NCBI RefSeq assembly: GCF_003385595.1
Contig: NZ_QNUE01000002.1
Coordinates: forward strand, 1-64,000
DNA: 64,000 bases
Direction of reading: 5' to 3'
Origin: Chryseobacterium flavum
Lineage (GTDB): Bacteria > Bacteroidota > Bacteroidia > Flavobacteriales > Weeksellaceae
Each line of letters starts with the position of its first letter. Within the stretch, counting starts at the first letter, position 1. Shown here one piece after another: positions 1-64,000 of the stretch. A program made the translations under genes and the position numbers. The notes under the pieces were generated by a model. It saw nothing but the letters and a program-made list of their open reading frames with translations. It ran no database searches and was not told the DNA's origin.

Positions 1-22
1 TGTCGCTCCGTATTTGCGAGTG

Positions 23-54
23 CAAAAGTAAAACTTTATTTTTTAATGACCAAA
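23..54 (-). promoter_or_regulatory. Predicted leftward promoter A at window edge
   Basis: On the minus strand TTTG (54-51) is followed after 20 bases by TACTTTTG (30-23), which fits the Bacteroidota promoter pattern TTTG-N19-TAnnTTTG. It reads out of the left edge. The start region shares the block CGCTCCG (4-10) with promoter B (128-134). The downstream gene is outside the window. The arrangement would suit an rRNA operon, but that is inference. Confidence 0.45.
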
Positions 55-148
55 TGTTTTTGAAGAAAATTTTAAAGTTTTTTAAGTAACCTTAAATCCT
101 TCTCAACACCTTATCACCCTACTCCTGCGCTCCGATTTATTCGGACTG

Positions 149-178
149 CAAAGATACAAACTCTTTTTATTCCCACAA
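149..178 (-). promoter_or_regulatory. Predicted leftward promoter B
   Basis: On the minus strand TTG (178-176), 19 bases, then TATCTTTG (156-149): an exact match to the Bacteroidota TTG-N19-TAnnTTTG pattern. The sequence just downstream carries CCTACTC (118-124 on the plus strand), which also occurs downstream of promoter C (273-279). This suggests duplicated promoter units feeding the same leftward transcript. Confidence 0.5.
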
Positions 179-294
179 CTCTTTTTACAAAAAGTTTTGA
201 AAGTTTTTTTTTCGTCTGTCACCCTGAAGTAAATATTGTCCCTGCTTTTTAAAAGCCTTCTGCGCTTACTGACCTACTCTCGTTTTCAGTGGGG

Positions 295-326
295 CAAAGA
301 TAACAACTTATCATAACGCAAAACAA
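295..326 (-). promoter_or_regulatory. Predicted leftward promoter C
   Basis: Minus-strand TATCTTTG (302-295) is an exact -7 box. A TTG lies either 16 (321-319) or 21 (326-324) bases upstream, so the -33 element is less certain. It is the outermost of three leftward promoter-like units in the first 330 bases. Confidence 0.4.
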
Positions 327-657
327 GTTTATTTAACTTAAAATTGACCTTTTGTTCATATTTAACCATAACATCCTGAAACAAAGTGAGAAAAATTTTA
401 AACAAATGTTTGAGTAGTGAGGTCGAAGAGTTGGAGGATGGAAAAATACTGGGGAAAGGTGGTGTCTTTATATAGAAATGTTTCCAGCCGTGAAATTTAT
501 TAACTATAATCCATCTTAGCCCTGACAGAAATGGTTACCCCGAAGCACGCGGAGGAAGATCAGCAGCCAGCACCAAAAGAAGGGCGCCAGGAGTATGAAT
601 GGATAGCAGGATATAGCTCCTGATATATTAGTGGTATAGGATATTTTTCCTGCTGAT
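327..657. other. Intergenic stretch with no gene recognised
   Basis: Between the outermost leftward promoter and the cysS terminator I see no convincing reading frame, RNA gene or repeat. The left part is AT-rich and may hold upstream activating DNA for the promoters. The part from about 520 to 620 is more GC-rich, but no family could be recognised there. Confidence 0.4.
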
Positions 658-703
658 AAAAAAACATTCCGTAAGAGTACTATTATGCGGCTCCTACGGA
701 ATG
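658..703 (-). terminator. Intrinsic terminator after cysS
   Basis: Read on the minus strand, a 13-bp stem with one G-T wobble (arms at 703-691 and 677-665, outer arm CATTCCGTA) closes a 13-base loop and is followed directly by seven T. It lies 20 bases past the cysS stop and should end that transcript. Confidence 0.8.
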
Positions 704-722
704 GTATATGTGAAGTTATATT

Positions 723-2189
723 TTAGTTCAGAACATAAGATGTCCCATCTCTTCCGTCTTTTAATTCGATTCCTTCTGCAAGAAGTTTATCTCTGATCTG
801 ATCTGAAAGTTCAAAGTTTTTGGATTTTCTTGCCTGGTTTCTCAATTCAATTAAAACTTTTAAGGTCTGATCAAGCTTTTCATTGTTGTTTTCCTCTACA
901 GTCTGCAATCCCAGAACATCGAAGATAAAAGCATTTAATGTTGACTTTAGCTCTTCAAGATCTGCTGTTGAGATCGTTTCTTTACCATCATTCAAAGCAA
1001 AAATATATTTTACAGCTTCAAATAAGTGAGCGATCAGAATTGGAGAGTTGAAATCATCTGTTAATGCATCATAGCATTTTTTCTTCCATTCTATAAGGCT
1101 GAATTCTGATTGCCTATTATCATCAGGAGTAATGGAATTTAAAACCTTCACAGCTTCCATCAATCTGAGAAATCCCTTTTCACTGGCAATCATAGCATCA
1201 TTGGAAATGTCTAAAACACTTCTGTAATGTGCCTGAAGAAAGCAGAAACGTACAATTGAAGGATGAAAAGATTTTTCAAAGAAATCATTTTCTCCGGTAA
1301 CAAGCTGCATTGGAAGGATATAATTCCCAGTGGATTTACTCATGCGCTGAGAATTCATTGTTAACATATTGGCATGCATCCAATAATGTACCGGTGCTGC
1401 TCCATTGCAAGCTTTTCCCTGGGCAATTTCACATTCGTGGTGAGGAAATTTCAAATCCATTCCTCCTCCATGGATATCAAAAGTTTCACCCAGATATTTA
1501 GTACTCATGGCTGTACATTCGAGGTGCCATCCCGGGAAACCTTCTCCCCAAGGAGAATTCCATCTCATGATGTGAGCCGGAGAAGCTTTTTTCCAAAGGG
1601 CAAAATCCTGTGGATTCTTCTTTTCTCCCTGCCCGTCAAGATCACGGGTATTAGCAAAAAGTTCTTCTATATTACGTTTTGAGAGTTCACCGTAGTTCAG
1701 TCCCCTTTTATTATATTCTAAAACATCAAAATATACAGAACCGTTGCTTTCGTAGGCAAAACCTGTATCTATTAATTTCTGAGTAAGCTCAATCTGTTCT
1801 ACAATATGTCCTGTAGCTGTAGGTTCAATATTCGGAGGTAACAGGTTGAACATATCCAGTACTTTATGAAAATCCACAGTATATTTCTGTACAATTTCCA
1901 TAGGTTCAAGCTTTTCAAGCCTGGTTTGCTTTACAAATCTGTCATTATCAACATTTCCATCATCGGTAAGATGTCCGGCATCAGTAATATTTCTAACATA
2001 TCTTACTTTATACCCTAAATGCATCAGGGTACGATAGATAAAGTCAAAGGAAAGGAAAGTTCTTACATTCCCCAAGTGTACATTACTGTATACTGTGGGT
2101 CCACAGACATACATTCCTACGTTTCCTTCTAGGATTGGTTTGAATATTTCTTTTTCCGCTGTAAGGGAGTTATATATTTTTAGCTGCAT
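723..2189 (-). CDS. cysS: Cysteinyl-tRNA synthetase
   Basis: This cytoplasmic enzyme charges tRNA-Cys with cysteine. The 488-residue product shows both class I synthetase signatures: a HIGH-type HLGN at residues 38-41 and a KMSKS-type RMSKS at 282-286. Cys29, Cys225, His250 and Glu254 match the zinc ligands known for the E. coli enzyme. The C-terminal part ends in the usual helical region with [18 protein letters not shown], typical of the anticodon-stem side. Length is normal for the family (E. coli has 461). The start MQLKIYN is the only sensible one before the catalytic fold. A strong hairpin with a T run follows the stop. The 123-bp gap to the next gene upstream leaves room for its own promoter. 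Identity is secure. Confidence 0.97.
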
Positions 2190-2312
2190 TTATTTTTTAT
2201 TAAAAGATTCAATAGTTTTAAGATTCAAAAATTAGTTAAAATAAAAATCTGTCACAACAAATAATTGTCGTGATATAAATTTTATCTGAAACTTTTTTAA
2301 ATTTTATCATCA

Positions 2313-2747
2313 TTAAATCGCTTCTAAGTGATGCTGCAAATGATCTACATAATCCTTAATGATAAATTCCAAAGTAAATCTTTTTTGAAATTCTGTTTTG
2401 GTAGTATCACAGGTTCTTTGCATTGCTTCATCGGGAATATTTTCTACAATATGGACAATCTGGTAATTCAATACTTTCCAAAGATTAATCACTTCAGCAA
2501 CCGGAATATTCTGATAGTTCTGGGCTTTTACCCAAATGTTCTGATCGTAGACGATATTCTCGTTCTCTTTATATTGAGTGACTACAAATCTACGGATATT
2601 TGTAAAAGCACTGTCACACAGGTGGCCAATAATTTCTTTTTTTGACCATTTTTCAGGTGTAGCCTTGTAATTCCATTCTTCTTCAGAAATTGTCCGGAAC
2701 CGATGAACCTCTGCATCGATAATATTCTTAAGGAACTGGTAGTTCAT
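2313..2747 (-). CDS. DinB-like four-helix metalloprotein
   Basis: The 144-residue protein resembles the DinB/YfiT superfamily of four-helix-bundle, metal-binding proteins whose members are often thiol transferases or of unknown activity. Visible hallmarks are an early GHLCDSA segment with His42 and a C-terminal DHLQHHL segment with His136, His139 and His140, which would supply the three-histidine metal site. There is no signal peptide, so it should be cytoplasmic. It starts three bases after the folE stop, so the two genes are very likely co-transcribed. That spacing alone does not show a shared role. The substrate is unknown; many Flavobacteria carry such genes annotated only as DinB family. 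Confidence 0.8.
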   Translation of the reverse strand: MNYQFLKNIIDAEVHRFRTISEEEWNYKATPEKWSKKEIIGHLCDSAFTNIRRFVVTQYKENENIVYDQNIWVKAQNYQNIPVAEVINLWKVLNYQIVHIVENIPDEAMQRTCDTTKTEFQKRFTLEFIIKDYVDHLQHHLEAI

Positions 2748-2750
2748 TGG

Positions 2751-3416
2751 CTAGTCTAATTTTGCATGACTTCCTACATAATGCAGAAATTCCTGTCTTG
2801 TGATAGGGTTTGTTCTGAAGATTCCACTTAATTCTGCTGTAATAGTAGAACTCGCTGTATCTTTAATACCTCTGCAATTTACACATAGATGTTTTGCGTC
2901 AATAATGCAGGCTACATCTTTTGTTCCCAATGCTTCTTTCAATGCATCTACAATCTGCATGGTAAGTCTCTCCTGAACCTGCGGTCTTTTTGCATAATAA
3001 TCAACAATCCTGTTAATTTTTGAAAGGCCAATTACTTCCCCGTTAGAAATATAAGCTACATGTGCTCTTCCTATAATAGGTAAGAAGTGATGTTCACAAA
3101 AAGAATATACGGTAATATCTTTTTCCACCAACATCTGGCGGTATTTATACTTATTGGAAAAAGTAGAAATTCCCGGTTTGTTTTCAGGCAGAAGTCCTCC
3201 GAAAATTTCATTCACATACATTTTTGCAACACGCTTTGGAGAGTCTTTCAAGGAGTCATCAGTCATGTCCAGACCAAGTGTTTCCATAATTTCTCCAAAA
3301 AGCTCAGTTATTTTTTCTATTTTTTCCTGTGGCGATTTATCAAAAGCATCTTTCCTTATAGGCGTATGTTCTTTTCCAGTGAAAATATCATCGTCGTTAT
3401 CAGTAAAATCAACCAT
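2751..3416 (-). CDS. folE: GTP cyclohydrolase I
   Basis: The enzyme converts GTP to 7,8-dihydroneopterin triphosphate, the first step toward folate. It is a cytoplasmic decamer in known relatives. The 221-residue sequence contains the zinc site: Cys107 and His110 in SFCEHHFLPIIG, and Cys178 in HLCVNCRG. The core from about residue 30 onward is collinear with the family, and the first 25 residues are an acidic extension. The gene diverges from the acetyltransferase-like gene at 3519 across about 100 bp that must hold both promoters. The downstream DinB-like gene follows after three bases. Folate made here would support the MetF/MetH one-carbon steps encoded further right, although it is not in that operon. 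Confidence 0.95.
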   Translation of the reverse strand: MVDFTDNDDDIFTGKEHTPIRKDAFDKSPQEKIEKITELFGEIMETLGLDMTDDSLKDSPKRVAKMYVNEIFGGLLPENKPGISTFSNKYKYRQMLVEKDITVYSFCEHHFLPIIGRAHVAYISNGEVIGLSKINRIVDYYAKRPQVQERLTMQIVDALKEALGTKDVACIIDAKHLCVNCRGIKDTASSTITAELSGIFRTNPITRQEFLHYVGSHAKLD

Positions 3417-3518
3417 TTTTATTTAATTTGCAACAAAAATACGGATAATATTTGTTCATCTATTTCAATTAAGATGAAAAACATTATCTTTTTATAACCT
3501 ATTCTGATTAAAAAGCCT

Positions 3519-4673
3519 ATGATTATTGTCGAAGAAGTACAAGACAAATACCAGAGAAAGGAATTTTTAGAATTCCCTGCAAGACTCTATCAACACGACA
3601 AAAATTATATCCGTCCATTAGATCAGCATATTGAAGATATTTTTGATCCTGAAAAAAATAAATTCTTCAGAGAAGGAGAATGCAAAAGGTTCCTGTTTAA
3701 GAAAAATAATAAAACAGTAGGAAAAGTAGCTGTTTTTATCAGCAGCTGTTATCAGCAGGAACAACCTACGGGGGGAATTGGTTTCTTTGACTGTATCCAT
3801 GATCAGGAAACAGCTAATTTTATTTTTGACCATTGTAAAAACTGGCTTCAGAAAAAAGGAATGGAGGCAATGGATGGTCCCATCAATTTTGGCGAACGTG
3901 ATAAATTCTGGGGACTTCTGATCGAAGGCTTTATCGAACCTTTGTTTGCAATGAATTACAACTTTCCTTATTATAAAGAATTATTTGAAAGTTATGGTTT
4001 TCAGATTTATTTTGAACAGCTTTGTTTTACAAGGCCGATTTTTGCCGAAGTTTCAAGGGTTTTTACAATCGCTTATGAAAGAAATAAACGGAACCCTGCT
4101 ATTTCTGCATTGCCTATGAAAAAAAACAACCTGGAAAAGTTTGCCAGAGATTTTACAGAAGTTTATAATAAGGCATGGGCCTCTCATGGTGAAGGAAAAT
4201 ATCTTGAAGAGAATAAGGTTTTAAAAATGTTTAAAACCATGAAGCCAATTATCAACGAACATATTTCATGGTTTGTGTATGAAAATGAAAAACCTATTGC
4301 CATGTGGATCAACCTTCCTGACCTGAACCAATGGTTTAAATATTTAAACGGAAAATTTGGAATATTTGAAAAATTTAAGCTTTTATGGCTAAAACGGTTT
4401 AAAAAGAATAACAAAATGGTAGGATTGGTGTTTGGTGTCATACCGGAATGGCAAAAGAAAGGCATTGACGGTTATATGATATGGGAAGGTACGCAGCATT
4501 TACGAAAGCATACAGACTTTACCATTACGGAGCTTCAATGGATTGGCGATTTCAACCCTAAAATGATCAAGATTGCAGAAACTCTTGATACAAAGGTTAC
4601 AAGAAAATTAGCTACGTACCGCTATTTATTTGACAGAAATAAACCGTTTGAGCGACATCCTCCTGTCCTTTAA
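3519..4673 (+). CDS. GNAT-like acyltransferase, function unknown
   Basis: The 384-residue protein has no signal peptide and no membrane segment. Its layout suggests a GNAT-type fold: an N-terminal segment with KTVGKVAVFI around residues 65-75, and a C-terminal part with VGLVFGVIPEWQKKGIDGYM, where the QKKGID stretch resembles an acetyl-CoA pyrophosphate-binding loop. Large family members of about this size are found in many Bacteroidota as uncharacterised N-acetyltransferase-like proteins. I cannot name the substrate. It is monocistronic, divergent from folE and convergent with metF, and ends in a bidirectional hairpin. Confidence 0.65.
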   Translation: MIIVEEVQDKYQRKEFLEFPARLYQHDKNYIRPLDQHIEDIFDPEKNKFFREGECKRFLFKKNNKTVGKVAVFISSCYQQEQPTGGIGFFDCIHDQETANFIFDHCKNWLQKKGMEAMDGPINFGERDKFWGLLIEGFIEPLFAMNYNFPYYKELFESYGFQIYFEQLCFTRPIFAEVSRVFTIAYERNKRNPAISALPMKKNNLEKFARDFTEVYNKAWASHGEGKYLEENKVLKMFKTMKPIINEHISWFVYENEKPIAMWINLPDLNQWFKYLNGKFGIFEKFKLLWLKRFKKNNKMVGLVFGVIPEWQKKGIDGYMIWEGTQHLRKHTDFTITELQWIGDFNPKMIKIAETLDTKVTRKLATYRYLFDRNKPFERHPPVL

Positions 4674-4680
4674 ATAAAAG

Positions 4681-4700
4681 CCCTGCCATATCAGGCAGGG
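4681..4700. terminator. Bidirectional terminator hairpin
   Basis: CCCTGCC (4681-4687) pairs with GGCAGGG (4694-4700) around a 6-base loop. On the minus strand it is followed by CTTTTATTT, and on the plus strand by a weaker T-rich stretch. It sits between the convergent gene ends at 4673 and 4725 and should close the methionine operon. Confidence 0.7.
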
Positions 4701-4724
4701 GGTTCTTCATTTTTGGTACTTTTA

Positions 4725-5684
4725 TTAGAATAGCTCTCCGGCTACTTTTTTAATATTATCGCTCTTTCCCATGGAATAAAAATGTAAAACAGGAACTCCA
4801 AAATCGAGAAGTTCTTTACATTGGGTGATTGCCCACTCAATACCGATCTGTTTAACAGCTTCATTATTTTTGGCATTTTCCACTTCATTGATAAGTTCTT
4901 CGGGAAGATCTATCTTGAATACCTGTGGCAGGATTTTCAAATGCTTTTTTGTAGCTATTGGTTTTATTCCCGGAATGATTGGAACAGTTATTCCTATTTC
5001 TCTTGCTTTCTGAACGAATTCAATATACTTTTTATTGTCAAAGAACATTTGAGTCACAATATAATCTGCTCCGGCATCTACTTTTTGCTTCAGCCACTTC
5101 AGGTCATAATTCATTGAAGGGGCCTCCATATGCTTTTCAGGGTATCCGGCGACTCCGATGCAAAATTTGTTAAGCTCATCACATACCTGTTCTTCGTTAT
5201 GAAGATATTTTCCTCTTCCCAAATCGTTAATCTGATTTACAAGATCCATAGCGCTTGCATGCCCTCCTTGTGTAGGCTCGAAATACTGATGTCCTTTCAT
5301 TGCATCTCCCCGTAATGCCATCACATTATCAATACCCAGATACATACAATCTACCAAAAGATATTCTGTTTCTTCTTTGGTAAAACCTCCACACAATAGA
5401 TGCGGCACTGTATCTACATTATATTTGTGCTGAATGGCAGCACAGATTCCCAGGGTTCCGGGACGCATTCTTGTAATACGACGCTCCATCAGCCCATTAC
5501 CTTTATCAATATAAATATATTCTTCTCTTGAAGTGGTAACATCAATGAATGGCGGTTTGAATTCCATCAGTGGATCTATATTCGTATAGAGGTCCTCAAT
5601 CCCAATTCCTTTCTGTGGCGGAACAACTTCTAAAGAAAATAAAGTTTTTCCATTTGCATTTTTAATGTGTTCTGTTATCTTCAT
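4725..5684 (-). CDS. metF: 5,10-methylenetetrahydrofolate reductase
   Basis: MetF is an FAD enzyme that reduces 5,10-methylene-tetrahydrofolate to 5-methyl-tetrahydrofolate, the methyl donor for methionine synthase. The 319-residue product carries FSLEVVPP near the N-terminus, where Glu19 matches the catalytic glutamate of E. coli MetF. It also has VMALRGD at 121-127 and YIVTQMFFD near residue 210, all typical of the TIM-barrel family. Length is normal. It begins seven bases after the end of the C-terminal metH gene and is the last gene of the SAM-riboswitch operon. Supply of methyl-folate is thus co-regulated with its user. Confidence 0.95.
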   Translation of the reverse strand: MKITEHIKNANGKTLFSLEVVPPQKGIGIEDLYTNIDPLMEFKPPFIDVTTSREEYIYIDKGNGLMERRITRMRPGTLGICAAIQHKYNVDTVPHLLCGGFTKEETEYLLVDCMYLGIDNVMALRGDAMKGHQYFEPTQGGHASAMDLVNQINDLGRGKYLHNEEQVCDELNKFCIGVAGYPEKHMEAPSMNYDLKWLKQKVDAGADYIVTQMFFDNKKYIEFVQKAREIGITVPIIPGIKPIATKKHLKILPQVFKIDLPEELINEVENAKNNEAVKQIGIEWAITQCKELLDFGVPVLHFYSMGKSDNIKKVAGELF

Positions 5685-5691
5685 ATCAATT

Positions 5692-8352
5692 TTAATCTGC
5701 TAAATTTGGTGACAACCATTTTCTTGCTTCCTGAATACTGCAGCCTCTTCTTGCAGCATAATCATTAAGCTGATCCTCTGTAATTTTTCCTAAACCAAAA
5801 TATTTTGCGTGCGGGCTTCCGAAATAGTATCCTGAGACTGACGCTGTCGGAAACATTGCTAAGCTTTCAGTGAGATAAACCCCTGTATTCTCTTCTACTT
5901 TCAAAAGATCCCAGATTGTTCTCTTTTCCAAATGGTCGGGACAAGCCGGATAACCCGGTGCCGGACGAATTCCTTTGTATTTTTCGGCAATAAGTTCCTC
6001 GTTACTTAGGTTTTCCTGAACAGCGTATCCCCAATATTCTGTTCTTACTTTTTTATGTAAAAACTCGGCATAAGCTTCTGCAAAACGGTCTGCCAATGCT
6101 TTTACCATAATAGCATTGTAATCATCATTGGCTTTTTCGTATTCTTCTGCCAACTCATCGGTTCCGAAACCTGTCGTAACACAGAATGCTCCTACATAAT
6201 CAGTCTTTCCCGAAATTTGCGGAGCAATAAAGTCGCTTAGTGCCAGATAATCTTTTCCTTTTGATCTTTGAGCCTGTTGCCTTAGGGTTAAAAATTTGGC
6301 TTGCTCTTCATTATTTTCATCAAAAATCAGGATATCATCGGTTTCATTGGAATTAGCTTTGAAAATTCCAAAGACAGCTTTTGCTGTTAATAGTTTTTCG
6401 TCCAGAATTCTATTTAAAATAACCTGTGCATCTTTAAAGAGTTCCTTCGCCTGCACCCCTACAACCTCATCTTCCAAAATATTCGGATATTTCCCATGAA
6501 GATCCCAACTTCTGAAGAATGGAGACCAGTCTATGAAAGGCAACAGTTCTCTTAAATCCTGATTTTCGATTACAGTTATCCCCAGGTTGTTCGGTGCAAA
6601 GATATTTTCGTTTTCCCAATCAATTTTTAACCGATTTTCTCTTGCCTCTTCAATGGAAACATAATCTTTATCTACCTGTCTGTTCAGGAACTTTTCTCTG
6701 AAATCCGAATAGTCGTTTTTCAATTCAGAAACATATTCTTTATTTCTGTCTCCCAATAATGAGCTTACGACGTTTACGGCTCTAGAGGCATCATTAACGT
6801 GAACCACTGCATTTTTATATTTTAGATCAATTTTCACTGCAGTATGCGCTTTGGATGTTGTTGCTCCACCGATCAGGAGGGGAAAATCAAGATTTTGCCG
6901 TTCTAATTCGGAAGCGATGTAGACCATTTCATCCAAACTTGGCGTAATTAATCCGCTTAATCCGATTACATCTACGTTTTCTTCAATCGCTGTCTGGATT
7001 ATTTTTTCGGCAGGAACCATTACCCCAAGATCAACAATTTCATAATTATTACATCCAAGAACAACACTTACAATATTTTTACCGATATCATGAACGTCTC
7101 CTTTTACCGTAGCCATCAGAATTTTTCCGTTAGCAGGCTTTGAACTGTCTTTTTCAGCTTCTATGTAAGGTTGTAGGTATGCAACTGCTTTTTTCATAAC
7201 TCTTGCGGATTTTACAACCTGCGGTAAGAACATTTTTCCACTTCCGAATAAATCCCCTACCACTCCCATTCCGGTCATAAGATTAATCTCAATGACATGG
7301 AGTGGTTTTTCAGCTAATTGTCTTGCTTCTTCAACATCTTCTTCTATAAAACGGTCTATTCCTTTAACCAATGCATGAGTAATTCTTTCCTGTAAAGGAA
7401 GATTTCTCCATTCTAAATCTTCAGTCTTTTCTTTTTTTACGGATTTATGCTTCTCAGAATACTCAAGAAGCCTTTCTGTGGCATCTTCTCTTCTATCCAG
7501 AATTACATCCTCTACAAGTTCCAGCAGCTCTTTATTAATTTCATCATATACTTCAAGCATTGCCGGGTTTACAATTCCAATATTCATTCCTGCCTGAATA
7601 GCATGATAAAGGAAAACGGAGTGCATTGCTTCTCTTACAGTATCATTTCCACGGAATGAAAATGATACATTGCTTACTCCCCCGCTCACTGATACATAAG
7701 GAAGATTAGTTCTTACCCAACGTGTTGCCTCTATGAAATCAATAGCGTTTCTTCTGTGCTCATCCATTCCTGTAGCGACCGGAAAAATATTTAAATCAAA
7801 AATGATATCTTCAGCCGGAAACCCAACCTGATTCACCAGGATATCATAAGAGCGTTTTGAAATCTCAATTCTTCGTTCAAGATTGTCTGCCTGCCCTACC
7901 TCATCAAATGCCATTACAATAACTGCAGCACCGTATCTTTTAATGGTCTTGGCCTGTTTGACAAATTCTTCTTCTCCTCCTTTCAGACTGATAGAGTTTA
8001 CTACACATTTCCCCTGTGCTACCTGAAGTCCTGCTTCCAGAATTTCCCATTTGGAAGAGTCTACCATGACCGGAATTCTTGCAATATCAGGCTCGGAAGC
8101 AATTAAATTCAAAAATTTAATCATAGAAGCTTTCCCATCTATCAGCCCGTCATCAAAGTTAACATCCAATATCTGTGCACCTCCTTCTACCTGGTGCCGG
8201 GCAATATCTAATGCTTCGGGGAATTTTTCTTCCTTTATTAGTCTTAAAAATTTTTTAGAACCGGCAACATTGGTTCTTTCACCAACATTGATAAAATTAC
8301 TTTCCGGTGTTATGATAAGAGGCTCAAGGCCTGATAATCTTAAATACTTCAT
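5692..8352 (-). CDS. metH: Methionine synthase, C-terminal half (folate, cobalamin and activation domains)
   Basis: This 886-residue protein carries every MetH module except the homocysteine-binding one. The pterin-binding barrel comes first ([13 protein letters not shown] near residues 20-32). A helical cap and cobalamin domain follow (residues about 320-560), with the cobalt-ligating DVHDIG at 419-424, ligand His421. The AdoMet-binding reactivation domain is last ([12 protein letters not shown] at about 796-807). The missing module is the separate gene at 9533-10543. The two lengths add to 1222 residues, close to the 1227 of E. coli MetH. This is a two-protein cobalamin-dependent methionine synthase, as known in other Bacteroidota, and not a broken gene. 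It needs vitamin B12, but no cobalamin genes are in this window. Confidence 0.95.
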
Positions 8353-8357
8353 TGATT

Positions 8358-9449
8358 TTATTCTTCTAAAATATAGTAGGCATTATTTGCATTCTGCCTC
8401 AATAAATCTCTATGCTTACTTAATGCCGTCAACAGTGGAAATCTTTTATATGCTAAGCCATATTCTTTTGCAAATTCTTCAATTTCTTCTGTGATCTCAT
8501 TGTAATACATATAGCTGTAGTTTGGAAATAAATGATGGGCCACATGGAAATTAAAGTTTCCAAGCACATTCCTTACAAACCAATTATTTTCTTTTAAGTC
8601 ATTGGTGACCTCCAATTGGTGACGAAGCCAGCTGAACGGAAGACCATTCTTTTCATCTAATTTTGGAAAGGCATTATCAGGAAGGGGATGCAGAGGCAAT
8701 AAAACAAACAATGCAAAAATACTTGCTGAAATTACCTGTAAAAACCATGCTCCCAATGCTAATCCTATTGATACTTTAAAGAACATCACAGGAATCACAA
8801 TCTGATAAAAGAAGTAAAAAAGTTTATAACATACCATTTTCACTTTTTCTATTACCGGTATTTTTCCCTGTGTTTTTAAAATCACCCTTTCCTTATCAAA
8901 GAAATCCCTGAAATCTCTGATAAACATCCAGTTAAACAGATATAACGGATATACAAGAAAAAAAAACCTATGCTGATATTTTTGAATTCCTTTTGCTTTG
9001 ATCCAGGGCACTATTAAAAGCAAACCGCTTTGCTCAATATCAGTGTCCCAGCCGTCAACATTAGGATATGCATGATGACTTGCAATATGTCGTTTTTTCC
9101 AGATGTAAGAATTAGCACCTACAAAATCAAAAATGTACAAAACCAATCCATTCAGTTTTTTACTTTTATAAATATTATTATGTGCTGCTTCATGAATCAG
9201 ATTTAAATAAATTAAAACAAGGAAGATTCCCATAGAAACAAAACTCAGTATGTAAACCCAGGGTCTTTCAGCATTCAGTATAGCTACAGCATATAAACCT
9301 ATATAAATCAAAGGCAGAAGAACAGCTTTGATCTGAATATAAATATCCCTGTTTTCAGGAATTGCTTCTACTCTCTGGTTCACTTTCTTTCTCAGTTCAT
9401 TAAACAGTTTGGCATCATCTGAATCTTTAAAGTAACTTGGCTTTTCCAT
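8358..9449 (-). CDS. Membrane fatty acid desaturase
   Basis: This 363-residue integral membrane di-iron enzyme shows the three histidine boxes of the desaturase family: HEAAH at 86-90, HIASHH at 121-126 and HVAHH at 302-306. Hydrophobic segments lie at about 40-60, 66-84 and 205-255. Such enzymes introduce double bonds into acyl chains of lipids or acyl-CoA at the inner membrane. It is oddly placed: it sits between the two metH halves, five bases from the C-terminal half and 83 bases from the N-terminal half. It is therefore likely transcribed from the SAM-riboswitch promoter unless the 83-bp gap holds its own start. The exact substrate and bond position cannot be read from sequence. Confidence 0.9.
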
Positions 9450-9532
9450 TATATTAAATTTTGTGGTTTATTTAAAGATAATATTTATAACCCAGCCCCC
9501 ATTCTTGATTTTAATTAAAAAAATCTATTAAA

Positions 9533-10543
9533 TCACACAAATTCTTTCAATTTCCTTGGCGGATAGTTTTCCACCAGATTTGCAATTGCTTTAATATGTT
9601 CCGGAGTTGTCCCACAACATCCCCCGATAATATTAATCAAGCCTTTTTCCACATATTCTTTGATCTGTCTGGCCATATCCTCAGGAGTTTCGTCATATTT
9701 TCCGAAGGCATTCGGTAAACCGGCATTCGGGTATGCGGAAACATAAAATTCCGAATTATGGGCCAATGTTTCAAGGTAAGGTGTCAATTGATCTGCTCCC
9801 AATGCGCAGTTAAATCCAACACTTAACAGATCCAGATGAGAAACAGATATCAGGAATGCTTCCGCTGTTTGTCCGCTTAATGTTCTTCCTGAAGCATCTG
9901 TAATGGTTCCTGAAACCATAATCGGAATCTTGATACCTCTTTCTTCCTGGAGTTCATCAATAGCAAATAAAGCAGCTTTAGCGTTTAATGTATCAAAAAT
10001 TGTTTCTACCAGCAGTATATCTGCACCCCCATCTAACAATGCCTCACACTGTTGTTTGTAAGCTACTCTCAATTCTTCAAAAGTGATTGCTCTGTATCCC
10101 GGATCATTGACATCCGGACTTAAGCTTGCCGTTCTGTTGGTTGGACCTATGGATCCTGCTACGAATCTCGGTTTATCAGGATTCTTAGCGGTATATTCGT
10201 CACAGGCTTTTCTTGCAATTTTCGCAGACTCATAATTCAATTCATAAACCAGGTCCTCCATATGATAGTCTGCCATTGCAATTGTAGTTCCTGAAAACGT
10301 ATTGGTTTCAATAATATCAGCTCCTGCTTCCAGATATTTTTTATGAACTTCTTCAATTGCCTGAGGCTGTGTCAGGGAAAGAAGATCATTATTCCCTTTT
10401 ACCGGATGATTCCAATCTTTAAAACGTTCACCGCGGTAATCTTCTTCTTCAAACCTATACCGCTGAAGCATTGTTCCCATAGCTCCATCCAGGATAAGGA
10501 TACGTTCTTTAAGGGCTTTGTTTAGTGATTCTATATTTGTCAT
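9533..10543 (-). CDS. metH: Methionine synthase, homocysteine-binding subunit
   Basis: This 336-residue homocysteine S-methyltransferase module corresponds to the first domain of full-length MetH. The barrel starts with [13 protein letters not shown]. The zinc-binding cysteines that activate homocysteine are in GFNCALG and in [11 protein letters not shown] near the C-terminus. Alone it could be a cobalamin-independent methyltransferase. However, it lies in the same operon as the folate/cobalamin half, and the lengths complement each other, so the two most likely act as one enzyme. Its start MTNIESLN leaves a 64-bp gap to metZ upstream. The fatty acid desaturase gene intervenes before the C-terminal half. 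Confidence 0.93.
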
Positions 10544-10607
10544 CTCTTTTATAGTTTTTGAGTGATACTGACAGGATTTTGTCCTGTCTTTGCAGATCTC
10601 TTTGTAA

Positions 10608-11768
10608 TTAATCTAAGGCTTGTTCCAGATCTGCGATGATATCATCTACATTTTCTAAACCTACTGAACAACGAACCAATCCTGCTGTAATACCTACTTC
10701 ATTTCTTTCTTCGTCTGAAAGCTTGGAGTGTGTAGTAGATGCCGGATGTGTAACAATTGTTCTTGTATCACCAAGGTTTGCAGAAAGCGAACACATTTGT
10801 ATCTTATCAAGGAAATTTCTCCCACCTTCTATTCCTCCTTTAATTTCAAATGCAACGATATTCCCCCCAAGCTTCATTTGTTTTTTTGCAACTTCATAAC
10901 CTGGGTGAGATTTCAGAAAGGGATACTTTACCAACTCTACTTTCGGATGACTTTCCAGGAACCTGGCAACCTTTAATGCATTTTCACAATGTTTTTCTAC
11001 ACGTATGGCTAATGTTTCCAGGCTTTTTGATAACACCCAGGCATTGAAGGGCGATAATGCAGGACCTGTATTTCTTGCAAAAAGGTATATTTCCCTGATC
11101 AGGTCCGCTTTTCCTACTGCAATTCCACCCAGTACTCTTCCCTGTCCATCGATCAGCTTCGTTGCAGAATGTACAACAACATCTGCACCATACTTGACAG
11201 GTTGCTGAAGATAAGGTGTTGCAAAACAGTTATCTACAATAAAGATCAGATTATGTTTTTTAGCAATCTGCCCGAAAAACTCCAGGTCCAGGATCTCAAT
11301 TGCGGGATTGGTAGGGGTTTCAAGGTATAAGATCTTTGTATTAGGTTTAATATATTCTTCTACATTTTCAGCATCTTCAGCTTTAAAATAAGTAGTATCA
11401 ATATTCCATTTTGGAAAATATTTGGTAAATAACGTGTGGGTAGAGCCAAATACTGACTGGCAGCTTACGATATGGTCTCCTGCACTTAATAATGCTGCAA
11501 ATGTTGAATAAATAGCTGCCATTCCTGTTGCAAATGCATATCCTGCTTCCGCTCCTTCCATTTTTGCTATCTTTTCTGTAAATTCAGATACATTCGGATT
11601 GGAAAAGCGGCTGTAAAGGTTTTTAGGTTTTTCTTCTGCAAAACTTGCTCTCATATCCTCGGCATCCTGGAAAATAAAACTGGACGTAAGGTATAATGGT
11701 GTGGAATGTTCATCAAACTGAGTTCTTTCAGTCTGGGTTCTTATTGCTGATGTTTCGAAATTTTCCAT
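10608..11768 (-). CDS. metZ: Trans-sulfuration PLP enzyme, probable O-acyl-homoserine sulfhydrylase
   Basis: This 386-residue Cys/Met-metabolism PLP enzyme has the pyridoxal phosphate lysine Lys204 in [14 protein letters not shown]. Upstream it has YSRFSNPNV and [15 protein letters not shown], which are typical of the cystathionine gamma-synthase/sulfhydrylase group. Operon context with metX and both metH parts points to sulfhydrylation of an activated homoserine to homocysteine. Sequence alone does not separate O-succinyl- from O-acetyl-homoserine use, nor sulfhydrylase from cystathionine gamma-synthase. A 147-bp gap with repeat-like sequence separates it from the homoserine dehydrogenase gene upstream, so a secondary promoter is possible. 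Confidence 0.85.
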
Positions 11769-11780
11769 ATAGTTTAATTA

Positions 11781-11910
11781 ATTTAACAATGCATCAATCT
11801 AATAGTGTAACAATGAGATTCTTAATAAATCACGTTTGTAAACATTCAGTTTATACTCAGAAGATAATACTCATCACTGGTAAACCGTTACATTATTAGA
11901 TTGTTACATT
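11781..11910. repeat. Intergenic inverted repeat and shared motif
   Basis: Within the metZ upstream gap, CAATCTAATAGTGTAAC (11795-11811) is the inverted copy of GTTACATTATTAGATTG (11887-11903), with 16 of 17 positions matching. The flank ATTTAACAATGCATCAAT (11781-11798) closely resembles ATTTACCAATGTATCAAT upstream of the MoxR gene (20366-20383). Both lie just before a start codon preceded by similar sequence. It may be a small dispersed intergenic repeat or an RNA hairpin in the operon. Function is unknown. Confidence 0.5.
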
Positions 11911-11915
11911 AAATA

Positions 11916-13454
11916 TTATTTAGTTTCACTTACTCTTAAAATATCCCCGAATACTCCTCTTGCAGTTACCTGTGCTCCGGCACCGGCTCCCATAATAACA
12001 ATAGGGTTCTCCCCATAGCTTTCGGTGTAGATTTCGAAGATTGAATCTGAGCCTTTTAGCTGCCCCAATGCTGAAGTTGCAGGAACGGAGACCAGCTTTA
12101 CATCCAATTCTCCTTTGTCTTTCTGTAAATCTCCATGTAAATCTCCAACATATCTTAATACATGACCCGGTTCCTGACTTTCTTTTATTTTTTTGTATTC
12201 TTCATCCAATTCTTCAAGTCTCGAAAGGAATTCTGATTTTGAAACTGAAAGTAAACTTTCCGGAACCAGGTTTTGAATATTGATATCTTCAAATTCATTA
12301 ATTAAATCCAGTTCTCTTGCCAGGATTAATAATTTCCTTGCAACATCATTTCCTGATAAGTCTTCTCTTGGATCCGGTTCTGTATACCCCTTTTCGAGAG
12401 CTTCATTGATAATGGTTGAAAATTTATCTTCTCTCAAAGAAAAATTATTGAAAACATAGCTTAATGTTCCTGAAAAAACGCCTTTGATTCTTGTAATATT
12501 TTCTCCGGAAAGATGGAGTAATTTGATGGTATCAATTAATGGGAGACCTGCACCTACATTGGTTTCGTACAGATAACGTCTGTTATTTTTGTTCAACGTA
12601 TATCTTAGTTTACGGTATTCTTCGATTGGAAGAGTATTAAAAATCTTATTGGAAGACACGAGGTCAAAACCATTTTCTGCCAATGCATGATAGTTTTTAA
12701 CAAAATCTTTACTGGCTGTATTATCGACAACGATAAGGTTTTCCAATTGATTCTCTTTTGAAAAGTTGATTAATTCTTCAACATTGGAAGGATTCTCTGC
12801 AGTAACCACTTCATCACTCCAGTTGTTATCAAAACCTTTTTTGTTGAAAGCTATTTTCTTTGAATTGGCAACAGCAACTACTTTAAGGTCAATTTTTTTC
12901 CTTCTTTTAATTTCTTCTGAAGATTCCAACACCTGTTCTATAAGTGTTTTCCCAACGTTCCCATGACCTATAATAGCCAGATGAACGGTCTTCGGCTTCT
13001 TGAAAATTTCAGATTCTATGATATTTCTGGTTTTTTCATCCTGTGATGAAGTTACTACAATATTTACTCTGTTTTCGCCGGATACCTGATTTAAAAGTAA
13101 TGGAAAAACATTGTTTCTGGCCAGTTCGGCAAAAACTTTATTATAATCTTCTGCTACAAACCCGATAACAGAAACATTATTGATACTATATATCTGGGAA
13201 ACTTTTCCCGATTTTCTTTCTTCTTCAAATTCATCAATAAGACATGATACTGCTTTTTCTGCATCATTCTCGTGTACCAATATGGAAATTCCATTTTCTA
13301 TGGCTTGCTGGGAGATTACTCCGACACTGATGCGTGCTAAAGTAAGCGCTTTAAAAATTCGGCCGTCAATCCCAATTTCACCTAAGAAATCTTCCCCTTC
13401 AAATTTGACAATTGATCTGTTCTTTAAAAATTTTATTTCGTTAGCATTTTTCAT
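11916..13454 (-). CDS. ACT-domain homoserine dehydrogenase lacking the aspartokinase domain
   Basis: This 512-residue protein reduces aspartate semialdehyde to homoserine. Residues about 1-150 resemble the tandem ACT regulatory region found at the C-terminus of aspartokinases (for example INNVSVIGFV at 91-100). A Rossmann NAD(P) loop HLAIIGHGNVGKT at 158-170 and the homoserine dehydrogenase catalytic domain follow (GVFSGTLSYVFNN, EPDPREDLSGNDVARK). Bifunctional ThrA proteins of about 820 residues have an aspartokinase domain before the ACT pair. Here it is absent, and no kinase gene is adjacent. The frame is intact and the gene lies in a regulated operon, six bases from metX, so it looks functional. 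The ACT pair might bind threonine or methionine, which is inference. Confidence 0.88.
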   Translation of the reverse strand: MKNANEIKFLKNRSIVKFEGEDFLGEIGIDGRIFKALTLARISVGVISQQAIENGISILVHENDAEKAVSCLIDEFEEERKSGKVSQIYSINNVSVIGFVAEDYNKVFAELARNNVFPLLLNQVSGENRVNIVVTSSQDEKTRNIIESEIFKKPKTVHLAIIGHGNVGKTLIEQVLESSEEIKRRKKIDLKVVAVANSKKIAFNKKGFDNNWSDEVVTAENPSNVEELINFSKENQLENLIVVDNTASKDFVKNYHALAENGFDLVSSNKIFNTLPIEEYRKLRYTLNKNNRRYLYETNVGAGLPLIDTIKLLHLSGENITRIKGVFSGTLSYVFNNFSLREDKFSTIINEALEKGYTEPDPREDLSGNDVARKLLILARELDLINEFEDINIQNLVPESLLSVSKSEFLSRLEELDEEYKKIKESQEPGHVLRYVGDLHGDLQKDKGELDVKLVSVPATSALGQLKGSDSIFEIYTESYGENPIVIMGAGAGAQVTARGVFGDILRVSETK

Positions 13455-13459
13455 TACTT

Positions 13460-14398
13460 CTACAAAATGTTTTTTATGATATTATTTAATTGTTGATATT
13501 CCATTAGGAAGGCGTCATGCCCATGTATAGATTGGATCTCATGATAAGAAACATTCTTATTTTTCGCTTTCAGATTGTCAAAACACATTCGGATTTCAGA
13601 TGCCGGAAAAAATAAGTCTGTATCTACGGAGATCATGTGCATTCGTGCTTCTATTTTCTCCAAATCTGTTTCATCAGCATTAATATTCATCAAAAGATGG
13701 TTCATCAACCTGTAGGCTTTTAAACTAAATCTATCGTTTAATGTTTTACCATGATAAAACAGCCAGTCTTCTGATTTCAGGCATTGTTTTTCCTGATTAT
13801 ATTGGTTTTGAAATCTGTTATTGAGTGACTGTGGGGTTCTGTAGCACAACATGGCATGAATTCTTGCTTTTTGCACTGGCTCATCTTTATCATTCAATAA
13901 AAATTTCTGAACCAGACATTGGGCATGAAGCCAGTCATGCGTTCTGTAATCACAGGCTATAGGTATAAATATTTCTGCAAGATCCGGTTTCAGAGCCAGC
14001 ATTTCCCAGGCAATTCCTCCTCCCAGAGAGCCCCCTATAATGGCATATACGTTTTTGATATGTAAGGCTTCAAGCCCTTTCAGAAAAATTGCTGCAATAT
14101 CTGAAGGAGTAAAGTCTTCATATTCTTCAATTAAAAAACCGTCATAACCGTTTCCGGGTATATTGAAACACAGAACTGTAAAATTATTTGTGTCAATAAT
14201 CTGATTTTCTCCTGCCAATTGCTTCCACCAGCCTTTTTCTCCGGCCACATTTGAGTTTCCTGTAAGTGCATGATTGATAAGAATGACGGGAGCCGTAAAC
14301 AGATCTTTCCCAAAAAGCTGGTAGCTTAACGGGATATTATATTCCTTACCGGAATGGGTATGATACGAAAAATTTATATAGTTAAGTTCTGTTTTCAA
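13460..14398 (-). CDS. metX: Homoserine O-acyltransferase-like alpha/beta hydrolase
   Basis: This 312-residue alpha/beta-hydrolase-fold protein is the first gene of the SAM-riboswitch operon. It has the nucleophile elbow GGSLGGG with Ser124, an N-terminal NHALTGNS oxyanion-region motif, and a C-terminal HGHD containing the likely catalytic histidine. These match the MetX family that acetylates homoserine. It is shorter than many MetX proteins (about 350-380 residues), largely in the lid region. Position directly ahead of homoserine dehydrogenase and upstream of the sulfhydrylase supports the role. Specificity for acetyl or succinyl transfer is not decidable by eye. Confidence 0.85.
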   Translation of the reverse strand: MKTELNYINFSYHTHSGKEYNIPLSYQLFGKDLFTAPVILINHALTGNSNVAGEKGWWKQLAGENQIIDTNNFTVLCFNIPGNGYDGFLIEEYEDFTPSDIAAIFLKGLEALHIKNVYAIIGGSLGGGIAWEMLALKPDLAEIFIPIACDYRTHDWLHAQCLVQKFLLNDKDEPVQKARIHAMLCYRTPQSLNNRFQNQYNQEKQCLKSEDWLFYHGKTLNDRFSLKAYRLMNHLLMNINADETDLEKIEARMHMISVDTDLFFPASEIRMCFDNLKAKNKNVSYHEIQSIHGHDAFLMEYQQLNNIIKNIL

Positions 14399-14456
14399 TT
14401 CTATTATTTTAATACAATTGAAAATGCCACAGGAAATGGCTGAAGAACTTCAGTAA

Positions 14457-14559
14457 GTTATCTGTCCAAAATTATTTGGTAGAACGTAGCACCTTCTTTG
14501 CTTGCGCAAAGGGTTGCTAAGGTTTCATAGGGTCTAATCCCTCAACCTTTCTTGATAAC
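14457..14559 (-). promoter_or_regulatory. SAM-I riboswitch (S-box) controlling the methionine operon
   Basis: Read on the minus strand, GTTATC (14559-14554) starts helix P1 and closes with GATAAC (14462-14457). Between them lie AAGAAAGGTTGAGGGA, then GACCCTATGAAACCTTAGCAA and a P3/P4-like hairpin, matching the conserved S-box core. In this family S-adenosylmethionine binding shuts down the downstream genes. The gene start is 58 bases further on. That gap holds CTGAAGTTCTTCAG (14453-14440) and GCCATTTCCTGTGGC (14440-14426), two small hairpins without a clear T run. The mechanism is therefore not obvious from sequence. Confidence 0.95.
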
Positions 14560-14588
14560 ATTTTCAATATTTGAATGAACGAATGGTG

Positions 14589-14617
14589 CAAAGGTAGTTC
14601 TTTTCTTTTAATTTCAA
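14589..14617 (-). promoter_or_regulatory. Predicted promoter of the SAM-riboswitch operon
   Basis: On the minus strand TTG (14617-14615) precedes TACCTTTG (14596-14589) by 18 bases, a good match to the Bacteroidota consensus. A start near 14582 would place the riboswitch about 23 bases into the transcript and give a leader of about 185 bases before metX. Confidence 0.65.
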
Positions 14618-14698
14618 AAAAAAATAATTTAATATTTTAAAAAGCCTATAAATAAAAGGAGATACAGCCTGTATTAAGTATTGTTCAGATGGAAAGAA

Positions 14699-14729
14699 TT
14701 GGAACTTTTTCTCAAAAAAACTAACTTCG
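14699..14729 (+). promoter_or_regulatory. Predicted promoter of the glycosidase gene
   Basis: TTG (14699-14701), 20 bases, then TAACTTCG (14722-14729), one base off the TAnnTTTG consensus. It lies 19 bases before the ATG at 14749, so the leader would be very short. Confidence 0.45.
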
Positions 14730-14748
14730 TATAGAAAATGATTACATT

Positions 14749-17364
14749 ATGACCGCTGAAAAAGATAGATTACAAGATACCAAATGGAAAACCTGGGGAC
14801 CATATGTAAGCAACCGGCAGTGGGGAAATGTACGTGAAGATTACAGCCCGAATGGCAATGCATGGAATTATACCAACCATAATAATGCGGAAAGCTATGC
14901 TTACCGGTGGGGAGAAGAAGGTATTGCCGGGATTTCAGATGTGAAGCAGCTTTTATGTTTTGCCTTTTCGTTCTGGAATAAGAAAGATAAAATGGTAAAA
15001 GAACGATTTTTCGGATTGAGCAATCCTCAGGGAAATCATGGTGAAGACATCAAAGAAATCTTTTATTATCTGGATAATACTCCTACTCATAGCTATATGA
15101 AGATGGTATATAAATATCCGATTAATGAATTCCCTTATGATGATATCCTTATTGAGAATGGAAAACGCAGCAAAAAGGAACCTGAATATGAGATCTTTGA
15201 TACGGGGATTTTTGACAATGATGAATATTTCGATATTTTTATCGAATACTGTAAGGCTGATCACAATGATATTCTGGCCAGAGTGACTATATGTAACCGA
15301 AGCCGGCATGATGCCCCTATTGTAGTGGCACCTACGGTATGGTTCAGAAACAACTGGAAATGGGGATATAATACCTATAAGGCAGAGCTGAGTGCTTCTC
15401 ATGACGGAAGTATTACTATTGGGCATGACAGCATTTCAATCAAAAAGTTCTATTCCAAAAATACAAATGCACAAAGTGTATTTTGTGAAAATGAAACCAA
15501 TACTTCAAAGCTGTATGGTGCACCTAAAGCTGAGAACACCTACTTCAAGGATGGGATCAATGATTTCATTATTTATCGTGGTGAAACTGTAAATCCTGAT
15601 AAAAGAGGTACTAAAGCTTCTTTCCTGATTGATGAACTTATCGGGTGCGGACAGTCCAGATCTTTTGAATTCCGGCTATGTCCTGATGAGATGGATGAAC
15701 CCTTTGATGGATTTGATGAAATATTCAACACCAGAATAGCTGAAGCTGAAGAGTTTTATGATGAAATTCAAAGTGATACAACGAATGAAGATGAAAGAAA
15801 TGTTCAGAGACAGGCTTTTGCAGGGCTGCTGTGGAATAAGCAATTTTATCATTATAATATTGGAAAATGGCTGAAGGGAGATCCTAATTTTGAAGCACCA
15901 AGGAATTTTAATGAATATGTAAGAAATACAGAATGGAATCACCTTCACAATAAGGATATCATTTCGATGCCTGATAAATGGGAATATCCGTGGTACGCTA
16001 CATGGGATCTGGCATTTCACTGTGTTCCTTTTTCTATTATTGATGCTGAATTCGCAAAGGGTCAGCTTTTACTGCTTACTAAAGAATGGTATATGCATCC
16101 TAACGGGCAGCTGCCCGCTTATGAATGGAATATGAGCGATGTGAATCCCCCTGTTCATGCATGGTCCTGCTTCCGGGTTTTTAAAATTGATGAAAAGAAT
16201 AATGGAAAGCCTGATTTATTATTTTTAGAAAAAGTCTTCCAGAAACTCCTCCTCAACTTTACCTGGTGGGTTAACAGAAAGGATAAAAACGGTAAAAATA
16301 TTTTTGGTGGAGGATTCCTGGGCCTTGATAATATAGGAGCCTTTGACCGGAATATGATTTTGAAAGACGGTCAGCATTTGGAACAGGCAGATGGCACGAG
16401 CTGGATGGCCATGTATGCATTGAATATGATGCGTATTGCCATGGAACTTGCCCAATACTACCAGGTATACGAAGATATGGCCATTAAGTTTTTTGAGCAT
16501 TACCTGTATATTGCAGAGGCTATGGAGAATCTGGGAGAAGGAACCAAAGGTTTATGGAATGAAGAAGATGGATTCTTCTATGATGTATTACAGCTGGGAA
16601 ACGGAGACAGCGTTTCTTTAAGATTAAGAAGCATTGTTGGATTAATTCCGATGTTTGCTGTTGAAATTGTTGATCACAGATTGCTCGAAAAGATGCCTAA
16701 CTTCAGGGAAAGAATGGAATGGATCCTGAAAAATAAACCGGAACTGACCAAGCTTGTTTCCCATTGGGATGAAGAAGGTCATGGCAGAAAACATCTGATG
16801 AGCATCCTTCGTAAAAACAGACTGACAAAGGTACTTACCAGAATGCTTGATGAGAAAGAGTTTTTAAGCTCTTACGGCATCCGCGCAATGTCTAAGGTGT
16901 ATGAGGAAAATCCTTTTGTATTCTCTGTTCATGGAACAGAAAATGTAGTCTACTATACCCCTGCAGAAAGTGACAGCAGAATGTTTGGGGGGAACAGTAA
17001 CTGGCGGGGCCCTATATGGTTTCCTATTAATTTCCTGATCGTTGAAAGTTTACAACGTTTCCATTATTATTATGGAAACAGCCTAAAAGTGGAATTTCCG
17101 ACAGGAAGCGGGGATAAAAGAAATCTGGATGAAGTGGCTCAAAATATCAGCAAAAGACTCTGTTCTATTTTCTTAAAGGATGAAAACGGGCAGAGGGCAT
17201 TTAATGGCGGAAATCCGAAGTTCAATTATGACGAACACTTTAAAGATTATATTACTTTTTTTGAATACTTCCATGGGGATAACGGACGCGGTGTCGGAGC
17301 TTCACACCAGACCGGCTGGACCGCCACAGTGGCAAAGCTTATAAAACCGAGACTTACATTTTAA
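14749..17364 (+). CDS. GH63/MGH1-like glycoside hydrolase
   Basis: This 871-residue protein has no signal peptide, so it is probably cytoplasmic. It resembles the mannosyl-oligosaccharide glucosidase-like (GH63, MGH1) group. There is an N-terminal beta-rich part with ENYxxNG-like sequence and aromatic residues, then an (alpha/alpha)6-type catalytic region. The catalytic region holds WYATWDLAFHCVPF (around residue 410), LPAYEWNMSDVNPPVHAW, EQADGTSWMAMYALNM and NWRGPIWFPINF near 750. Conserved acids within WDLAFH, YEWNMSDVNPP and the C-terminal GWTATVAKL region are typical of these glucosidases. The natural substrate in bacteria is unclear; trehalose-, glucosylglycerate- or oligosaccharide-type glucosides are all known for relatives. 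It is monocistronic and ends in a perfect bidirectional hairpin. Confidence 0.8.
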   Translation: MTAEKDRLQDTKWKTWGPYVSNRQWGNVREDYSPNGNAWNYTNHNNAESYAYRWGEEGIAGISDVKQLLCFAFSFWNKKDKMVKERFFGLSNPQGNHGEDIKEIFYYLDNTPTHSYMKMVYKYPINEFPYDDILIENGKRSKKEPEYEIFDTGIFDNDEYFDIFIEYCKADHNDILARVTICNRSRHDAPIVVAPTVWFRNNWKWGYNTYKAELSASHDGSITIGHDSISIKKFYSKNTNAQSVFCENETNTSKLYGAPKAENTYFKDGINDFIIYRGETVNPDKRGTKASFLIDELIGCGQSRSFEFRLCPDEMDEPFDGFDEIFNTRIAEAEEFYDEIQSDTTNEDERNVQRQAFAGLLWNKQFYHYNIGKWLKGDPNFEAPRNFNEYVRNTEWNHLHNKDIISMPDKWEYPWYATWDLAFHCVPFSIIDAEFAKGQLLLLTKEWYMHPNGQLPAYEWNMSDVNPPVHAWSCFRVFKIDEKNNGKPDLLFLEKVFQKLLLNFTWWVNRKDKNGKNIFGGGFLGLDNIGAFDRNMILKDGQHLEQADGTSWMAMYALNMMRIAMELAQYYQVYEDMAIKFFEHYLYIAEAMENLGEGTKGLWNEEDGFFYDVLQLGNGDSVSLRLRSIVGLIPMFAVEIVDHRLLEKMPNFRERMEWILKNKPELTKLVSHWDEEGHGRKHLMSILRKNRLTKVLTRMLDEKEFLSSYGIRAMSKVYEENPFVFSVHGTENVVYYTPAESDSRMFGGNSNWRGPIWFPINFLIVESLQRFHYYYGNSLKVEFPTGSGDKRNLDEVAQNISKRLCSIFLKDENGQRAFNGGNPKFNYDEHFKDYITFFEYFHGDNGRGVGASHQTGWTATVAKLIKPRLTF

Positions 17365-17393
17365 ATAATTATTAAATGAGCAGTAATAAAAAA

Positions 17394-17413
17394 GCCGGAT
17401 AAATTTATCCGGC
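17394..17413. terminator. Bidirectional intrinsic terminator
   Basis: GCCGGATAAATTTATCCGGC is a perfect 20-base palindrome flanked by an A run on the left and a T run on the right. It can serve both the glycosidase gene (plus strand) and the osmC-like gene (minus strand). Confidence 0.88.
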
Positions 17414-17435
17414 TTTTTTATATGTACTCAGTAAA

Positions 17436-17855
17436 CTATACTTTCTCTCCGTTTACATATACTTCATATCCGATTTCCACATTCGGCTCTAATGTTTTTG
17501 ATACGGAACAGTATTTTTCAAAAGATAGCTGAGCTGCCTTTAATGCCTTCTTGGAATCTATCTCACCTTCCAAAAGGAATTTCACTGTAATTGATTTAAA
17601 AGGTTTTGCATCATCCACAGGAATTCTTTCTCCCTCTACCTCTGCCTGAAAGTTCTTGATTTCCTGACGCTGCTTCTTTAGAATAGAAACAACATCAATT
17701 CCGCTACAGCCGGCTACTGCCATCAGTACACTTTCCATTGGTGAAACACCTTTAGCTCCCGGCTGGGAAGTATTGTCCAAAAGGATAGAATTTCCCTGGG
17801 CATTTGTACATTCAAATAAAAAATCGTCGTTTATTCTGTTAAGAGTAATTTTCAT
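17436..17855 (-). CDS. OsmC/Ohr-family peroxiredoxin-like protein
   Basis: This 139-residue OsmC-family protein has the two redox-active cysteines of the family at Cys50 (MAVAGCSGIDV) and Cys116 (EKYCSVSKTL). OsmC/Ohr enzymes reduce organic hydroperoxides in the cytoplasm with thiol donors. Some members of the YhfA-like branch have no proven activity, and this sequence could belong to that branch. Its start codon is preceded, four bases upstream, by an unusual tract of almost 11 copies of a 7-bp repeat, which occupies the whole promoter and leader region. It may be co-transcribed with the DUF58 operon upstream, 86 bp away. Confidence 0.9.
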   Translation of the reverse strand: MKITLNRINDDFLFECTNAQGNSILLDNTSQPGAKGVSPMESVLMAVAGCSGIDVVSILKKQRQEIKNFQAEVEGERIPVDDAKPFKSITVKFLLEGEIDSKKALKAAQLSFEKYCSVSKTLEPNVEIGYEVYVNGEKV

Positions 17856-17859
17856 TTTT

Positions 17860-17935
17860 GCTTATTGCTTATTGCTTATTGCTTATTGCTTATTGCTTAT
17901 TGCTTATTGCTTATTGCTTATTGCTTATTGCTTAT
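17860..17935. repeat. 7-bp tandem repeat, about 10.9 copies
   Basis: GCTTATT is repeated ten times without error from 17860 to 17929, then partially (GCTTAT) to 17935. It fills the gap between the osmC-like start codon and the stop of the DUF58 gene. The minus-strand unit is AATAAGC. Such perfect short arrays change copy number by slippage. Because 7 is not a multiple of the helical turn, each change would alter promoter or leader spacing. Confidence 0.95.
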
Positions 17936-17941
17936 GCAAAT

Positions 17942-19264
17942 TTATAAAATTCCTCTCGCTTTTATCTCCAAATATTTATTGATAACATCAATATTCAGAT
18001 TTTCAGGAAGTGTATATACTGTATAAATCCCATATTTACGAAGCTCCTGAATAATAAGCTTTTTCTCAAATTCAAATTTTTCAGCTATGATTTCATCATA
18101 TACTTCCTGCATATTTTCCGGATTCTTATTGATCAGTGTTTGCAGTTCAGAATTTTTGAAAAATACTACCACCAATAAATGGTTTTTGGCAATTCCCCGC
18201 AAATATTTTAACTGACGGCTTAATCCATCCAATGTTTCGAAGTTAGTAAAAAGCAGGATCAGGCTTCTCTGATTAATAGAGTACTTAACATCCTGATATA
18301 AGCGGTTAAAATCACTTTCAAAAAAATCTGTTTTAATATTATAAAGGGCCTCAGAAATCTTTTTCAGCTGTCCTGATTTATGATCTGCAGCAACTTTATT
18401 TTCTGTTTTTTTTGAAAAGGTCATCATTCCTGCTCTGTCACCTTTCCTTAAAATAATATGAGACAGTGCCATAGCCGCATTGATGGAGTAATCCAACAGA
18501 CTTAATCCATTGAAAGGCATTTTCATTGTCCTTCCTTTATCAATAAGTATAAAGATACGTTGTGATTTCTCATCCTGGAACTGATTAACCATTAGCCGGT
18601 TTGCTTTGGACGTCGCTTTCCAGTTAATTGTTCTGATATCATCTCCCGGAACATAATCTTTAATTTTTTCAAACTCCATCGTATGTCCCAGTTTTCTGAC
18701 TTTTTTAATGCCTCCCAGTAAAAATTCACTCTGTAGGGCCATCAGCTCATATTTCCGAAGGTGGATAAAAGAAGGATAAGATGGTAACACAGCATCTTTC
18801 TGGAAACTAAATCTTTTTGAAACCAATCCCAGCGGCGAGGAAACGTAAATATTGAGACTTCCGAAATGATATTCTCCTCTTTCCTTGGGCTCTAAAGTGT
18901 ATTTAAAAAAAGTGTTGTTTCCGGAGCTGATATGTTTTTCAATTAAAAAGTCTCTTTTTTGAAACTGAAATGGAATCTCATCTATAATTTTAGTGACAAT
19001 CTTAAAACTGTAATTATTTTTTATATCAATTTTTACAAAATTTTCATCACCATTGGACAACTTTTCCGGCAAAATCCTTTGTGCCTGAATTGCTTCTTTC
19101 TGATTAAAGAGCAGTAAGTAATCCACCATTACTGCAAGAAAACATATTACCAGTACAATATGGGCAGCCCACATCAGAACCGGAAAGAAAAATGCGAGCA
19201 CATACAGTATCCCCACTCCGATGAGCATAAAAAAGAATCGTATATTGATGTATAGGTTTTTCAT
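17942..19264 (-). CDS. DUF58 protein with vWA-like domain
   Basis: This 440-residue protein has two N-terminal membrane helices (about residues 10-27 and 30-53), followed by a beta-rich region and a DUF58 domain. The DUF58 core begins at MEFEKIKDYVPGDDIRTINW and runs into a vWA-like fold (IFILIDKGRTMKMPF). DUF58 proteins are regularly encoded beside MoxR AAA+ ATPases. The pair is thought to act as a chaperone/metal-insertion or assembly machine at the membrane, although most are uncharacterised. The MoxR gene lies 59 bp upstream in the same operon. The MIDAS-type DxSxS motif is changed (DKGRT), which is common in this family. Confidence 0.85.
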   Translation of the reverse strand: MKNLYINIRFFFMLIGVGILYVLAFFFPVLMWAAHIVLVICFLAVMVDYLLLFNQKEAIQAQRILPEKLSNGDENFVKIDIKNNYSFKIVTKIIDEIPFQFQKRDFLIEKHISSGNNTFFKYTLEPKERGEYHFGSLNIYVSSPLGLVSKRFSFQKDAVLPSYPSFIHLRKYELMALQSEFLLGGIKKVRKLGHTMEFEKIKDYVPGDDIRTINWKATSKANRLMVNQFQDEKSQRIFILIDKGRTMKMPFNGLSLLDYSINAAMALSHIILRKGDRAGMMTFSKKTENKVAADHKSGQLKKISEALYNIKTDFFESDFNRLYQDVKYSINQRSLILLFTNFETLDGLSRQLKYLRGIAKNHLLVVVFFKNSELQTLINKNPENMQEVYDEIIAEKFEFEKKLIIQELRKYGIYTVYTLPENLNIDVINKYLEIKARGIL

Positions 19265-19323
19265 TGGTCGCTTTGCGGACAGGAGCTATATTTTAAGGAA
19301 AATTTCATTATCTTATTCTTCAC

Positions 19324-20355
19324 CTATCTCGGGATCTCTATTCCTTCTAAAATCTGTCGTATAATCTCATCTGCAGTAAGCCCTTCCATTTCTCTTTCCG
19401 GAGACACAATCACCCTGTGTCTTAAAACAGCATAGCTTGCTTCTTTAATATCTTCCGGAGTCACAAAATCCCGTCCTCTCATGGCGGCAAAAGCCTTTGA
19501 TGCAGTAAGAAGGGCTAAGGAAGCTCTTGGCGAAGCGCCCAGGTATAAGAATTGATTTTCTCTGGTATTGATGATAATTTTAGCGATATATTCCATCAGT
19601 TGAGACTCTACAATAATATCTTTTACCAAATGTTGATAATTTTTTAACTGTTCAGCAGTAATCACTTTGTTTACCCCATCTGTTTTATCTTCTTTCTTAC
19701 TTTCATGCTGGTTTCTGATGATTGCTATCTCCTGATCAAGGTTTGGATATCCTACATTGATTTTAAATAGAAAACGGTCAAGCTGTGCTTCAGGTAACCT
19801 GTAAGTGCCTTCATGTTCAATTGGATTTTGTGTTGCAACCACCAGAAAAGGTTCTTCCATAGTATAGCGTATGCCATCCATTGTAATCTGCCTTTCTTCC
19901 ATTACTTCAAACAAAGCAGCCTGTGTTTTTGCCGGAGATCTGTTAATTTCATCAATGAGTATAAAACTGGAAAAAACAGGCCCTTTTTTAAACTCAAATT
20001 CTGAAGTTTTAACATTGAAAACTGATGTTCCTAAAATATCAGAAGGCATAAGATCCGGGGTAAACTGAATCCTGCTAAATCCTACATCAATTGTTTTGGC
20101 CAGCAGTTTTGCTGTAATCGTTTTGGCAACTCCGGGAACGCCTTCAATAAGAACGTGACCATTAGATAATAATGCAGCAAGAAGATGTTCTATCATACTT
20201 TCCTGTCCCACAATTACTTTTCCTATTTCATTTTTAACTTTATCCAGACTTGCGCGCAGTTCAATCATATCTATTCTGGATTGAAACTGTTCTTCATTTT
20301 TATTCAGATTTATAGGGCTCTGGTTTTCTGTATTTTGGTTATCAAGGTTTTCCAT
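19324..20355 (-). CDS. MoxR-family AAA+ ATPase
   Basis: This 343-residue cytoplasmic ATPase has Walker A GVPGVAKT at residues 72-79, Walker B ILIDEINR at about 132-139 and a sensor-1-like VATQNP. The C-terminal helical lid contains LGASPRASLALL, typical of the MoxR group. MoxR proteins act with DUF58/vWA partners to mature or assemble other proteins. This gene is directly followed by such a partner. It is preceded by DUF4350, DUF4129 and membrane genes, the usual Bacteroidota arrangement. The upstream gap contains a copy of the motif also seen before metZ. Confidence 0.95.
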   Translation of the reverse strand: MENLDNQNTENQSPINLNKNEEQFQSRIDMIELRASLDKVKNEIGKVIVGQESMIEHLLAALLSNGHVLIEGVPGVAKTITAKLLAKTIDVGFSRIQFTPDLMPSDILGTSVFNVKTSEFEFKKGPVFSSFILIDEINRSPAKTQAALFEVMEERQITMDGIRYTMEEPFLVVATQNPIEHEGTYRLPEAQLDRFLFKINVGYPNLDQEIAIIRNQHESKKEDKTDGVNKVITAEQLKNYQHLVKDIIVESQLMEYIAKIIINTRENQFLYLGASPRASLALLTASKAFAAMRGRDFVTPEDIKEASYAVLRHRVIVSPEREMEGLTADEIIRQILEGIEIPR

Positions 20356-20365
20356 AATAAATTTA

Positions 20366-20383
20366 ATTTACCAATGTATCAAT
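20366..20383. repeat. Copy of the metZ-upstream motif
   Basis: ATTTACCAATGTATCAAT matches ATTTAACAATGCATCAAT at 11781-11798 in 16 of 18 positions. In both places the motif sits 10-25 bases upstream of a minus-strand start codon read as CAT in TTTTCCAT. Function unknown; it may be a dispersed intergenic element. Confidence 0.4.
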
Positions 20384-20408
20384 ATAACAAATATTTTCTT
20401 TACATTGT

Positions 20409-21569
20409 TTATTTAAGTATTTCATCAAGCAGCTTATTCATTCTTATCAGATCTTCTTTTAATACACTGGCATAGGGATCCTGTGCTTTTTTAATCAGTA
20501 TTATTGCTTCCTCAATTATTTCTGCCGGTTTACCTGTTTTCAGATGTAGCTTCTTAGCAAATTCTGAATCCAGATTCTGAGTATCTATTAATAAATCCAT
20601 CCTTACTTTATTAAGGAAATATTGTGCTTTTTTAGCCATCATATCATGAAAATCACCTTCCTGAAGATACAGGTTGCCTATACTTTTCACAAAATCCATA
20701 GAAGTGTTGCGCAACGGTTCGGCAATAGGCACCACTCTTTGTTTTCTTTTAGCATTAAAAAAGATAAATAAAATAAGTCCTCCCAGAAATATCCACCATG
20801 CATATTTTAGGGCTGGATTTGACAATATAAACCTCATAAAAAAACGGGAGGATTTACTGCCGTCAGGCACGAACCAAATTGTTTCCCTGTCAGGAAGATA
20901 AGAAAATACATTCTGTGTATACTTAATATTTCCGGGCTTGAGAAGATAATAATTGGTTAAGAAAAGAGGCTCACAATGAACATAAATATTTCCCATCCCA
21001 AATTTAATTTTAATAAAGTTAGCCTGGTCTGTATTCTTTTTTTCCACTGTTTTACCTAATATTTGAACTTTAGGCTTTATAAATGAAAATCCGCGGCCTG
21101 ACGGGAACTTATCCAATTTAACAAAGTCATTCTGATATTTTTTATCCGTAAGCTTCAATACATTTTCTTCCTCAAACGATATATCAGAATCATAATATCC
21201 TATACTATCTGATATTTCTTTGGGAACATTCCTGTTTATTATTAACATGGCATCAGAGCCATTGGATACCTGATCAAGTATTTTTTTCCAGGATTCTGCA
21301 TCAAGTTCATTTTCAATAACAACTATATTATGAGGCTTCTTTTTATACAGACTGTAATATTCATAAGGAGTCCTGTCTTCTTTTTTCAGAACCTTTTTAA
21401 ACAGACCCTCTGCTTCATTATTAAACACAAACAGGCCAAAAGGAGACTTCTCATTAATATCAAAATTTTTACGCCAGTCAGTTGTTTCTTTTTTATTAAC
21501 TTCAAGCAACGCCAGCATAATCATCACAACGATGAAAATCACAGCATATATTTTGAAAGTTTTATTCAT
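20409..21569 (-). CDS. DUF4350-type membrane-anchored protein
   Basis: This 386-residue protein has one N-terminal membrane helix (about residues 5-22) and another near 243-262, just before a basic AKRKQR. The segment between is predicted outside the cytoplasm and the tail inside. The part after the first helix resembles the DUF4350 domain found next to MoxR/DUF58 operons, which has a GATase-like fold. No enzymatic residues can be named. It sits between the DUF4129 gene (13-bp gap) and the MoxR gene (53-bp gap), so it probably belongs to the same membrane assembly. Confidence 0.75.
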   Translation of the reverse strand: MNKTFKIYAVIFIVVMIMLALLEVNKKETTDWRKNFDINEKSPFGLFVFNNEAEGLFKKVLKKEDRTPYEYYSLYKKKPHNIVVIENELDAESWKKILDQVSNGSDAMLIINRNVPKEISDSIGYYDSDISFEEENVLKLTDKKYQNDFVKLDKFPSGRGFSFIKPKVQILGKTVEKKNTDQANFIKIKFGMGNIYVHCEPLFLTNYYLLKPGNIKYTQNVFSYLPDRETIWFVPDGSKSSRFFMRFILSNPALKYAWWIFLGGLILFIFFNAKRKQRVVPIAEPLRNTSMDFVKSIGNLYLQEGDFHDMMAKKAQYFLNKVRMDLLIDTQNLDSEFAKKLHLKTGKPAEIIEEAIILIKKAQDPYASVLKEDLIRMNKLLDEILK

Positions 21570-21582
21570 GGTTAGTCTTTAA

Positions 21583-22371
21583 TTATGGTTTAAATCCCTG
21601 ATACTGATTTTTGAATTTCTGATAGTCTTGTTCTTCGATATCAAATTCTCCGTACCAGACATAATCGAAAATATAAGCAAGATCAGAAAAATCGTTCTTT
21701 AACTGAGAGGCTTTTAATTCTGCTGTATAATCTTTATTTGTCTTTTCGAGGTTCCAGTTAATTAATTTTTTATCACTTAATTTTTTAAGGATAAACAGGA
21801 ATTGATAGCGAACTGCTGAACGATAATCTCCCTGCAGTTCAAACCGGGTAATCGTTTCCGGAAAGTTTATTTCATGAATATTTTCATGAAGCTCTTCTTC
21901 ATTAAGATTTATTTTTTTATTTTTTTTGCCAAAAATAAAGTTACCGTCCTTTCCAAAGATATACTTAATAACAAAATACAGCAGGAATCCTACAAGAATT
22001 ATAGCAAATAAACGGATTAAAACAGTTGTAAATTTCCCGGAATTGGTAAAAACAGTTTTCCCAAAAATACTTTGAAGGACCTGTTCAACCTTTCTCATGA
22101 GTTTCTGCCAGAACGACTCTCTAGGTTTTGATACAGAGTAATCAAACTCATTTCCTTTATAACGCGATGGAATATTTTCCCTGAAAGCTTTAGGATAAAC
22201 CACATTTTCAGAAACAGGATTTCTCATCAATACGGAATCTGCACGAAGCATATTATGATAATGTCCTGTACTGAGAGAGTCACCCAAATAATCATCCAAA
22301 GGGTCATTTTCCTGAGCGTTTACCGATCCCAGAAATAAGAAAAATAATATGGAGAAAACGATTTTATTCAT
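21583..22371 (-). CDS. DUF4129-type membrane protein
   Basis: This 262-residue protein has a cleavable signal peptide ending near Ala19 (GSVNAQEN), an extracytoplasmic part, one membrane helix at about residues 115-137 and a cytoplasmic C-terminal region. The tail (RSAVRYQFLFILKKLSDKKL and following) matches the DUF4129 pattern common in MoxR/DUF58 clusters, some of which include transglutaminase-like proteins. It overlaps the upstream membrane gene by 8 bp, indicating translational coupling. Function is unknown beyond its association with this cluster. Confidence 0.75.
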   Translation of the reverse strand: MNKIVFSILFFLFLGSVNAQENDPLDDYLGDSLSTGHYHNMLRADSVLMRNPVSENVVYPKAFRENIPSRYKGNEFDYSVSKPRESFWQKLMRKVEQVLQSIFGKTVFTNSGKFTTVLIRLFAIILVGFLLYFVIKYIFGKDGNFIFGKKNKKINLNEEELHENIHEINFPETITRFELQGDYRSAVRYQFLFILKKLSDKKLINWNLEKTNKDYTAELKASQLKNDFSDLAYIFDYVWYGEFDIEEQDYQKFKNQYQGFKP

Positions 22372-23326
22372 TTATACCAATAGTTTCTATTTCTTCAAGT
22401 TCAGCCTTCTGGTGAAGGTCTGTTCTGCTGTCATAATACATAAAGCCTGCATTTACATACATCAGATTGGAAAGGAAAAATGAAAGAAGCATTGAAATAC
22501 CATAAAACACAAAGAAAATAATTCCCGCTACTCCTGTAAAAGGGTTTTGTTCAAAATTTCCATTAGGACTGGAAGTAAGTATAGACCCATAAAAAAATAT
22601 CAGCGGAATATAGGTAAAAACAGAAGTTGCAATGGATATGATAATAAACATTACAAAAGCTGATGCCCAGTATTTCCAATATGGAGATTTTTCACTTCCG
22701 TTGGGATAGGAGAATTGCGAGCGTATGGAGTAACTTAAACTTTCAAAAAATCCTCTGCCTGAATTAAAATAATCATACATCAAAAATGTAATGACATTGA
22801 ATATGGTAGGATAAATAAGTAATATCAGGAAAAAGCCGATAATTACAATCACAAGAATATAGGAAAAGGCTACAACAAACAGAGCTAAGGGAGCAACAAT
22901 AAACATCATTCCGAGACATAACTTAGCTATTTTCCCTACATTGTTTTTAAAATCACCAAGAATTTCATCAGTCTTTATTTTTTCTGTGCCCTGAGCTATT
23001 CTTTTAAGATAAAAAACCGGATAAAGATAATTAACAATAGCCAGAATCATAAAGAGCAGAAATGTAATAATTCCTACAGCGATCAGCATTCCTGCATTAT
23101 CCGAAAAATACTGTTCGAAATAATAGGTCTCACCTCCCAAATTAGAACCGAAAAGCTGGGAAAACAGTTCTTTATAGCCAAAGATAACAACAACTACCAT
23201 TAAAATCAACAACAATCCGTTGATCAGAAGATAGTTCTTAAAATAATTTTTCCCATATAATTTAAAGAAATTAAAACTGTCGCTGATAAAAGTTCCAAAA
23301 TCTCTTTTTTTATAAAATTGTATCAT
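22364..23326 (-). CDS. Polytopic membrane protein of the MoxR cluster
   Basis: This 320-residue protein has about six hydrophobic segments (roughly residues 30-50, 75-97, 130-165, 215-240 and 265-290) and a charged C-terminus. I do not recognise a catalytic domain; it resembles DUF4013-like or glycerophosphoryl-diester-phosphodiesterase-like membrane regions often seen in this operon in Flavobacteria. It overlaps the SpoIIM-like gene upstream by 17 bp and the DUF4129 gene downstream by 8 bp, so the three are almost certainly translated together. Confidence 0.7.
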   Translation of the reverse strand: MIQFYKKRDFGTFISDSFNFFKLYGKNYFKNYLLINGLLLILMVVVVIFGYKELFSQLFGSNLGGETYYFEQYFSDNAGMLIAVGIITFLLFMILAIVNYLYPVFYLKRIAQGTEKIKTDEILGDFKNNVGKIAKLCLGMMFIVAPLALFVVAFSYILVIVIIGFFLILLIYPTIFNVITFLMYDYFNSGRGFFESLSYSIRSQFSYPNGSEKSPYWKYWASAFVMFIIISIATSVFTYIPLIFFYGSILTSSPNGNFEQNPFTGVAGIIFFVFYGISMLLSFFLSNLMYVNAGFMYYDSRTDLHQKAELEEIETIGINE

Positions 23327-24293
23327 TGATTTGGTTATTAATTTTTTTGTTGATCATAGATGGATAAATACAATAGTAAAATCCAATAATTACCAGTGAG
23401 CCGATAATGATTATCAGGTTAAGGAACAGGGGCATTTTTAAAGCATGTCTTGTAATATAACCTTCTATTATTCCGGCGCAAACCGTGAAAGGTATTGTAC
23501 TTAAAAATATTTTAAAAGAGTCCTTAAAACCTTTTTTAAAGGAGCTGAACCTTGAAAAAGTTCCAGGAAACAGAATAGAAGCTCCCAGAATAAGTCCGCA
23601 CATAGCCTCTATTACCATTGCAAAAATCTCAAACACCCCATGAAGCCATATTCCTCTCGCACTATCCTTTAATGCTCCATAATCATAGAAAAAATATTGA
23701 AAAGATCCAAGCATGACACTGTTTGAAAGGAGAGCAAATAAGGTTCCCACTCCTCCTGCAATACCATAAATATATAATTTTGCACCTACCTGGATATTAT
23801 TGAAAATAATTCCTATTGTACTTCCCCATGTTGACCCGCTTTGGTAAACTCCCACAGCATTATTGTTTTTAATATTTTCTATTGTTTCATTTACATAGTT
23901 TTCACCAAGAATAATGTTAACAAAATCTTTATCATAAATTGCAGAAATTACCCCTATAGAAGTAAATAAAATAAAAAAAGCAAACGCATACATAAGATAT
24001 CTTCTGTACTGATATACCAGTAACGGAACTTCCGTCCGGAAGAAATAAACCAATCTGTTTTCTTCAACTCTTTTTGTTTTATAGATTTTCTGAAAAATCT
24101 GAGAAGATAAGTGGTTTAAATATATTGTAGTATTACTTTTTGGGTAATAGGTCTGGGCAAAAGAAAGATCATTGATCAGGTTAATATACAACGAAGACAG
24201 GTCATCAGGATTTTTTTTAATTTTCCCTTGAATAACCTGTTCAATTCCCAACCATTTTTCTTTATTTTGTTTAATGAAATAAACTTCTCTCAT
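23310..24293 (-). CDS. SpoIIM-like (stage II sporulation protein M family) membrane protein
   Basis: This 327-residue integral membrane protein has a soluble N-terminal stretch of about 100 residues and then five or so membrane helices. The segment with GVGTLFALLSNSVMLG and WLHGVFEIFAMVIEA resembles the SpoIIM/DUF95 family. The organism is not a spore former; in Bacteroidota the family simply accompanies MoxR, DUF58 and RDD genes. It is the first gene of the minus-strand operon and is divergent from the RDD gene at 24322 across only 28 bp, so promoters must overlap. Confidence 0.8.
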   Translation of the reverse strand: MREVYFIKQNKEKWLGIEQVIQGKIKKNPDDLSSLYINLINDLSFAQTYYPKSNTTIYLNHLSSQIFQKIYKTKRVEENRLVYFFRTEVPLLVYQYRRYLMYAFAFFILFTSIGVISAIYDKDFVNIILGENYVNETIENIKNNNAVGVYQSGSTWGSTIGIIFNNIQVGAKLYIYGIAGGVGTLFALLSNSVMLGSFQYFFYDYGALKDSARGIWLHGVFEIFAMVIEAMCGLILGASILFPGTFSRFSSFKKGFKDSFKIFLSTIPFTVCAGIIEGYITRHALKMPLFLNLIIIIGSLVIIGFYYCIYPSMINKKINNQINDTIL

Positions 24294-24321
24294 AATTGTA
24301 AAGGCTAAAATAATAAAAATT

Positions 24322-25071
24322 ATGTCTCAAATTGCGATAAATACCTCACAAAATGTAAATATCAGCTTCAATACGGCAAGCGTAGGAGAAAGAATGCTTG
24401 CATTTATTATTGACCTTCTGATAAAGGTTGCTTTTGTTGTTATTGTATTTTATCTGTTTTTTAATATTTTCGATTTGGGATATCTACTTAGTGGGTTAGA
24501 TCAATGGTCTATCATGGCAATTTATATTGTCCTTACCTTTCCTGCCCAAATTTACCCTTTGGTTCTGGAAAGCTTAATGGAAGGACAGACGCCCGGTAAA
24601 AAAATCATGAAAATTAAAGTTGTAAAAATAGATGGTTATCAGGCAGGCTTTGGAGATTATCTGATACGCTGGGTGTTCAGATTGGTTGATATCTCTTTTG
24701 CCGGAGTTGTAGGACTCATTTCAATGATTGTTTCCAGGAACAATCAACGGCTGGGAGATATAGCTTCGGGAACAGCTGTGATTTCTTTAAAAAACAATAT
24801 CAATATTTCGCATACAATTCTGGAAAATATTCATGAAGATTATATCCCGTCTTTTCCGCAGGTGATTGCATTAAGTGATAATGATATGAGAATTATAAAA
24901 GATAATTACACCAAGGCTCTGAAGATTGATGACCGTCAGATCATTACTAAGCTTTCTGATAAGATTAAAAATATTCTAAAACTGGAAATTGACTCTACCA
25001 AAATGACCGAGAGACAGTTTATTAATATTATCATCAAAGATTATAACTATTATACCGGAAAGGATAATTAG
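24322..25071 (+). CDS. RDD-family membrane protein
   Basis: This 249-residue protein has an N-terminal RDD domain (ASVGERMLAFIIDLLIK with the conserved Arg and Asp, and RWVFRLVDISFAG). It has about three membrane helices in residues 25-135 and a soluble tail of about 100 residues. RDD proteins are proposed small-molecule or ion transport components, but most are uncharacterised. The partner genes on the other strand (SpoIIM to DUF58) are its usual neighbours. It ends before a 111-bp gap to a small acetyltransferase gene. Confidence 0.88.
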   Translation: MSQIAINTSQNVNISFNTASVGERMLAFIIDLLIKVAFVVIVFYLFFNIFDLGYLLSGLDQWSIMAIYIVLTFPAQIYPLVLESLMEGQTPGKKIMKIKVVKIDGYQAGFGDYLIRWVFRLVDISFAGVVGLISMIVSRNNQRLGDIASGTAVISLKNNINISHTILENIHEDYIPSFPQVIALSDNDMRIIKDNYTKALKIDDRQIITKLSDKIKNILKLEIDSTKMTERQFINIIIKDYNYYTGKDN

Positions 25072-25182
25072 GAATCATAGCCAGACTATTCTACAAAGGT
25101 GTCACAAAAGAAATTGGAATTATTACTATTCCTTTTAAGAGACCGGCGAAATTTTGTATCTTTAGCTGTAAAGTATTGAATT

Positions 25183-25473
25183 ATGAAATTTGAAAACAAT
25201 AAATCCGGGAATGGGGGAGTTCTTACGCTTAACAACGAAATTAAAGAAGTTGGAAGACTTACCTACACTGTTTTCCCTGAAGATCAGAAACTGATTATTT
25301 CTTTTGTTTTGGTACATCCTGAATTTGAAGGCAGAGGTGTGGGAAAATTTTTAGTTGAAGAAGCTATCAGATTTGCAAGAGAAAATGACTGGAAAGTATA
25401 CCCCCACTGTTCCTATGCCAGATCAGTAATGATGCGTATGAATGATGTGGATGATATTTTTTTAAAGCATTAA
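25183..25473 (+). CDS. Small GNAT acetyltransferase (YjdJ-like)
   Basis: This 96-residue protein matches the short GNAT family exemplified by YjdJ. The acetyl-CoA loop region EGRGVGKFLVEEAIRFAREN falls at about residues 47-67, and a PHCSYA motif at 74-79 is typical of the group. Substrate unknown. A TATCTTTA sequence at 25157-25164 could be its -7 element. Its 3' end overlaps the convergent glycosyltransferase gene by 12 bp, so there is no space for a dedicated terminator. Confidence 0.88.
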   Translation: MKFENNKSGNGGVLTLNNEIKEVGRLTYTVFPEDQKLIISFVLVHPEFEGRGVGKFLVEEAIRFARENDWKVYPHCSYARSVMMRMNDVDDIFLKH

Positions 25474-26433
25474 AACATCCTTTACCAGAATCTCTTCGAT
25501 GTCATCCGGATAATCTACTTTTAAATGATGTTCAGAAGTCACCCACTCCATGATTTCCTGCAACCGTAATACTTTAGAATTCCGGATCCCCATTTTATCT
25601 AAGGCGCAAGCATTGCATTCCTGTTCATACTGGTTATGAATAGGGATGACAAATAATTTTTTATCCATGAACAATGCTTCAGCCGGGGTCTCAAATCCTG
25701 CATTGCATAAAATTCCTTCACACCCCTCAAAATATTTGAGATACTGGCTTTCATCAATAGGAAATACTTCAACGTTTTTTACTTTTACCTGTACTTTAGT
25801 ATATTTTGAAAAGACCTTCCATTCTACCGGAACTTTTCTTAATATCTTAATAAGATTCTCATCTGCAAAGCTGGGAAGATAAACAAGATAATATCCTTTT
25901 TTGTATGGATTTAAGTTTCTGATTTTTTTCCTTATGACCGGTTTCTTGATTTGTGGATGATAATTCTCAAAATGAAACCCAATTTTTCTGTCACCAGGCA
26001 CATAATACTTTAGAATCATTTCTCCCAAAAAGTCTCTTTTTTCGGGTTTGGGAGTTTCAGGAAAACTCATTGATGCCTGATGGCTCAATTCTATTAGTGG
26101 AAGCTGTTTTAGTTTAGAGGCCCAGCCCGTTAAAGGTTCATAATCATTAATAATAAGATCATATCCTGAAAGGTCCATCTCTCTTATTGTTTTTATGGCA
26201 TCCAGAAACTTATTTTCAGTAAATGTTTTCCGATAGGATAAACCTCCTGTTTTGTTATAAAGAAGGGAAATACCCCTGTATTGAAAATTAATGTCAAAAT
26301 CAGCCTTTAATTGCGACTGATGGCCGCTGATTAATGTATCAACTTCAGCATATTTTTTAAGTAAAGGAATAATTTCCTGTGCCCTCGCAATATGCCCGTT
26401 TCCTGTACCCTGAAAAGCATATAAAATCTTCAT
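25462..26433 (-). CDS. MurG-like glycosyltransferase
   Basis: This 323-residue protein has a nucleotide-sugar glycosyltransferase B-type fold. The N-terminal loop GTGNGHIARA (9-18) matches MGDG-synthase/MurG-like enzymes. The C-terminal acceptor/donor site is suggested by CNAGFETPAEAL and PIHNQYEQECNA. It overlaps the LpxH-like phosphoesterase gene by one base, so the two are translationally coupled. The partner cleaves a UDP-sugar-lipid-type substrate. Together they may act in envelope glycolipid synthesis, which is inference. It has no membrane span and is probably peripheral to the inner membrane. Confidence 0.75.
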   Translation of the reverse strand: MKILYAFQGTGNGHIARAQEIIPLLKKYAEVDTLISGHQSQLKADFDINFQYRGISLLYNKTGGLSYRKTFTENKFLDAIKTIREMDLSGYDLIINDYEPLTGWASKLKQLPLIELSHQASMSFPETPKPEKRDFLGEMILKYYVPGDRKIGFHFENYHPQIKKPVIRKKIRNLNPYKKGYYLVYLPSFADENLIKILRKVPVEWKVFSKYTKVQVKVKNVEVFPIDESQYLKYFEGCEGILCNAGFETPAEALFMDKKLFVIPIHNQYEQECNACALDKMGIRNSKVLRLQEIMEWVTSEHHLKVDYPDDIEEILVKDVLML

Positions 26434-27257
26434 TAAGTAAAATTAGTTACAATTTTCAGAAGTGCAGAATTGTCCATTTCCTGAATTTCTTCCATTTCAT
26501 CATCTTTCAGCAGATGTTTATGTTCATCATAATAAAAGATAGTCCATTCTTTATTATCATATTCCAGAGCAGATAAATTTTCAATCCAATCTCCTGAATT
26601 CAGATAAGTACATTCACCCTTCTTATTGATTACCTTACGAATCTGCGGTTGGTGAATATGCCCGCAAACCACATAATCATAATGATTGTCTATTGCTAAT
26701 TCAGAAGCTGTCAGTTCGAAATCTCCGATATATTTCACTGCTTTTTTCACATTGTTTTTGATTTTTTTTGAAAATGAATATTTTTCTTTACCCATTTTTT
26801 CCAAAAACCAATTTACAATATTATTGATAATAATCAGAAGGTCATATCCCTTTCCTCCAAGTTTTGCAATCCATTTAGAATGTTGTACGGAGGCATCGAA
26901 AACATCACCATGAAATATCCAGGTTTTCTTTTGATCGATAGTTAAGCAGATTTTATTACAGACTTTAAGTTTTCCTAATTCAAAATCGGTAAACTTTCTA
27001 AACATTTCATCATGATTGCCTGTAATGTAGTAAACATCTGTGTTTTTGGTAGCGAATGAAAGGATCTTTCTGATTACCTTCAAATGAGGTTTAGGGAAGT
27101 AAGACTTTTTGAACTGCCAGATATCAATAATATCACCATTCAAAACCAACGTTTTAGGCTGGATAGAATTAAGGTATCTCAATAGCTCTTTAGCCTTACA
27201 TCCATAAGTTCCCAAATGAACATCCGATATAACAACTAATTCAACGTTTCTTTTCAT
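26433..27257 (-). CDS. LpxH-like metallophosphoesterase (UDP-2,3-diacylglucosamine diphosphatase)
   Basis: This 274-residue calcineurin-type phosphoesterase shows the complete metal site: DVHLG (Asp12, His14), GDIID at 41-45, GNHDE at 80-84, HGDVFD and GHIH near residue 209. LpxH cleaves UDP-2,3-diacylglucosamine in lipid A synthesis at the cytoplasmic face of the inner membrane. It is somewhat longer than E. coli LpxH (240 residues), and LpxH-like proteins with other roles exist. Overlap with the MurG-like gene suggests a joint glycolipid pathway. The start MKRNVEL is fixed by the immediately following DVH motif. Confidence 0.8.
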   Translation of the reverse strand: MKRNVELVVISDVHLGTYGCKAKELLRYLNSIQPKTLVLNGDIIDIWQFKKSYFPKPHLKVIRKILSFATKNTDVYYITGNHDEMFRKFTDFELGKLKVCNKICLTIDQKKTWIFHGDVFDASVQHSKWIAKLGGKGYDLLIIINNIVNWFLEKMGKEKYSFSKKIKNNVKKAVKYIGDFELTASELAIDNHYDYVVCGHIHQPQIRKVINKKGECTYLNSGDWIENLSALEYDNKEWTIFYYDEHKHLLKDDEMEEIQEMDNSALLKIVTNFT

Positions 27258-27386
27258 CCGTATATTTTACAGCTTTTTATTTGGCCGTATGGAACGCCTC
27301 AATATTTATAAAAACAGACAGCGTTTCATAATTTTATACAAAGAAACTAATTGAAAATTAACTATATATGAATGCTATATTATTTT

Positions 27387-28127
27387 TTATAAAGAGTTCA
27401 TTAACTCTTCTGTAATTTCCATATTGTGATAAACATTCTGAACATCATCATCTTCCTCAAAACGTTCAAGCATTTTCATGTTTGCCTTGAACTGTTCTTC
27501 AGTTACCTCTTTTGTATTGTTCGGAATTCTTTGCAGTTCCGCACTTTTAGCTTCAATACCTAATTCATCCAATTTATGAGACAGCGACCCGAAATCCTCA
27601 AAAGCTGTTGTAATCATTACTTCTTCTTCATCTTTTTCTACATCTTCTGCACCACCATCAATCATTTCCATTTCGAAATCGTCCCAATCCATTTTTATCT
27701 GAGCTAAATCAATAGTAAAAATTCCTTTTCTATCAAAGATAAATGCAAGCTCGCCATTTTTCCCGAGATTACCGTCAAATTTATTGAAAACGGCTCTTAC
27801 ATTGGCTACGGTTCTTGTAGTATTATTTGTGGTACATTCTACAAAAAAGGCAACACCTCCCTGCCCATATCCTTCGTAAGTAACTTCTTCATAATTCTCA
27901 GCATCTGCTCCACTGGCCTTTTTAATTGCTCTTTCTACATTATCTTTAGGCATGTTTGCCCCTTTCGCATTCTGGATACATCTTCTTAGAGCCGGATTAG
28001 ATTCCGGATCCGGACCACCAGCCTTTACAGCTAATGCGATGTCTTTACCAATTTTAGAGAATGTTTTGGCCATTTTATCCCATCTGGCCATTTTAGAAGC
28101 TTTTCTATATTCAAATGCTCTTCCCAT
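27387..28127 (-). CDS. YebC/PmpR-family transcription and translation factor
   Basis: This 246-residue cytoplasmic protein begins with MGRAFEYRKASKMARWDKM, the standard opening of the YebC/PmpR family, and keeps GANMPKDNVERAIKKA and the acidic C-terminal region. Family members are DNA-binding regulators, and some have recently been linked to relief of ribosome stalling. The target here is unknown. It is apparently monocistronic and has a 129-bp gap to the LpxH-like gene, in which I see nothing specific. The upstream region carries the OmpA terminator, so it is transcribed from its own promoter. Confidence 0.95.
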   Translation of the reverse strand: MGRAFEYRKASKMARWDKMAKTFSKIGKDIALAVKAGGPDPESNPALRRCIQNAKGANMPKDNVERAIKKASGADAENYEEVTYEGYGQGGVAFFVECTTNNTTRTVANVRAVFNKFDGNLGKNGELAFIFDRKGIFTIDLAQIKMDWDDFEMEMIDGGAEDVEKDEEEVMITTAFEDFGSLSHKLDELGIEAKSAELQRIPNNTKEVTEEQFKANMKMLERFEEDDDVQNVYHNMEITEELMNSL

Positions 28128-28177
28128 TTTATTTTTTAAATTTTCAACAAAATTAATTAAAAGTCAACAAAAAAAAA

Positions 28178-28201
28178 ATACCTCCAAAAAATTGGAGGTA
28201 T
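28178..28201 (-). terminator. Intrinsic terminator after the OmpA-like gene
   Basis: On the minus strand ATACCTCC (28201-28194 side GGAGGTAT on plus) pairs across a short loop with GGAGGTAT and is followed by nine T. It lies 21 bases after the OmpA-like stop at 28222. Confidence 0.85.
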
Positions 28202-28221
28202 TCATTATTTAGAAAAATTAA

Positions 28222-29724
28222 TTATTTTCTTTTTTTAACTACTTTTTTAGCAGGAGCTTTCTTACCTCCTTTTTTAGTAGCTTTTTTTGCTGGAGTAATA
28301 TCAGATTTTTGATATTTGTTCCATTCACTGTCATCACCAATGTATCTAACAGTTACTTTTCTATCAGCTTGTCTTTCAGCATCAGATGCAGACTCAGCAA
28401 CTTTAGCATTTTGCTCTCCTATACCGATTGATTTTAATACGTTAGTATCTACACCTCTCGCATCTAGAGCAGCAACTACAGCAGCAGCTCTTTCTTTAGA
28501 TAATTTCAAGTTGTAAGCATCACTTCCTTTTTTGTCAGTCTCTCCAACTAATAGGAATCTACCTCCATCTTTCTTAATGATTTCAGAAGCAGTATCTAAA
28601 GCTCCTTTAGATTCAGATCTGATTGTAGCTTTGTTGAAATCAAAGTATACACTCTTAAGATTCTTCTCAACATCAATAGCTGTTACTTCTTTTGGTTTAG
28701 GACATCCGTTGTATTCTGGAAGACCTGGAACAGTAGGACAAGCATCATCTTTGTCTAAGATACCGTCATTATCTGTATCTGGCCAAGGACAACCATTGTT
28801 TTCAGCAGGACCTGCTACAGTAGGACAAGCATCATCTTTGTCGATTACACCGTCACCGTCTGTATCTGGCCAAGGACAACCGTTGTTTTCAACTGGACCA
28901 GCTACATCTGGACATTGATCGTCTTTATCTGGAACTCCGTCACCGTCTGTATCAGGACATCCCTGGAATTCTGGTAAACCTGGAGTATCTGGACAAAGGT
29001 CATCTTTATCTAGGATACCATCTTTATCTCTATCTCTGTTTCCGAATCTGAATAAGATAGATGCAGAAGCTTGCCAGAAGTTAGCAACAGTAGATTTATC
29101 ACCTGGAGTTGATACATAATCACCCTGGATTCCAAGACCGAAGTTCTTAGTTACCCAGAAGTTAGCACCAGCACCTGTAGCTACAGTAAAGTGGTTTGCT
29201 TTACCATTCTCGTTTCCATCTTTTCCGTTTGAAACAGTTTCAATTGGGTTACCGTTAGCATCTACACTTGTTCTTGGGAAAGAAAGTGCAGTATAGTCAT
29301 GTCTTAAGTAGTTAGCACCAACTCTTAAATATGGATCAAACCAAGATTCTTCGTTCCATAAAAGACCAGCTCCGTGAGCCTGGAAACCTAGACCTGTCAT
29401 TAGGAAAAATTCTTTCCCCATGTTGAATCTTTTATTTTCAACATTTCCAACAGAAGTTTGCCAGTCAATAACTAAACCTTTTCCAACGTTTCTAGCAACT
29501 GTTAACTTAGATAATGGAGGTGTAATAGAGAAGTTGTTCATATTGAACATACTCTTCGTTAAATTTTTAGCAGAGAACGTATTACCGAAAGTACTTCTTG
29601 CTGCTACGTGGTTTTCAGCATGAGCACCAACTCCGATCAACCACGGATTGTTGGTAGTCTGTGCGAAAACAGTAGAGGCAACAGTAAGCGCCAATGCTGA
29701 AATTCCTAATTTTAGATTTTTCAT
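28222..29724 (-). CDS. OmpA-family outer-membrane protein with thrombospondin type 3 repeats
   Basis: This 500-residue protein has a signal peptide (cleavage near VFA-QTT at residues 20-22). It has an N-terminal beta-barrel-like part of about 210 residues and four calcium-binding thrombospondin type 3-like repeats at about 232-345 (DKDGILDKDD, DTDGDGVPDKDD and relatives). The C-terminal OmpA domain at about 355-460 binds peptidoglycan (VYFDFNKATIR, then SKERAAAVVAALDARGVD). The family motif GHTDxxG is here GETDKKG. It should anchor the outer membrane to the cell wall. Unusual is a very basic tail of the last 25 residues (KKATKKGGKKAPAKKVVKKRK-like composition). A strong terminator and a good promoter suggest high expression. 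Confidence 0.93.
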   Translation of the reverse strand: MKNLKLGISALALTVASTVFAQTTNNPWLIGVGAHAENHVAARSTFGNTFSAKNLTKSMFNMNNFSITPPLSKLTVARNVGKGLVIDWQTSVGNVENKRFNMGKEFFLMTGLGFQAHGAGLLWNEESWFDPYLRVGANYLRHDYTALSFPRTSVDANGNPIETVSNGKDGNENGKANHFTVATGAGANFWVTKNFGLGIQGDYVSTPGDKSTVANFWQASASILFRFGNRDRDKDGILDKDDLCPDTPGLPEFQGCPDTDGDGVPDKDDQCPDVAGPVENNGCPWPDTDGDGVIDKDDACPTVAGPAENNGCPWPDTDNDGILDKDDACPTVPGLPEYNGCPKPKEVTAIDVEKNLKSVYFDFNKATIRSESKGALDTASEIIKKDGGRFLLVGETDKKGSDAYNLKLSKERAAAVVAALDARGVDTNVLKSIGIGEQNAKVAESASDAERQADRKVTVRYIGDDSEWNKYQKSDITPAKKATKKGGKKAPAKKVVKKRK

Positions 29725-29752
29725 AGAATTAAATGATTAAATAATTGATAAT

Positions 29753-29785
29753 GCAAAATAAATATAATTTTTCTTTATACACAAA
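29753..29785 (-). promoter_or_regulatory. Predicted promoter of the OmpA-like gene
   Basis: On the minus strand TTTG (29785-29782) and, 21 bases on, TATTTTGC (29760-29753), one base shorter than the TAnnTTTG consensus. It lies about 30 bases before the start codon at 29724. Confidence 0.4.
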
Positions 29786-29801
29786 GTTTTTCAAATGATT
29801 T

Positions 29802-30263
29802 TTAACTTTTCTTTAATATTCTGTCCAGGTTCCGCTTATTTTCTCTATCTTTTATAGCGTCTCTTTTATCAAAGAGTTTTTTCCCCCTTCCAAGCGCTAT
29901 TAAGACCTTTGCTTTACCCTTATCAGTGATATATAACTTTAGTGGAATAATTGTATTCCCTGCATCCTTTAACTTTTTTTCAAGTTTCTGCAATTCTTTT
30001 TTGTGCAACAGCAATTTCCGTTCCCTTTTTGTTTTATGATTGTAAAAAGTACCTAATTTATACTCATCAATCATCATATTAATGATATATAATTCCCCAT
30101 CAATAAACTGACAGAAGGATTCTGCTATAGATGCTTTAGAAGAACGCAAAGATTTTATTTCTGTCCCCGTTAAAACCATTCCTGCTTCATACTCTTCAAG
30201 AATTTCATACTCAAAACGGGCTCTCCTATTTAATATATTAACTGTTTTTTCAATCTTCATCAT
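29802..30263 (-). CDS. smpB: SsrA-binding protein SmpB
   Basis: This 153-residue beta-barrel RNA-binding protein delivers tmRNA to stalled ribosomes in trans-translation. Diagnostic segments are LNRRARFEYEILEEYEAGM, VLTGTEIKSLRSSKASIAES and the basic C-terminus KKLFDKRDAIKDRENKR, which becomes helical in the decoding site. Length is standard. Two Met codons open the frame (MMKIEK), and either may be used. It is divergent from the ABC-F gene. The tmRNA gene itself is not in this window. Confidence 0.97.
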   Translation of the reverse strand: MMKIEKTVNILNRRARFEYEILEEYEAGMVLTGTEIKSLRSSKASIAESFCQFIDGELYIINMMIDEYKLGTFYNHKTKRERKLLLHKKELQKLEKKLKDAGNTIIPLKLYITDKGKAKVLIALGRGKKLFDKRDAIKDRENKRNLDRILKKS

Positions 30264-30308
30264 TTTAAATTTCGTTAATGAAATATATAAAAAATACCAT
30301 ACATTTAA

Positions 30309-32003
<1,695 letters not shown>

Positions 32004-32030
32004 TCAGACAGCATAGTTATAATTATAAAA

Positions 32031-32058
32031 ATACCTCAAAGCAAATTCTTTGAGGTAT
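32031..32058. terminator. Bidirectional intrinsic terminator
   Basis: ATACCTCAAAG (32031-32041) pairs with CTTTGAGGTAT (32048-32058) around a 6-base loop. T-rich sequence follows on both strands. It lies between the ABC-F gene and the convergent M48 protease gene. Confidence 0.85.
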
Positions 32059-32083
32059 TTTTGTTTAAACAATAAATAAATAA

Positions 32084-32905
32084 TTATTTCGTGAGTTTTG
32101 AGGCAGGAAGAGAAACCGTTCCGGGATCTTTCCACAATCCGTCCTTCTCTGCTCTTTTCTTAATTGCCTGAGCTCTTTTTTCACTATCCGGATGGGAATT
32201 AAACATTTTCTCAAAACCAGTCTGAGTACTTCCCTGTGAAAGCAGCGCTAATTTTTTAAAAGCCGTATATGCTCCTACTACGTCATATTTGTTTGCTTTC
32301 ATAAAATCATAGGAATAAGTATCCGCTTCAGATTCCTGCTTTTTACTGTGGGATGCATCCAGGAAAGCATTAGCCATTTTTCCAACCTGGCTGTCATTAA
32401 GAGCCGCTACTGTGGAAGAAGCAGAAGAAGCAGCATCCAGCGCAGCTGCCTTCATGTATGCAGATTTCATAGCGTCTTTTGTATCCTGATTTTTAACGTG
32501 ACCTATTTCATGACCAATTACCGCCAGCAATTCATTATCTGTCATGATATCCATTAAAGATGAAAATACTCTTACGCTTCCATCTGCGCAGGCAAATGCA
32601 TTGATGTCTTTTACTTTATAGACTTTATAGTTCAGGTTCAGCCCGTCCTGAGATTTGTGCTTTCCAAATAACTTGTTCAGCCTGACTGTATAAGGGTCTT
32701 TTGGTCCTGCTACAGGATTGTTTTTATCCATCCAATCTACAGATTCTTTAGATAATTTAATTGCATCCCCGTTAGTAAATGTTAAAGCTTTTGCACCATT
32801 GGAAACAATTCCGGCAGCTTTGCCAAGATTAATTTTCTGTGCATTGATGGAATATGAAGTCCCTACTAATAAAATAAGACATAAAGTAATTTTTTTCATA
32901 GTCAT
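32084..32905 (-). CDS. M48-family zinc metalloprotease, exported
   Basis: This 273-residue M48 peptidase has a signal peptide (hydrophobic stretch 5-20, cleavage near Ala22-Gln23). The zinc motif HEIGH is at 132-136 and the third ligand Glu is likely in ESEAD at 191-195. The protein is probably periplasmic, related to the BepA/LoiP or Oma1-like quality-control proteases, and would act on misfolded outer-membrane or periplasmic proteins. There is no lipobox cysteine. The gene is divergent from recJ with only five bases between coding starts as first called, so the promoter lies within the recJ leader region. Confidence 0.9.
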   Translation of the reverse strand: MTMKKITLCLILLVGTSYSINAQKINLGKAAGIVSNGAKALTFTNGDAIKLSKESVDWMDKNNPVAGPKDPYTVRLNKLFGKHKSQDGLNLNYKVYKVKDINAFACADGSVRVFSSLMDIMTDNELLAVIGHEIGHVKNQDTKDAMKSAYMKAAALDAASSASSTVAALNDSQVGKMANAFLDASHSKKQESEADTYSYDFMKANKYDVVGAYTAFKKLALLSQGSTQTGFEKMFNSHPDSEKRAQAIKKRAEKDGLWKDPGTVSLPASKLTK

Positions 32906-33006
32906 TTAATTTGGAGCACGAAGATAACCATTTTTTAACAATTATTAAGTCAAAACTTCATTCTCTATCTCTTCACAATGCTATTTTTTTTCCTTATTTT
33001 TGTGAA

Positions 33007-34719
33007 ATGAGTCAAAAATGGATTTATAAGCCCGAACCCGATGAGGAAGTTGTGGACAGACTAAGTTCGTCACTTGGTTTTGGTACTTTTGAATCTAAAC
33101 TCCTCGTTCTAAGGGGAATTGACAATTATCAAAAGGCCAGAGAATTTTTTAAACCAAACCTTAACGATATACACAATCCTTTTTTAATGGCAGATATGCA
33201 AAAAGCTGTAGAGCGTATTGCTACCGCTATTGAAAATGGAGAAAAAATATTGGTATATGGTGATTATGATGTAGACGGAACTACAGCAGTTGCCCTGATG
33301 TATCTTTATCTCAGCAAAATTGTAGAAAAGAAATATCTGGATTACTATATTCCTGACCGAAACTCCGAAGGGTATGGAATTTCCACTGAAGGAATTGATT
33401 TTGCCAAGGAAAACGGATTCTCATTAATCATTGCCCTCGATTGTGGAATCAAGGCAATAGATATGGTAAAATATGCTGAAAACCTCGGAATAGATTTTAT
33501 CATCTGCGACCACCACCTTCCCGGTGAGGAAATTCCTGTCGCAGCAGCTGTACTTGATCCTAAAAGAAGCGACTGCCGATATCCCTTCAAAGAACTTTCA
33601 GGATGTGGTGTTGGTTTTAAGTTATGCCAGGGATTAAATACCATCTATAAACTCCCGGAAGCCGAATTATTTGAACTTACTGATCTTCTGGCAATTTCAA
33701 TTGCAGCCGATATTGTTTCCATGACAGGAGAGAACAGAGTATTGGCAAAAATGGGGCTAAAGACTCTGAGAAAGACCAGAAACCTGGGTTTAAGATTACT
33801 GATCCCGGAAGATAAGCTTTCCCATTTTGAAATTTCAAATATTGTTTTTGAAATTGCCCCTAAAATTAATGCTGCCGGAAGGATTTCACATGGGAAAGCC
33901 GCTGTTGAGCTTATGGTTTCGGATAATCTCAAACATGCAAACCAGATTGTGAATGACATCATGAACCTTAATGATGAAAGGCGTGAACTGGATATGAATT
34001 CTACCCTTTCTGCTCTGAATCAAATTATTGAGTCTCAGCAGGAAACCAAATATACTACAATTGTTTATCATCCTGAATGGAATAAGGGAGTTATTGGGAT
34101 CGTTGCATCCAGACTTATTGAAACGTATTATAAGCCTACCCTTGTTTTCACCGATGGAAACAATGGAGAAATGGTAGCTTCTGCGAGATCTGTTTCTGAT
34201 TTTGATGTACATGAAGCCCTGGACATGTGCTCTGAATATTTTTTGAAATTCGGAGGGCATCATGCTGCGGCAGGGCTATCCATGGAAAAAGAAAAGTTTG
34301 ATGCATTCAAAGAAAAGTTTGAAAGGATAGTTTCCGAGAAAATCCAGGAACACCAAAAGGAACCTTCCATCACCATAGATTCTGAGATTAAAATTGATGA
34401 GATCAACCGTGAATTCATTAATTTTCATCGAAAGCTGGCTCCTTTCGGACCCCATAACATGAAGCCTATTTTTACACTTACCAACCAGAAACTTTCGGGA
34501 TATGTAAAAACAATGGGAAAAGATAACAATCATCTGAAGTTTTATATAAAACAGGAATCCACAGGGCGTAATATTGAATGTGTCGGCTTTAAATTAGGAC
34601 AATTTGCAGAAGATTTTAAAAATAAAAATTTTGATCTTGCTTTTACGCTGGAAGAAAATCACTGGAAGGGAAATGTAACCCATTATCTGAATATAAAAGA
34701 TGTAAAGTTCAGGGATTAG
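33007..34719 (+). CDS. recJ: Single-stranded-DNA-specific exonuclease RecJ
   Basis: RecJ degrades single-stranded DNA 5' to 3' in recombination and mismatch repair. From the chosen start it has 570 residues. DHH-family motifs are clear: GDYDVDGT at about 85-92, ALDCG, CDHHLP with DHH at 168-170, and the DHHA1 motif FGGHHAAAGLSME. The reading frame is open further upstream to 32911, but those 32 codons are AT-rich low-complexity sequence. A TATTTTTG promoter-like box at 32995-33002 ends just before the ATG at 33007, and MSQKWIYKP is the usual beginning. I therefore place the start at 33007. No operon partner is visible. Confidence 0.93.
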   Translation: MSQKWIYKPEPDEEVVDRLSSSLGFGTFESKLLVLRGIDNYQKAREFFKPNLNDIHNPFLMADMQKAVERIATAIENGEKILVYGDYDVDGTTAVALMYLYLSKIVEKKYLDYYIPDRNSEGYGISTEGIDFAKENGFSLIIALDCGIKAIDMVKYAENLGIDFIICDHHLPGEEIPVAAAVLDPKRSDCRYPFKELSGCGVGFKLCQGLNTIYKLPEAELFELTDLLAISIAADIVSMTGENRVLAKMGLKTLRKTRNLGLRLLIPEDKLSHFEISNIVFEIAPKINAAGRISHGKAAVELMVSDNLKHANQIVNDIMNLNDERRELDMNSTLSALNQIIESQQETKYTTIVYHPEWNKGVIGIVASRLIETYYKPTLVFTDGNNGEMVASARSVSDFDVHEALDMCSEYFLKFGGHHAAAGLSMEKEKFDAFKEKFERIVSEKIQEHQKEPSITIDSEIKIDEINREFINFHRKLAPFGPHNMKPIFTLTNQKLSGYVKTMGKDNNHLKFYIKQESTGRNIECVGFKLGQFAEDFKNKNFDLAFTLEENHWKGNVTHYLNIKDVKFRD

Positions 34720-34821
34720 GAGTTATCAATAATCGAAAACCCGAAATATTAAAAGTGTTCATGCAGTAATTAAAAGCTTCAAGTTCCTAAGTACCAATTC
34801 CTCTGATTTAATCTTTAAAAA

Positions 34822-35406
34822 ATGAAAAAAATCGGTTTATTTTTCGGATCATTCAATCCAATACATATCGGACATCTTATTTTAGCCAATTATATCTTAG
34901 AGAATTCCGATATGGATGAATTATGGTTTGTGGTCAGTCCTCAAAACCCTTTTAAGGATAAAAAATCTTTACTAAAGGATCATAACAGACTGGATATGGT
35001 ACAGCTGGCAGTGAAAAATTACCCCAATATGAGAGCGTCCAATGTTGAGTTCTCTCTTCCGAAACCGAGTTACACTATTGACACTCTTACCTATCTGCAC
35101 GAAAAATATCCTGATTATTCTTTCAGCCTCATTATGGGAGAAGATAACCTTGATAGTCTTCATAAATGGAAAAATTCTGATATCCTGATCAAAAATCATC
35201 ATATTATTGTTTATCCAAGAGTTTTTGAGGGTGAGAAAAAAGATTCCGAATATCTTCAACATGAAAATATTTCTCTTATAAAAGCTCCTGTGATAGAGCT
35301 TTCAGCTACAGAAATCCGTAATATGATTAAAAACGGTAAAAATGTAAGGCCTATGCTTCCCCCTGAAGTATTTGAGTATTTGGACGGAAGCAGTTTTTAT
35401 AAGTAA
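34822..35406 (+). CDS. nadD: Nicotinate-nucleotide adenylyltransferase
   Basis: This 194-residue nucleotidyltransferase makes deamido-NAD from nicotinate mononucleotide and ATP in NAD synthesis. The phosphate-binding loop GSFNPIHIGHL with HIGH-type residues 15-18 is followed by DELWFVVSPQNPFK, and the C-terminal ELSATEIRNMI matches the family's ISSTxIR motif. Length is normal. It follows recJ after 102 bp that contain no recognisable gene, and is probably transcribed with the small membrane protein gene downstream. Confidence 0.95.
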   Translation: MKKIGLFFGSFNPIHIGHLILANYILENSDMDELWFVVSPQNPFKDKKSLLKDHNRLDMVQLAVKNYPNMRASNVEFSLPKPSYTIDTLTYLHEKYPDYSFSLIMGEDNLDSLHKWKNSDILIKNHHIIVYPRVFEGEKKDSEYLQHENISLIKAPVIELSATEIRNMIKNGKNVRPMLPPEVFEYLDGSSFYK

Positions 35407-35476
35407 TTTTGTACAGAATTAAAGCTGAAGCAGGGACAATAGACTTGTACTTTCTTCAAACTTATAATAATAGAAC

Positions 35477-35818
35477 ATGAACTTCATCGAAAAATTTTTC
35501 ACAAAATACCCGCAGGATAAGGTAATTAAATGGTTTAAACAAATCTGTGTAGCAGAAGCTATTACCTGTTTTTTGCTTTACGGGGTTGCTATGATCTGGA
35601 AAAGATACGATGATGAAGGGCTTCTTCCAACTATTTTTATCATTATTGTAGGCAATATCCACGGATTGTTTTTTTCTCTTTATCTGTTATTTTGCATCCC
35701 GGTCAGAAAAATTTTTAAATGGGATGATGAAGATTTTGTATTTGCTTTACTAGCGGCATTTTTTCCTTTTGCCACCATTTGGGTAGATAAAAAATTAGCT
35801 CGTTTCGATAGAGAATAA
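35477..35818 (+). CDS. DUF3817 small membrane protein
   Basis: This 113-residue protein has three hydrophobic helices at about 25-42, 50-78 and 90-104, and charged loops. The pattern fits the DUF3817 (YdzA-like) integral membrane family, whose function is unknown. It lies 70 bp after nadD. An AT-rich gap of 238 bp, holding the promoter of the outer-membrane barrel gene, follows. Confidence 0.7.
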   Translation: MNFIEKFFTKYPQDKVIKWFKQICVAEAITCFLLYGVAMIWKRYDDEGLLPTIFIIIVGNIHGLFFSLYLLFCIPVRKIFKWDDEDFVFALLAAFFPFATIWVDKKLARFDRE

Positions 35819-35969
35819 TTTATTTTTTTCACATTTTTTAAATTTTATTGTAACAAAACTAGGGTTATAGTTGTCTTATTATGTAGAAAAATCAATTTAC
35901 TTATTTTTTTAATTTAATTTTTACACCCTAAAAACCAATAAGTTATAAATTGAATTAATTATTTTTAAG

Positions 35970-36010
35970 TACTTTGTATTGCATGATACTAAATTTATTA
36001 TATATCTTTG
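35970..36010 (+). promoter_or_regulatory. Promoter and possible operator of the barrel-gene pair
   Basis: TTG (35979-35981) and TATCTTTG (36003-36010), 21 bases apart, form a consensus-like promoter about 50 bases before the gene. An imperfect dyad spans the -33 region (AGTA at 35968-35971 with TACT at 35987-35990, inner arms partly matching). This could be an operator for a repressor; the regulator is not identified. Confidence 0.45.
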
Positions 36011-36056
36011 TAATGTTAAATAATTATTCATACAAGCTATTAACGATTAAAAAATA

Positions 36057-38324
36057 ATGATCATGAAAACTCAAATTCTCATTGCAGCCATATTTTTCAG
36101 CGGTTTTGTTACTGCTCAGCAATCAAAAGACAGCCTGAAAGTAAAGAATATTGAAGCGATCAACATTAAGAAACAGGTTTTCAAAAAACAAGGAGACCGT
36201 CTGATCTATGATGTAGCCTCATCTCCTATTGCAAAAGGAACCAATACTTTTAATCTTTTAAAGCAAACTCCGATGATTTCCAGCATCGATGGAAAAACAT
36301 TGAAGATCTTAGGAAAAAATGATGCAGTGATCTACATCAATAATAAAAAAACCAATATGGATTCTGAGGCATTGATTGAAATGCTGAAATCTACTCCGTC
36401 TGAAGATATTCAGAAAATTGAAGTCATTACAGTTCCCGGAAGTGAATTCCAGGTTGAATCCAAAGAAGGAGTCATCAATATTGTAATGAAAAAAAACAAA
36501 AATAACGGCTACAACGGAACGCTGAAGATGCAGAACGAACAAGCTTATTACAATAATCCCAATGCAGGGGCTTCTTTTAATTTCAGACAAGGTAAGTGGT
36601 CGGGAAATTCTAATTTCAGAACCGGTAGCTGGACAGACAGACAAAGATACACTCTGTCTAACGGAGATCCTACTTTCAGAAATGAATCTTATGGATTTAA
36701 TGATGATCCCAATAAAAATTTTGGAGGAGGCTTCAATATTGATTATGAGATCAATAAAAAACACAGTCTTGGATTTTCATACAACATGAGATATAATAAA
36801 AGTTTCAATTCTGTGCTGGATATTACCAACTGGCAAAACGGAGTATTAAATAACAGAACAGTCAATAATGAGGATGCACAGACCAGAAACCACTCTTTCA
36901 ATCTGAATTATGAGATGAAAACAGATTCTTTGGGGAGTAAGCTTACATCAAACGTTTCTTACCTATGGTTCAACAGGGACAAAGTAAGTTTCAATGAGAG
37001 TTTTCCTTTAACGAATGATACGATTAACAAATACTCAGCATTGCATCAGGCGGTACCACAGATCATCAACAACTATGCAGCCAACATTGACTATCTGAAA
37101 AAAACAGCCAAAGGCGCCACATGGCTGATGGGAGTAAGCTACAACTACACCAATACGGATAACGATACCAGACAAGACAAATTAATCGGTAATGATTTTG
37201 TGGTAGATACTAAGCAAACCAATCATTTCATTTATAAAGAAAATATTATCGGAATTTATCTGAATTATGAAAGAAAACTGACTGAAAAAATATCAGGAAA
37301 AATAGGTGCCCGCTATGAGATGACCAGAAGCACGGGAGATATTGTAGACAAAACAGGATTTGAGAGAAATTACAACAATCTGCTTCCTTATCTGAATTTA
37401 AATTATGCAATCAATTCCGATCATAATTTAAGCTATACATTTTCAAGCAGAATAAGAAGACCGAGATTCTGGGAGCTCAATCCATCAAGAACCTACTTTA
37501 CTCCTACCAATTATACACAGAACAACCCCTTTATACTGGCTTCTAAATATTATAATCAGGAGCTTAATTATATGTACAAAAATGCATTCTATGCCAATCT
37601 TAGTTTTAATATGGAGGAAGATGCATCTGCTTCTGACATGCTTCCGTTACAAGGAACTTTAACAACTCCAAAAAGGGATGAAAATGGGAACATACTGTAC
37701 GATCCCGCTGGCAATATGATAATGGAAACGACAAGATTCTTAAGATATATAAGAACCAATTACGGCAAAAACAGGGAGCTTGCACTTACCCTGGGAATGA
37801 ACAAATCATGGTTCAAAGATATCTGGACAACCAACTATTCTGTCAACTTAGGTTATGTAACCTACAAAGGCGGGGTATGGGAAGATCCAACTTCTCAATT
37901 AGGTCAGTACGAAACCGAATCACTGGATCCTTATATCATCGATGTTAAAAACTACAATATGTCTGTAACCATCAATAATATCATCAGACTGTCTTCTAAA
38001 AAAGACTGGTTTTTAGGGGTAAATTATTTCTTTGCCAGCAAGACTGCCATGGAAGGAGGTACGATAGGAGCAAGACAAAGCTTTGATTTCAATCTGAAAA
38101 AAATTGCAGGAGACTGGACCATCGTAGCTGAAGTTAACGACTTATTCAATCAAAGCTTTTACCGCCTTAAAGGGGTACAGCCCAATGGAAAATATAATAA
38201 CATCACCAACTTCAATTATCCAAGACTGATAAGCGTCGGAATTACTTACAATTTCGGGAACCAAAAACTGAAAAAAGCAAGGGAAATGAAATCTGCAAAT
38301 GATGCTGTAAAATCAAGAACATAA
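36057..38324 (+). CDS. Outer-membrane beta-barrel (TonB-receptor-like) protein, copy 1
   Basis: This 755-residue protein has a signal peptide (cleavage near VTAQQ). It has a plug-like N-terminal domain with GKTLKILGKNDAVIYINNK and EDIQKIEVITVPGSEF (about residues 80-140), followed by a long barrel rich in alternating aromatic residues. The pattern fits the OMP_b-brl_3 family common in Flavobacteria. Unlike nutrient TonB receptors there is no obvious carboxypeptidase-like repeat or SusD partner, so the transported or signalled ligand is unknown. The ATG at 36063 (MKTQIL) is an equally good start. The next gene is a paralogue only 45 bp downstream. Confidence 0.85.
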   Translation: MIMKTQILIAAIFFSGFVTAQQSKDSLKVKNIEAINIKKQVFKKQGDRLIYDVASSPIAKGTNTFNLLKQTPMISSIDGKTLKILGKNDAVIYINNKKTNMDSEALIEMLKSTPSEDIQKIEVITVPGSEFQVESKEGVINIVMKKNKNNGYNGTLKMQNEQAYYNNPNAGASFNFRQGKWSGNSNFRTGSWTDRQRYTLSNGDPTFRNESYGFNDDPNKNFGGGFNIDYEINKKHSLGFSYNMRYNKSFNSVLDITNWQNGVLNNRTVNNEDAQTRNHSFNLNYEMKTDSLGSKLTSNVSYLWFNRDKVSFNESFPLTNDTINKYSALHQAVPQIINNYAANIDYLKKTAKGATWLMGVSYNYTNTDNDTRQDKLIGNDFVVDTKQTNHFIYKENIIGIYLNYERKLTEKISGKIGARYEMTRSTGDIVDKTGFERNYNNLLPYLNLNYAINSDHNLSYTFSSRIRRPRFWELNPSRTYFTPTNYTQNNPFILASKYYNQELNYMYKNAFYANLSFNMEEDASASDMLPLQGTLTTPKRDENGNILYDPAGNMIMETTRFLRYIRTNYGKNRELALTLGMNKSWFKDIWTTNYSVNLGYVTYKGGVWEDPTSQLGQYETESLDPYIIDVKNYNMSVTINNIIRLSSKKDWFLGVNYFFASKTAMEGGTIGARQSFDFNLKKIAGDWTIVAEVNDLFNQSFYRLKGVQPNGKYNNITNFNYPRLISVGITYNFGNQKLKKAREMKSANDAVKSRT

Positions 38325-38369
38325 TCCGAAAATAAATCACTACAACTTCACTTAATACTTAAAAACAAC

Positions 38370-40622
38370 ATGAAACGTACTCTCTTATCAATAGCGATCA
38401 TATTCGGAACCTGCGCCTACGCCCAGGAAAAGAAATCTGATACGACAAAAACAAAGAATATTGAAGGAATTACCTTAACCAAACAGGTTTTCAAAAAACA
38501 AAGCGACCGTTTTGTATATGATGTTGCTGCATCTCCTGTTGCTAAAGGAAATACCACTTTCGATCTTCTGAAACAGACCCCTTTATTATCATCAACAGAC
38601 GATAAAACCCTGAAGATAGCCGGAAAAAATAATGCATTAATCTACATCAACGGAAGAAAAACAAATATGGATTCTGAATCACTGGTTCAGTTCCTGAAAA
38701 ATACACCAGCTGAGAATATCCAGAAAATTGAAGTCATCACTGTTCCCGGAAGTGAATATCAGGTAGAATCTTCGGATGGAATCATCAATATCATTTTGAA
38801 GAAAAAAATGAGTGATGGTCTCAACGGAAACATGAGAATGTCTAATACGACCAGTAAATACAACGGAAGCCAGGCCAGTTTTTCTGCCAATTACAGAAAA
38901 GATAAATTAGGAATCAGTGCCAGTCTCAGTGGTGGTGAGAATATTGAAGCACAAACCTATACTCTAAGAAACGGAACAGCCAAAACATCCAATGAATCAA
39001 AAGGTGATATTGACGATCCGAATAAAAATATCGGAGGTTACCTGAATATTGATTATCAGCTGAATGATAAAAGTAATCTGGCCTTATCCTGGAACACATG
39101 GGCTAATAAAAGCTATAATTCTACTGTAAATCTTTTCAATACCATCAAGACAGAAGATGAAACAAAATATACCTGGTCAAAAAATAAAGAAGACTCGAGA
39201 TCTTATAACAATTCACTGAACCTGAATTATGAACTGAAGACCGATTCTTTAGGCAGCAAGCTTAATGTAAATGCCGCTTATCTTAATTATAGAAGATTTC
39301 AGTTTACAGATAACAGAACGCATGCATCCGATGTAAATATGGGGCTGGGAAAAATGACTACACAAGTATTTCAGGATCTTCCCCAGATCATTAATAACTT
39401 CTCCGGAATGATAGATTACATTCAGAAATTTAAAAATGATTTGACAATTTCAGTAGGAGGAAATTATAATAAAACAAAAACAGACAACGATTCTAAAAAC
39501 ATAAGTTATTTCTTTGATCCCGCAAAAGATACTGAATCCAAACCGAATCACTTTATCTATGATGAAAATATTTACGGTGTTTATCTAACTGCAGAAAAGA
39601 AATTTTCAGATAAAATTTCCGGAAAAATAGGCGCCAGATATGAAATTACAAATAGTTTGGGAACTTCAGATAATGCGCCTACCGAAGCTCTTAAAAGGAT
39701 TGAAAGAAACTATAACAATATCCTGCCTTATTTGAGTTTCAACTATGCAATCAATGATAAAAACAATATTTCATATTCCTTTTCAAGCAGAATGAGAAGG
39801 CCTAGCTTCTGGGAAATCAATCCGGTAAAGAATATTCTGACAGATGATAATTATACACAGAATAACCCATTTGTAAAAGCATCTCCCACTTACAATCAGG
39901 AACTTACCTATATGTTTAAAAACTCATATTTCCTGATTTTAAACCATTCTTACATTAAAGATGCCATCACTCAGGTTCCGTTGCAGGGTTACCCGGTTTC
40001 ACCGGACGGAACAGTAGGTCCTAATCCGGTATTGAGATACATCAGAACCAATTTTGGAAATAAACAGGAAATGTCTGCCATGATAGGTATTCAGAAATCA
40101 TTTTTCAAACAATACTGGACAACCAACTTCAATATTGGTGTTCAGCATAATATCAATAATGGAAGTCTTGATATGGATCCTACCACAGGAGACCGGTTCA
40201 GGAACCAGGAGGGCAAAGATATTGTTTATACCAACAAAACAAATTCTACCAGCCTTTTGATTCAGACCAATAACACCATTCGTCTTGATAAAAAGAAAAC
40301 ATGGTTCTTTGGAGTTAATTATTTCTTCGTGGATAAACAGCAGATCGAGCTTGGATTGCTGAAAGGCTTAATGAGCTTAGACCTCAGCCTTAAGAAAATG
40401 TGGAACGACTGGACTTTTGCAGTCAATGTAAATGATGTACTGAATACCAACATCGTGAAAATTGAAGATTTCCAGGAAAACGGGAATTACAATTATATCC
40501 ACCAAAATCGCTATAACAGAAACTTCACCGTAAGCCTTACCTATAATTTCGGAAACCAGAAAGTGAAAAAGGTAAGAGATATCGAAGGGGCATCCGACTC
40601 TATCAAAAGCAGAACCAGATAA
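38370..40622 (+). CDS. Outer-membrane beta-barrel (TonB-receptor-like) protein, copy 2
   Basis: This 750-residue paralogue of the preceding gene matches it along its full length, including KTKNIEGITLTKQVFKKQ after the signal peptide, GKNNALIYINGRKTNMDS and the C-terminal YNFGNQKVKKVRD. It has a signal peptide ending near CAYAQEK. The 45-bp spacing and shared ends point to tandem duplication and co-transcription. The middle barrel strands and loops differ clearly, so ligand specificity may have diverged. A good terminator follows after 34 bases. Confidence 0.85.
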   Translation: MKRTLLSIAIIFGTCAYAQEKKSDTTKTKNIEGITLTKQVFKKQSDRFVYDVAASPVAKGNTTFDLLKQTPLLSSTDDKTLKIAGKNNALIYINGRKTNMDSESLVQFLKNTPAENIQKIEVITVPGSEYQVESSDGIINIILKKKMSDGLNGNMRMSNTTSKYNGSQASFSANYRKDKLGISASLSGGENIEAQTYTLRNGTAKTSNESKGDIDDPNKNIGGYLNIDYQLNDKSNLALSWNTWANKSYNSTVNLFNTIKTEDETKYTWSKNKEDSRSYNNSLNLNYELKTDSLGSKLNVNAAYLNYRRFQFTDNRTHASDVNMGLGKMTTQVFQDLPQIINNFSGMIDYIQKFKNDLTISVGGNYNKTKTDNDSKNISYFFDPAKDTESKPNHFIYDENIYGVYLTAEKKFSDKISGKIGARYEITNSLGTSDNAPTEALKRIERNYNNILPYLSFNYAINDKNNISYSFSSRMRRPSFWEINPVKNILTDDNYTQNNPFVKASPTYNQELTYMFKNSYFLILNHSYIKDAITQVPLQGYPVSPDGTVGPNPVLRYIRTNFGNKQEMSAMIGIQKSFFKQYWTTNFNIGVQHNINNGSLDMDPTTGDRFRNQEGKDIVYTNKTNSTSLLIQTNNTIRLDKKKTWFFGVNYFFVDKQQIELGLLKGLMSLDLSLKKMWNDWTFAVNVNDVLNTNIVKIEDFQENGNYNYIHQNRYNRNFTVSLTYNFGNQKVKKVRDIEGASDSIKSRTR

Positions 40623-40656
40623 AATTATCTTTCTTCATATTCAATTATTTTGTATC

Positions 40657-40684
40657 AAAACCTGTTGATTTATCAGCAGGTTTT
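40657..40684 (+). terminator. Intrinsic terminator after the barrel-gene pair
   Basis: AAAACCTGTTGAT pairs with ATCAGCAGGTTTT (one wobble) around TT and is followed by more T. TATCTTTA at 40686-40693, with TTG at 40665-40667, directly abuts it. This could be the promoter of the esterase gene starting at 40700. Confidence 0.75.
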
Positions 40685-40699
40685 TTATCTTTAAGTTCT

Positions 40700-41554
40700 A
40701 TGAGGGCTTCATCTTTTATTTTTACAGGAATCCTTCTCTTCTATCTGCTTATCAGTTGTAAAGAGAAAAAAGTAAGTATAGGTAATCTTCATTTCGAAAA
40801 AAATGAAGATATCCATTATGGAAATGATGCGGAACAAGTCATGGATCTTTATCTCCCTTATGGAAAACCTTCCCAAAAAAGAGATGTTTTTATCATCATC
40901 CACGGTGGAGGATGGCGGGCCGGAAATAAGTCCCAGCTTACCTTCTTTACTCTTTCCCTGATGAAAAAGTTTCCAGATCATATTTTTGCTAATATTAATT
41001 ACAGATTGGCATCAGAGACAACCTATGCTTTACCATATCAGATTGATGACATCAAGGCTGCATCTGCTTTTCTGGAAAAAAAACTTCATTACAGTCCGCA
41101 TATCATCTTGCTTGGAAATAGTGCCGGAGGGCATTTATCAATGCTTTATGCATACCAGTCCGGAGCTTTAAAAAAAGTGAAAGCGGTAATTAATATTGTG
41201 GGTCCCGCAGATCTTTCAGATTCCAGTTTCAGGAATTATCAGGAATATTCGTTTGTAGAAAGAAGGCTTGTGGATCCGCAATCATTGAAACCTGGTATTT
41301 CGCACTTAAATTCTGCAAACCCCATCTATTGGATCGGGGAAGATTCTCCTCCTACGTTGTCTTATTATGGAGTAACAGACCATGTTGTTCCACTTAGACA
41401 GGGAGTAATCCTGGACTCAGTTCTTAACAGGAATAAAGTGCTGCATAAGACTTATGAGTTCAGGGGCGGACATCTGGATTGGGATCATTCTCCACATGAT
41501 GGATTTCTGATTGATAAAATTGATCTGTTCTTAAAGCAGATGGAAAAAAAATAA
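40700..41554 (+). CDS. Lipoprotein alpha/beta-hydrolase esterase
   Basis: This 284-residue protein has a lipoprotein signal (LLISC with Cys20). The alpha/beta-hydrolase core has IIHGGGWRAG (oxyanion hole), GNSAGGHLSM (nucleophile serine elbow) and a late His in RGGHLDWDHS. The HGGGW and GNSAGG motifs match the BD-FAE/carboxylesterase group, which removes acyl or feruloyl groups from sugars or lipids. It is probably anchored in the outer or inner membrane. The neighbouring GH43-like gene is convergent, so a shared role in glycan breakdown is only suggestive. Confidence 0.88.
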   Translation: MRASSFIFTGILLFYLLISCKEKKVSIGNLHFEKNEDIHYGNDAEQVMDLYLPYGKPSQKRDVFIIIHGGGWRAGNKSQLTFFTLSLMKKFPDHIFANINYRLASETTYALPYQIDDIKAASAFLEKKLHYSPHIILLGNSAGGHLSMLYAYQSGALKKVKAVINIVGPADLSDSSFRNYQEYSFVERRLVDPQSLKPGISHLNSANPIYWIGEDSPPTLSYYGVTDHVVPLRQGVILDSVLNRNKVLHKTYEFRGGHLDWDHSPHDGFLIDKIDLFLKQMEKK

Positions 41555-41578
41555 ACGCTTTGAAAATTCAAAGCGTTT
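41553..41578. terminator. Bidirectional intrinsic terminator
   Basis: AAACGCTTTGAA (41553-41564) pairs with TTCAAAGCGTTT (41567-41578) around AA. T-rich sequence follows on each strand. It overlaps the last bases of the esterase gene and lies 11 bases from the end of the GH43-like gene. Confidence 0.85.
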
Positions 41579-41588
41579 ATTTTATATC

Positions 41589-43343
41589 CTATTCAGATTT
41601 AAAAATCTCTGTTCTTTCTGAAACTCCATTAGCATTGAAGGCTTCAATCTGAAAATAATATGTATCGACTCTGTCCGCACCGGTAAAGAAATATTCATTT
41701 TTACCATACACCATCATACTACCATACAGCTTATCAGGAGATTTTCCCCAATAGATAACATAGCCATCTGCATCAGGATTCTGCTGCCATTTCATCCATA
41801 TACTTCTTCTTTCTCCAAATTTCTTTGCATCAGCTCTTAAAGGAACAAAGCCTTCTACTTTTTTAGGTTTTTCTCCTGCTCCTTTTCCGAATACCCTAAA
41901 CCCGCTCAGTGCAAATTTTCCGGTTGGCATCTTAAGATTTTCCATTTTAAGATACCTTGCCTTTGCAGGCTTTTCAAGCTCAATATAATCATGGGGGACA
42001 TCTTTGCTATTTTTACTTTTATCAACAATAACACTCCACTTTTTACCATCATTGGAACCATAAATCTTATACTGATGCATCTTACCTAATGTTTTACCCA
42101 GAAATTCAGCATCCTGGTCTGCATAATTGATCTGAATAGCATTAATCGTAGAAACTTCACCCAAATCTGTCTGAAACCATTCTCCCGAATTCCCTGTTTT
42201 CGCACTCCAATAGGTTTTGATATCCTCATCTACCGCGTAATTGGGCTGATACCCTCCTAAGGTAGAAGAAACCTGAACAGGCTTATTGTAATTCAGGAGC
42301 ATCCATCCTGCAAAAAGACCTTTTGTAAAATCTTTTCCCTGTGCATACTGCGGAAGGTAAGTCGGATAATCGCCATAGGCCGTGTTACAATACATCACAT
42401 CATCTTTATCAAAGCCGGCCGGCCAGATTCCCAGCCTTCTTTCAAAATTATTTTTAGTTGAAATAAAAATTGTAGAAACGTGCCACCAGTTCTTGTAGTT
42501 ATCTTCAAACGTTGCTCCGTGACCCGCACCTCTGGCAAAACCGCCCGGTTTATAAGAAAAAGGATTATGCTGCTGATATTCGAAGCCTTCCAAAGGGTTC
42601 TTACTTACATATACTCCATCGGAATAGCCGCTGAATTCTGTTGCCGGAGCACCATACTGCATATAATATTTCCCATTATGTTTTGTCATCCACGCTCCTT
42701 CTACAAAAGGCTGAAGAAAAACATTATCATTATATTCCCCGAAGCGTTCCCATCCGTGATCTTCAGGTTTCAGTTTAATAATCGGTTTTACGAAACCTTC
42801 GGACTGAAGATTTTTTACTTTCACTTCTGTTCCCAGCAATGGCCATTCATTGCTTGAACCCCAGTACAGATATAATTTATTCTTATCTTCATCATAATGG
42901 AATGCAGGATCCCACGCTCCTACCTTCAGTGTATCCACAGCAATTTTCCAGTCATCTTTGGTGGGATTGGTACTTTTCCAGATCGGGAAATCCTGTTCCC
43001 AGGTAGAGCCATACACGTATAAAGTATCTTTCATTGCCCAGACTGCCGGAGCATTAAGATCATGGATGTATTTGTTATCTCTGAGGAATTTCCTTTTCAC
43101 AAACTTCCAGTCCAGCATATCATCGCTGTACCAGTATCCTTCCTGGTTGGTAGAGAAAAGGAACAGTTTATTTTTAAAATTGACAATTACCGGATCTGCA
43201 GTAGCACGATGTTTTCCCTGTTTTGAAAAGGCTTCGAAAGGAGTATATCCATAATCAATATTAATAGGATTACAAAATGTTTTCTGCTGGGCTCCAACAA
43301 TAATTCCAAGAAAAATTGTTAATAATAAAAAGTATTGTCTCAT
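41589..43343 (-). CDS. GH43-like glycosidase with discoidin and fibronectin III domains
   Basis: This 584-residue secreted protein has a signal peptide ending near GAQQK. Residues about 30-330 form a five-bladed beta-propeller-type domain of the GH43 kind (ATADPVIVNFKNKLFLFS, GAWDPAFHYDEDKNKLYLY, GARGAGH-like FARGAGHGATFED). A discoidin/F5-8 type C domain follows (about 355-480; YLKMENLKMPTGKFALSGF), then a fibronectin III-like module to the end. GH43 enzymes act on arabinan, xylan or related chains. It is the last gene of the minus-strand cluster and lies 28 bp behind the polytopic membrane gene. It may be read from the same transcript, but it has no obvious link to polyamines. Confidence 0.8.
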   Translation of the reverse strand: MRQYFLLLTIFLGIIVGAQQKTFCNPINIDYGYTPFEAFSKQGKHRATADPVIVNFKNKLFLFSTNQEGYWYSDDMLDWKFVKRKFLRDNKYIHDLNAPAVWAMKDTLYVYGSTWEQDFPIWKSTNPTKDDWKIAVDTLKVGAWDPAFHYDEDKNKLYLYWGSSNEWPLLGTEVKVKNLQSEGFVKPIIKLKPEDHGWERFGEYNDNVFLQPFVEGAWMTKHNGKYYMQYGAPATEFSGYSDGVYVSKNPLEGFEYQQHNPFSYKPGGFARGAGHGATFEDNYKNWWHVSTIFISTKNNFERRLGIWPAGFDKDDVMYCNTAYGDYPTYLPQYAQGKDFTKGLFAGWMLLNYNKPVQVSSTLGGYQPNYAVDEDIKTYWSAKTGNSGEWFQTDLGEVSTINAIQINYADQDAEFLGKTLGKMHQYKIYGSNDGKKWSVIVDKSKNSKDVPHDYIELEKPAKARYLKMENLKMPTGKFALSGFRVFGKGAGEKPKKVEGFVPLRADAKKFGERRSIWMKWQQNPDADGYVIYWGKSPDKLYGSMMVYGKNEYFFTGADRVDTYYFQIEAFNANGVSERTEIFKSE

Positions 43344-43371
43344 TTTCAGATTTTAAACGTTCCGGACAAAG

Positions 43372-44397
43372 TTAGCTAACTTTTTTTGGTTTTCTCCAAA
43401 TAAAGCCGTCCAGAAGATAATGAGTGAGCTGCGGAACAACCAATAAAGGAACCAGAAACTGAAAGAGATTTTCTGAGATCACCATATTCAGGGAAAAGTG
43501 CTCATTCCAGACAAGTGTTTCCCACAAAAATTCTTCGAGAAAGGCAAACAATAAAATGACACCGACAAATAGGAATATTCCTGAAAACGGTTTAAAAATC
43601 TGCATCCGGTTCAGCTGATGATTTTCTTTTTGCTTTATTTCCCGGATATAAATCAATGCGATGTAAGGAATCCCATGAGAAACCACATTCAGAAAGGTAA
43701 AAAGGAGATCATTGTTAAAGTAAACAATTCCGAAATACCAGGAAAGAAAAGTTCCGGTGATCAGTGCTGTTTTGGGGACATTAATTTGTTTGGTTTTACA
43801 AGCTTCAAAAACAGTTTTAATGATCCAAATGATCAGGATTGAAAAATAGATTATGCTCATCCAAGGAGTATAGTTTGGGAGATTCTGAAGCCAGTCAAAC
43901 TCATTGTTGACAAACCAGGTGAAGGCTCGGGGCGTTTTAAACCAGTACAGCATCGGATAAATCGTTGCGGAATACACAGCCACCTCATCTATTTTTTTGC
44001 TCCAGTTATTCGGTTCAAAGCGCGCATAGATTCTCATAAATCCGTATTGCTGCCGTATAAAATGAAAAACGGCAATCAATGCCAGGCCCGACCAGAAGGT
44101 CAGACTTCCAAACTGAAACAGGATCATTCCCAATATCCAGCTCAGAACAGGAATTCCCATGTACAGCAGCTTATTTCTCTGGACCTCTCCTTTTACAAAA
44201 TAGGTTTTAAACAGCGTGGAATATACATGAGCTACATCTACGAAGACGATCAGAAAAAGCCAGGTATAAAAGGAATAGTAATTTTCCAGCCCCTGAATCT
44301 GTTTCTGAAAGAGAAAAATAATCATCAATACCAGAAAAGGCGGCGATAAAATAAACCACCAGTCTGTTTTTGCGTTATGTATCCACGGCTGTTTCAT
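43372..44397 (-). CDS. Polytopic membrane protein with intramembrane histidines, polyamine cluster
   Basis: This 341-residue protein has about nine membrane helices. Several helix-located motifs contain histidine: DVAHVYST near residue 55, AVFHFIRQQYG near 118, VVSHGIPYIAL near 237 and LTHYLLDGFIWR close to the C-terminus. This spread of polar histidines, with accompanying Asp and Arg, recalls membrane metal enzymes such as hydroxylases and desaturases, although none of their exact boxes is present. I do not recognise the family. It lies nine bases after the flavoprotein gene in a tight operon, so it probably acts in the same pathway. Confidence 0.65.
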   Translation of the reverse strand: MKQPWIHNAKTDWWFILSPPFLVLMIIFLFQKQIQGLENYYSFYTWLFLIVFVDVAHVYSTLFKTYFVKGEVQRNKLLYMGIPVLSWILGMILFQFGSLTFWSGLALIAVFHFIRQQYGFMRIYARFEPNNWSKKIDEVAVYSATIYPMLYWFKTPRAFTWFVNNEFDWLQNLPNYTPWMSIIYFSILIIWIIKTVFEACKTKQINVPKTALITGTFLSWYFGIVYFNNDLLFTFLNVVSHGIPYIALIYIREIKQKENHQLNRMQIFKPFSGIFLFVGVILLFAFLEEFLWETLVWNEHFSLNMVISENLFQFLVPLLVVPQLTHYLLDGFIWRKPKKVS

Positions 44398-44406
44398 TGT
44401 ATTATT

Positions 44407-45999
44407 TTAAATCATTTGTTCTGCAGTCCGGATTCCCTGATAAAAAGCTTCTTCAAAAATAGATATTCCCGAAAGATCGGAATGAGCAAAGAAAATTTTA
44501 CCTTCTATCGGTTCTTTTGCTTTTTGGGTTTCTTCTCCAAAAATCTGGTTGGGAATCGGAGCGATCATGGCATGTCCAATTTTATGGAACTGCATTTCCA
44601 GAATAAAATCTTCTATCAACGGATGTGCTTTCTTCAGATCATCCAAAACTAAAGTTTTAAGTTCAGGCTCCTTCATAGCGTAGAGCTTTTTCCTTGCTTT
44701 CTTGCAGTCTCCGGTTGAAAAACTTTTATAGTGAGTAATTACTTTTTCGCCTATAACCTGGTTCAGATTCTGGTGCTGGTCGAAGATATAGCCTAATCCC
44801 GAAGAACCGTAGATCACATTATCCCAGGCCAGCTCTTCATCTCCTCCAAATTCATTTTTCAATGTAATAGTTGTTAAAAGCCAGGGCACGTAATGAAATG
44901 AAAATGCTTTTTTATGATTAAAAATTCTTTCATTCACAAATTGTGGTGATGCAAAGAGTAATTTATCCGCAATGATCTTTTTTGTTTTCTTTTGAGAATT
45001 ATCAAAACTTAAGACCTCAACTTTATCATTGGTTTTTACATCAAAAACAAGATTTCCCGGCATATGTTTTCCCTCCGTGTATTTTGAAAGATGTTTTGCC
45101 AGTCTTGCATTTCCTTCCGGCCATGTGAATACCTGATCTTTATATTTTGTACTCCAGTTATTTTTCCTACCAGCAAAGTAATGAATTCCTGCCCATGCCG
45201 AAACGTAGTCTGTTCCCAATCCAAAATCATCCCTGCAGGAATAATCCAGCAGCCAGAGAAGTTCTTCCGAGTGGAAATTATTTTCTTTGAGCCAGTCTTT
45301 AAAAATGATTTTTTCAAGCTTTACAACCTCATCTTCTCTGCTGGAATCATGTACTGGAATAGCAAACCAATATCTTTCTTCAGTGTCTTTCTTTACACGG
45401 AACTCATCCATCAGTTTAAAAAAGCGGGTAAGATCTTGCTGAGTTTGTGCTGAAATTCCTCTTTGCGGAACAATATCATTCTGCCAGGCATTTTTATAAA
45501 ACAGTCTTTCCTGTTGTGGAAATGTCATTTGGTATTCATCAAGGATGGGTTCTCCGTTTTCTTCTGTTCCTAAGCAGATTTCACATTCTTTCAGAAAGTC
45601 GATGATTTCTGTATTCTCTTTGTTCGGTAATGGTAAATAATGAGCCCCTAAAGGAAATTTTGAAAATGAGTTTTCTCCGTTGGAAGAATTGCCACCAAGA
45701 TGATTTTCCATTTCCAGAAGAAGATAATCTTTTTCATTATGCTGACTGAAAAATCTACATGCCGAAAGTCCGGAAATCCCACCACCAACAATAAGATATT
45801 TTGTGTGGATAACTTCTGAAAACTGTGGAAAATCTTTTGCCCAAAGCCGATGTCCAAGAACATGATTTGTCCCTGTAATCTTCAGCAGCAATGACTTTAC
45901 TTTCTTTCCGCAATACTGCAAAAAGGGAAGCATAAGACTACCTAAAAATATAGTTGTAATAAAATCTTTTCTACTGTACTTTCCCCCACTCTTCATCAA
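44407..45999 (-). CDS. FAD-dependent amine-oxidase-like oxidoreductase, polyamine cluster
   Basis: This 530-residue protein has an N-terminal SRKDFITTIFLGSLMLPF segment that looks like a Tat-like signal or anchor (Arg-Lys instead of twin Arg). The FAD-binding loop LIVGGGISGL is at about 70-78, followed by LLLEMENHLGGNSS. The C-terminal end (FFAHSDLSGISIFEEAFYQG) has the second FAD motif of the flavin amine oxidase/protoporphyrinogen oxidase group. It overlaps the SpeE-like gene by 29 bp. Such enzymes can oxidise amines, including polyamines. The partner genes make a polyamine or aminopropyl product probable as substrate, but this is inference. Confidence 0.8.
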   Translation of the reverse strand: MMKSGGKYSRKDFITTIFLGSLMLPFLQYCGKKVKSLLLKITGTNHVLGHRLWAKDFPQFSEVIHTKYLIVGGGISGLSACRFFSQHNEKDYLLLEMENHLGGNSSNGENSFSKFPLGAHYLPLPNKENTEIIDFLKECEICLGTEENGEPILDEYQMTFPQQERLFYKNAWQNDIVPQRGISAQTQQDLTRFFKLMDEFRVKKDTEERYWFAIPVHDSSREDEVVKLEKIIFKDWLKENNFHSEELLWLLDYSCRDDFGLGTDYVSAWAGIHYFAGRKNNWSTKYKDQVFTWPEGNARLAKHLSKYTEGKHMPGNLVFDVKTNDKVEVLSFDNSQKKTKKIIADKLLFASPQFVNERIFNHKKAFSFHYVPWLLTTITLKNEFGGDEELAWDNVIYGSSGLGYIFDQHQNLNQVIGEKVITHYKSFSTGDCKKARKKLYAMKEPELKTLVLDDLKKAHPLIEDFILEMQFHKIGHAMIAPIPNQIFGEETQKAKEPIEGKIFFAHSDLSGISIFEEAFYQGIRTAEQMI

Positions 46000-47485
46000 A
46001 ATAACGGACTAATATCTGGTTATCCAGACGGTTAACTTCTACGTCTTTCACCTTCATATCTTTACTAAAATAAGACATCTGTGAAAAATTGTAATCATAA
46101 TATTTTAATCCAGGCAGCTTTCTGTAGATCCTGTTGTTGATGGGTTCAAATGAAGCCATAGAAAATCCCCATTCGCCAAAAGACGGAACATAAGTGTGAT
46201 ATGCTGCTGTGAAAGGAAAAATCTGATTGATTGTTTTTTCAATACACCAGAAAGATTTCGGAGCAAAATACGGAGAGGTGGTCTGAACTACAATCTTGGT
46301 ATCAAGAGTTGTCAATCTCTCCAGTTCTTTATAAAATTGTAAGGAGTAAAGTTTCCCCAAGCTGTAATTGGACGGGTCCGGAAAATCTATGATAATGACA
46401 TCAAACTTCTTTTTGTTTTCTTTTACCCAAATGTAAGCATCTTTGTTAATCACTTCCACTTTAGGATTGGAAAAAGAACTTTGATTCAGCCTTCGCATAG
46501 TTTCATTGGTTTTGAAAAACTGAGTCATCTCACCGTCAAGATCCACAAGTGTTATTTTTTTAACGTCTTTATATTTTAATACTTCCCTTGCTGCAAAACC
46601 ATCACCGCCTCCAAGAATCAGGACATTATCTATATTTTTTGCCATAGACATCGCAGGATGTACCAAAGCTTCATGATAACGGTATTCGTCGGTAGATGAA
46701 AACTGTAAGTTGTTGTTTAAATACAGACGGAATTCGTGAGTGTTTCTCGTTAATACGATTCTTTGATAGGGTGAGTTTTTGGTATAGACTACATTTTCAC
46801 CATATAACTTTTCTTCTGAATAGGATAAAATAGTATCTGAGAAAATGAAAAGTCCTAAAAGAAATACAAATGCTGCAAGAGATTTTACTTTGAGTGATAG
46901 AGGTTTTGATAATTCCTTTGTAAGATAATAGCACAGGAATATCGCAATGGAAATATTGATTAATCCAAAAAATAAAGGGGTTTTGACAATTCCTAATTTT
47001 GGAATCAAAACCAGTGGAAAAAGAATAGATGCCAATAAAGCTCCGATATAGTCGAATGCAAAGACGTTTGAAACTAAATCTTTAAATTGAACCCTGTCTT
47101 TTAAAATATTCATCAGAAGCGGGATTTCCACTCCTACAAGACATCCGGTGAAGAAGACAAAGAGATAGAGAACGCTTTCAAAATGTGCCAGTGTATTAAA
47201 CAGAATAAAAAGCACAACAGAACTGATTCCGCCTACGATTCCTACAAGGATTTCGATCTCAATGAATTTATCAATAAGATTTCCTTTGATGAATTTCGCA
47301 AGGTAGGAACCTACTCCCATTGAAAAGAGATACACTCCGATAATGAAAGAAAACTGCTTTACAGAGTCTCCTAAAAGATAGCTCGCCAGGGCTCCGGCCA
47401 CCAGCTCATAAATCAATCCACATGTAGCAATGACGAATACTGAAAACAATAAAAGCAGCTCAAGAGGAATCCTCTTCTTATCCAT
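45971..47485 (-). CDS. Integral-membrane aminopropyltransferase (spermidine synthase-like)
   Basis: This 504-residue protein has two parts. Residues about 10-220 form seven or so membrane helices. Residues 230-500 match the polyamine synthase fold: LYLNNNLQFSSTDEYRYHEALVHPAM (254-279) is the substrate-binding stretch, VLILGGGDG (288-296) binds decarboxylated AdoMet, and VIIIDFPDPS carries the catalytic acid region. Membrane-fused SpeE-like proteins are known but little characterised. The usual donor, decarboxylated S-adenosylmethionine, is supplied by the speD gene of the same operon. It overlaps the DUF350 gene by 8 bp and the flavoprotein gene by 29 bp. The acceptor amine is unknown; it might be at the membrane or outside it. 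Confidence 0.88.
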   Translation of the reverse strand: MDKKRIPLELLLLFSVFVIATCGLIYELVAGALASYLLGDSVKQFSFIIGVYLFSMGVGSYLAKFIKGNLIDKFIEIEILVGIVGGISSVVLFILFNTLAHFESVLYLFVFFTGCLVGVEIPLLMNILKDRVQFKDLVSNVFAFDYIGALLASILFPLVLIPKLGIVKTPLFFGLINISIAIFLCYYLTKELSKPLSLKVKSLAAFVFLLGLFIFSDTILSYSEEKLYGENVVYTKNSPYQRIVLTRNTHEFRLYLNNNLQFSSTDEYRYHEALVHPAMSMAKNIDNVLILGGGDGFAAREVLKYKDVKKITLVDLDGEMTQFFKTNETMRRLNQSSFSNPKVEVINKDAYIWVKENKKKFDVIIIDFPDPSNYSLGKLYSLQFYKELERLTTLDTKIVVQTTSPYFAPKSFWCIEKTINQIFPFTAAYHTYVPSFGEWGFSMASFEPINNRIYRKLPGLKYYDYNFSQMSYFSKDMKVKDVEVNRLDNQILVRYFDEEWGKVQ

Positions 47486-47693
47486 GAATTGCTGCGCTTA
47501 TGATCATTGAAATTCCGATAATAAATGCCGCGAAGACAATAGCAATTGCTATATTTTTGTTCTGGGCGATCTCGTGCCATGTTTTTTCAGGAGTCAGTTT
47601 TTCAATAATGAAATAACATACAAGTAAAATGGCGATTCCTAAAAATGAATAAAGAACCGAGTTTAGTATGGGTAAGAAATTGATGTTGTCCAT
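47478..47693 (-). CDS. DUF350 membrane protein, polyamine cluster
   Basis: This 71-residue protein has two membrane helices (about 10-30 and 47-69). It matches the DUF350 family, which includes E. coli YjfL. In E. coli that gene is encoded with a glutathionylspermidine-synthetase-like amide ligase, a known link of this family to polyamine-type chemistry. Function is unknown. It overlaps the SpeE-like gene by 8 bp and follows the 64-residue gene by 12 bp, so it is clearly part of the cluster. Most DUF350 proteins have about 130 residues and two units; this is a single unit. Confidence 0.75.
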   Translation of the reverse strand: MDNINFLPILNSVLYSFLGIAILLVCYFIIEKLTPEKTWHEIAQNKNIAIAIVFAAFIIGISMIISAAIHG

Positions 47694-47705
47694 AGTTTTA
47701 TATTT

Positions 47706-47900
47706 TTATTTGTGATAGTATCTGTAGAATCCTACTCTGGAATGGCTTCTTGTAGTTCCGTCGCGGTATGTTTCGGTTTTGGCACAGTCGCAGACCTGAT
47801 TTCCCCGGTATGTAAGGTATACAAACCAGGTCATGAAAAATCCTCCGATCAGGCAGAGTATCCAGTTTTGTCTTATGTAATTGGTTATATTAGTTATCAT
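47706..47900 (-). CDS. Small single-span membrane protein, polyamine cluster
   Basis: This 64-residue protein has one hydrophobic helix at about 13-31, then a short hydrophilic tail with a CDC motif (Cys37, Cys39) and several Arg and Tyr residues. I recognise no family. It starts 11 bases inside the end of the DUF4178 gene and stops 12 bases before DUF350. Real translation is likely because of this tight coupling and because the tail composition is not random. The CDC pair could bind metal or form a disulfide. Confidence 0.65.
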   Translation of the reverse strand: MITNITNYIRQNWILCLIGGFFMTWFVYLTYRGNQVCDCAKTETYRDGTTRSHSRVGFYRYYHK

Positions 47901-49353
47901 TGGCAGGATAAGGTGAGTTTGAACTATTCTTCCATTTGTTTACATTAAAGTAATGTTTTCCTATCCACATCACCACAAACAGAGCAATCATTATGAATAA
48001 AATAATTCCGAAGTTCCAGAATGAAACGGGAAGCCAGGTTGCTTTGAGCTGTACATAGGTATTGTTTGAAATGGGGTCTGTAGTAAGTCTAAGGGCTTCA
48101 GTATTAATCAGAGAATCCAGTTTCTGAGTTCCGAACGATGCTTTGGCAAGTCTGATTACTTCTGATGTATCTTTTTCCAGCGTCTGTCTGTCTGTAAAAG
48201 TCTTGGTCTGCACCTTGAATATATCAGTAACCTCAATTGTTCCTGATTTATCCCGTGAAATCATGACCTTCGAATCAGGAGATGTAAGACCTGAAAATGA
48301 GGGTAAGCCTCCTTCTTTTTCGGCGGAAATAATGAAATGATATTTCCCGGAGCCTACTCCACACAGGTTAAAATCTTCAGACTGACTTCCTTCTGTCCAG
48401 CTTTCCCCACCTTCGTAACCATGATACTGTTCGATATCTTTGGAGGTATAGATAATTTCGTTGGTATTTTCGTTCACAAGGCTTAGCTGAACATTCGCCC
48501 AGGAATTATCAACACCTGAAAAAGCATTCACCTTTAATGGAGCTGAACCGCCGGACAAGGTAAAGCTTTTGCTGACCAACTCTTTGTCTTTTACATCTGC
48601 AAAATTGATGGTCTCTGCAAAAACGGTTTCGTTGGTTCTTGAAGTGTAGACATACATCTGGAGCAGGCAAATCATTAATGCAGCCACACAAAAGATGTTC
48701 ACGGCTTGCCTGATATCGAAATAATAGGGCTGAACAATCCCTATTCCTGTATAATTGGGCAGATTAGCTATTTTAAAAGCTTTCTTAACTTCATATTTTG
48801 AAATGTGAACTCCATAGAAATACTGGCTTTTTCTGCTGGTCTTCTCCTGAGAGATCATACGGGTTCCGTTAACATATTCTTTGTAGGTAGCAATGGTGAA
48901 ATCCAGATGTTCATCAAAAAATCCGGCTGCAGCATCAATAGTGCATGGAGTATTTTCGTACCACCGATAGGTTCGTCCGGCATAGGTGGGTAATTTCGAA
49001 TTTTTACCTTTAAAATCATCAGGATGCATAGAGATCAGGAATACCCAATGCCCATCGCTCTCACTCAGGAAAGCACCATTTCCTTTGCTGTCTTTTAAAG
49101 AATATTCTCGCCAGAAAATACTGTTTCCGTATTTTTTAACAGTAATCGCAACGACCGTATATTCTGTACCGTCAATTTTTCCTTTTTGTCCGACATCCAA
49201 TACAACATTTTCAGTTGGGACTTTCAGATGTTTAATTTTTTTGTTCCAGGCTACATCAATGAGATGGGAGCAGGTCATACAAACGTATTCTTCAACAGGA
49301 AAGGTGAGATCTAATGTATTTTCGGATTCGCATGCTGGGCAGACATAGTGCAT
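47890..49353 (-). CDS. DUF4178 membrane protein with zinc ribbon, polyamine cluster
   Basis: This 487-residue protein opens with a zinc ribbon (CPAC at 5-8, CMTC at 25-28). A beta-rich DUF4178-type region follows, with YTVVAITVKKYGNSIFW near 70-90. There is a membrane helix near 230-250, an extracytoplasmic stretch, and a C-terminal helix at about 450-470. DUF4178 is found with DUF350 and SpeD/SpeE genes in many bacteria and is uncharacterised. It ends two bases before speD in gene order, making these the tightest pair in the cluster. The zinc ribbon suggests protein or nucleic acid binding. Confidence 0.8.
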   Translation of the reverse strand: MHYVCPACESENTLDLTFPVEEYVCMTCSHLIDVAWNKKIKHLKVPTENVVLDVGQKGKIDGTEYTVVAITVKKYGNSIFWREYSLKDSKGNGAFLSESDGHWVFLISMHPDDFKGKNSKLPTYAGRTYRWYENTPCTIDAAAGFFDEHLDFTIATYKEYVNGTRMISQEKTSRKSQYFYGVHISKYEVKKAFKIANLPNYTGIGIVQPYYFDIRQAVNIFCVAALMICLLQMYVYTSRTNETVFAETINFADVKDKELVSKSFTLSGGSAPLKVNAFSGVDNSWANVQLSLVNENTNEIIYTSKDIEQYHGYEGGESWTEGSQSEDFNLCGVGSGKYHFIISAEKEGGLPSFSGLTSPDSKVMISRDKSGTIEVTDIFKVQTKTFTDRQTLEKDTSEVIRLAKASFGTQKLDSLINTEALRLTTDPISNNTYVQLKATWLPVSFWNFGIILFIMIALFVVMWIGKHYFNVNKWKNSSNSPYPANDN

Positions 49354-49355
49354 TT

Positions 49356-49715
49356 TTATCTGTAAATTTTGTGTTTTTGAATGGTATTAGCTTTAAAATA
49401 CTGAACAACCTCATCTGCAATCTTTTCTACTTTTGCGGTATTGTCCTGCATGTAATTACAAAGGAAAATATCAAAAGTAAGCTGTTTAAATTCCGGCCAC
49501 GTATGGATACAAAGGTGAGACTCTTTCAGAATCACTGCGGAAGTAAAACTATCATTCTCAAAAATATGATTGGTTATTCCTACAATTTCCACTTCTTTGA
49601 TTTTCAGAATTTCTTCTGTAAATGCCAGAAAGCCTTTGCTGTCTAATAACAAATCTTCTGACTCTGTTTCCAAAGTCAGAAGAATATGTAAACCTTTACT
49701 TGATAATGGGTTCAA
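49356..49715 (-). CDS. speD: S-adenosylmethionine decarboxylase
   Basis: This 119-residue prokaryotic-type SpeD cleaves itself to form a pyruvoyl cofactor and decarboxylates S-adenosylmethionine to the aminopropyl donor. The self-cleavage site is in ESHLCIHTWPE at 65-75 (Ser66 becomes pyruvoyl; His71 and Cys86 are the usual proton-transfer residues). Length is typical of the short bacterial form. It sits two bases before DUF4178 and 15 bases after the citrulline-hydrolase-like gene. A SpeE-like partner is in the same operon. No arginine or ornithine decarboxylase gene for the diamine acceptor is seen here. Confidence 0.92.
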   Translation of the reverse strand: MNPLSSKGLHILLTLETESEDLLLDSKGFLAFTEEILKIKEVEIVGITNHIFENDSFTSAVILKESHLCIHTWPEFKQLTFDIFLCNYMQDNTAKVEKIADEVVQYFKANTIQKHKIYR

Positions 49716-49730
49716 TTTTTTGTAAATATA

Positions 49731-50654
49731 TTATTTTTTCGGAAGAAAAACTTCAGCAAGCATACACCTTGCACTTCCTCCTCCATTTACTTCAATAGTT
49801 GTAAGATCAGAGTATATAATTTCACAGTATTTTTCAATAGCAGCTACTTGTCCCGGTACTAATGAACGGTAAGCCGTTTCACTCATAATCAGGAACTTTT
49901 CTCCTTCTTTATTCTGAACCTGAAGCATATTTCCTGCAAACTGCTGCATCTGATCCTCCGAAATTTCAATAATCTCCTTTCCTGAGTTCTTAATTGTTTC
50001 AATTACCTTTTCTCTTTCCAGTTCATCATCAATACAGTCAAGGCATATTACAACAAACTTATCAGCCACACACATCATTACATTGGTGTGATAAATAGGA
50101 AGCCTTTCAGTCCCTACGGTCTGGTATGAATGGAAAACAACAGGAGTAAACCCATATTTTTTACAGAATTCCCTGAACAGGTTTTCATCCAGTCTCAGCG
50201 AAACGGATCCGTAAGCAATTTTATTATCATGATCAAAAATCATACTTCCGGTTCCTTCCAGGAAATGTCCCTGGGTTTCAGAAAATGACCAGTCATCAAT
50301 TTCAGTAACTTCAAATCCCTGATCTTTGATACTTTCAATAATATCTTCTCTTCTTTCCACTCTTCTGTTGGAAGCGAACATCGGATATAAAACCACCTTT
50401 CCGTCTTTATGGAAACTTACCCAGTTATTAGGAAAAATAGAATCCGGTGTGTGAGGATCCAATGTATCTTTTATTGTAATAACATTGATTCCTTTGTCTC
50501 TCAGTTTTCCGACAAAAGTATTGAATTCGGCTAAAGCTTTTGACTGGATATCTGATCCGGTCTGCTCAACCTGAAAATAATTGTTTTTCGCTGTTTCAGC
50601 GTTGTAACCGAATGCAATCGGTTCTATCATTAATACGGTATCTGTTGTTTGCAT
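49731..50654 (-). CDS. Citrulline-hydrolase-like (CtlX) guanidino enzyme
   Basis: This 307-residue member of the amidinotransferase/arginine-deiminase superfamily has MIEPIAFGYNAETAKN near the start. It has FPNNWVSFH in the first third, EGTGSMIFDHDN with conserved acids, and NGGGSARCMLAEVFLP at the end with the nucleophile Cys297. The layout fits the CtlX group proposed to act in citrulline use. Substrate could be citrulline, arginine or a related ureido/guanidino compound. It is followed by speD after 15 bp and preceded by a second superfamily member at 65 bp, so the two probably work in one pathway. Confidence 0.8.
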   Translation of the reverse strand: MQTTDTVLMIEPIAFGYNAETAKNNYFQVEQTGSDIQSKALAEFNTFVGKLRDKGINVITIKDTLDPHTPDSIFPNNWVSFHKDGKVVLYPMFASNRRVERREDIIESIKDQGFEVTEIDDWSFSETQGHFLEGTGSMIFDHDNKIAYGSVSLRLDENLFREFCKKYGFTPVVFHSYQTVGTERLPIYHTNVMMCVADKFVVICLDCIDDELEREKVIETIKNSGKEIIEISEDQMQQFAGNMLQVQNKEGEKFLIMSETAYRSLVPGQVAAIEKYCEIIYSDLTTIEVNGGGSARCMLAEVFLPKK

Positions 50655-50719
50655 TTTTGTGATTTAAAAAATTAAAAGATTGAAGATTAGTAAATTTCCC
50701 CAATTCTAAACTTCCGGCC

Positions 50720-51634
50720 CTACTCCCTTACAAGCGGCATGGTAGAACATCTTAGTAAACCTCCCATTTTAGAGATCTCACGGTATGGTATTTCTTCTAC
50801 TGTCATTCCCCATACATCTCTTAAATGATTGTTCATTCTTGTAAATGCCTTGTCAGAAACAACAACTTCAGGAGAAATAGAAAAAATATTAGGAAACATT
50901 TCAAACATTTCTTCATCGTTAATATGAAAACAGTTTTCCTCCCCAAAAATATCAATGATTAAACGATAATCGCTTTCATCTACAAATCCGTTTTTATAGA
51001 TGATACATTTATCCTTTCCTACCGGGTTGAATGTACAGTCCAGATGCAGAATTCCTTCAAACGGAACTTTATCGTTCTTCTTTAGCTCAAGGTCAATAAT
51101 TCTTTTCTTCGGAAAATATTCTTTTAAAATTTCAATAGCATATTCATTGGTTCTTGCCGTTTTATAGTTTCTGTAATCTTCACTAAAGCAAGTTCCAATG
51201 AAAAGGAAGTCATCCCATACGATCACATCTCCCCCTTCAATATGTGCTGTTTCCGGAAGATTGATAATCTTTCTCCAGGCTACTTTTTCAAAAACACTTT
51301 TGTATGCCTCCTGCTCATCCGCTCTGTCAGCAATTACATTGGAAATGATCATTTTATCATCAATTACAAAAGCGACATCTCTGGAGAATACCTGATTATA
51401 ATCCTTAATGATGCTTGGACGAAGTACTTCAACATCATACTTTTTTAAAACGGCCTCAAAAGCGTTCATTTCATTGATGATATCCTCTTCTTTAGGATAA
51501 ATATTATGTTCGATTGAATAATATGACTTGGCGTCATAACTTTCTTCTAATGTGGGAACAGGTCCCAGCGAATTAGGCTGGCCTAGAACTACTGACTTCA
51601 GCCTTCCCGTTTCATTTTTAATGTTTAGTCTCAT
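50720..51634 (-). CDS. Arginine-deiminase-family hydrolase
   Basis: This 304-residue protein of the arginine deiminase/dimethylarginine hydrolase superfamily has MRLNIKNETGRLKSVVLG at the N-terminus, typical of the group, IEGGDVIVWDDFLFIG, HLDCTFNPVGKD, and MGGLLRCSTMPLVRE with the nucleophile Cys296. It could convert arginine to citrulline, or act on methylated or other guanidines. It is the first gene of the cluster; its promoter must lie in 51635-51700. Co-location with the CtlX-like gene gives arginine to citrulline to ornithine as a hypothesis that would supply a diamine precursor. Confidence 0.82.
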   Translation of the reverse strand: MRLNIKNETGRLKSVVLGQPNSLGPVPTLEESYDAKSYYSIEHNIYPKEEDIINEMNAFEAVLKKYDVEVLRPSIIKDYNQVFSRDVAFVIDDKMIISNVIADRADEQEAYKSVFEKVAWRKIINLPETAHIEGGDVIVWDDFLFIGTCFSEDYRNYKTARTNEYAIEILKEYFPKKRIIDLELKKNDKVPFEGILHLDCTFNPVGKDKCIIYKNGFVDESDYRLIIDIFGEENCFHINDEEMFEMFPNIFSISPEVVVSDKAFTRMNNHLRDVWGMTVEEIPYREISKMGGLLRCSTMPLVRE

Positions 51635-51924
51635 AAAGATTTATGCAATACTACAAATATAAGTAAAGGTCGCTATCTGTAAAACTTTTGGATTATTTTA
51701 TATACTGATTTTGATTTAATACCTTTTTTTGTCTTTTTTGTACCATCCGTTTATTAATGCAAACTTTAAGAACGAATTAAAAAAAGCATCTACAACTTAC
51801 TCTCTTCCATCTACATATGAATTAAAAAAAATTGTTGCAATAAAAATATTTTCATACATTAGTGATATAGTTTTCGCGAAATTATAATTTAAACTTAGCT
51901 ATTTAACATCAAAACAACAAAATC
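51635..51924. other. Divergent intergenic region between the polyamine cluster and the GG peptide
   Basis: This 290-bp AT-rich region must hold the leftward promoter of the arginine-deiminase-like gene and the rightward one of the peptide gene. For the latter, TTG (51832-51834 or 51835-51837) precedes TACATTAG (51855-51862) by 20 or 17 bases, one base off consensus. No further gene is visible. Confidence 0.4.
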
Positions 51925-52089
51925 ATGAACAAGAACAATCCAACGCTGAAAAATGCGAAAAAATTAGGAAGAGATCAACAGAAAACCGTTTTAGGAGGTA
52001 TAGGAATCTCAACAGGTAAAAGATGCTGTGAATGGGATGATGCAGGAAATTGCTATATCTGGACATGCGACAGATGTATGTGTCCTTAA
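51925..52089 (+). CDS. Double-glycine leader peptide with six-cysteine core (bacteriocin-like precursor)
   Basis: This is a 54-codon reading frame from ATG 51925 to TAA 52089. Residues 1-25 form a leader ending in TVLGG (Gly24-Gly25) after KKLGRDQQ, matching the double-glycine type cut by C39 peptidase/ABC exporters. The 29-residue core has six cysteines (34, 35, 43, 48, 51, 53), two tryptophans and acidic residues. No modification enzyme, exporter or immunity gene is adjacent. Similar peptides in Chryseobacterium are often annotated bacteriocin-like. A promoter-like element precedes it and a strong terminator follows. The product could be a bacteriocin, a signal or another cysteine-rich secreted peptide. 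Confidence 0.8.
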   Translation: MNKNNPTLKNAKKLGRDQQKTVLGGIGISTGKRCCEWDDAGNCYIWTCDRCMCP

Positions 52090-52098
52090 TAAAAAGAC

Positions 52099-52125
52099 GA
52101 AAACCTGCTTCTCAAGCAGGTTTTC
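52099..52125. terminator. Bidirectional intrinsic terminator
   Basis: GAAAACCTGCTT (52099-52110) pairs perfectly with AAGCAGGTTTTC (52114-52125) around CTC. It separates the peptide gene from the convergent barrel gene that ends at 52126. Confidence 0.85.
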
Positions 52126-54300
52126 TTATCTTGTTCTGTTTTCTTCTTCCGTCTTCTGGATTTCTTTTACATGGTATTTTGAACTTCCGATGTTATAACT
52201 GAGTGAAAATACCAACCTGCTACTGTCCCACCAGTGTGTAAAACGATTATCCATGATCTGTTTATGCCGGAATTCTAATCGCTGTTCATAAGAATCGAGA
52301 AGATTATTAAAGCCGATCTTCGTGTTCAGTTTATTATCAAACCACGACTTCTGTATTGATACATCTACGGTATACCGTGGTTTAATAATGTAGAGACTGT
52401 TTCCTGTTTTTGATTCATAATTGACAAAAACATTTACCGTATATTCTCTTGGAAGTGAGAATACCTGATTGAGTCTCACTTCATAATTGTAAATATTTAA
52501 TGCAAAAACCTCATCCAGATAAGGTCTGAATTCATAATTATAATATCCTGCAATCTGACTGGTGATATTCCACCATTTTGTAACTCTGACCGGAAAGCTT
52601 GTTTCCAACATAGCAAAATTCCGGTATGGAAGATTCGTTCCCAAATATTCCAGTACATTTGTCTGCGGATTGTAAAGGGGATACCGTGTCATAACATCTT
52701 TTTCTTTCCCAATGGTAAAGCTTGTCACCCATTTTTTATAACGATAGGTTGCTTTAATCTGGCTGGTAAAGGAAGGCAACAGGTATGGATTCCCTATCCA
52801 ATAGTTTAATGGACTGAAATAAAACCGAAACGGATTAAGCTGTGAAAAAGCCGGTCTCGTTATTTTTCTGCTGTAGGAAAGAGAAAATTCACTGGACTTA
52901 TTAAAAATGTAGCTCGCACTTAAAGACGGCAGCCATTTCAGATAGTTTCTGGAAACCACAGAATCTACAGTAATAGCATTGGAAATACTGTTTGTGTTTT
53001 CAAATCTTAATCCTGCATTGATCTGAAGATTACCCATTTTTTGTCTGAATGTCAGATAACCGGCCCATACTTTTTCTTTATACGAAAATACATTGCTTCT
53101 TGTAGGGTCGAAAACAAACTGACTACCAACAGATAATGTGTCATACCTGATATTATTATTCGTATCTGAATGACTGTATTTAAAACCTGCTTCAATATCT
53201 ATATTATTTATTCTCTGAGATGCATCAATCTGTGCTGTAAAAATATTAATTTTATTAATCAGGTCAGATTTCCAATATGATAAAACATCAGTAGCATCCT
53301 GGTCTCTATTGATAAAATCATCATTTTGTTTATTTTTAACTGAAAGATAATTTCCTAAAAAGCCAAGCTTAAATCCCTTATTCTGGAAAGAATAATCGGT
53401 TGTCATCCCATAGTTATCCTGAGAGTAATCTGTAGGGTTTTCACTGGCGGTATTCAATACTACCAGAGTTTCACTTTTGTCTGTTGTATAAAGTGATCCG
53501 CTACGTATTCGGTCATTATTCCGAAAATTTCCTCTCAGACTGATACCAAATCTGTTTTTATCATTTAGCCTGAAGTCTGCCCCTGCCTGAAGATTGTAAG
53601 CTTTTCCAAAATCTTCCTGATACGTTTGGGTACGCATGATATTGGTATTGGCTAACCGTTGCAAGGCATGATAACGGTAGGTTGAAATTCCTTCATTATA
53701 GCCTGCTTGCAAATTGTATGTCACTTTGCCTGTATGATAAGATATACTGAACGCATTTTCCCGATAGTTGAATTTATTAACGTATATATTACCATTATAG
53801 CTTGCTTTCCATCCAAGACTGACATTCTTTTTCAGTTTAATATCGATAATCCCTTTAAATTCTGCATCATATTTAGAGGATGGATTGGTATTCACTTCCA
53901 CAGAGTCTACCATTTCGGGGACTAAGGACCTTAAATAAGCCTGCAGCTCCTCACTGCTCATAACAACTGGTTTCCCATCAATAAAAACGGCAGGAGTGAT
54001 TCTTCCTCCAATAAAAATTCCACCTTCCTGATCTACTGTAACACCAGGTGTTTTTCTTAAAACATCAAGAAGGTGAGTAGAGGTTTTAAAGTCTTTATTT
54101 CCAGCCACAGATAATACAAGGTTACCTTCATTCAGTTTTATTTTTCGTGGGGCTGACTGAATAATAACTTCTGAAATATTCGTTGTTGAAGATCTTGTTT
54201 CAGCAAGAGAATCCGAAACTTTTCCTTTAGCAGTTTCCTGTGCTTTTCCGAAAATCGACAAAAACAACAGAAGCAGAAATAGCCATAATTTGATGATCAT
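52126..54300 (-). CDS. Outer-membrane beta-barrel (TonB-receptor-like) protein, third copy
   Basis: This 724-residue protein has a signal peptide (ending near GKAQE) and a plug-like domain with GGRITPAVFIDGKPVVMSS and PEMVDSVEVNTNPSSKYD (about 95-150). The barrel ends in FSLSYNIGSSKYHVKE. It is of the same family as the pair at 36-40.6 kb but clearly more distant. It follows, by 80 bp on the same strand, an AraC-type regulator, which may control it. The ligand is unknown; the adjacent peptide gene makes peptide export or uptake one idea, without direct support. Confidence 0.83.
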   Translation of the reverse strand: MIIKLWLFLLLLFLSIFGKAQETAKGKVSDSLAETRSSTTNISEVIIQSAPRKIKLNEGNLVLSVAGNKDFKTSTHLLDVLRKTPGVTVDQEGGIFIGGRITPAVFIDGKPVVMSSEELQAYLRSLVPEMVDSVEVNTNPSSKYDAEFKGIIDIKLKKNVSLGWKASYNGNIYVNKFNYRENAFSISYHTGKVTYNLQAGYNEGISTYRYHALQRLANTNIMRTQTYQEDFGKAYNLQAGADFRLNDKNRFGISLRGNFRNNDRIRSGSLYTTDKSETLVVLNTASENPTDYSQDNYGMTTDYSFQNKGFKLGFLGNYLSVKNKQNDDFINRDQDATDVLSYWKSDLINKINIFTAQIDASQRINNIDIEAGFKYSHSDTNNNIRYDTLSVGSQFVFDPTRSNVFSYKEKVWAGYLTFRQKMGNLQINAGLRFENTNSISNAITVDSVVSRNYLKWLPSLSASYIFNKSSEFSLSYSRKITRPAFSQLNPFRFYFSPLNYWIGNPYLLPSFTSQIKATYRYKKWVTSFTIGKEKDVMTRYPLYNPQTNVLEYLGTNLPYRNFAMLETSFPVRVTKWWNITSQIAGYYNYEFRPYLDEVFALNIYNYEVRLNQVFSLPREYTVNVFVNYESKTGNSLYIIKPRYTVDVSIQKSWFDNKLNTKIGFNNLLDSYEQRLEFRHKQIMDNRFTHWWDSSRLVFSLSYNIGSSKYHVKEIQKTEEENRTR

Positions 54301-54380
54301 AGATTTTAAATTTTATGAAATCAAAAGTATTGGCTTGGTGTAAAAAAGCGGTTTTGAAATTAAAATTCCGCAGTACTGAA

Positions 54381-55442
54381 TTATAAATTTGAACTCTGAA
54401 ACCTGGTTTCAGGAAAGGTTTGAGATTGTTTATACAAAAGAGGTGTTGTATTTTTAACTTTCTTGAACGTCGAAAAGAAAGTCGATTTAGAATTAAATCC
54501 TACCTCATATCCTATCTCTTCAATTTTCAGATAAGAGCCATTTTCTATCTTTTCACAGGCTTCCTTAATCCGGTATTCATTGATATAGGTAGAAAAACTT
54601 TTACCCAGATTATCATTCAGCAGCTGGGAAAGCTGATGGGCAGAAATATTCATTCTTGATGCCAGGTCGCTTAATTTCAGATTAGGATTTTTATAGAGCT
54701 CTTCAGTATTCATCAGGCGTTCTAATCTGGAGGAAAAGCTACCCGCCTGTTCTTCGGAAATTTTTCTATTAGAGTACTTTCCAGCTTCTTTTACCGGAAA
54801 TTGTTGATATTTTTTATTGAATAAAATCAAAAAGTTGGCATACAGCACGAAAGAAAATACCAGACTTCCTCCCGCACAGTATATCTGCACCCAGCCTGTT
54901 GAAATCAGTTGGTACGTGAGAAAGATAACCACATTGCTGATCAGTACCGGAAGAACAAATTTGTTTGGGTTCTTATGATTTTGCCTTGAAAAGCTATAGT
55001 ACTGGTAAACTGTAAGAAATATAAATATTGACCAAACGGTATAAATAAAGGTTCCAAAATAATGTTCCCATGTAACAGGAAAAAGCAGATATAGTAAACC
55101 AACAGCTCCTAAAATTAATGTTAGTATTCCAAACCATTTCTGGCAGCTCTTCCAATCAAACTGCTCCTGCTGGAAGGAAGATCTCACATAATAATACAGC
55201 GCCGGCCCGGTAAAAAATAAGGCTGAAAGCCCCAAATGCGGAATAATTCTTGGCAAATCAGGGTAAAAGTAAATGCATACAGCAATTCCTACTCTGGTGC
55301 TCAGCATCAGCAAAAGAAGTCCAAGGAAAAAATCCGGGAGGTATTTCAGTTTTTTAACAAACAGCAGATAAATGCCCAGCAGAAGTCCATTGAATGCTCC
55401 TACTGCACTGAAGAAAAATAGCATCTGTTGTCCGAAAGTCAT
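54381..55442 (-). CDS. AraC-family regulator with membrane-spanning N-terminus
   Basis: This 353-residue protein has seven to eight membrane helices in residues 1-225 and a C-terminal AraC-type DNA-binding domain (about 240-340; LKLSDLASRMNISAHQLSQ, then IEEIGYEVGFNSKSTFFSTF). This membrane-AraC layout is common in Flavobacteria and lets an envelope or lipid-soluble signal act on a promoter directly. The barrel gene follows on the same strand and is the likely target or co-transcribed partner. The signal is unknown. It starts MTFGQQML, 158 bp from the HxlR gene. Confidence 0.88.
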   Translation of the reverse strand: MTFGQQMLFFFSAVGAFNGLLLGIYLLFVKKLKYLPDFFLGLLLLMLSTRVGIAVCIYFYPDLPRIIPHLGLSALFFTGPALYYYVRSSFQQEQFDWKSCQKWFGILTLILGAVGLLYLLFPVTWEHYFGTFIYTVWSIFIFLTVYQYYSFSRQNHKNPNKFVLPVLISNVVIFLTYQLISTGWVQIYCAGGSLVFSFVLYANFLILFNKKYQQFPVKEAGKYSNRKISEEQAGSFSSRLERLMNTEELYKNPNLKLSDLASRMNISAHQLSQLLNDNLGKSFSTYINEYRIKEACEKIENGSYLKIEEIGYEVGFNSKSTFFSTFKKVKNTTPLLYKQSQTFPETRFQSSNL

Positions 55443-55600
55443 GATAATTTAGTTATTTATTTTCTATATAATGAAATAAATGGTGCATTGTTTTTTATAA
55501 TGCCTGATGATTAATGATCCGGCTTTGAGCTACCGATAATTTCATAAAAGTAAAATTAATAAATTATTGAATTCAATTTCAGCAACATATATTTTTTTTT

Positions 55601-55978
55601 CTAAGAAATATTGCAGATCATTATCTCTTTTCCATCCGCATATTCTTTACCCCATTCACATAAGTTTTTCAGAATTGGGATAAGGTCTTCCCCTTTGTTT
55701 GTCAGTATATACTCAATTCCTGCGGGAATGGTATCGGGAATTTCTTTTTTAATGATAATTTTATGGGTTTCCAATTCCTTTAGCTGTCTTCCTAAAACCT
55801 GTTCAGAAATATTAGGCAATTCTTTCTTTAAAAGATGAAACCTGTTATTCCCCTCTGATATCGAATAAATAATCTGTGACTTCCAACGTCCGCTGATGAT
55901 ACTTACTGCTGAGTTCAGTTCACAAATACCAAACAAAAACTGCTCGTTTGCCGCATTGGTTGAAGTTTCTTTTCTCAT
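55601..55978 (-). CDS. HxlR-family winged-helix regulator
   Basis: This 125-residue winged-helix protein has the HxlR signature: an N-terminal Cys in FGICELNSAV, then SGRWKSQIIYSISEG, NISEQVLGRQLKELE and IEYILTNKGEDLIPIL. HxlR/DUF24 proteins are often redox or electrophile sensors that use the N-terminal cysteine (here Cys20 or nearby) and regulate the adjacent divergent gene. The divergent gene here is the esterase at 56054, with a dyad CGCAA-N5-TTGCG between them. It is probably autoregulated. Confidence 0.9.
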   Translation of the reverse strand: MRKETSTNAANEQFLFGICELNSAVSIISGRWKSQIIYSISEGNNRFHLLKKELPNISEQVLGRQLKELETHKIIIKKEIPDTIPAGIEYILTNKGEDLIPILKNLCEWGKEYADGKEIMICNIS

Positions 55979-56013
55979 AATTAAGACTCACAATTTTGTT
56001 AGTTATTGCAATT

Positions 56014-56028
56014 CGCAAATAGCTTGCG
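56014..56028. promoter_or_regulatory. Candidate HxlR operator
   Basis: CGCAA (56014-56018) and TTGCG (56024-56028) form a perfect 5-bp inverted repeat around ATAGC, between the divergent HxlR and esterase starts. Such dyads are typical binding sites for HxlR dimers. The binding is inferred, not shown. Confidence 0.4.
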
Positions 56029-56053
56029 GAAATTTACACTAAAATACAAAAAT

Positions 56054-56872
56054 ATGAACACAAAAAATATCTTACTGATTATTAGTATAGTTACCGGACT
56101 GTCTTTGTTCAAAGCTCAGGAAAAATGGATTTTAGAATCTGAATTTCTTTCCAAAGCTGATACCGTTTTAGTTTTTAAGCCTGATACTTATGATCAGCGT
56201 ACACAATATCCACTGGTGTACTTACTCCACGGATATAGTGAGAATTACAGGCAATGGTCACGGACAACAGATCTTCAGCAACTTGCTGACCAGTATAAAG
56301 CAATCATTGTATGTCCTGACGGATTTGTAACATGGTATTTAAACAGTCCTTATGATAAAGGATCAAGAGCTGAGGATTTCTTTTTTAAAAAGCTGGTTCC
56401 TGAAGTTCATGCCCGTTTCAATATTGACAGGAAAAACATTTTTATCAGTGGCCTGAGCATGGGCGGGTATGGGGCAATACGGTATTTTCTTCTCCATCAG
56501 GATTATTTTAATACTGCAGGGAGTACAAGTGGTGCATTTTCTTTAGATTTGAAAACCCTGACTAACGCAAGTTTTACATTCTTCAAGACGAAAAGGATCA
56601 TCAGGGATTTGTCTCACGCATTAGGAGTACCAACAGAATGGAGCCAGTACAGTATTTCCAATCTTTTAAAAACCTATAATACAGGAAAACCTTTTCTTAT
56701 AGATTGCGGAACAGAAGATATTCTTTATCCCGCTACCATTGAGATTAAAGATCAGGCCGAGCGCTTAAAAATTCCTGTTACATTCATTTCACAACCGGGA
56801 GATCATAATACAGAATATTGGAAAAAATCTGTTCAGTATCATTTTATATTTTTCAAAGAACATTTTAAATAA
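56054..56872 (+). CDS. Secreted esterase (esterase D-like alpha/beta hydrolase)
   Basis: This alpha/beta hydrolase has 272 residues from the chosen start MNTKNILL. Its signal peptide ends near FKAQEK. It has LLHGYSENYRQWS (oxyanion region), GLSMGGYGA (nucleophile serine) and a late GDHNTEYW with the probable catalytic histidine. It resembles esterase D/feruloyl-esterase-like exported enzymes. The frame is open to 56006, but those codons lie in the regulatory region and would break the signal peptide, so I prefer 56054. It is divergent from an HxlR regulator that probably controls it, suggesting induction by a reactive or phenolic compound. Confidence 0.87.
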   Translation: MNTKNILLIISIVTGLSLFKAQEKWILESEFLSKADTVLVFKPDTYDQRTQYPLVYLLHGYSENYRQWSRTTDLQQLADQYKAIIVCPDGFVTWYLNSPYDKGSRAEDFFFKKLVPEVHARFNIDRKNIFISGLSMGGYGAIRYFLLHQDYFNTAGSTSGAFSLDLKTLTNASFTFFKTKRIIRDLSHALGVPTEWSQYSISNLLKTYNTGKPFLIDCGTEDILYPATIEIKDQAERLKIPVTFISQPGDHNTEYWKKSVQYHFIFFKEHFK

Positions 56873-56899
56873 AAATCCCAAAGCAAGCTTTGGGATTTT
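56872..56899. terminator. Bidirectional intrinsic terminator
   Basis: AAAATCCCAAAGC (56872-56884) pairs with GCTTTGGGATTTT (56887-56899). It serves the esterase gene on the plus strand and the citrate synthase gene on the minus strand. Confidence 0.85.
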
Positions 56900-56917
56900 A
56901 ATATGATGATAATAAGA

Positions 56918-58204
56918 TTATCTGTTTGCGATGTCGATATAGTCTCTTTTCTGAGCACCTTGGTATACCTGTCTTGGTCTTCCGATCGGATCTCCTTTCA
57001 GTCTCATTTCTTTCCATTGAGAAATCCATCCCGGTAATCTTCCTAATGCAAACATAACAGTAAACATTTCTGTAGGAATTCCTAATGCTCTGTAGATAAT
57101 ACCTGAATAGAAATCTACGTTTGGATATAGTTTTCTTTCTACGAAGTATTCATCTTCAAGTGCTACTCTTTCTAACTGCATAGCGATATCAAGCGCTTTA
57201 TCCTGAATTCCTAATGCTGTAAGGATATCATCAGCAGCTTTTTTGATAATTTTTGCTCTTGGGTCGAAGTTTTTGTAAACTCTGTGTCCGAAGCCCATTA
57301 AACGGAAACTATCATTTTTATCTTTAGCTTTTGCTACATATTTAGCTACATCTCCACCATCTTTTTCGATTAATTCAAGCATTTCGATTACAGCCTGGTT
57401 AGCTCCCCCGTGAAGAGGTCCCCAAAGAGCAGATACTCCTGCAGAAATAGAAGCGAACAGACCTGTGTGGGCAGAACCTACCATTCTTACTGTAGAAGTA
57501 GAACAGTTTTGTTCGTGGTCAGCGTGTAGAATTAATAATTTATCTAAAGCATCAACAACTACCGGATCAATTTCGAAATCAGCGTTTGGTAATCTGAATG
57601 CCATTTTGTAGAAGTTCTCTACATAGTTTAAGTTGTTATCCCCGTGGTTTAATGGTAAACCTTGAGTTTTTCTATAAGTCCATGCGCAAAGGTGAGAGAA
57701 CTTAGCAATCATAAGTTCAGCAGCATGATCCATTTCTTCTTTAGAGTTTACGTTAACGGCCTTCGGGTTGAAAGCAGTCAAAGCAGAAGTTAAAGAAGAT
57801 AAAACTCCCATAGGGTGAGCAGAACGAGGGAAAACGTCGATGATTTTTTTCATCTCGTCTGCAATAAAGTTATATTTTTTTATATTGTTCTCGAAAGAAG
57901 TATACTGATCCTGATTAGGCAATTCTCCATGTAATAAAAGATACATTACTTCCGTAAAGTTAGATTTTTCAGCAATCTGCTCGATTGGATAACCTCTGTA
58001 GAATAATTCTCCTTTATCTCCGTCTAAGTAAGTGATGTCGCTAATGGTAGCTCCTGTATTTTTGTAACCTAAATCCAGAGTGATTAAACCTGTCTGGTCT
58101 CTTAATTTTGAAATATCAATCCCTCTGTCTCCGATAGTACTATCCACAATTGGATATTCATATGAATTACCGTCGTAATTCAATATTACTTTGTTGTCTG
58201 ACAT
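56918..58204 (-). CDS. gltA: Citrate synthase
   Basis: The enzyme condenses acetyl-CoA and oxaloacetate to citrate, the first step of the TCA cycle. The 428-residue product is the type II (GltA, Gram-negative) form. It starts MSDNKVILNYDGNSYEYP and has the substrate-binding WGPLHGGANQAV, catalytic GFGHRVYKNFDPRAK, and GRPRQVYQG near the end. It lies 81 bp downstream of eno on the same strand. I do not see a terminator in that gap, so partial read-through is possible. Confidence 0.97.
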   Translation of the reverse strand: MSDNKVILNYDGNSYEYPIVDSTIGDRGIDISKLRDQTGLITLDLGYKNTGATISDITYLDGDKGELFYRGYPIEQIAEKSNFTEVMYLLLHGELPNQDQYTSFENNIKKYNFIADEMKKIIDVFPRSAHPMGVLSSLTSALTAFNPKAVNVNSKEEMDHAAELMIAKFSHLCAWTYRKTQGLPLNHGDNNLNYVENFYKMAFRLPNADFEIDPVVVDALDKLLILHADHEQNCSTSTVRMVGSAHTGLFASISAGVSALWGPLHGGANQAVIEMLELIEKDGGDVAKYVAKAKDKNDSFRLMGFGHRVYKNFDPRAKIIKKAADDILTALGIQDKALDIAMQLERVALEDEYFVERKLYPNVDFYSGIIYRALGIPTEMFTVMFALGRLPGWISQWKEMRLKGDPIGRPRQVYQGAQKRDYIDIANR

Positions 58205-58285
58205 TATTTATTTTTTTTTAAATATACTACTTTCCATAAAATACGGCAAACAAAAAATATCGCTTGCCGTTATTTATAGATTCAA

Positions 58286-59581
<1,296 letters not shown>

Positions 59582-59683
59582 TTATTTTTTTAGTTTAGAC
59601 AAATTTAATCAAAATTTAACTTTCAGGCGTATTTCAGCGGATCTTTTTGAAATAATTCCACGTTAAATTATAGTTAATCCATA

Positions 59684-60502
59684 TTATGATAAATCATTAA
59701 TTTTATCCTTTGAAATTATATTGATTTTAAAAAACAGACCGGTCCCGGTATTTTCAGATAAACTCCAAAATTCTCCTCCCTGCTCCTCTATTCTCCGCTT
59801 CATATTTCTAAGACCATTTCCAGGCAGCTGCCCTTCAGGAATGCCAGTTCCATTATCTGATATTTCCATGGAAAATATATTCTGGTTTTGGGAAAACGAG
59901 AGCTTTAGGAAACTGGCATGGCTGTGTTTATATATATTATTAACGGCTTCTTTTAAACATAAAAAAAGACAGCGCCTCAGCTCTGTGGAAACTGATGTTT
60001 CAGAAACAATATCTTCGCTTTCAGAATACACTGTGATTTCAGTTTTCTTTAAAAAGTTCCTGGTATACAATAATGCATAATCAATAAAATTCCCAAGAGT
60101 ATCATTTCCTGAATTCAAACTCCACAACATTTCCCGCATAGAGATATTCATTTCTTCAGAAGTTTTTAAAAGTTCTTCTATATCATTATCCAGATCACTA
60201 TTGTTTGCTTTTTGTTTCAAAAATTCAGCCTGAAGTTTCAATGCTGAAATTCCAGCTCCAAGATCATCGTGCATATCATGGGAAATCCGCTCTCTTTCCT
60301 TCTCTATTAATTTTTGCTTTTCAAGTTCCTTCTGAAGAAGCTGGTTTTTGTACTCTGCTTCTTTAAGCCGTTGCTGCTGAATGTAAAACAGTTGTTTTTT
60401 ATTGTATAAGATGACTATCAAAACAACAAATATGACAAAGGTTATCAACAAAACAGCCGCAATAATATAAGTTAATCTGATTGTATCTGGCAGTTGGCTC
60501 AT
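59684..60502 (-). CDS. NarL-type sensor histidine kinase
   Basis: This 272-residue kinase has one membrane helix (11-33) and a coiled-coil linker (about 40-73). The HisKA_3 dimerisation/phosphoacceptor region is ERISHDMHDDLGAG with His75, and the HATPase domain has LKEAVNNIYKHSHA and DNGTGIPEGQLPGNGLRN. There is no periplasmic sensor domain to speak of, so the signal may come from the partner membrane protein encoded just before it (4-bp overlap). The cognate regulator is in the same operon. It resembles the small kinases that work with LuxR-type response regulators in Bacteroidota. Confidence 0.92.
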   Translation of the reverse strand: MSQLPDTIRLTYIIAAVLLITFVIFVVLIVILYNKKQLFYIQQQRLKEAEYKNQLLQKELEKQKLIEKERERISHDMHDDLGAGISALKLQAEFLKQKANNSDLDNDIEELLKTSEEMNISMREMLWSLNSGNDTLGNFIDYALLYTRNFLKKTEITVYSESEDIVSETSVSTELRRCLFLCLKEAVNNIYKHSHASFLKLSFSQNQNIFSMEISDNGTGIPEGQLPGNGLRNMKRRIEEQGGEFWSLSENTGTGLFFKINIISKDKINDLS

Positions 60503-61143
60503 TGTATTTTCTTTATTGCTGATTTTCCAAATTTTCTCAGGGCAACGTAAAACATACTATACATAGCAATATTCACACAGTATTGTATATTTTTTAAAAT
60601 CTGTAAAAAGGCGGGATCATTATCTTTAAGAAAAAACATGGGAATGGATCTGAAAACAAAAAAAATACTCCAAAATAATAATCCACACGATATCCAGAAA
60701 TGGGGATCATCAATAATTTTAGTTTCATCAAATTTTTTTAACCTGATATAAAGCCATACAAGAACATTTAATATAAAATAAAAACAAACTAACAGCCCCA
60801 GTTCATTTTGGTAGTTTTCATCATAGAATTTAACAAACAGTCCAATATAGACAAGAACAGCAATAGTAATATATAATGAAATTTTTTTTAATTCTCCTGG
60901 AAAGATCACAGAATAATACCTGTAAAAAAATACAATCATGAAAATACTGTAATAATTAAATAAGCCGGCAAAATCAAACTCCCCTATATAAATTTTGTAA
61001 TGCCCGTAAAGTTCGAGACAGAGAGACACGAATAAGAATACAGCCAAAAAATTTTGGCTGGAAAGGCCTTTCTTTCCAGCTAAAATTATGGATTTCACAG
61101 CATCTATGAGAAGAACCGCCAAATATAATATCTGCAGAATCAT
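60499..61143 (-). CDS. Membrane protein of the two-component operon
   Basis: This 214-residue protein has about six hydrophobic helices and short loops. No domain is recognised. It overlaps the kinase gene by 4 bp and follows a soluble protein gene by 3 bp. Its place directly before a kinase that lacks a sensory domain suggests it is the membrane sensor, but this is inference from gene order only. Confidence 0.7.
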   Translation of the reverse strand: MILQILYLAVLLIDAVKSIILAGKKGLSSQNFLAVFLFVSLCLELYGHYKIYIGEFDFAGLFNYYSIFMIVFFYRYYSVIFPGELKKISLYITIAVLVYIGLFVKFYDENYQNELGLLVCFYFILNVLVWLYIRLKKFDETKIIDDPHFWISCGLLFWSIFFVFRSIPMFFLKDNDPAFLQILKNIQYCVNIAMYSMFYVALRKFGKSAIKKIQ

Positions 61144-61146
61144 TTT

Positions 61147-61932
61147 TTACGGATATAGTGATCCCATGTCAAAATACCGTTCACCGGAATATGATACCAT
61201 GGTAAGCTGCTTTTCCCTGAACTCGTAGTATGTACTGTAAACCACCGTTGATAATCTGAGGTTATTCTGTTTAATAACTGCCATTACATCACTTATTTCA
61301 CATAAATAGATAAGGTACTTATCACAAACATGACTCAACATATTGGCCAGATCACGGAAATGATAGGAGATGGTAACCGTATTACCTTTTCCATTATTAG
61401 GAAAATACTTATTTAATTCATTAAGATATCTGTTTTTATAGGCTGTTTTATAAATCGTCAGGGTCTCATCTGAAATTCTCAAATTCTCCAGGACATCATC
61501 TGTATTGAGTATTAAATAGTTATGCCCATCAATAGTCCTTTCAGTTTGATCTTCTAATGAAACCGCAAAATAAATAAGGTTATCCTGTTCAAAATTCGGC
61601 TGAAGATACACATTATGATTCTTCCTGTTAATTTCCACCAGACTAAATTTTAAATATTTAGCATCTATCTGAAGCATCTTTTTAAACAGATTTTCCAGAA
61701 GCGGGTATTTGATTTCATAAATCCCATTGGCATTAAAGTTCAGATTTTTCTCCCTCATCATTTGCAGCATACCTTTTTGAGAGTTACTAATAAAACTTTC
61801 CGCTACAATATGATCAACTTCTATAAACTCCTGCCCTTCTGTTAAAATATCAAATTTATTACCAATCGGTCCATGTGCGATTGAAGTTCTTTTTTCAACA
61901 GTTTCCTGATGGGTTTGATTTGAATTTTCCAT
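61147..61932 (-). CDS. Unrecognised soluble protein of the two-component operon
   Basis: This 261-residue protein has no signal peptide or membrane span. I cannot assign a family. Visible features are a first part with IVAESFISNSQKGML and a mixed alpha/beta core with LENLFKKMLQIDAKYLKFS. A C-terminal part contains LANMLSHVCDKYLIYLCEISD and ends in YSGERYFDMGSLYP. It is encoded six bases after the response regulator and three before the membrane protein, so it is likely part of the same signalling unit, perhaps a ligand-binding or adaptor protein. Confidence 0.6.
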   Translation of the reverse strand: MENSNQTHQETVEKRTSIAHGPIGNKFDILTEGQEFIEVDHIVAESFISNSQKGMLQMMREKNLNFNANGIYEIKYPLLENLFKKMLQIDAKYLKFSLVEINRKNHNVYLQPNFEQDNLIYFAVSLEDQTERTIDGHNYLILNTDDVLENLRISDETLTIYKTAYKNRYLNELNKYFPNNGKGNTVTISYHFRDLANMLSHVCDKYLIYLCEISDVMAVIKQNNLRLSTVVYSTYYEFREKQLTMVSYSGERYFDMGSLYP

Positions 61933-61938
61933 GATGAA

Positions 61939-62571
61939 TTAGTTTTTTAATTGGTTTAGTTTATTTATTGCTTCCACTTTATTACTTACATGTAGCTTTC
62001 TGTAGATATTGCCTACATGCTTTTTTACAGTATCTATACTGATAAAGACCTTATCGGCTATTTCCTTGTACAACAGTCCCTGTGATAACAGTTCAAGTAT
62101 TTCTTTCTCACGTGCTGTCAGCTCATCAAAGTCTTTGATTTCCGGAAGAACCCTTTCAAAATGGCTCAAAACCCTCCGGGCAATGGAAAAGCTCATTGGA
62201 GCCCCGCCATTGTATACATCCCGTATGGAGGCAAGAATTTTATCCATGCTTTCCCCTTTAACCAGATATCCCATAGCGCCAGCTTTTAAAGAGTTAAATA
62301 TTTTTTCGTCATCTTCAAAACTGGTACACATGATAAATTGGGTTCCCTGCATTTCTTTTTTGAGTTTTTCAATGATTTCAATCCCCAACATATCCTGAAG
62401 CTGAATATCCATCATAACAACATCCGGTGCAATGTCCGGCAGATTTCTCAAAGCATCACTTCCATCAAAGAACTGTGCAATTACCTTCATGTCATTTTGA
62501 TAATTAATAACTTTCTTCAACGCATTGTTGTAGTTCTTTTCATCCTCCACTATAGCTATTGAAATACTCAT
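61939..62571 (-). CDS. NarL/LuxR-type response regulator
   Basis: This 210-residue regulator has a receiver domain (phosphorylated Asp55 in VVMMDIQL; Lys near residue 104 in YLVKGES). A LuxR-type helix-turn-helix follows at the C-terminus (LTAREKEILELLSQGLLYKEIADK, split here as LTAREKEILELL and GLLYKEIADK, then TVKKHVGNIYRKL). It is the first gene of the four-gene operon that ends with its probable kinase. The 12-bp palindrome at 62777-62788 upstream may be its own binding site. Target genes beyond the operon are unknown. Confidence 0.93.
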   Translation of the reverse strand: MSISIAIVEDEKNYNNALKKVINYQNDMKVIAQFFDGSDALRNLPDIAPDVVMMDIQLQDMLGIEIIEKLKKEMQGTQFIMCTSFEDDEKIFNSLKAGAMGYLVKGESMDKILASIRDVYNGGAPMSFSIARRVLSHFERVLPEIKDFDELTAREKEILELLSQGLLYKEIADKVFISIDTVKKHVGNIYRKLHVSNKVEAINKLNQLKN

Positions 62572-62940
62572 GAGACTTTTGTTTGTAACAAATTTCAGCA
62601 GAAACTAAAGCAAAATCAATTACCTGTTTGTGTAATTTTGAATTTTCAGTCTTTAGTTTTATTAAATTTAATCAATTTTACATTCAAAATAAATATTTAT
62701 CTGAATTAATTTCAATATAAAAAGGAAAACAGTAAATAAGTGACAATACTGCATCAAAATCAACCCTTATTTGAAATGATCATGATCAGGTCAATTTAAA
62801 TGAATTTATATATCTTTTTTAGAAACACAGCAAAAAGAGGATCACACTTGAATATTCTTGAAAATTTCCCATATGGTAAGGCATGATTTTTGTAAAATTT
62901 TCAAAACAAAAATTAATATTAAATATCAAATAATATAATC
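62572..62940. other. Divergent intergenic region with a perfect palindrome
   Basis: These 369 bp lie between the response-regulator operon and the lipoprotein gene. TGATCATGATCA (62777-62788) is a perfect 12-bp palindrome near the middle, suitable for binding a dimeric regulator. A TATCTTTT at about 62812-62819 is -7-like for the rightward gene. No additional coding region is supported. Confidence 0.4.
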
Positions 62941-63375
62941 ATGAAAAAAGGTCTCTCCGTACTTAGTGCAGTACTTGTATTAACAGCAATAAGCTGTAAG
63001 AAAAATGAAAGCGGGAATAAAAGTGTTATTAAAACAGATAGTTCAGAAACACTGGTTACAGATACGAATGGAAAAATTGACTCAGTAACTCAAAGCTCAA
63101 CAATCACAGATATTAACGGGAATAAATTTGTAAAAACAGACTTTGTTTATAAAGCAACGGACGGGACACTGGTAAAAGTAGTCTTTAAAAATGATCCAAA
63201 AGAAAGTACTGTAGCCATCACCAGCAATAAGAAAACATTTACACTTCCGAAAGCAGAAACAAAAGGTGATGAAACCATTTACAAAAAAGATGATATGACT
63301 GCAAGAGTAAAAGGAGACAGTCTCCATCTGGAACAGGGTGATAATATTATTGAGCTGAAAAGAACTAAGATATAA
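62941..63375 (+). CDS. Small lipoprotein of unknown function
   Basis: This 144-residue protein has a clear lipoprotein signal (LTAISC, Cys19). The mature part is hydrophilic and rich in Lys, Asp, Thr and Ser, with beta-type stretches (KTDFVYKATDGTLVKVVF, STVAITSNKKTF). It resembles the many small Flavobacteria lipoproteins with an internal repeat-like beta fold and no known activity. It is divergent from the two-component operon and could be one of its targets. A terminator follows. Confidence 0.8.
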   Translation: MKKGLSVLSAVLVLTAISCKKNESGNKSVIKTDSSETLVTDTNGKIDSVTQSSTITDINGNKFVKTDFVYKATDGTLVKVVFKNDPKESTVAITSNKKTFTLPKAETKGDETIYKKDDMTARVKGDSLHLEQGDNIIELKRTKI

Positions 63376-63382
63376 AATGCAG

Positions 63383-63408
63383 AAAACGTCCACATAATCG
63401 GGCGTTTT
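63383..63408 (+). terminator. Intrinsic terminator after the lipoprotein gene
   Basis: AAAACGTCC (63383-63391) pairs with GGGCGTTTT (63400-63408, one wobble) and is followed by TCT. It lies eight bases after the stop codon. Confidence 0.7.
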
Positions 63409-63460
63409 TCTATTAATGAGAAAAATAGTTTTATCTCTTATCCGATAGCTAATACAAAAA

Positions 63461-63485
63461 AAACCATCCAGAATCTGGATGGTTT
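63461..63485 (-). terminator. Intrinsic terminator of the ribosomal-protein operon
   Basis: On the minus strand the stem ACCATCCAGA/TCTGGATGGT (63463-63472 and 63474-63483) closes around one base and is followed by a T run. It lies 22 bases after the rplQ stop and should end the operon to its right. Confidence 0.8.
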
Positions 63486-63506
63486 TTATTTATCTCTGAA
63501 TGAATC

Positions 63507-64000
63507 TTATTCCTCAGTTTTTTCTTCAGCAGAATCAGCTGCTTCAGCCTTAGGCTCTTCAACTTTCTCTTCTGCTTTTGGAGCTTCAGCAACTACTGCT
63601 TCTGCTTTTTTAGCAGTCGTAGATCTTCTGCTTCTTCTTGTAGCTTTTTTCTCTTCAGCATTAGGGTTGTAAAGCTCATTGAAATCTACCAATTCGATAA
63701 GAGCAGTATCAGCAGCATCACCTGGTCTGAATCCTGTCTTGATGATTCTTGTATAACCACCGTTTCTTTCAGCGATTTTAGGAGCTACAGTTCTGAATAA
63801 TTCAGCAACCGCAAATTTATTTTGAAGGTAAGAGAATACTACTCTTCTGTTATGTGTAGTATCTTCTTTTGCTTTTGTTAATAGAGGCTCAACATATACT
63901 CTTAAAGCTTTAGCTTTAGCTACAGTAGTGTTGATTCTTTTATGCTCAATTAGAGAACAAGCCATATTAGAAAGTAAGGCACTTCTGTGAGAAGCTGTTC
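63507..64000 (-). CDS. rplQ: Ribosomal protein L17, 5' end outside the window
   Basis: L17 is a large-subunit ribosomal protein. The visible frame continues upstream of the first Met at 63965 to the window edge. The last twelve or so codons read [20 protein letters not shown], which matches the family, so the true start lies beyond 64000. The core ends near [11 protein letters not shown] tail of about 45 residues rich in Lys, Glu and Ala follows (KKATRRSRR, then acidic repeats), as in other Bacteroidota. It is the last gene of a ribosomal operon that continues outside the window. Confidence 0.95.

Follow-up and report, generated by a model that had tools for sequence, protein, structure and literature searches.

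What does Chryseobacterium flavum do with a spermidine-synthase-like enzyme fused to a membrane domain and encoded together with SpeD, a flavoprotein and further membrane proteins? This question is raised by a locus in the 64,000-nucleotide stretch of contig C2 analysed here, hereafter called the window.

A conserved seven-gene unit

An earlier note made from the DNA sequence described a cluster of nine genes on one strand. All nine open reading frames were recovered on the minus strand at the same coordinates, but the functional unit comprises only seven of them (43372-49715, minus strand). The other two, coding for the citrulline-utilisation hydrolase CtlX (49731..50654, minus strand; NF046062, 439 bits) and for an arginine-deiminase-like amidinotransferase (ADI; 50720..51634, minus strand; PF02274), are mere neighbours. 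From speD to the gene of the membrane protein mem341, the successive spacings are +2, -11, +12, -8, -29 and +9 bp. Loci from four genera, 80 in all, were fetched for comparison; 79 of them share the order and strand of the seven genes, far beyond what chance would give, and the remaining one is a truncated contig. The co-occurrence survey across genomes bears out the view of these genes as a cluster: they are not scattered, and in Chryseobacterium relatives the block is present or absent, gained or lost, as one unit.

CtlX and ADI were rejected as members of the system because Flavobacterium loci have neither gene beside the block, and the empty sites keep both. CtlX is retained in all 14 Chryseobacterium genomes without the block, and in 10 of these a distance of 60-282 bp separates it from the adjacent gene; the ADI-like gene still adjoins it, and both are unmoved, adjoining the GH43-side gene. 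A promoter scan yielded no excess over shuffles.

Composition of the unit

Profile searches of each protein upheld the family assignments of the earlier note for SpeD, DUF4178, DUF350, the SpeE-like protein and the flavoprotein. As in the note, two membrane proteins, of 341 and 64 residues, stayed unassigned, with no Pfam or NCBIfam match.

SpeD (49356..49715, minus strand; TTG start), the sole SpeD of the genome, is a class 1b AdoMet decarboxylase (PF02675, 70.5 bits; 64.8 bits against TIGR03330, under the cut-off of 75.65), and its alignment shows that both HTWPE and ESH, the motif from which the pyruvoyl group forms, are retained. Sequence comparison revealed a hairpin formed by a 13-bp inverted repeat in the 5' part of the coding sequence (49654..49683, minus strand). 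At least 11 of its 13 pairs are kept in 14 Chryseobacterium sequence types, and in seven loci both sides of pair 7 have changed, turning G-C into A-T. The hairpin is missing in Epilithonimonas, Elizabethkingia and Flavobacterium, and it is a possible regulatory element of Chryseobacterium only.

The next gene (47890..49353, minus strand) codes for a zinc ribbon, a DUF4178 domain (PF13785, 36.9 bits for a cut-off of 25) and, by hydropathy, a transmembrane segment (TM), a predicted periplasmic domain (residues 239-437) and a second TM. It evolves fastest in the block, with a median identity of 56% versus 90% for SpeE. Then come the genes for a 64-residue protein with a single TM by hydropathy and a basic C-terminal tail (47706..47900, minus strand), found in 79 of 80 loci and with a 48-aa gene occupying its place in Novosphingobium, and for a short DUF350 protein of 71 residues with two TMs by hydropathy (47478..47693, minus strand), whose match to PF03994 (53 bits) spans 61 of the 133 model positions.

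SpeE (45971..47485, minus strand; NF002956, 638 bits for a cut-off of 472) consists of an N-terminal membrane domain of 7-8 TMs, as judged from hydropathy, fused to a spermidine-synthase-like aminopropyltransferase (Spermine_synth domain, residues 268-448), whereas canonical SpeE is a soluble enzyme. Both have the GGG[ED]G motif and the two Asp residues of the DxxD motif. Among the fusions, GGGDG, D367 and D370 are conserved in 40-42 of 42 aligned rows, and E27, E120 and D145 of the membrane domain are invariant. The C-terminal domain matches solved aminopropyltransferases, best of all 7xif (E 2e-46). An anti-phage system was also considered and rejected: the one PADLOC match (mad2) does not extend beyond the methyltransferase-like part of SpeE and thus reflects a shared domain only.

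The flavoprotein, AOx (44407..45999, minus strand), has a flavin amine-oxidase fold (NAD_binding_8, Amino_oxidase), a Tat-type signal and a lipobox Cys, and is predicted to be a periplasmic lipoprotein. The Tat Arg is present in 23 of 23 AOx sequences and the lipobox Cys in 21 of 23, the Tat motif of C. flavum being SRK, not RR. The earlier note had placed the oxidase as an inner-membrane partner; its amine-oxidase-like nature stands, but with such a signal it should face the periplasm. The structure model (pLDDT 72) has the spermidine dehydrogenase SpdH of Pseudomonas aeruginosa (7d9f-7d9j) as its best Foldseek match (E 1e-17) and putrescine oxidase as its best VIA match (Z 23.5, rmsd 4.2, 395 aligned). 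As phytoene desaturase and protoporphyrinogen oxidase folds come close to the best (Z about 21), the fold leaves the substrate unfixed. AOx and SpdH are both flavin enzymes of the amine-oxidase fold, with about 15% identity. SpdH holds its heme b through two His residues, and AOx has one invariant His ahead of the FAD domain and another near the C-terminus, at most candidate counterparts; H50, H120 and H476 are invariant in 23 of 23 sequences of the AOx alignment, which does not include SpdH. The catalytic Lys of monoamine and polyamine oxidases has no conserved counterpart in AOx, as no Lys reaches conservation in 21 or more of the 23 sequences.

The last gene codes for mem341 (43372..44397, minus strand), a 341-residue protein that is polytopic by hydropathy, with four conserved His motifs (H57, H112, H241 and H326). 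Its low-confidence model (pLDDT 66) has no clear fold match, the best being rhodopsin-like bundles with Z scores of 7.4 or less. Distant mem341 homologues (22-27%) occur in other Bacteroidota with no SpeE nearby, and they belong to no Pfam family.

Distribution and related systems

Across 395 Bacteroidota genomes, the occurrences form nested sets, mem341 (11 genomes) within AOx (15) within fusion SpeE (29). The fusion is present in all 15 AOx genomes, and 14 fusion genomes have no AOx match at E 1e-30; the probability of this association by chance is 1e-19 before allowing for kinship. In its occurrence AOx depends on SpeE. The oxidase-bearing form is present also in Pseudomonadota and Gemmatimonadota, and a deeply separate SpeE clade (locus L038) has a homologous AOx/mem341 pair; the L038 lipoprotein has no match in any of the 80 loci. 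Two loci, L238 and L239, harbour the same core with neither AOx nor mem341, indicating that oxidation is not always needed.

Clusters of AdoMetDC, an MFS/SpdSyn fusion and DUF350 were reportedly described by Li et al. in 2019, in genomes without a need for spermidine synthesis. These clusters and the block both have a SpeD with the pyruvoyl motif, a fusion of a polytopic domain with a spermidine-synthase-like domain, and DUF350; the block differs by its additional exported flavin oxidase and mem341, its 2-TM DUF350 and its membrane-spanning DUF4178 protein. The core of the block is thus a member of the MFS-SpdSyn/AdoMetDC/DUF350 clusters already published (Li 2019; Ravi 2024, PMC11237479). What is new is the oxidase-bearing form, a little-described variant of a known system.

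The second group of Ravi 2024 (PMC11237479), the PspA-CesT/Tir operon, has the 7TM-SpdSyn fusion, DUF350 and DUF4178 in common with the block. However, the block is devoid of the PspA, CesT/Tir and Ctha_1186 lipoprotein of that group, its DUF350 has two TMs rather than eight, its DUF4178 is fused to a zinc ribbon, two TMs and a periplasmic domain, and the oxidase and mem341 are additions. The third group of that study, a Band-7/SHOCT variant, resembles the block in that a single operon holds SpeD, DUF350 and a flavin polyamine oxidase, but it centres on an ATP-grasp glutathionylspermidine-synthetase-like ligase, and no fusion SpeE is named there. The C. flavum genome has no glutathionylspermidine-synthetase-like gene (GSP_synth, PF03738), and its PspA gene lies on contig C3, in agreement with the earlier remark that the locus has neither PspA nor an amide ligase.

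Acceptor and fate of the product

The block SpeE is the only SpeE-family gene of the genome, and SpeE is patchy in the genus, being carried by a minority of congeners. A DHS-like homospermidine synthase was found in 31 of 31 relatives tested, and homospermidine is the major polyamine in Flavobacteriaceae (PMC3072086). The single SpeE, the single SpeD and this universal synthase argue against housekeeping polyamine synthesis and weaken ordinary spermidine synthesis as an explanation, in line with the inner-membrane aminopropyl system beyond ordinary polyamine synthesis proposed in the earlier note. A carboxyspermidine route was set aside, as nspC matches were found below the cut-off only and probably represent diaminopimelate decarboxylase.

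We propose, with a probability of about one half, that the products of the seven genes act together as a membrane-bound system for aminopropyl transfer, with enzymes on either side of the inner membrane, an acceptor that is not putrescine, and a product oxidised by AOx and mem341. SpeD would make decarboxylated AdoMet in the cytosol, and the SpeE fusion at the inner membrane would pass the aminopropyl group on to an amine that is presumably not putrescine and probably no ordinary polyamine. The SpeE membrane domain, with its three invariant acidic residues, may bind or move the acceptor or the product. DUF350, the 64-residue protein and the DUF4178 protein, the latter of which would join a cytosolic zinc ribbon and DUF4178 domain to a periplasmic domain, may scaffold or gate SpeE. 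On the periplasmic side, the Tat-exported lipoprotein AOx and mem341 would oxidise the product, as an eraser or a maturation step; the closest folds, spermidine dehydrogenase and putrescine oxidase, suggest this type of reaction. The Tat motif and lipobox Cys of AOx point to a transferase facing the cytosol and an oxidase facing the periplasm, a topology predicted from hydropathy and motifs.

It is possible, if rather doubtful, that the acceptor of SpeE is instead a soluble amine such as homospermidine or agmatine, which after aminopropylation would be exported by the membrane domain and degraded outside by AOx, in the way that SpdH breaks down spermidine. The intact catalytic motifs of SpeE, the thermospermine synthase and polyamine aminopropyltransferases among the structures nearest to it, the likely availability of homospermidine and the resemblance of AOx to SpdH and putrescine oxidase are consistent with a free polyamine. 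However, the LDG Asp of the compared soluble enzymes is replaced with Asn in 40 of 42 fusions, bacterial homologues of the fusion are reported to be experimentally not involved in spermidine or spermine synthesis (PMC12803844), and DUF4178, DUF350 and the 64-residue protein would be left without a clear role.

The lipid or peptide suggested as acceptor in the earlier note is a candidate. We consider unlikely a full write-and-erase cycle in which the SpeE fusion would aminopropylate an amine-bearing membrane lipid at the inner membrane, the lipid would cross by way of the membrane domain of SpeE, and AOx and mem341 would oxidise the added group in the periplasm, with electrons passing to the quinone pool. 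The literature searches made brought up no report of this system yielding an aminopropylated lipid.

In many Bacteroidota and in Novosphingobium, the related core has PspA/CesT-Tir or SPFH genes beside it, and Ravi et al. 2024 (PMC11237479) suggested a role in envelope stress for the relatives that bear PspA. Aminopropyl chemistry would then alter the membrane surface and recruit band-7/PspA-type proteins, encoded elsewhere in Chryseobacterium, as the PspA gene on another contig would allow. Since none of the PspA, CesT/Tir and SPFH genes is found within the seven-gene unit of 79 loci, we regard this as improbable; as it gives a purpose and not a substrate, it is compatible with the aminopropyl-transfer system proposed above. 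Finally, the near-equal desaturase and protoporphyrinogen oxidase scores, the lack of a conserved Lys in AOx and the existence of the core without the pair might suggest that AOx and mem341 are a pair apart, a desaturase-like flavoprotein and a membrane enzyme that modify lipids or pigments and have only regulation in common with the core, but this is most improbable given that AOx never occurs without fusion SpeE in the 395 Bacteroidota genomes and that the pair is linked also to the second, distant SpeE clade.

Thousands of bacteria are reported to have a membrane-fused aminopropyltransferase, and the oxidase-bearing variant narrows the search for its acceptor: because AOx is found only alongside the fusion SpeE and carries a Tat export signal, the SpeE product or a derivative of it should reach the periplasmic side, with an oxidisable amine. 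Chryseobacterium genomes with and without the block, which share the same site and the same homospermidine background, constitute a natural contrast for mass spectrometry of metabolites and lipids.

Extent of the block and sites devoid of it

The earlier note had proposed a nine-gene cluster, and all nine open reading frames are present on the minus strand where it had placed them. Profile searches upheld the identities of SpeD, DUF4178, DUF350, a spermidine-synthase fusion (hereafter SpeE) and an amine-oxidase-like flavoprotein (AOx), and matched no family for the 64-residue and 341-residue membrane proteins (the latter called mem341). The unit itself, however, comprises seven genes. Searching bacterial and archaeal species genomes with mem341 yielded 370 relatives. 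The best 80 of these represent Chryseobacterium, Epilithonimonas, Elizabethkingia, Flavobacterium and, in a few cases, close MAGs; the seven genes from SpeD to mem341 have identical order and strand in 79 of these 80 loci, the sole exception being a 4.4-kb contig.

In the window, these last seven genes are separated by -29 to +12 bp. The two upstream neighbours, coding for an arginine-deiminase-like protein (ADI) and a citrulline-utilisation hydrolase (CtlX), are found next to the block in three genera (Chryseobacterium, Epilithonimonas, Elizabethkingia); in Flavobacterium they are missing there. CtlX is retained in all 14 Chryseobacterium genomes without intact SpeE that we compared. The distance from CtlX to the GH43-side gene, which flanks the block on its other side, is 60-282 bp in 10 of the 14, where the flanks are syntenic and the seven-gene block is absent as a whole, and approximately 0.7-2.8 kb in three; in one, the GH43-side gene was not found within the stretch (L202). 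Because the seven genes are conserved together, ADI and CtlX are separable and the block is absent as one piece, the functional unit is 43372-49715.

One of the genomes without the block harbours a 231-bp mem341 remnant (73% identity; L204, 9527-9757) between CtlX and the GH43-side gene, which points to loss by deletion. At the same site, two others harbour unidentified DNA (L201, 9045-11863, ~2.8 kb; L205, 7067-8350, ~1.3 kb).

Co-occurrence and architectures

In a single set of 395 Bacteroidota genomes, full-length SpeE fusions are found in 29, AOx in 15, all among these 29, and strong mem341 matches in 11, all among the 15. The chance value for the nesting of AOx within SpeE is 1e-19, a figure too small given the kinship of the genomes. 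The direction is clear: AOx requires SpeE, and SpeE does not require AOx. Distant mem341 homologues (L158-L167; 355-450 residues, 22-27% identity where BLAST-scored) have no SpeE nearby and no Pfam family; one (L160) adjoins a tryptophan 2,3-dioxygenase-like gene.

Two architectures were distinguished. The first has a short DUF4178 protein, a separate lipoprotein, an 8-TM DUF350 protein and often PspA/CesT (L036, L038, L240, L241, L246, L247, L249). In the second, that of the window, the DUF4178 protein is long, with a zinc ribbon and 2 TM segments, DUF350 has 2 TM segments, and a small TM protein and AOx are present, joined in some loci by SPFH and another DUF4178 (Novosphingobium L170; L244, L245). 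In the SpeE tree, all AOx-linked fusions of the second architecture group in one clade (23 rows, support 100/100), which also includes those of L238 and L239, where the core is present and AOx and mem341 are absent. One fusion of the PspA-type clade (L038a) adjoins homologues of AOx (23% identical) and mem341 (34%), so SpeE enzymes from two deeply separated clades are linked to the oxidase pair. In L038 (3074-17534) there are two fusion SpeE genes in divergently oriented blocks: mem341 and AOx accompany one of them, and PspA, CesT/Tir and an ion channel accompany the other. The locus also has a further PspA and a gene resembling flotillin.

SpeD, the membrane aminopropyltransferase and the oxidase

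The C-terminal domain of SpeE matches solved aminopropyltransferases (7xif, 6bq2, 1uir). GGGDG and both Asp residues of the DxxD motif are conserved in at least 40 of 42 aligned fusions; where the three solved sequences have the Asp of an LDG motif, 40 of the 42 fusions have Asn. In the membrane domain, E27, E120 and D145 are invariant (42/42), each lying in, or on the border of, a predicted TM segment.

The block is probably not devoted to housekeeping polyamine synthesis. The genome has one SpeE-family and one SpeD gene, both within the block, and no nspC match above the cut-off. Apart from this genome, 13 of 35 congeners searched harbour the fusion, a weak and broken match in G014 being left out of this count. 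All 31 Chryseobacterium genomes tested contain a deoxyhypusine/homospermidine-synthase-family gene, whether or not they have the block, and homospermidine is reportedly the major polyamine of Flavobacteriaceae (PMC3072086). For bacterial homologues of these membrane-aminopropyltransferase fusions, experiments are reported to show no part in making spermidine or spermine (PMC12803844, which cites Li et al. 2019).

Within the 5' part of its coding region, speD contains a 13-bp hairpin (49654-49683, minus strand), kept across Chryseobacterium and absent from the other genera compared; one pair changes from G-C to A-T on both sides, one change replacing Ser with Leu. Two SpeD homologues, L152 and L153, carry Ser in place of the Cys that the window's SpeD has in its C-terminal part (FLCN). 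Far from the block lies a SAM riboswitch (RF00162, 14455-14561, minus strand, 82.8 bits).

Among 23 AOx sequences from Bacteroidota, Alpha- and Betaproteobacteria and Gemmatimonadota, a Tat Arg and H50, H120 and H476 are invariant, 21 have a lipobox-like Cys and no Lys is conserved. The second Tat Arg is Lys in Chryseobacterium (SRK). For the structure model (pLDDT 72, pTM 0.76), Foldseek gave the spermidine dehydrogenase SpdH as closest (E 1e-17), and VIA-align ranked putrescine oxidase first (Z 23.5, rmsd 4.2, 395 positions aligned), desaturase and protoporphyrinogen oxidase scoring Z ~21. SpdH binds heme b through His54 and His562 (PMC12564564); the invariant AOx His residues are placed N- and C-terminally much as these ligands, a likeness that is suggestive only.

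Published core and proposed pathway

The core of the block has been published (Li et al. 2019; Ravi et al. 2024, PMC11237479). Ravi et al. 2024 also mention a band-7 variant, placed in their ATP-grasp group, that includes AdoMet decarboxylase and polyamine oxidase. In the texts available for this analysis we found no account of a form that lacks PspA and has mem341 and an exported oxidase, of where exactly this form begins and ends or of its nesting, nor of the occurrence in Pseudomonadota and Gemmatimonadota of an oxidase-bearing form devoid of mem341.

In the best reading, dcAdoMet would be synthesised in the cytosol and would donate its aminopropyl group, at the inner membrane, to an amine other than putrescine; the product would then be oxidised in the periplasm. 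The steps preceding transfer rest on well-known enzyme families; we infer the acceptor, the transport and the purpose of the system.
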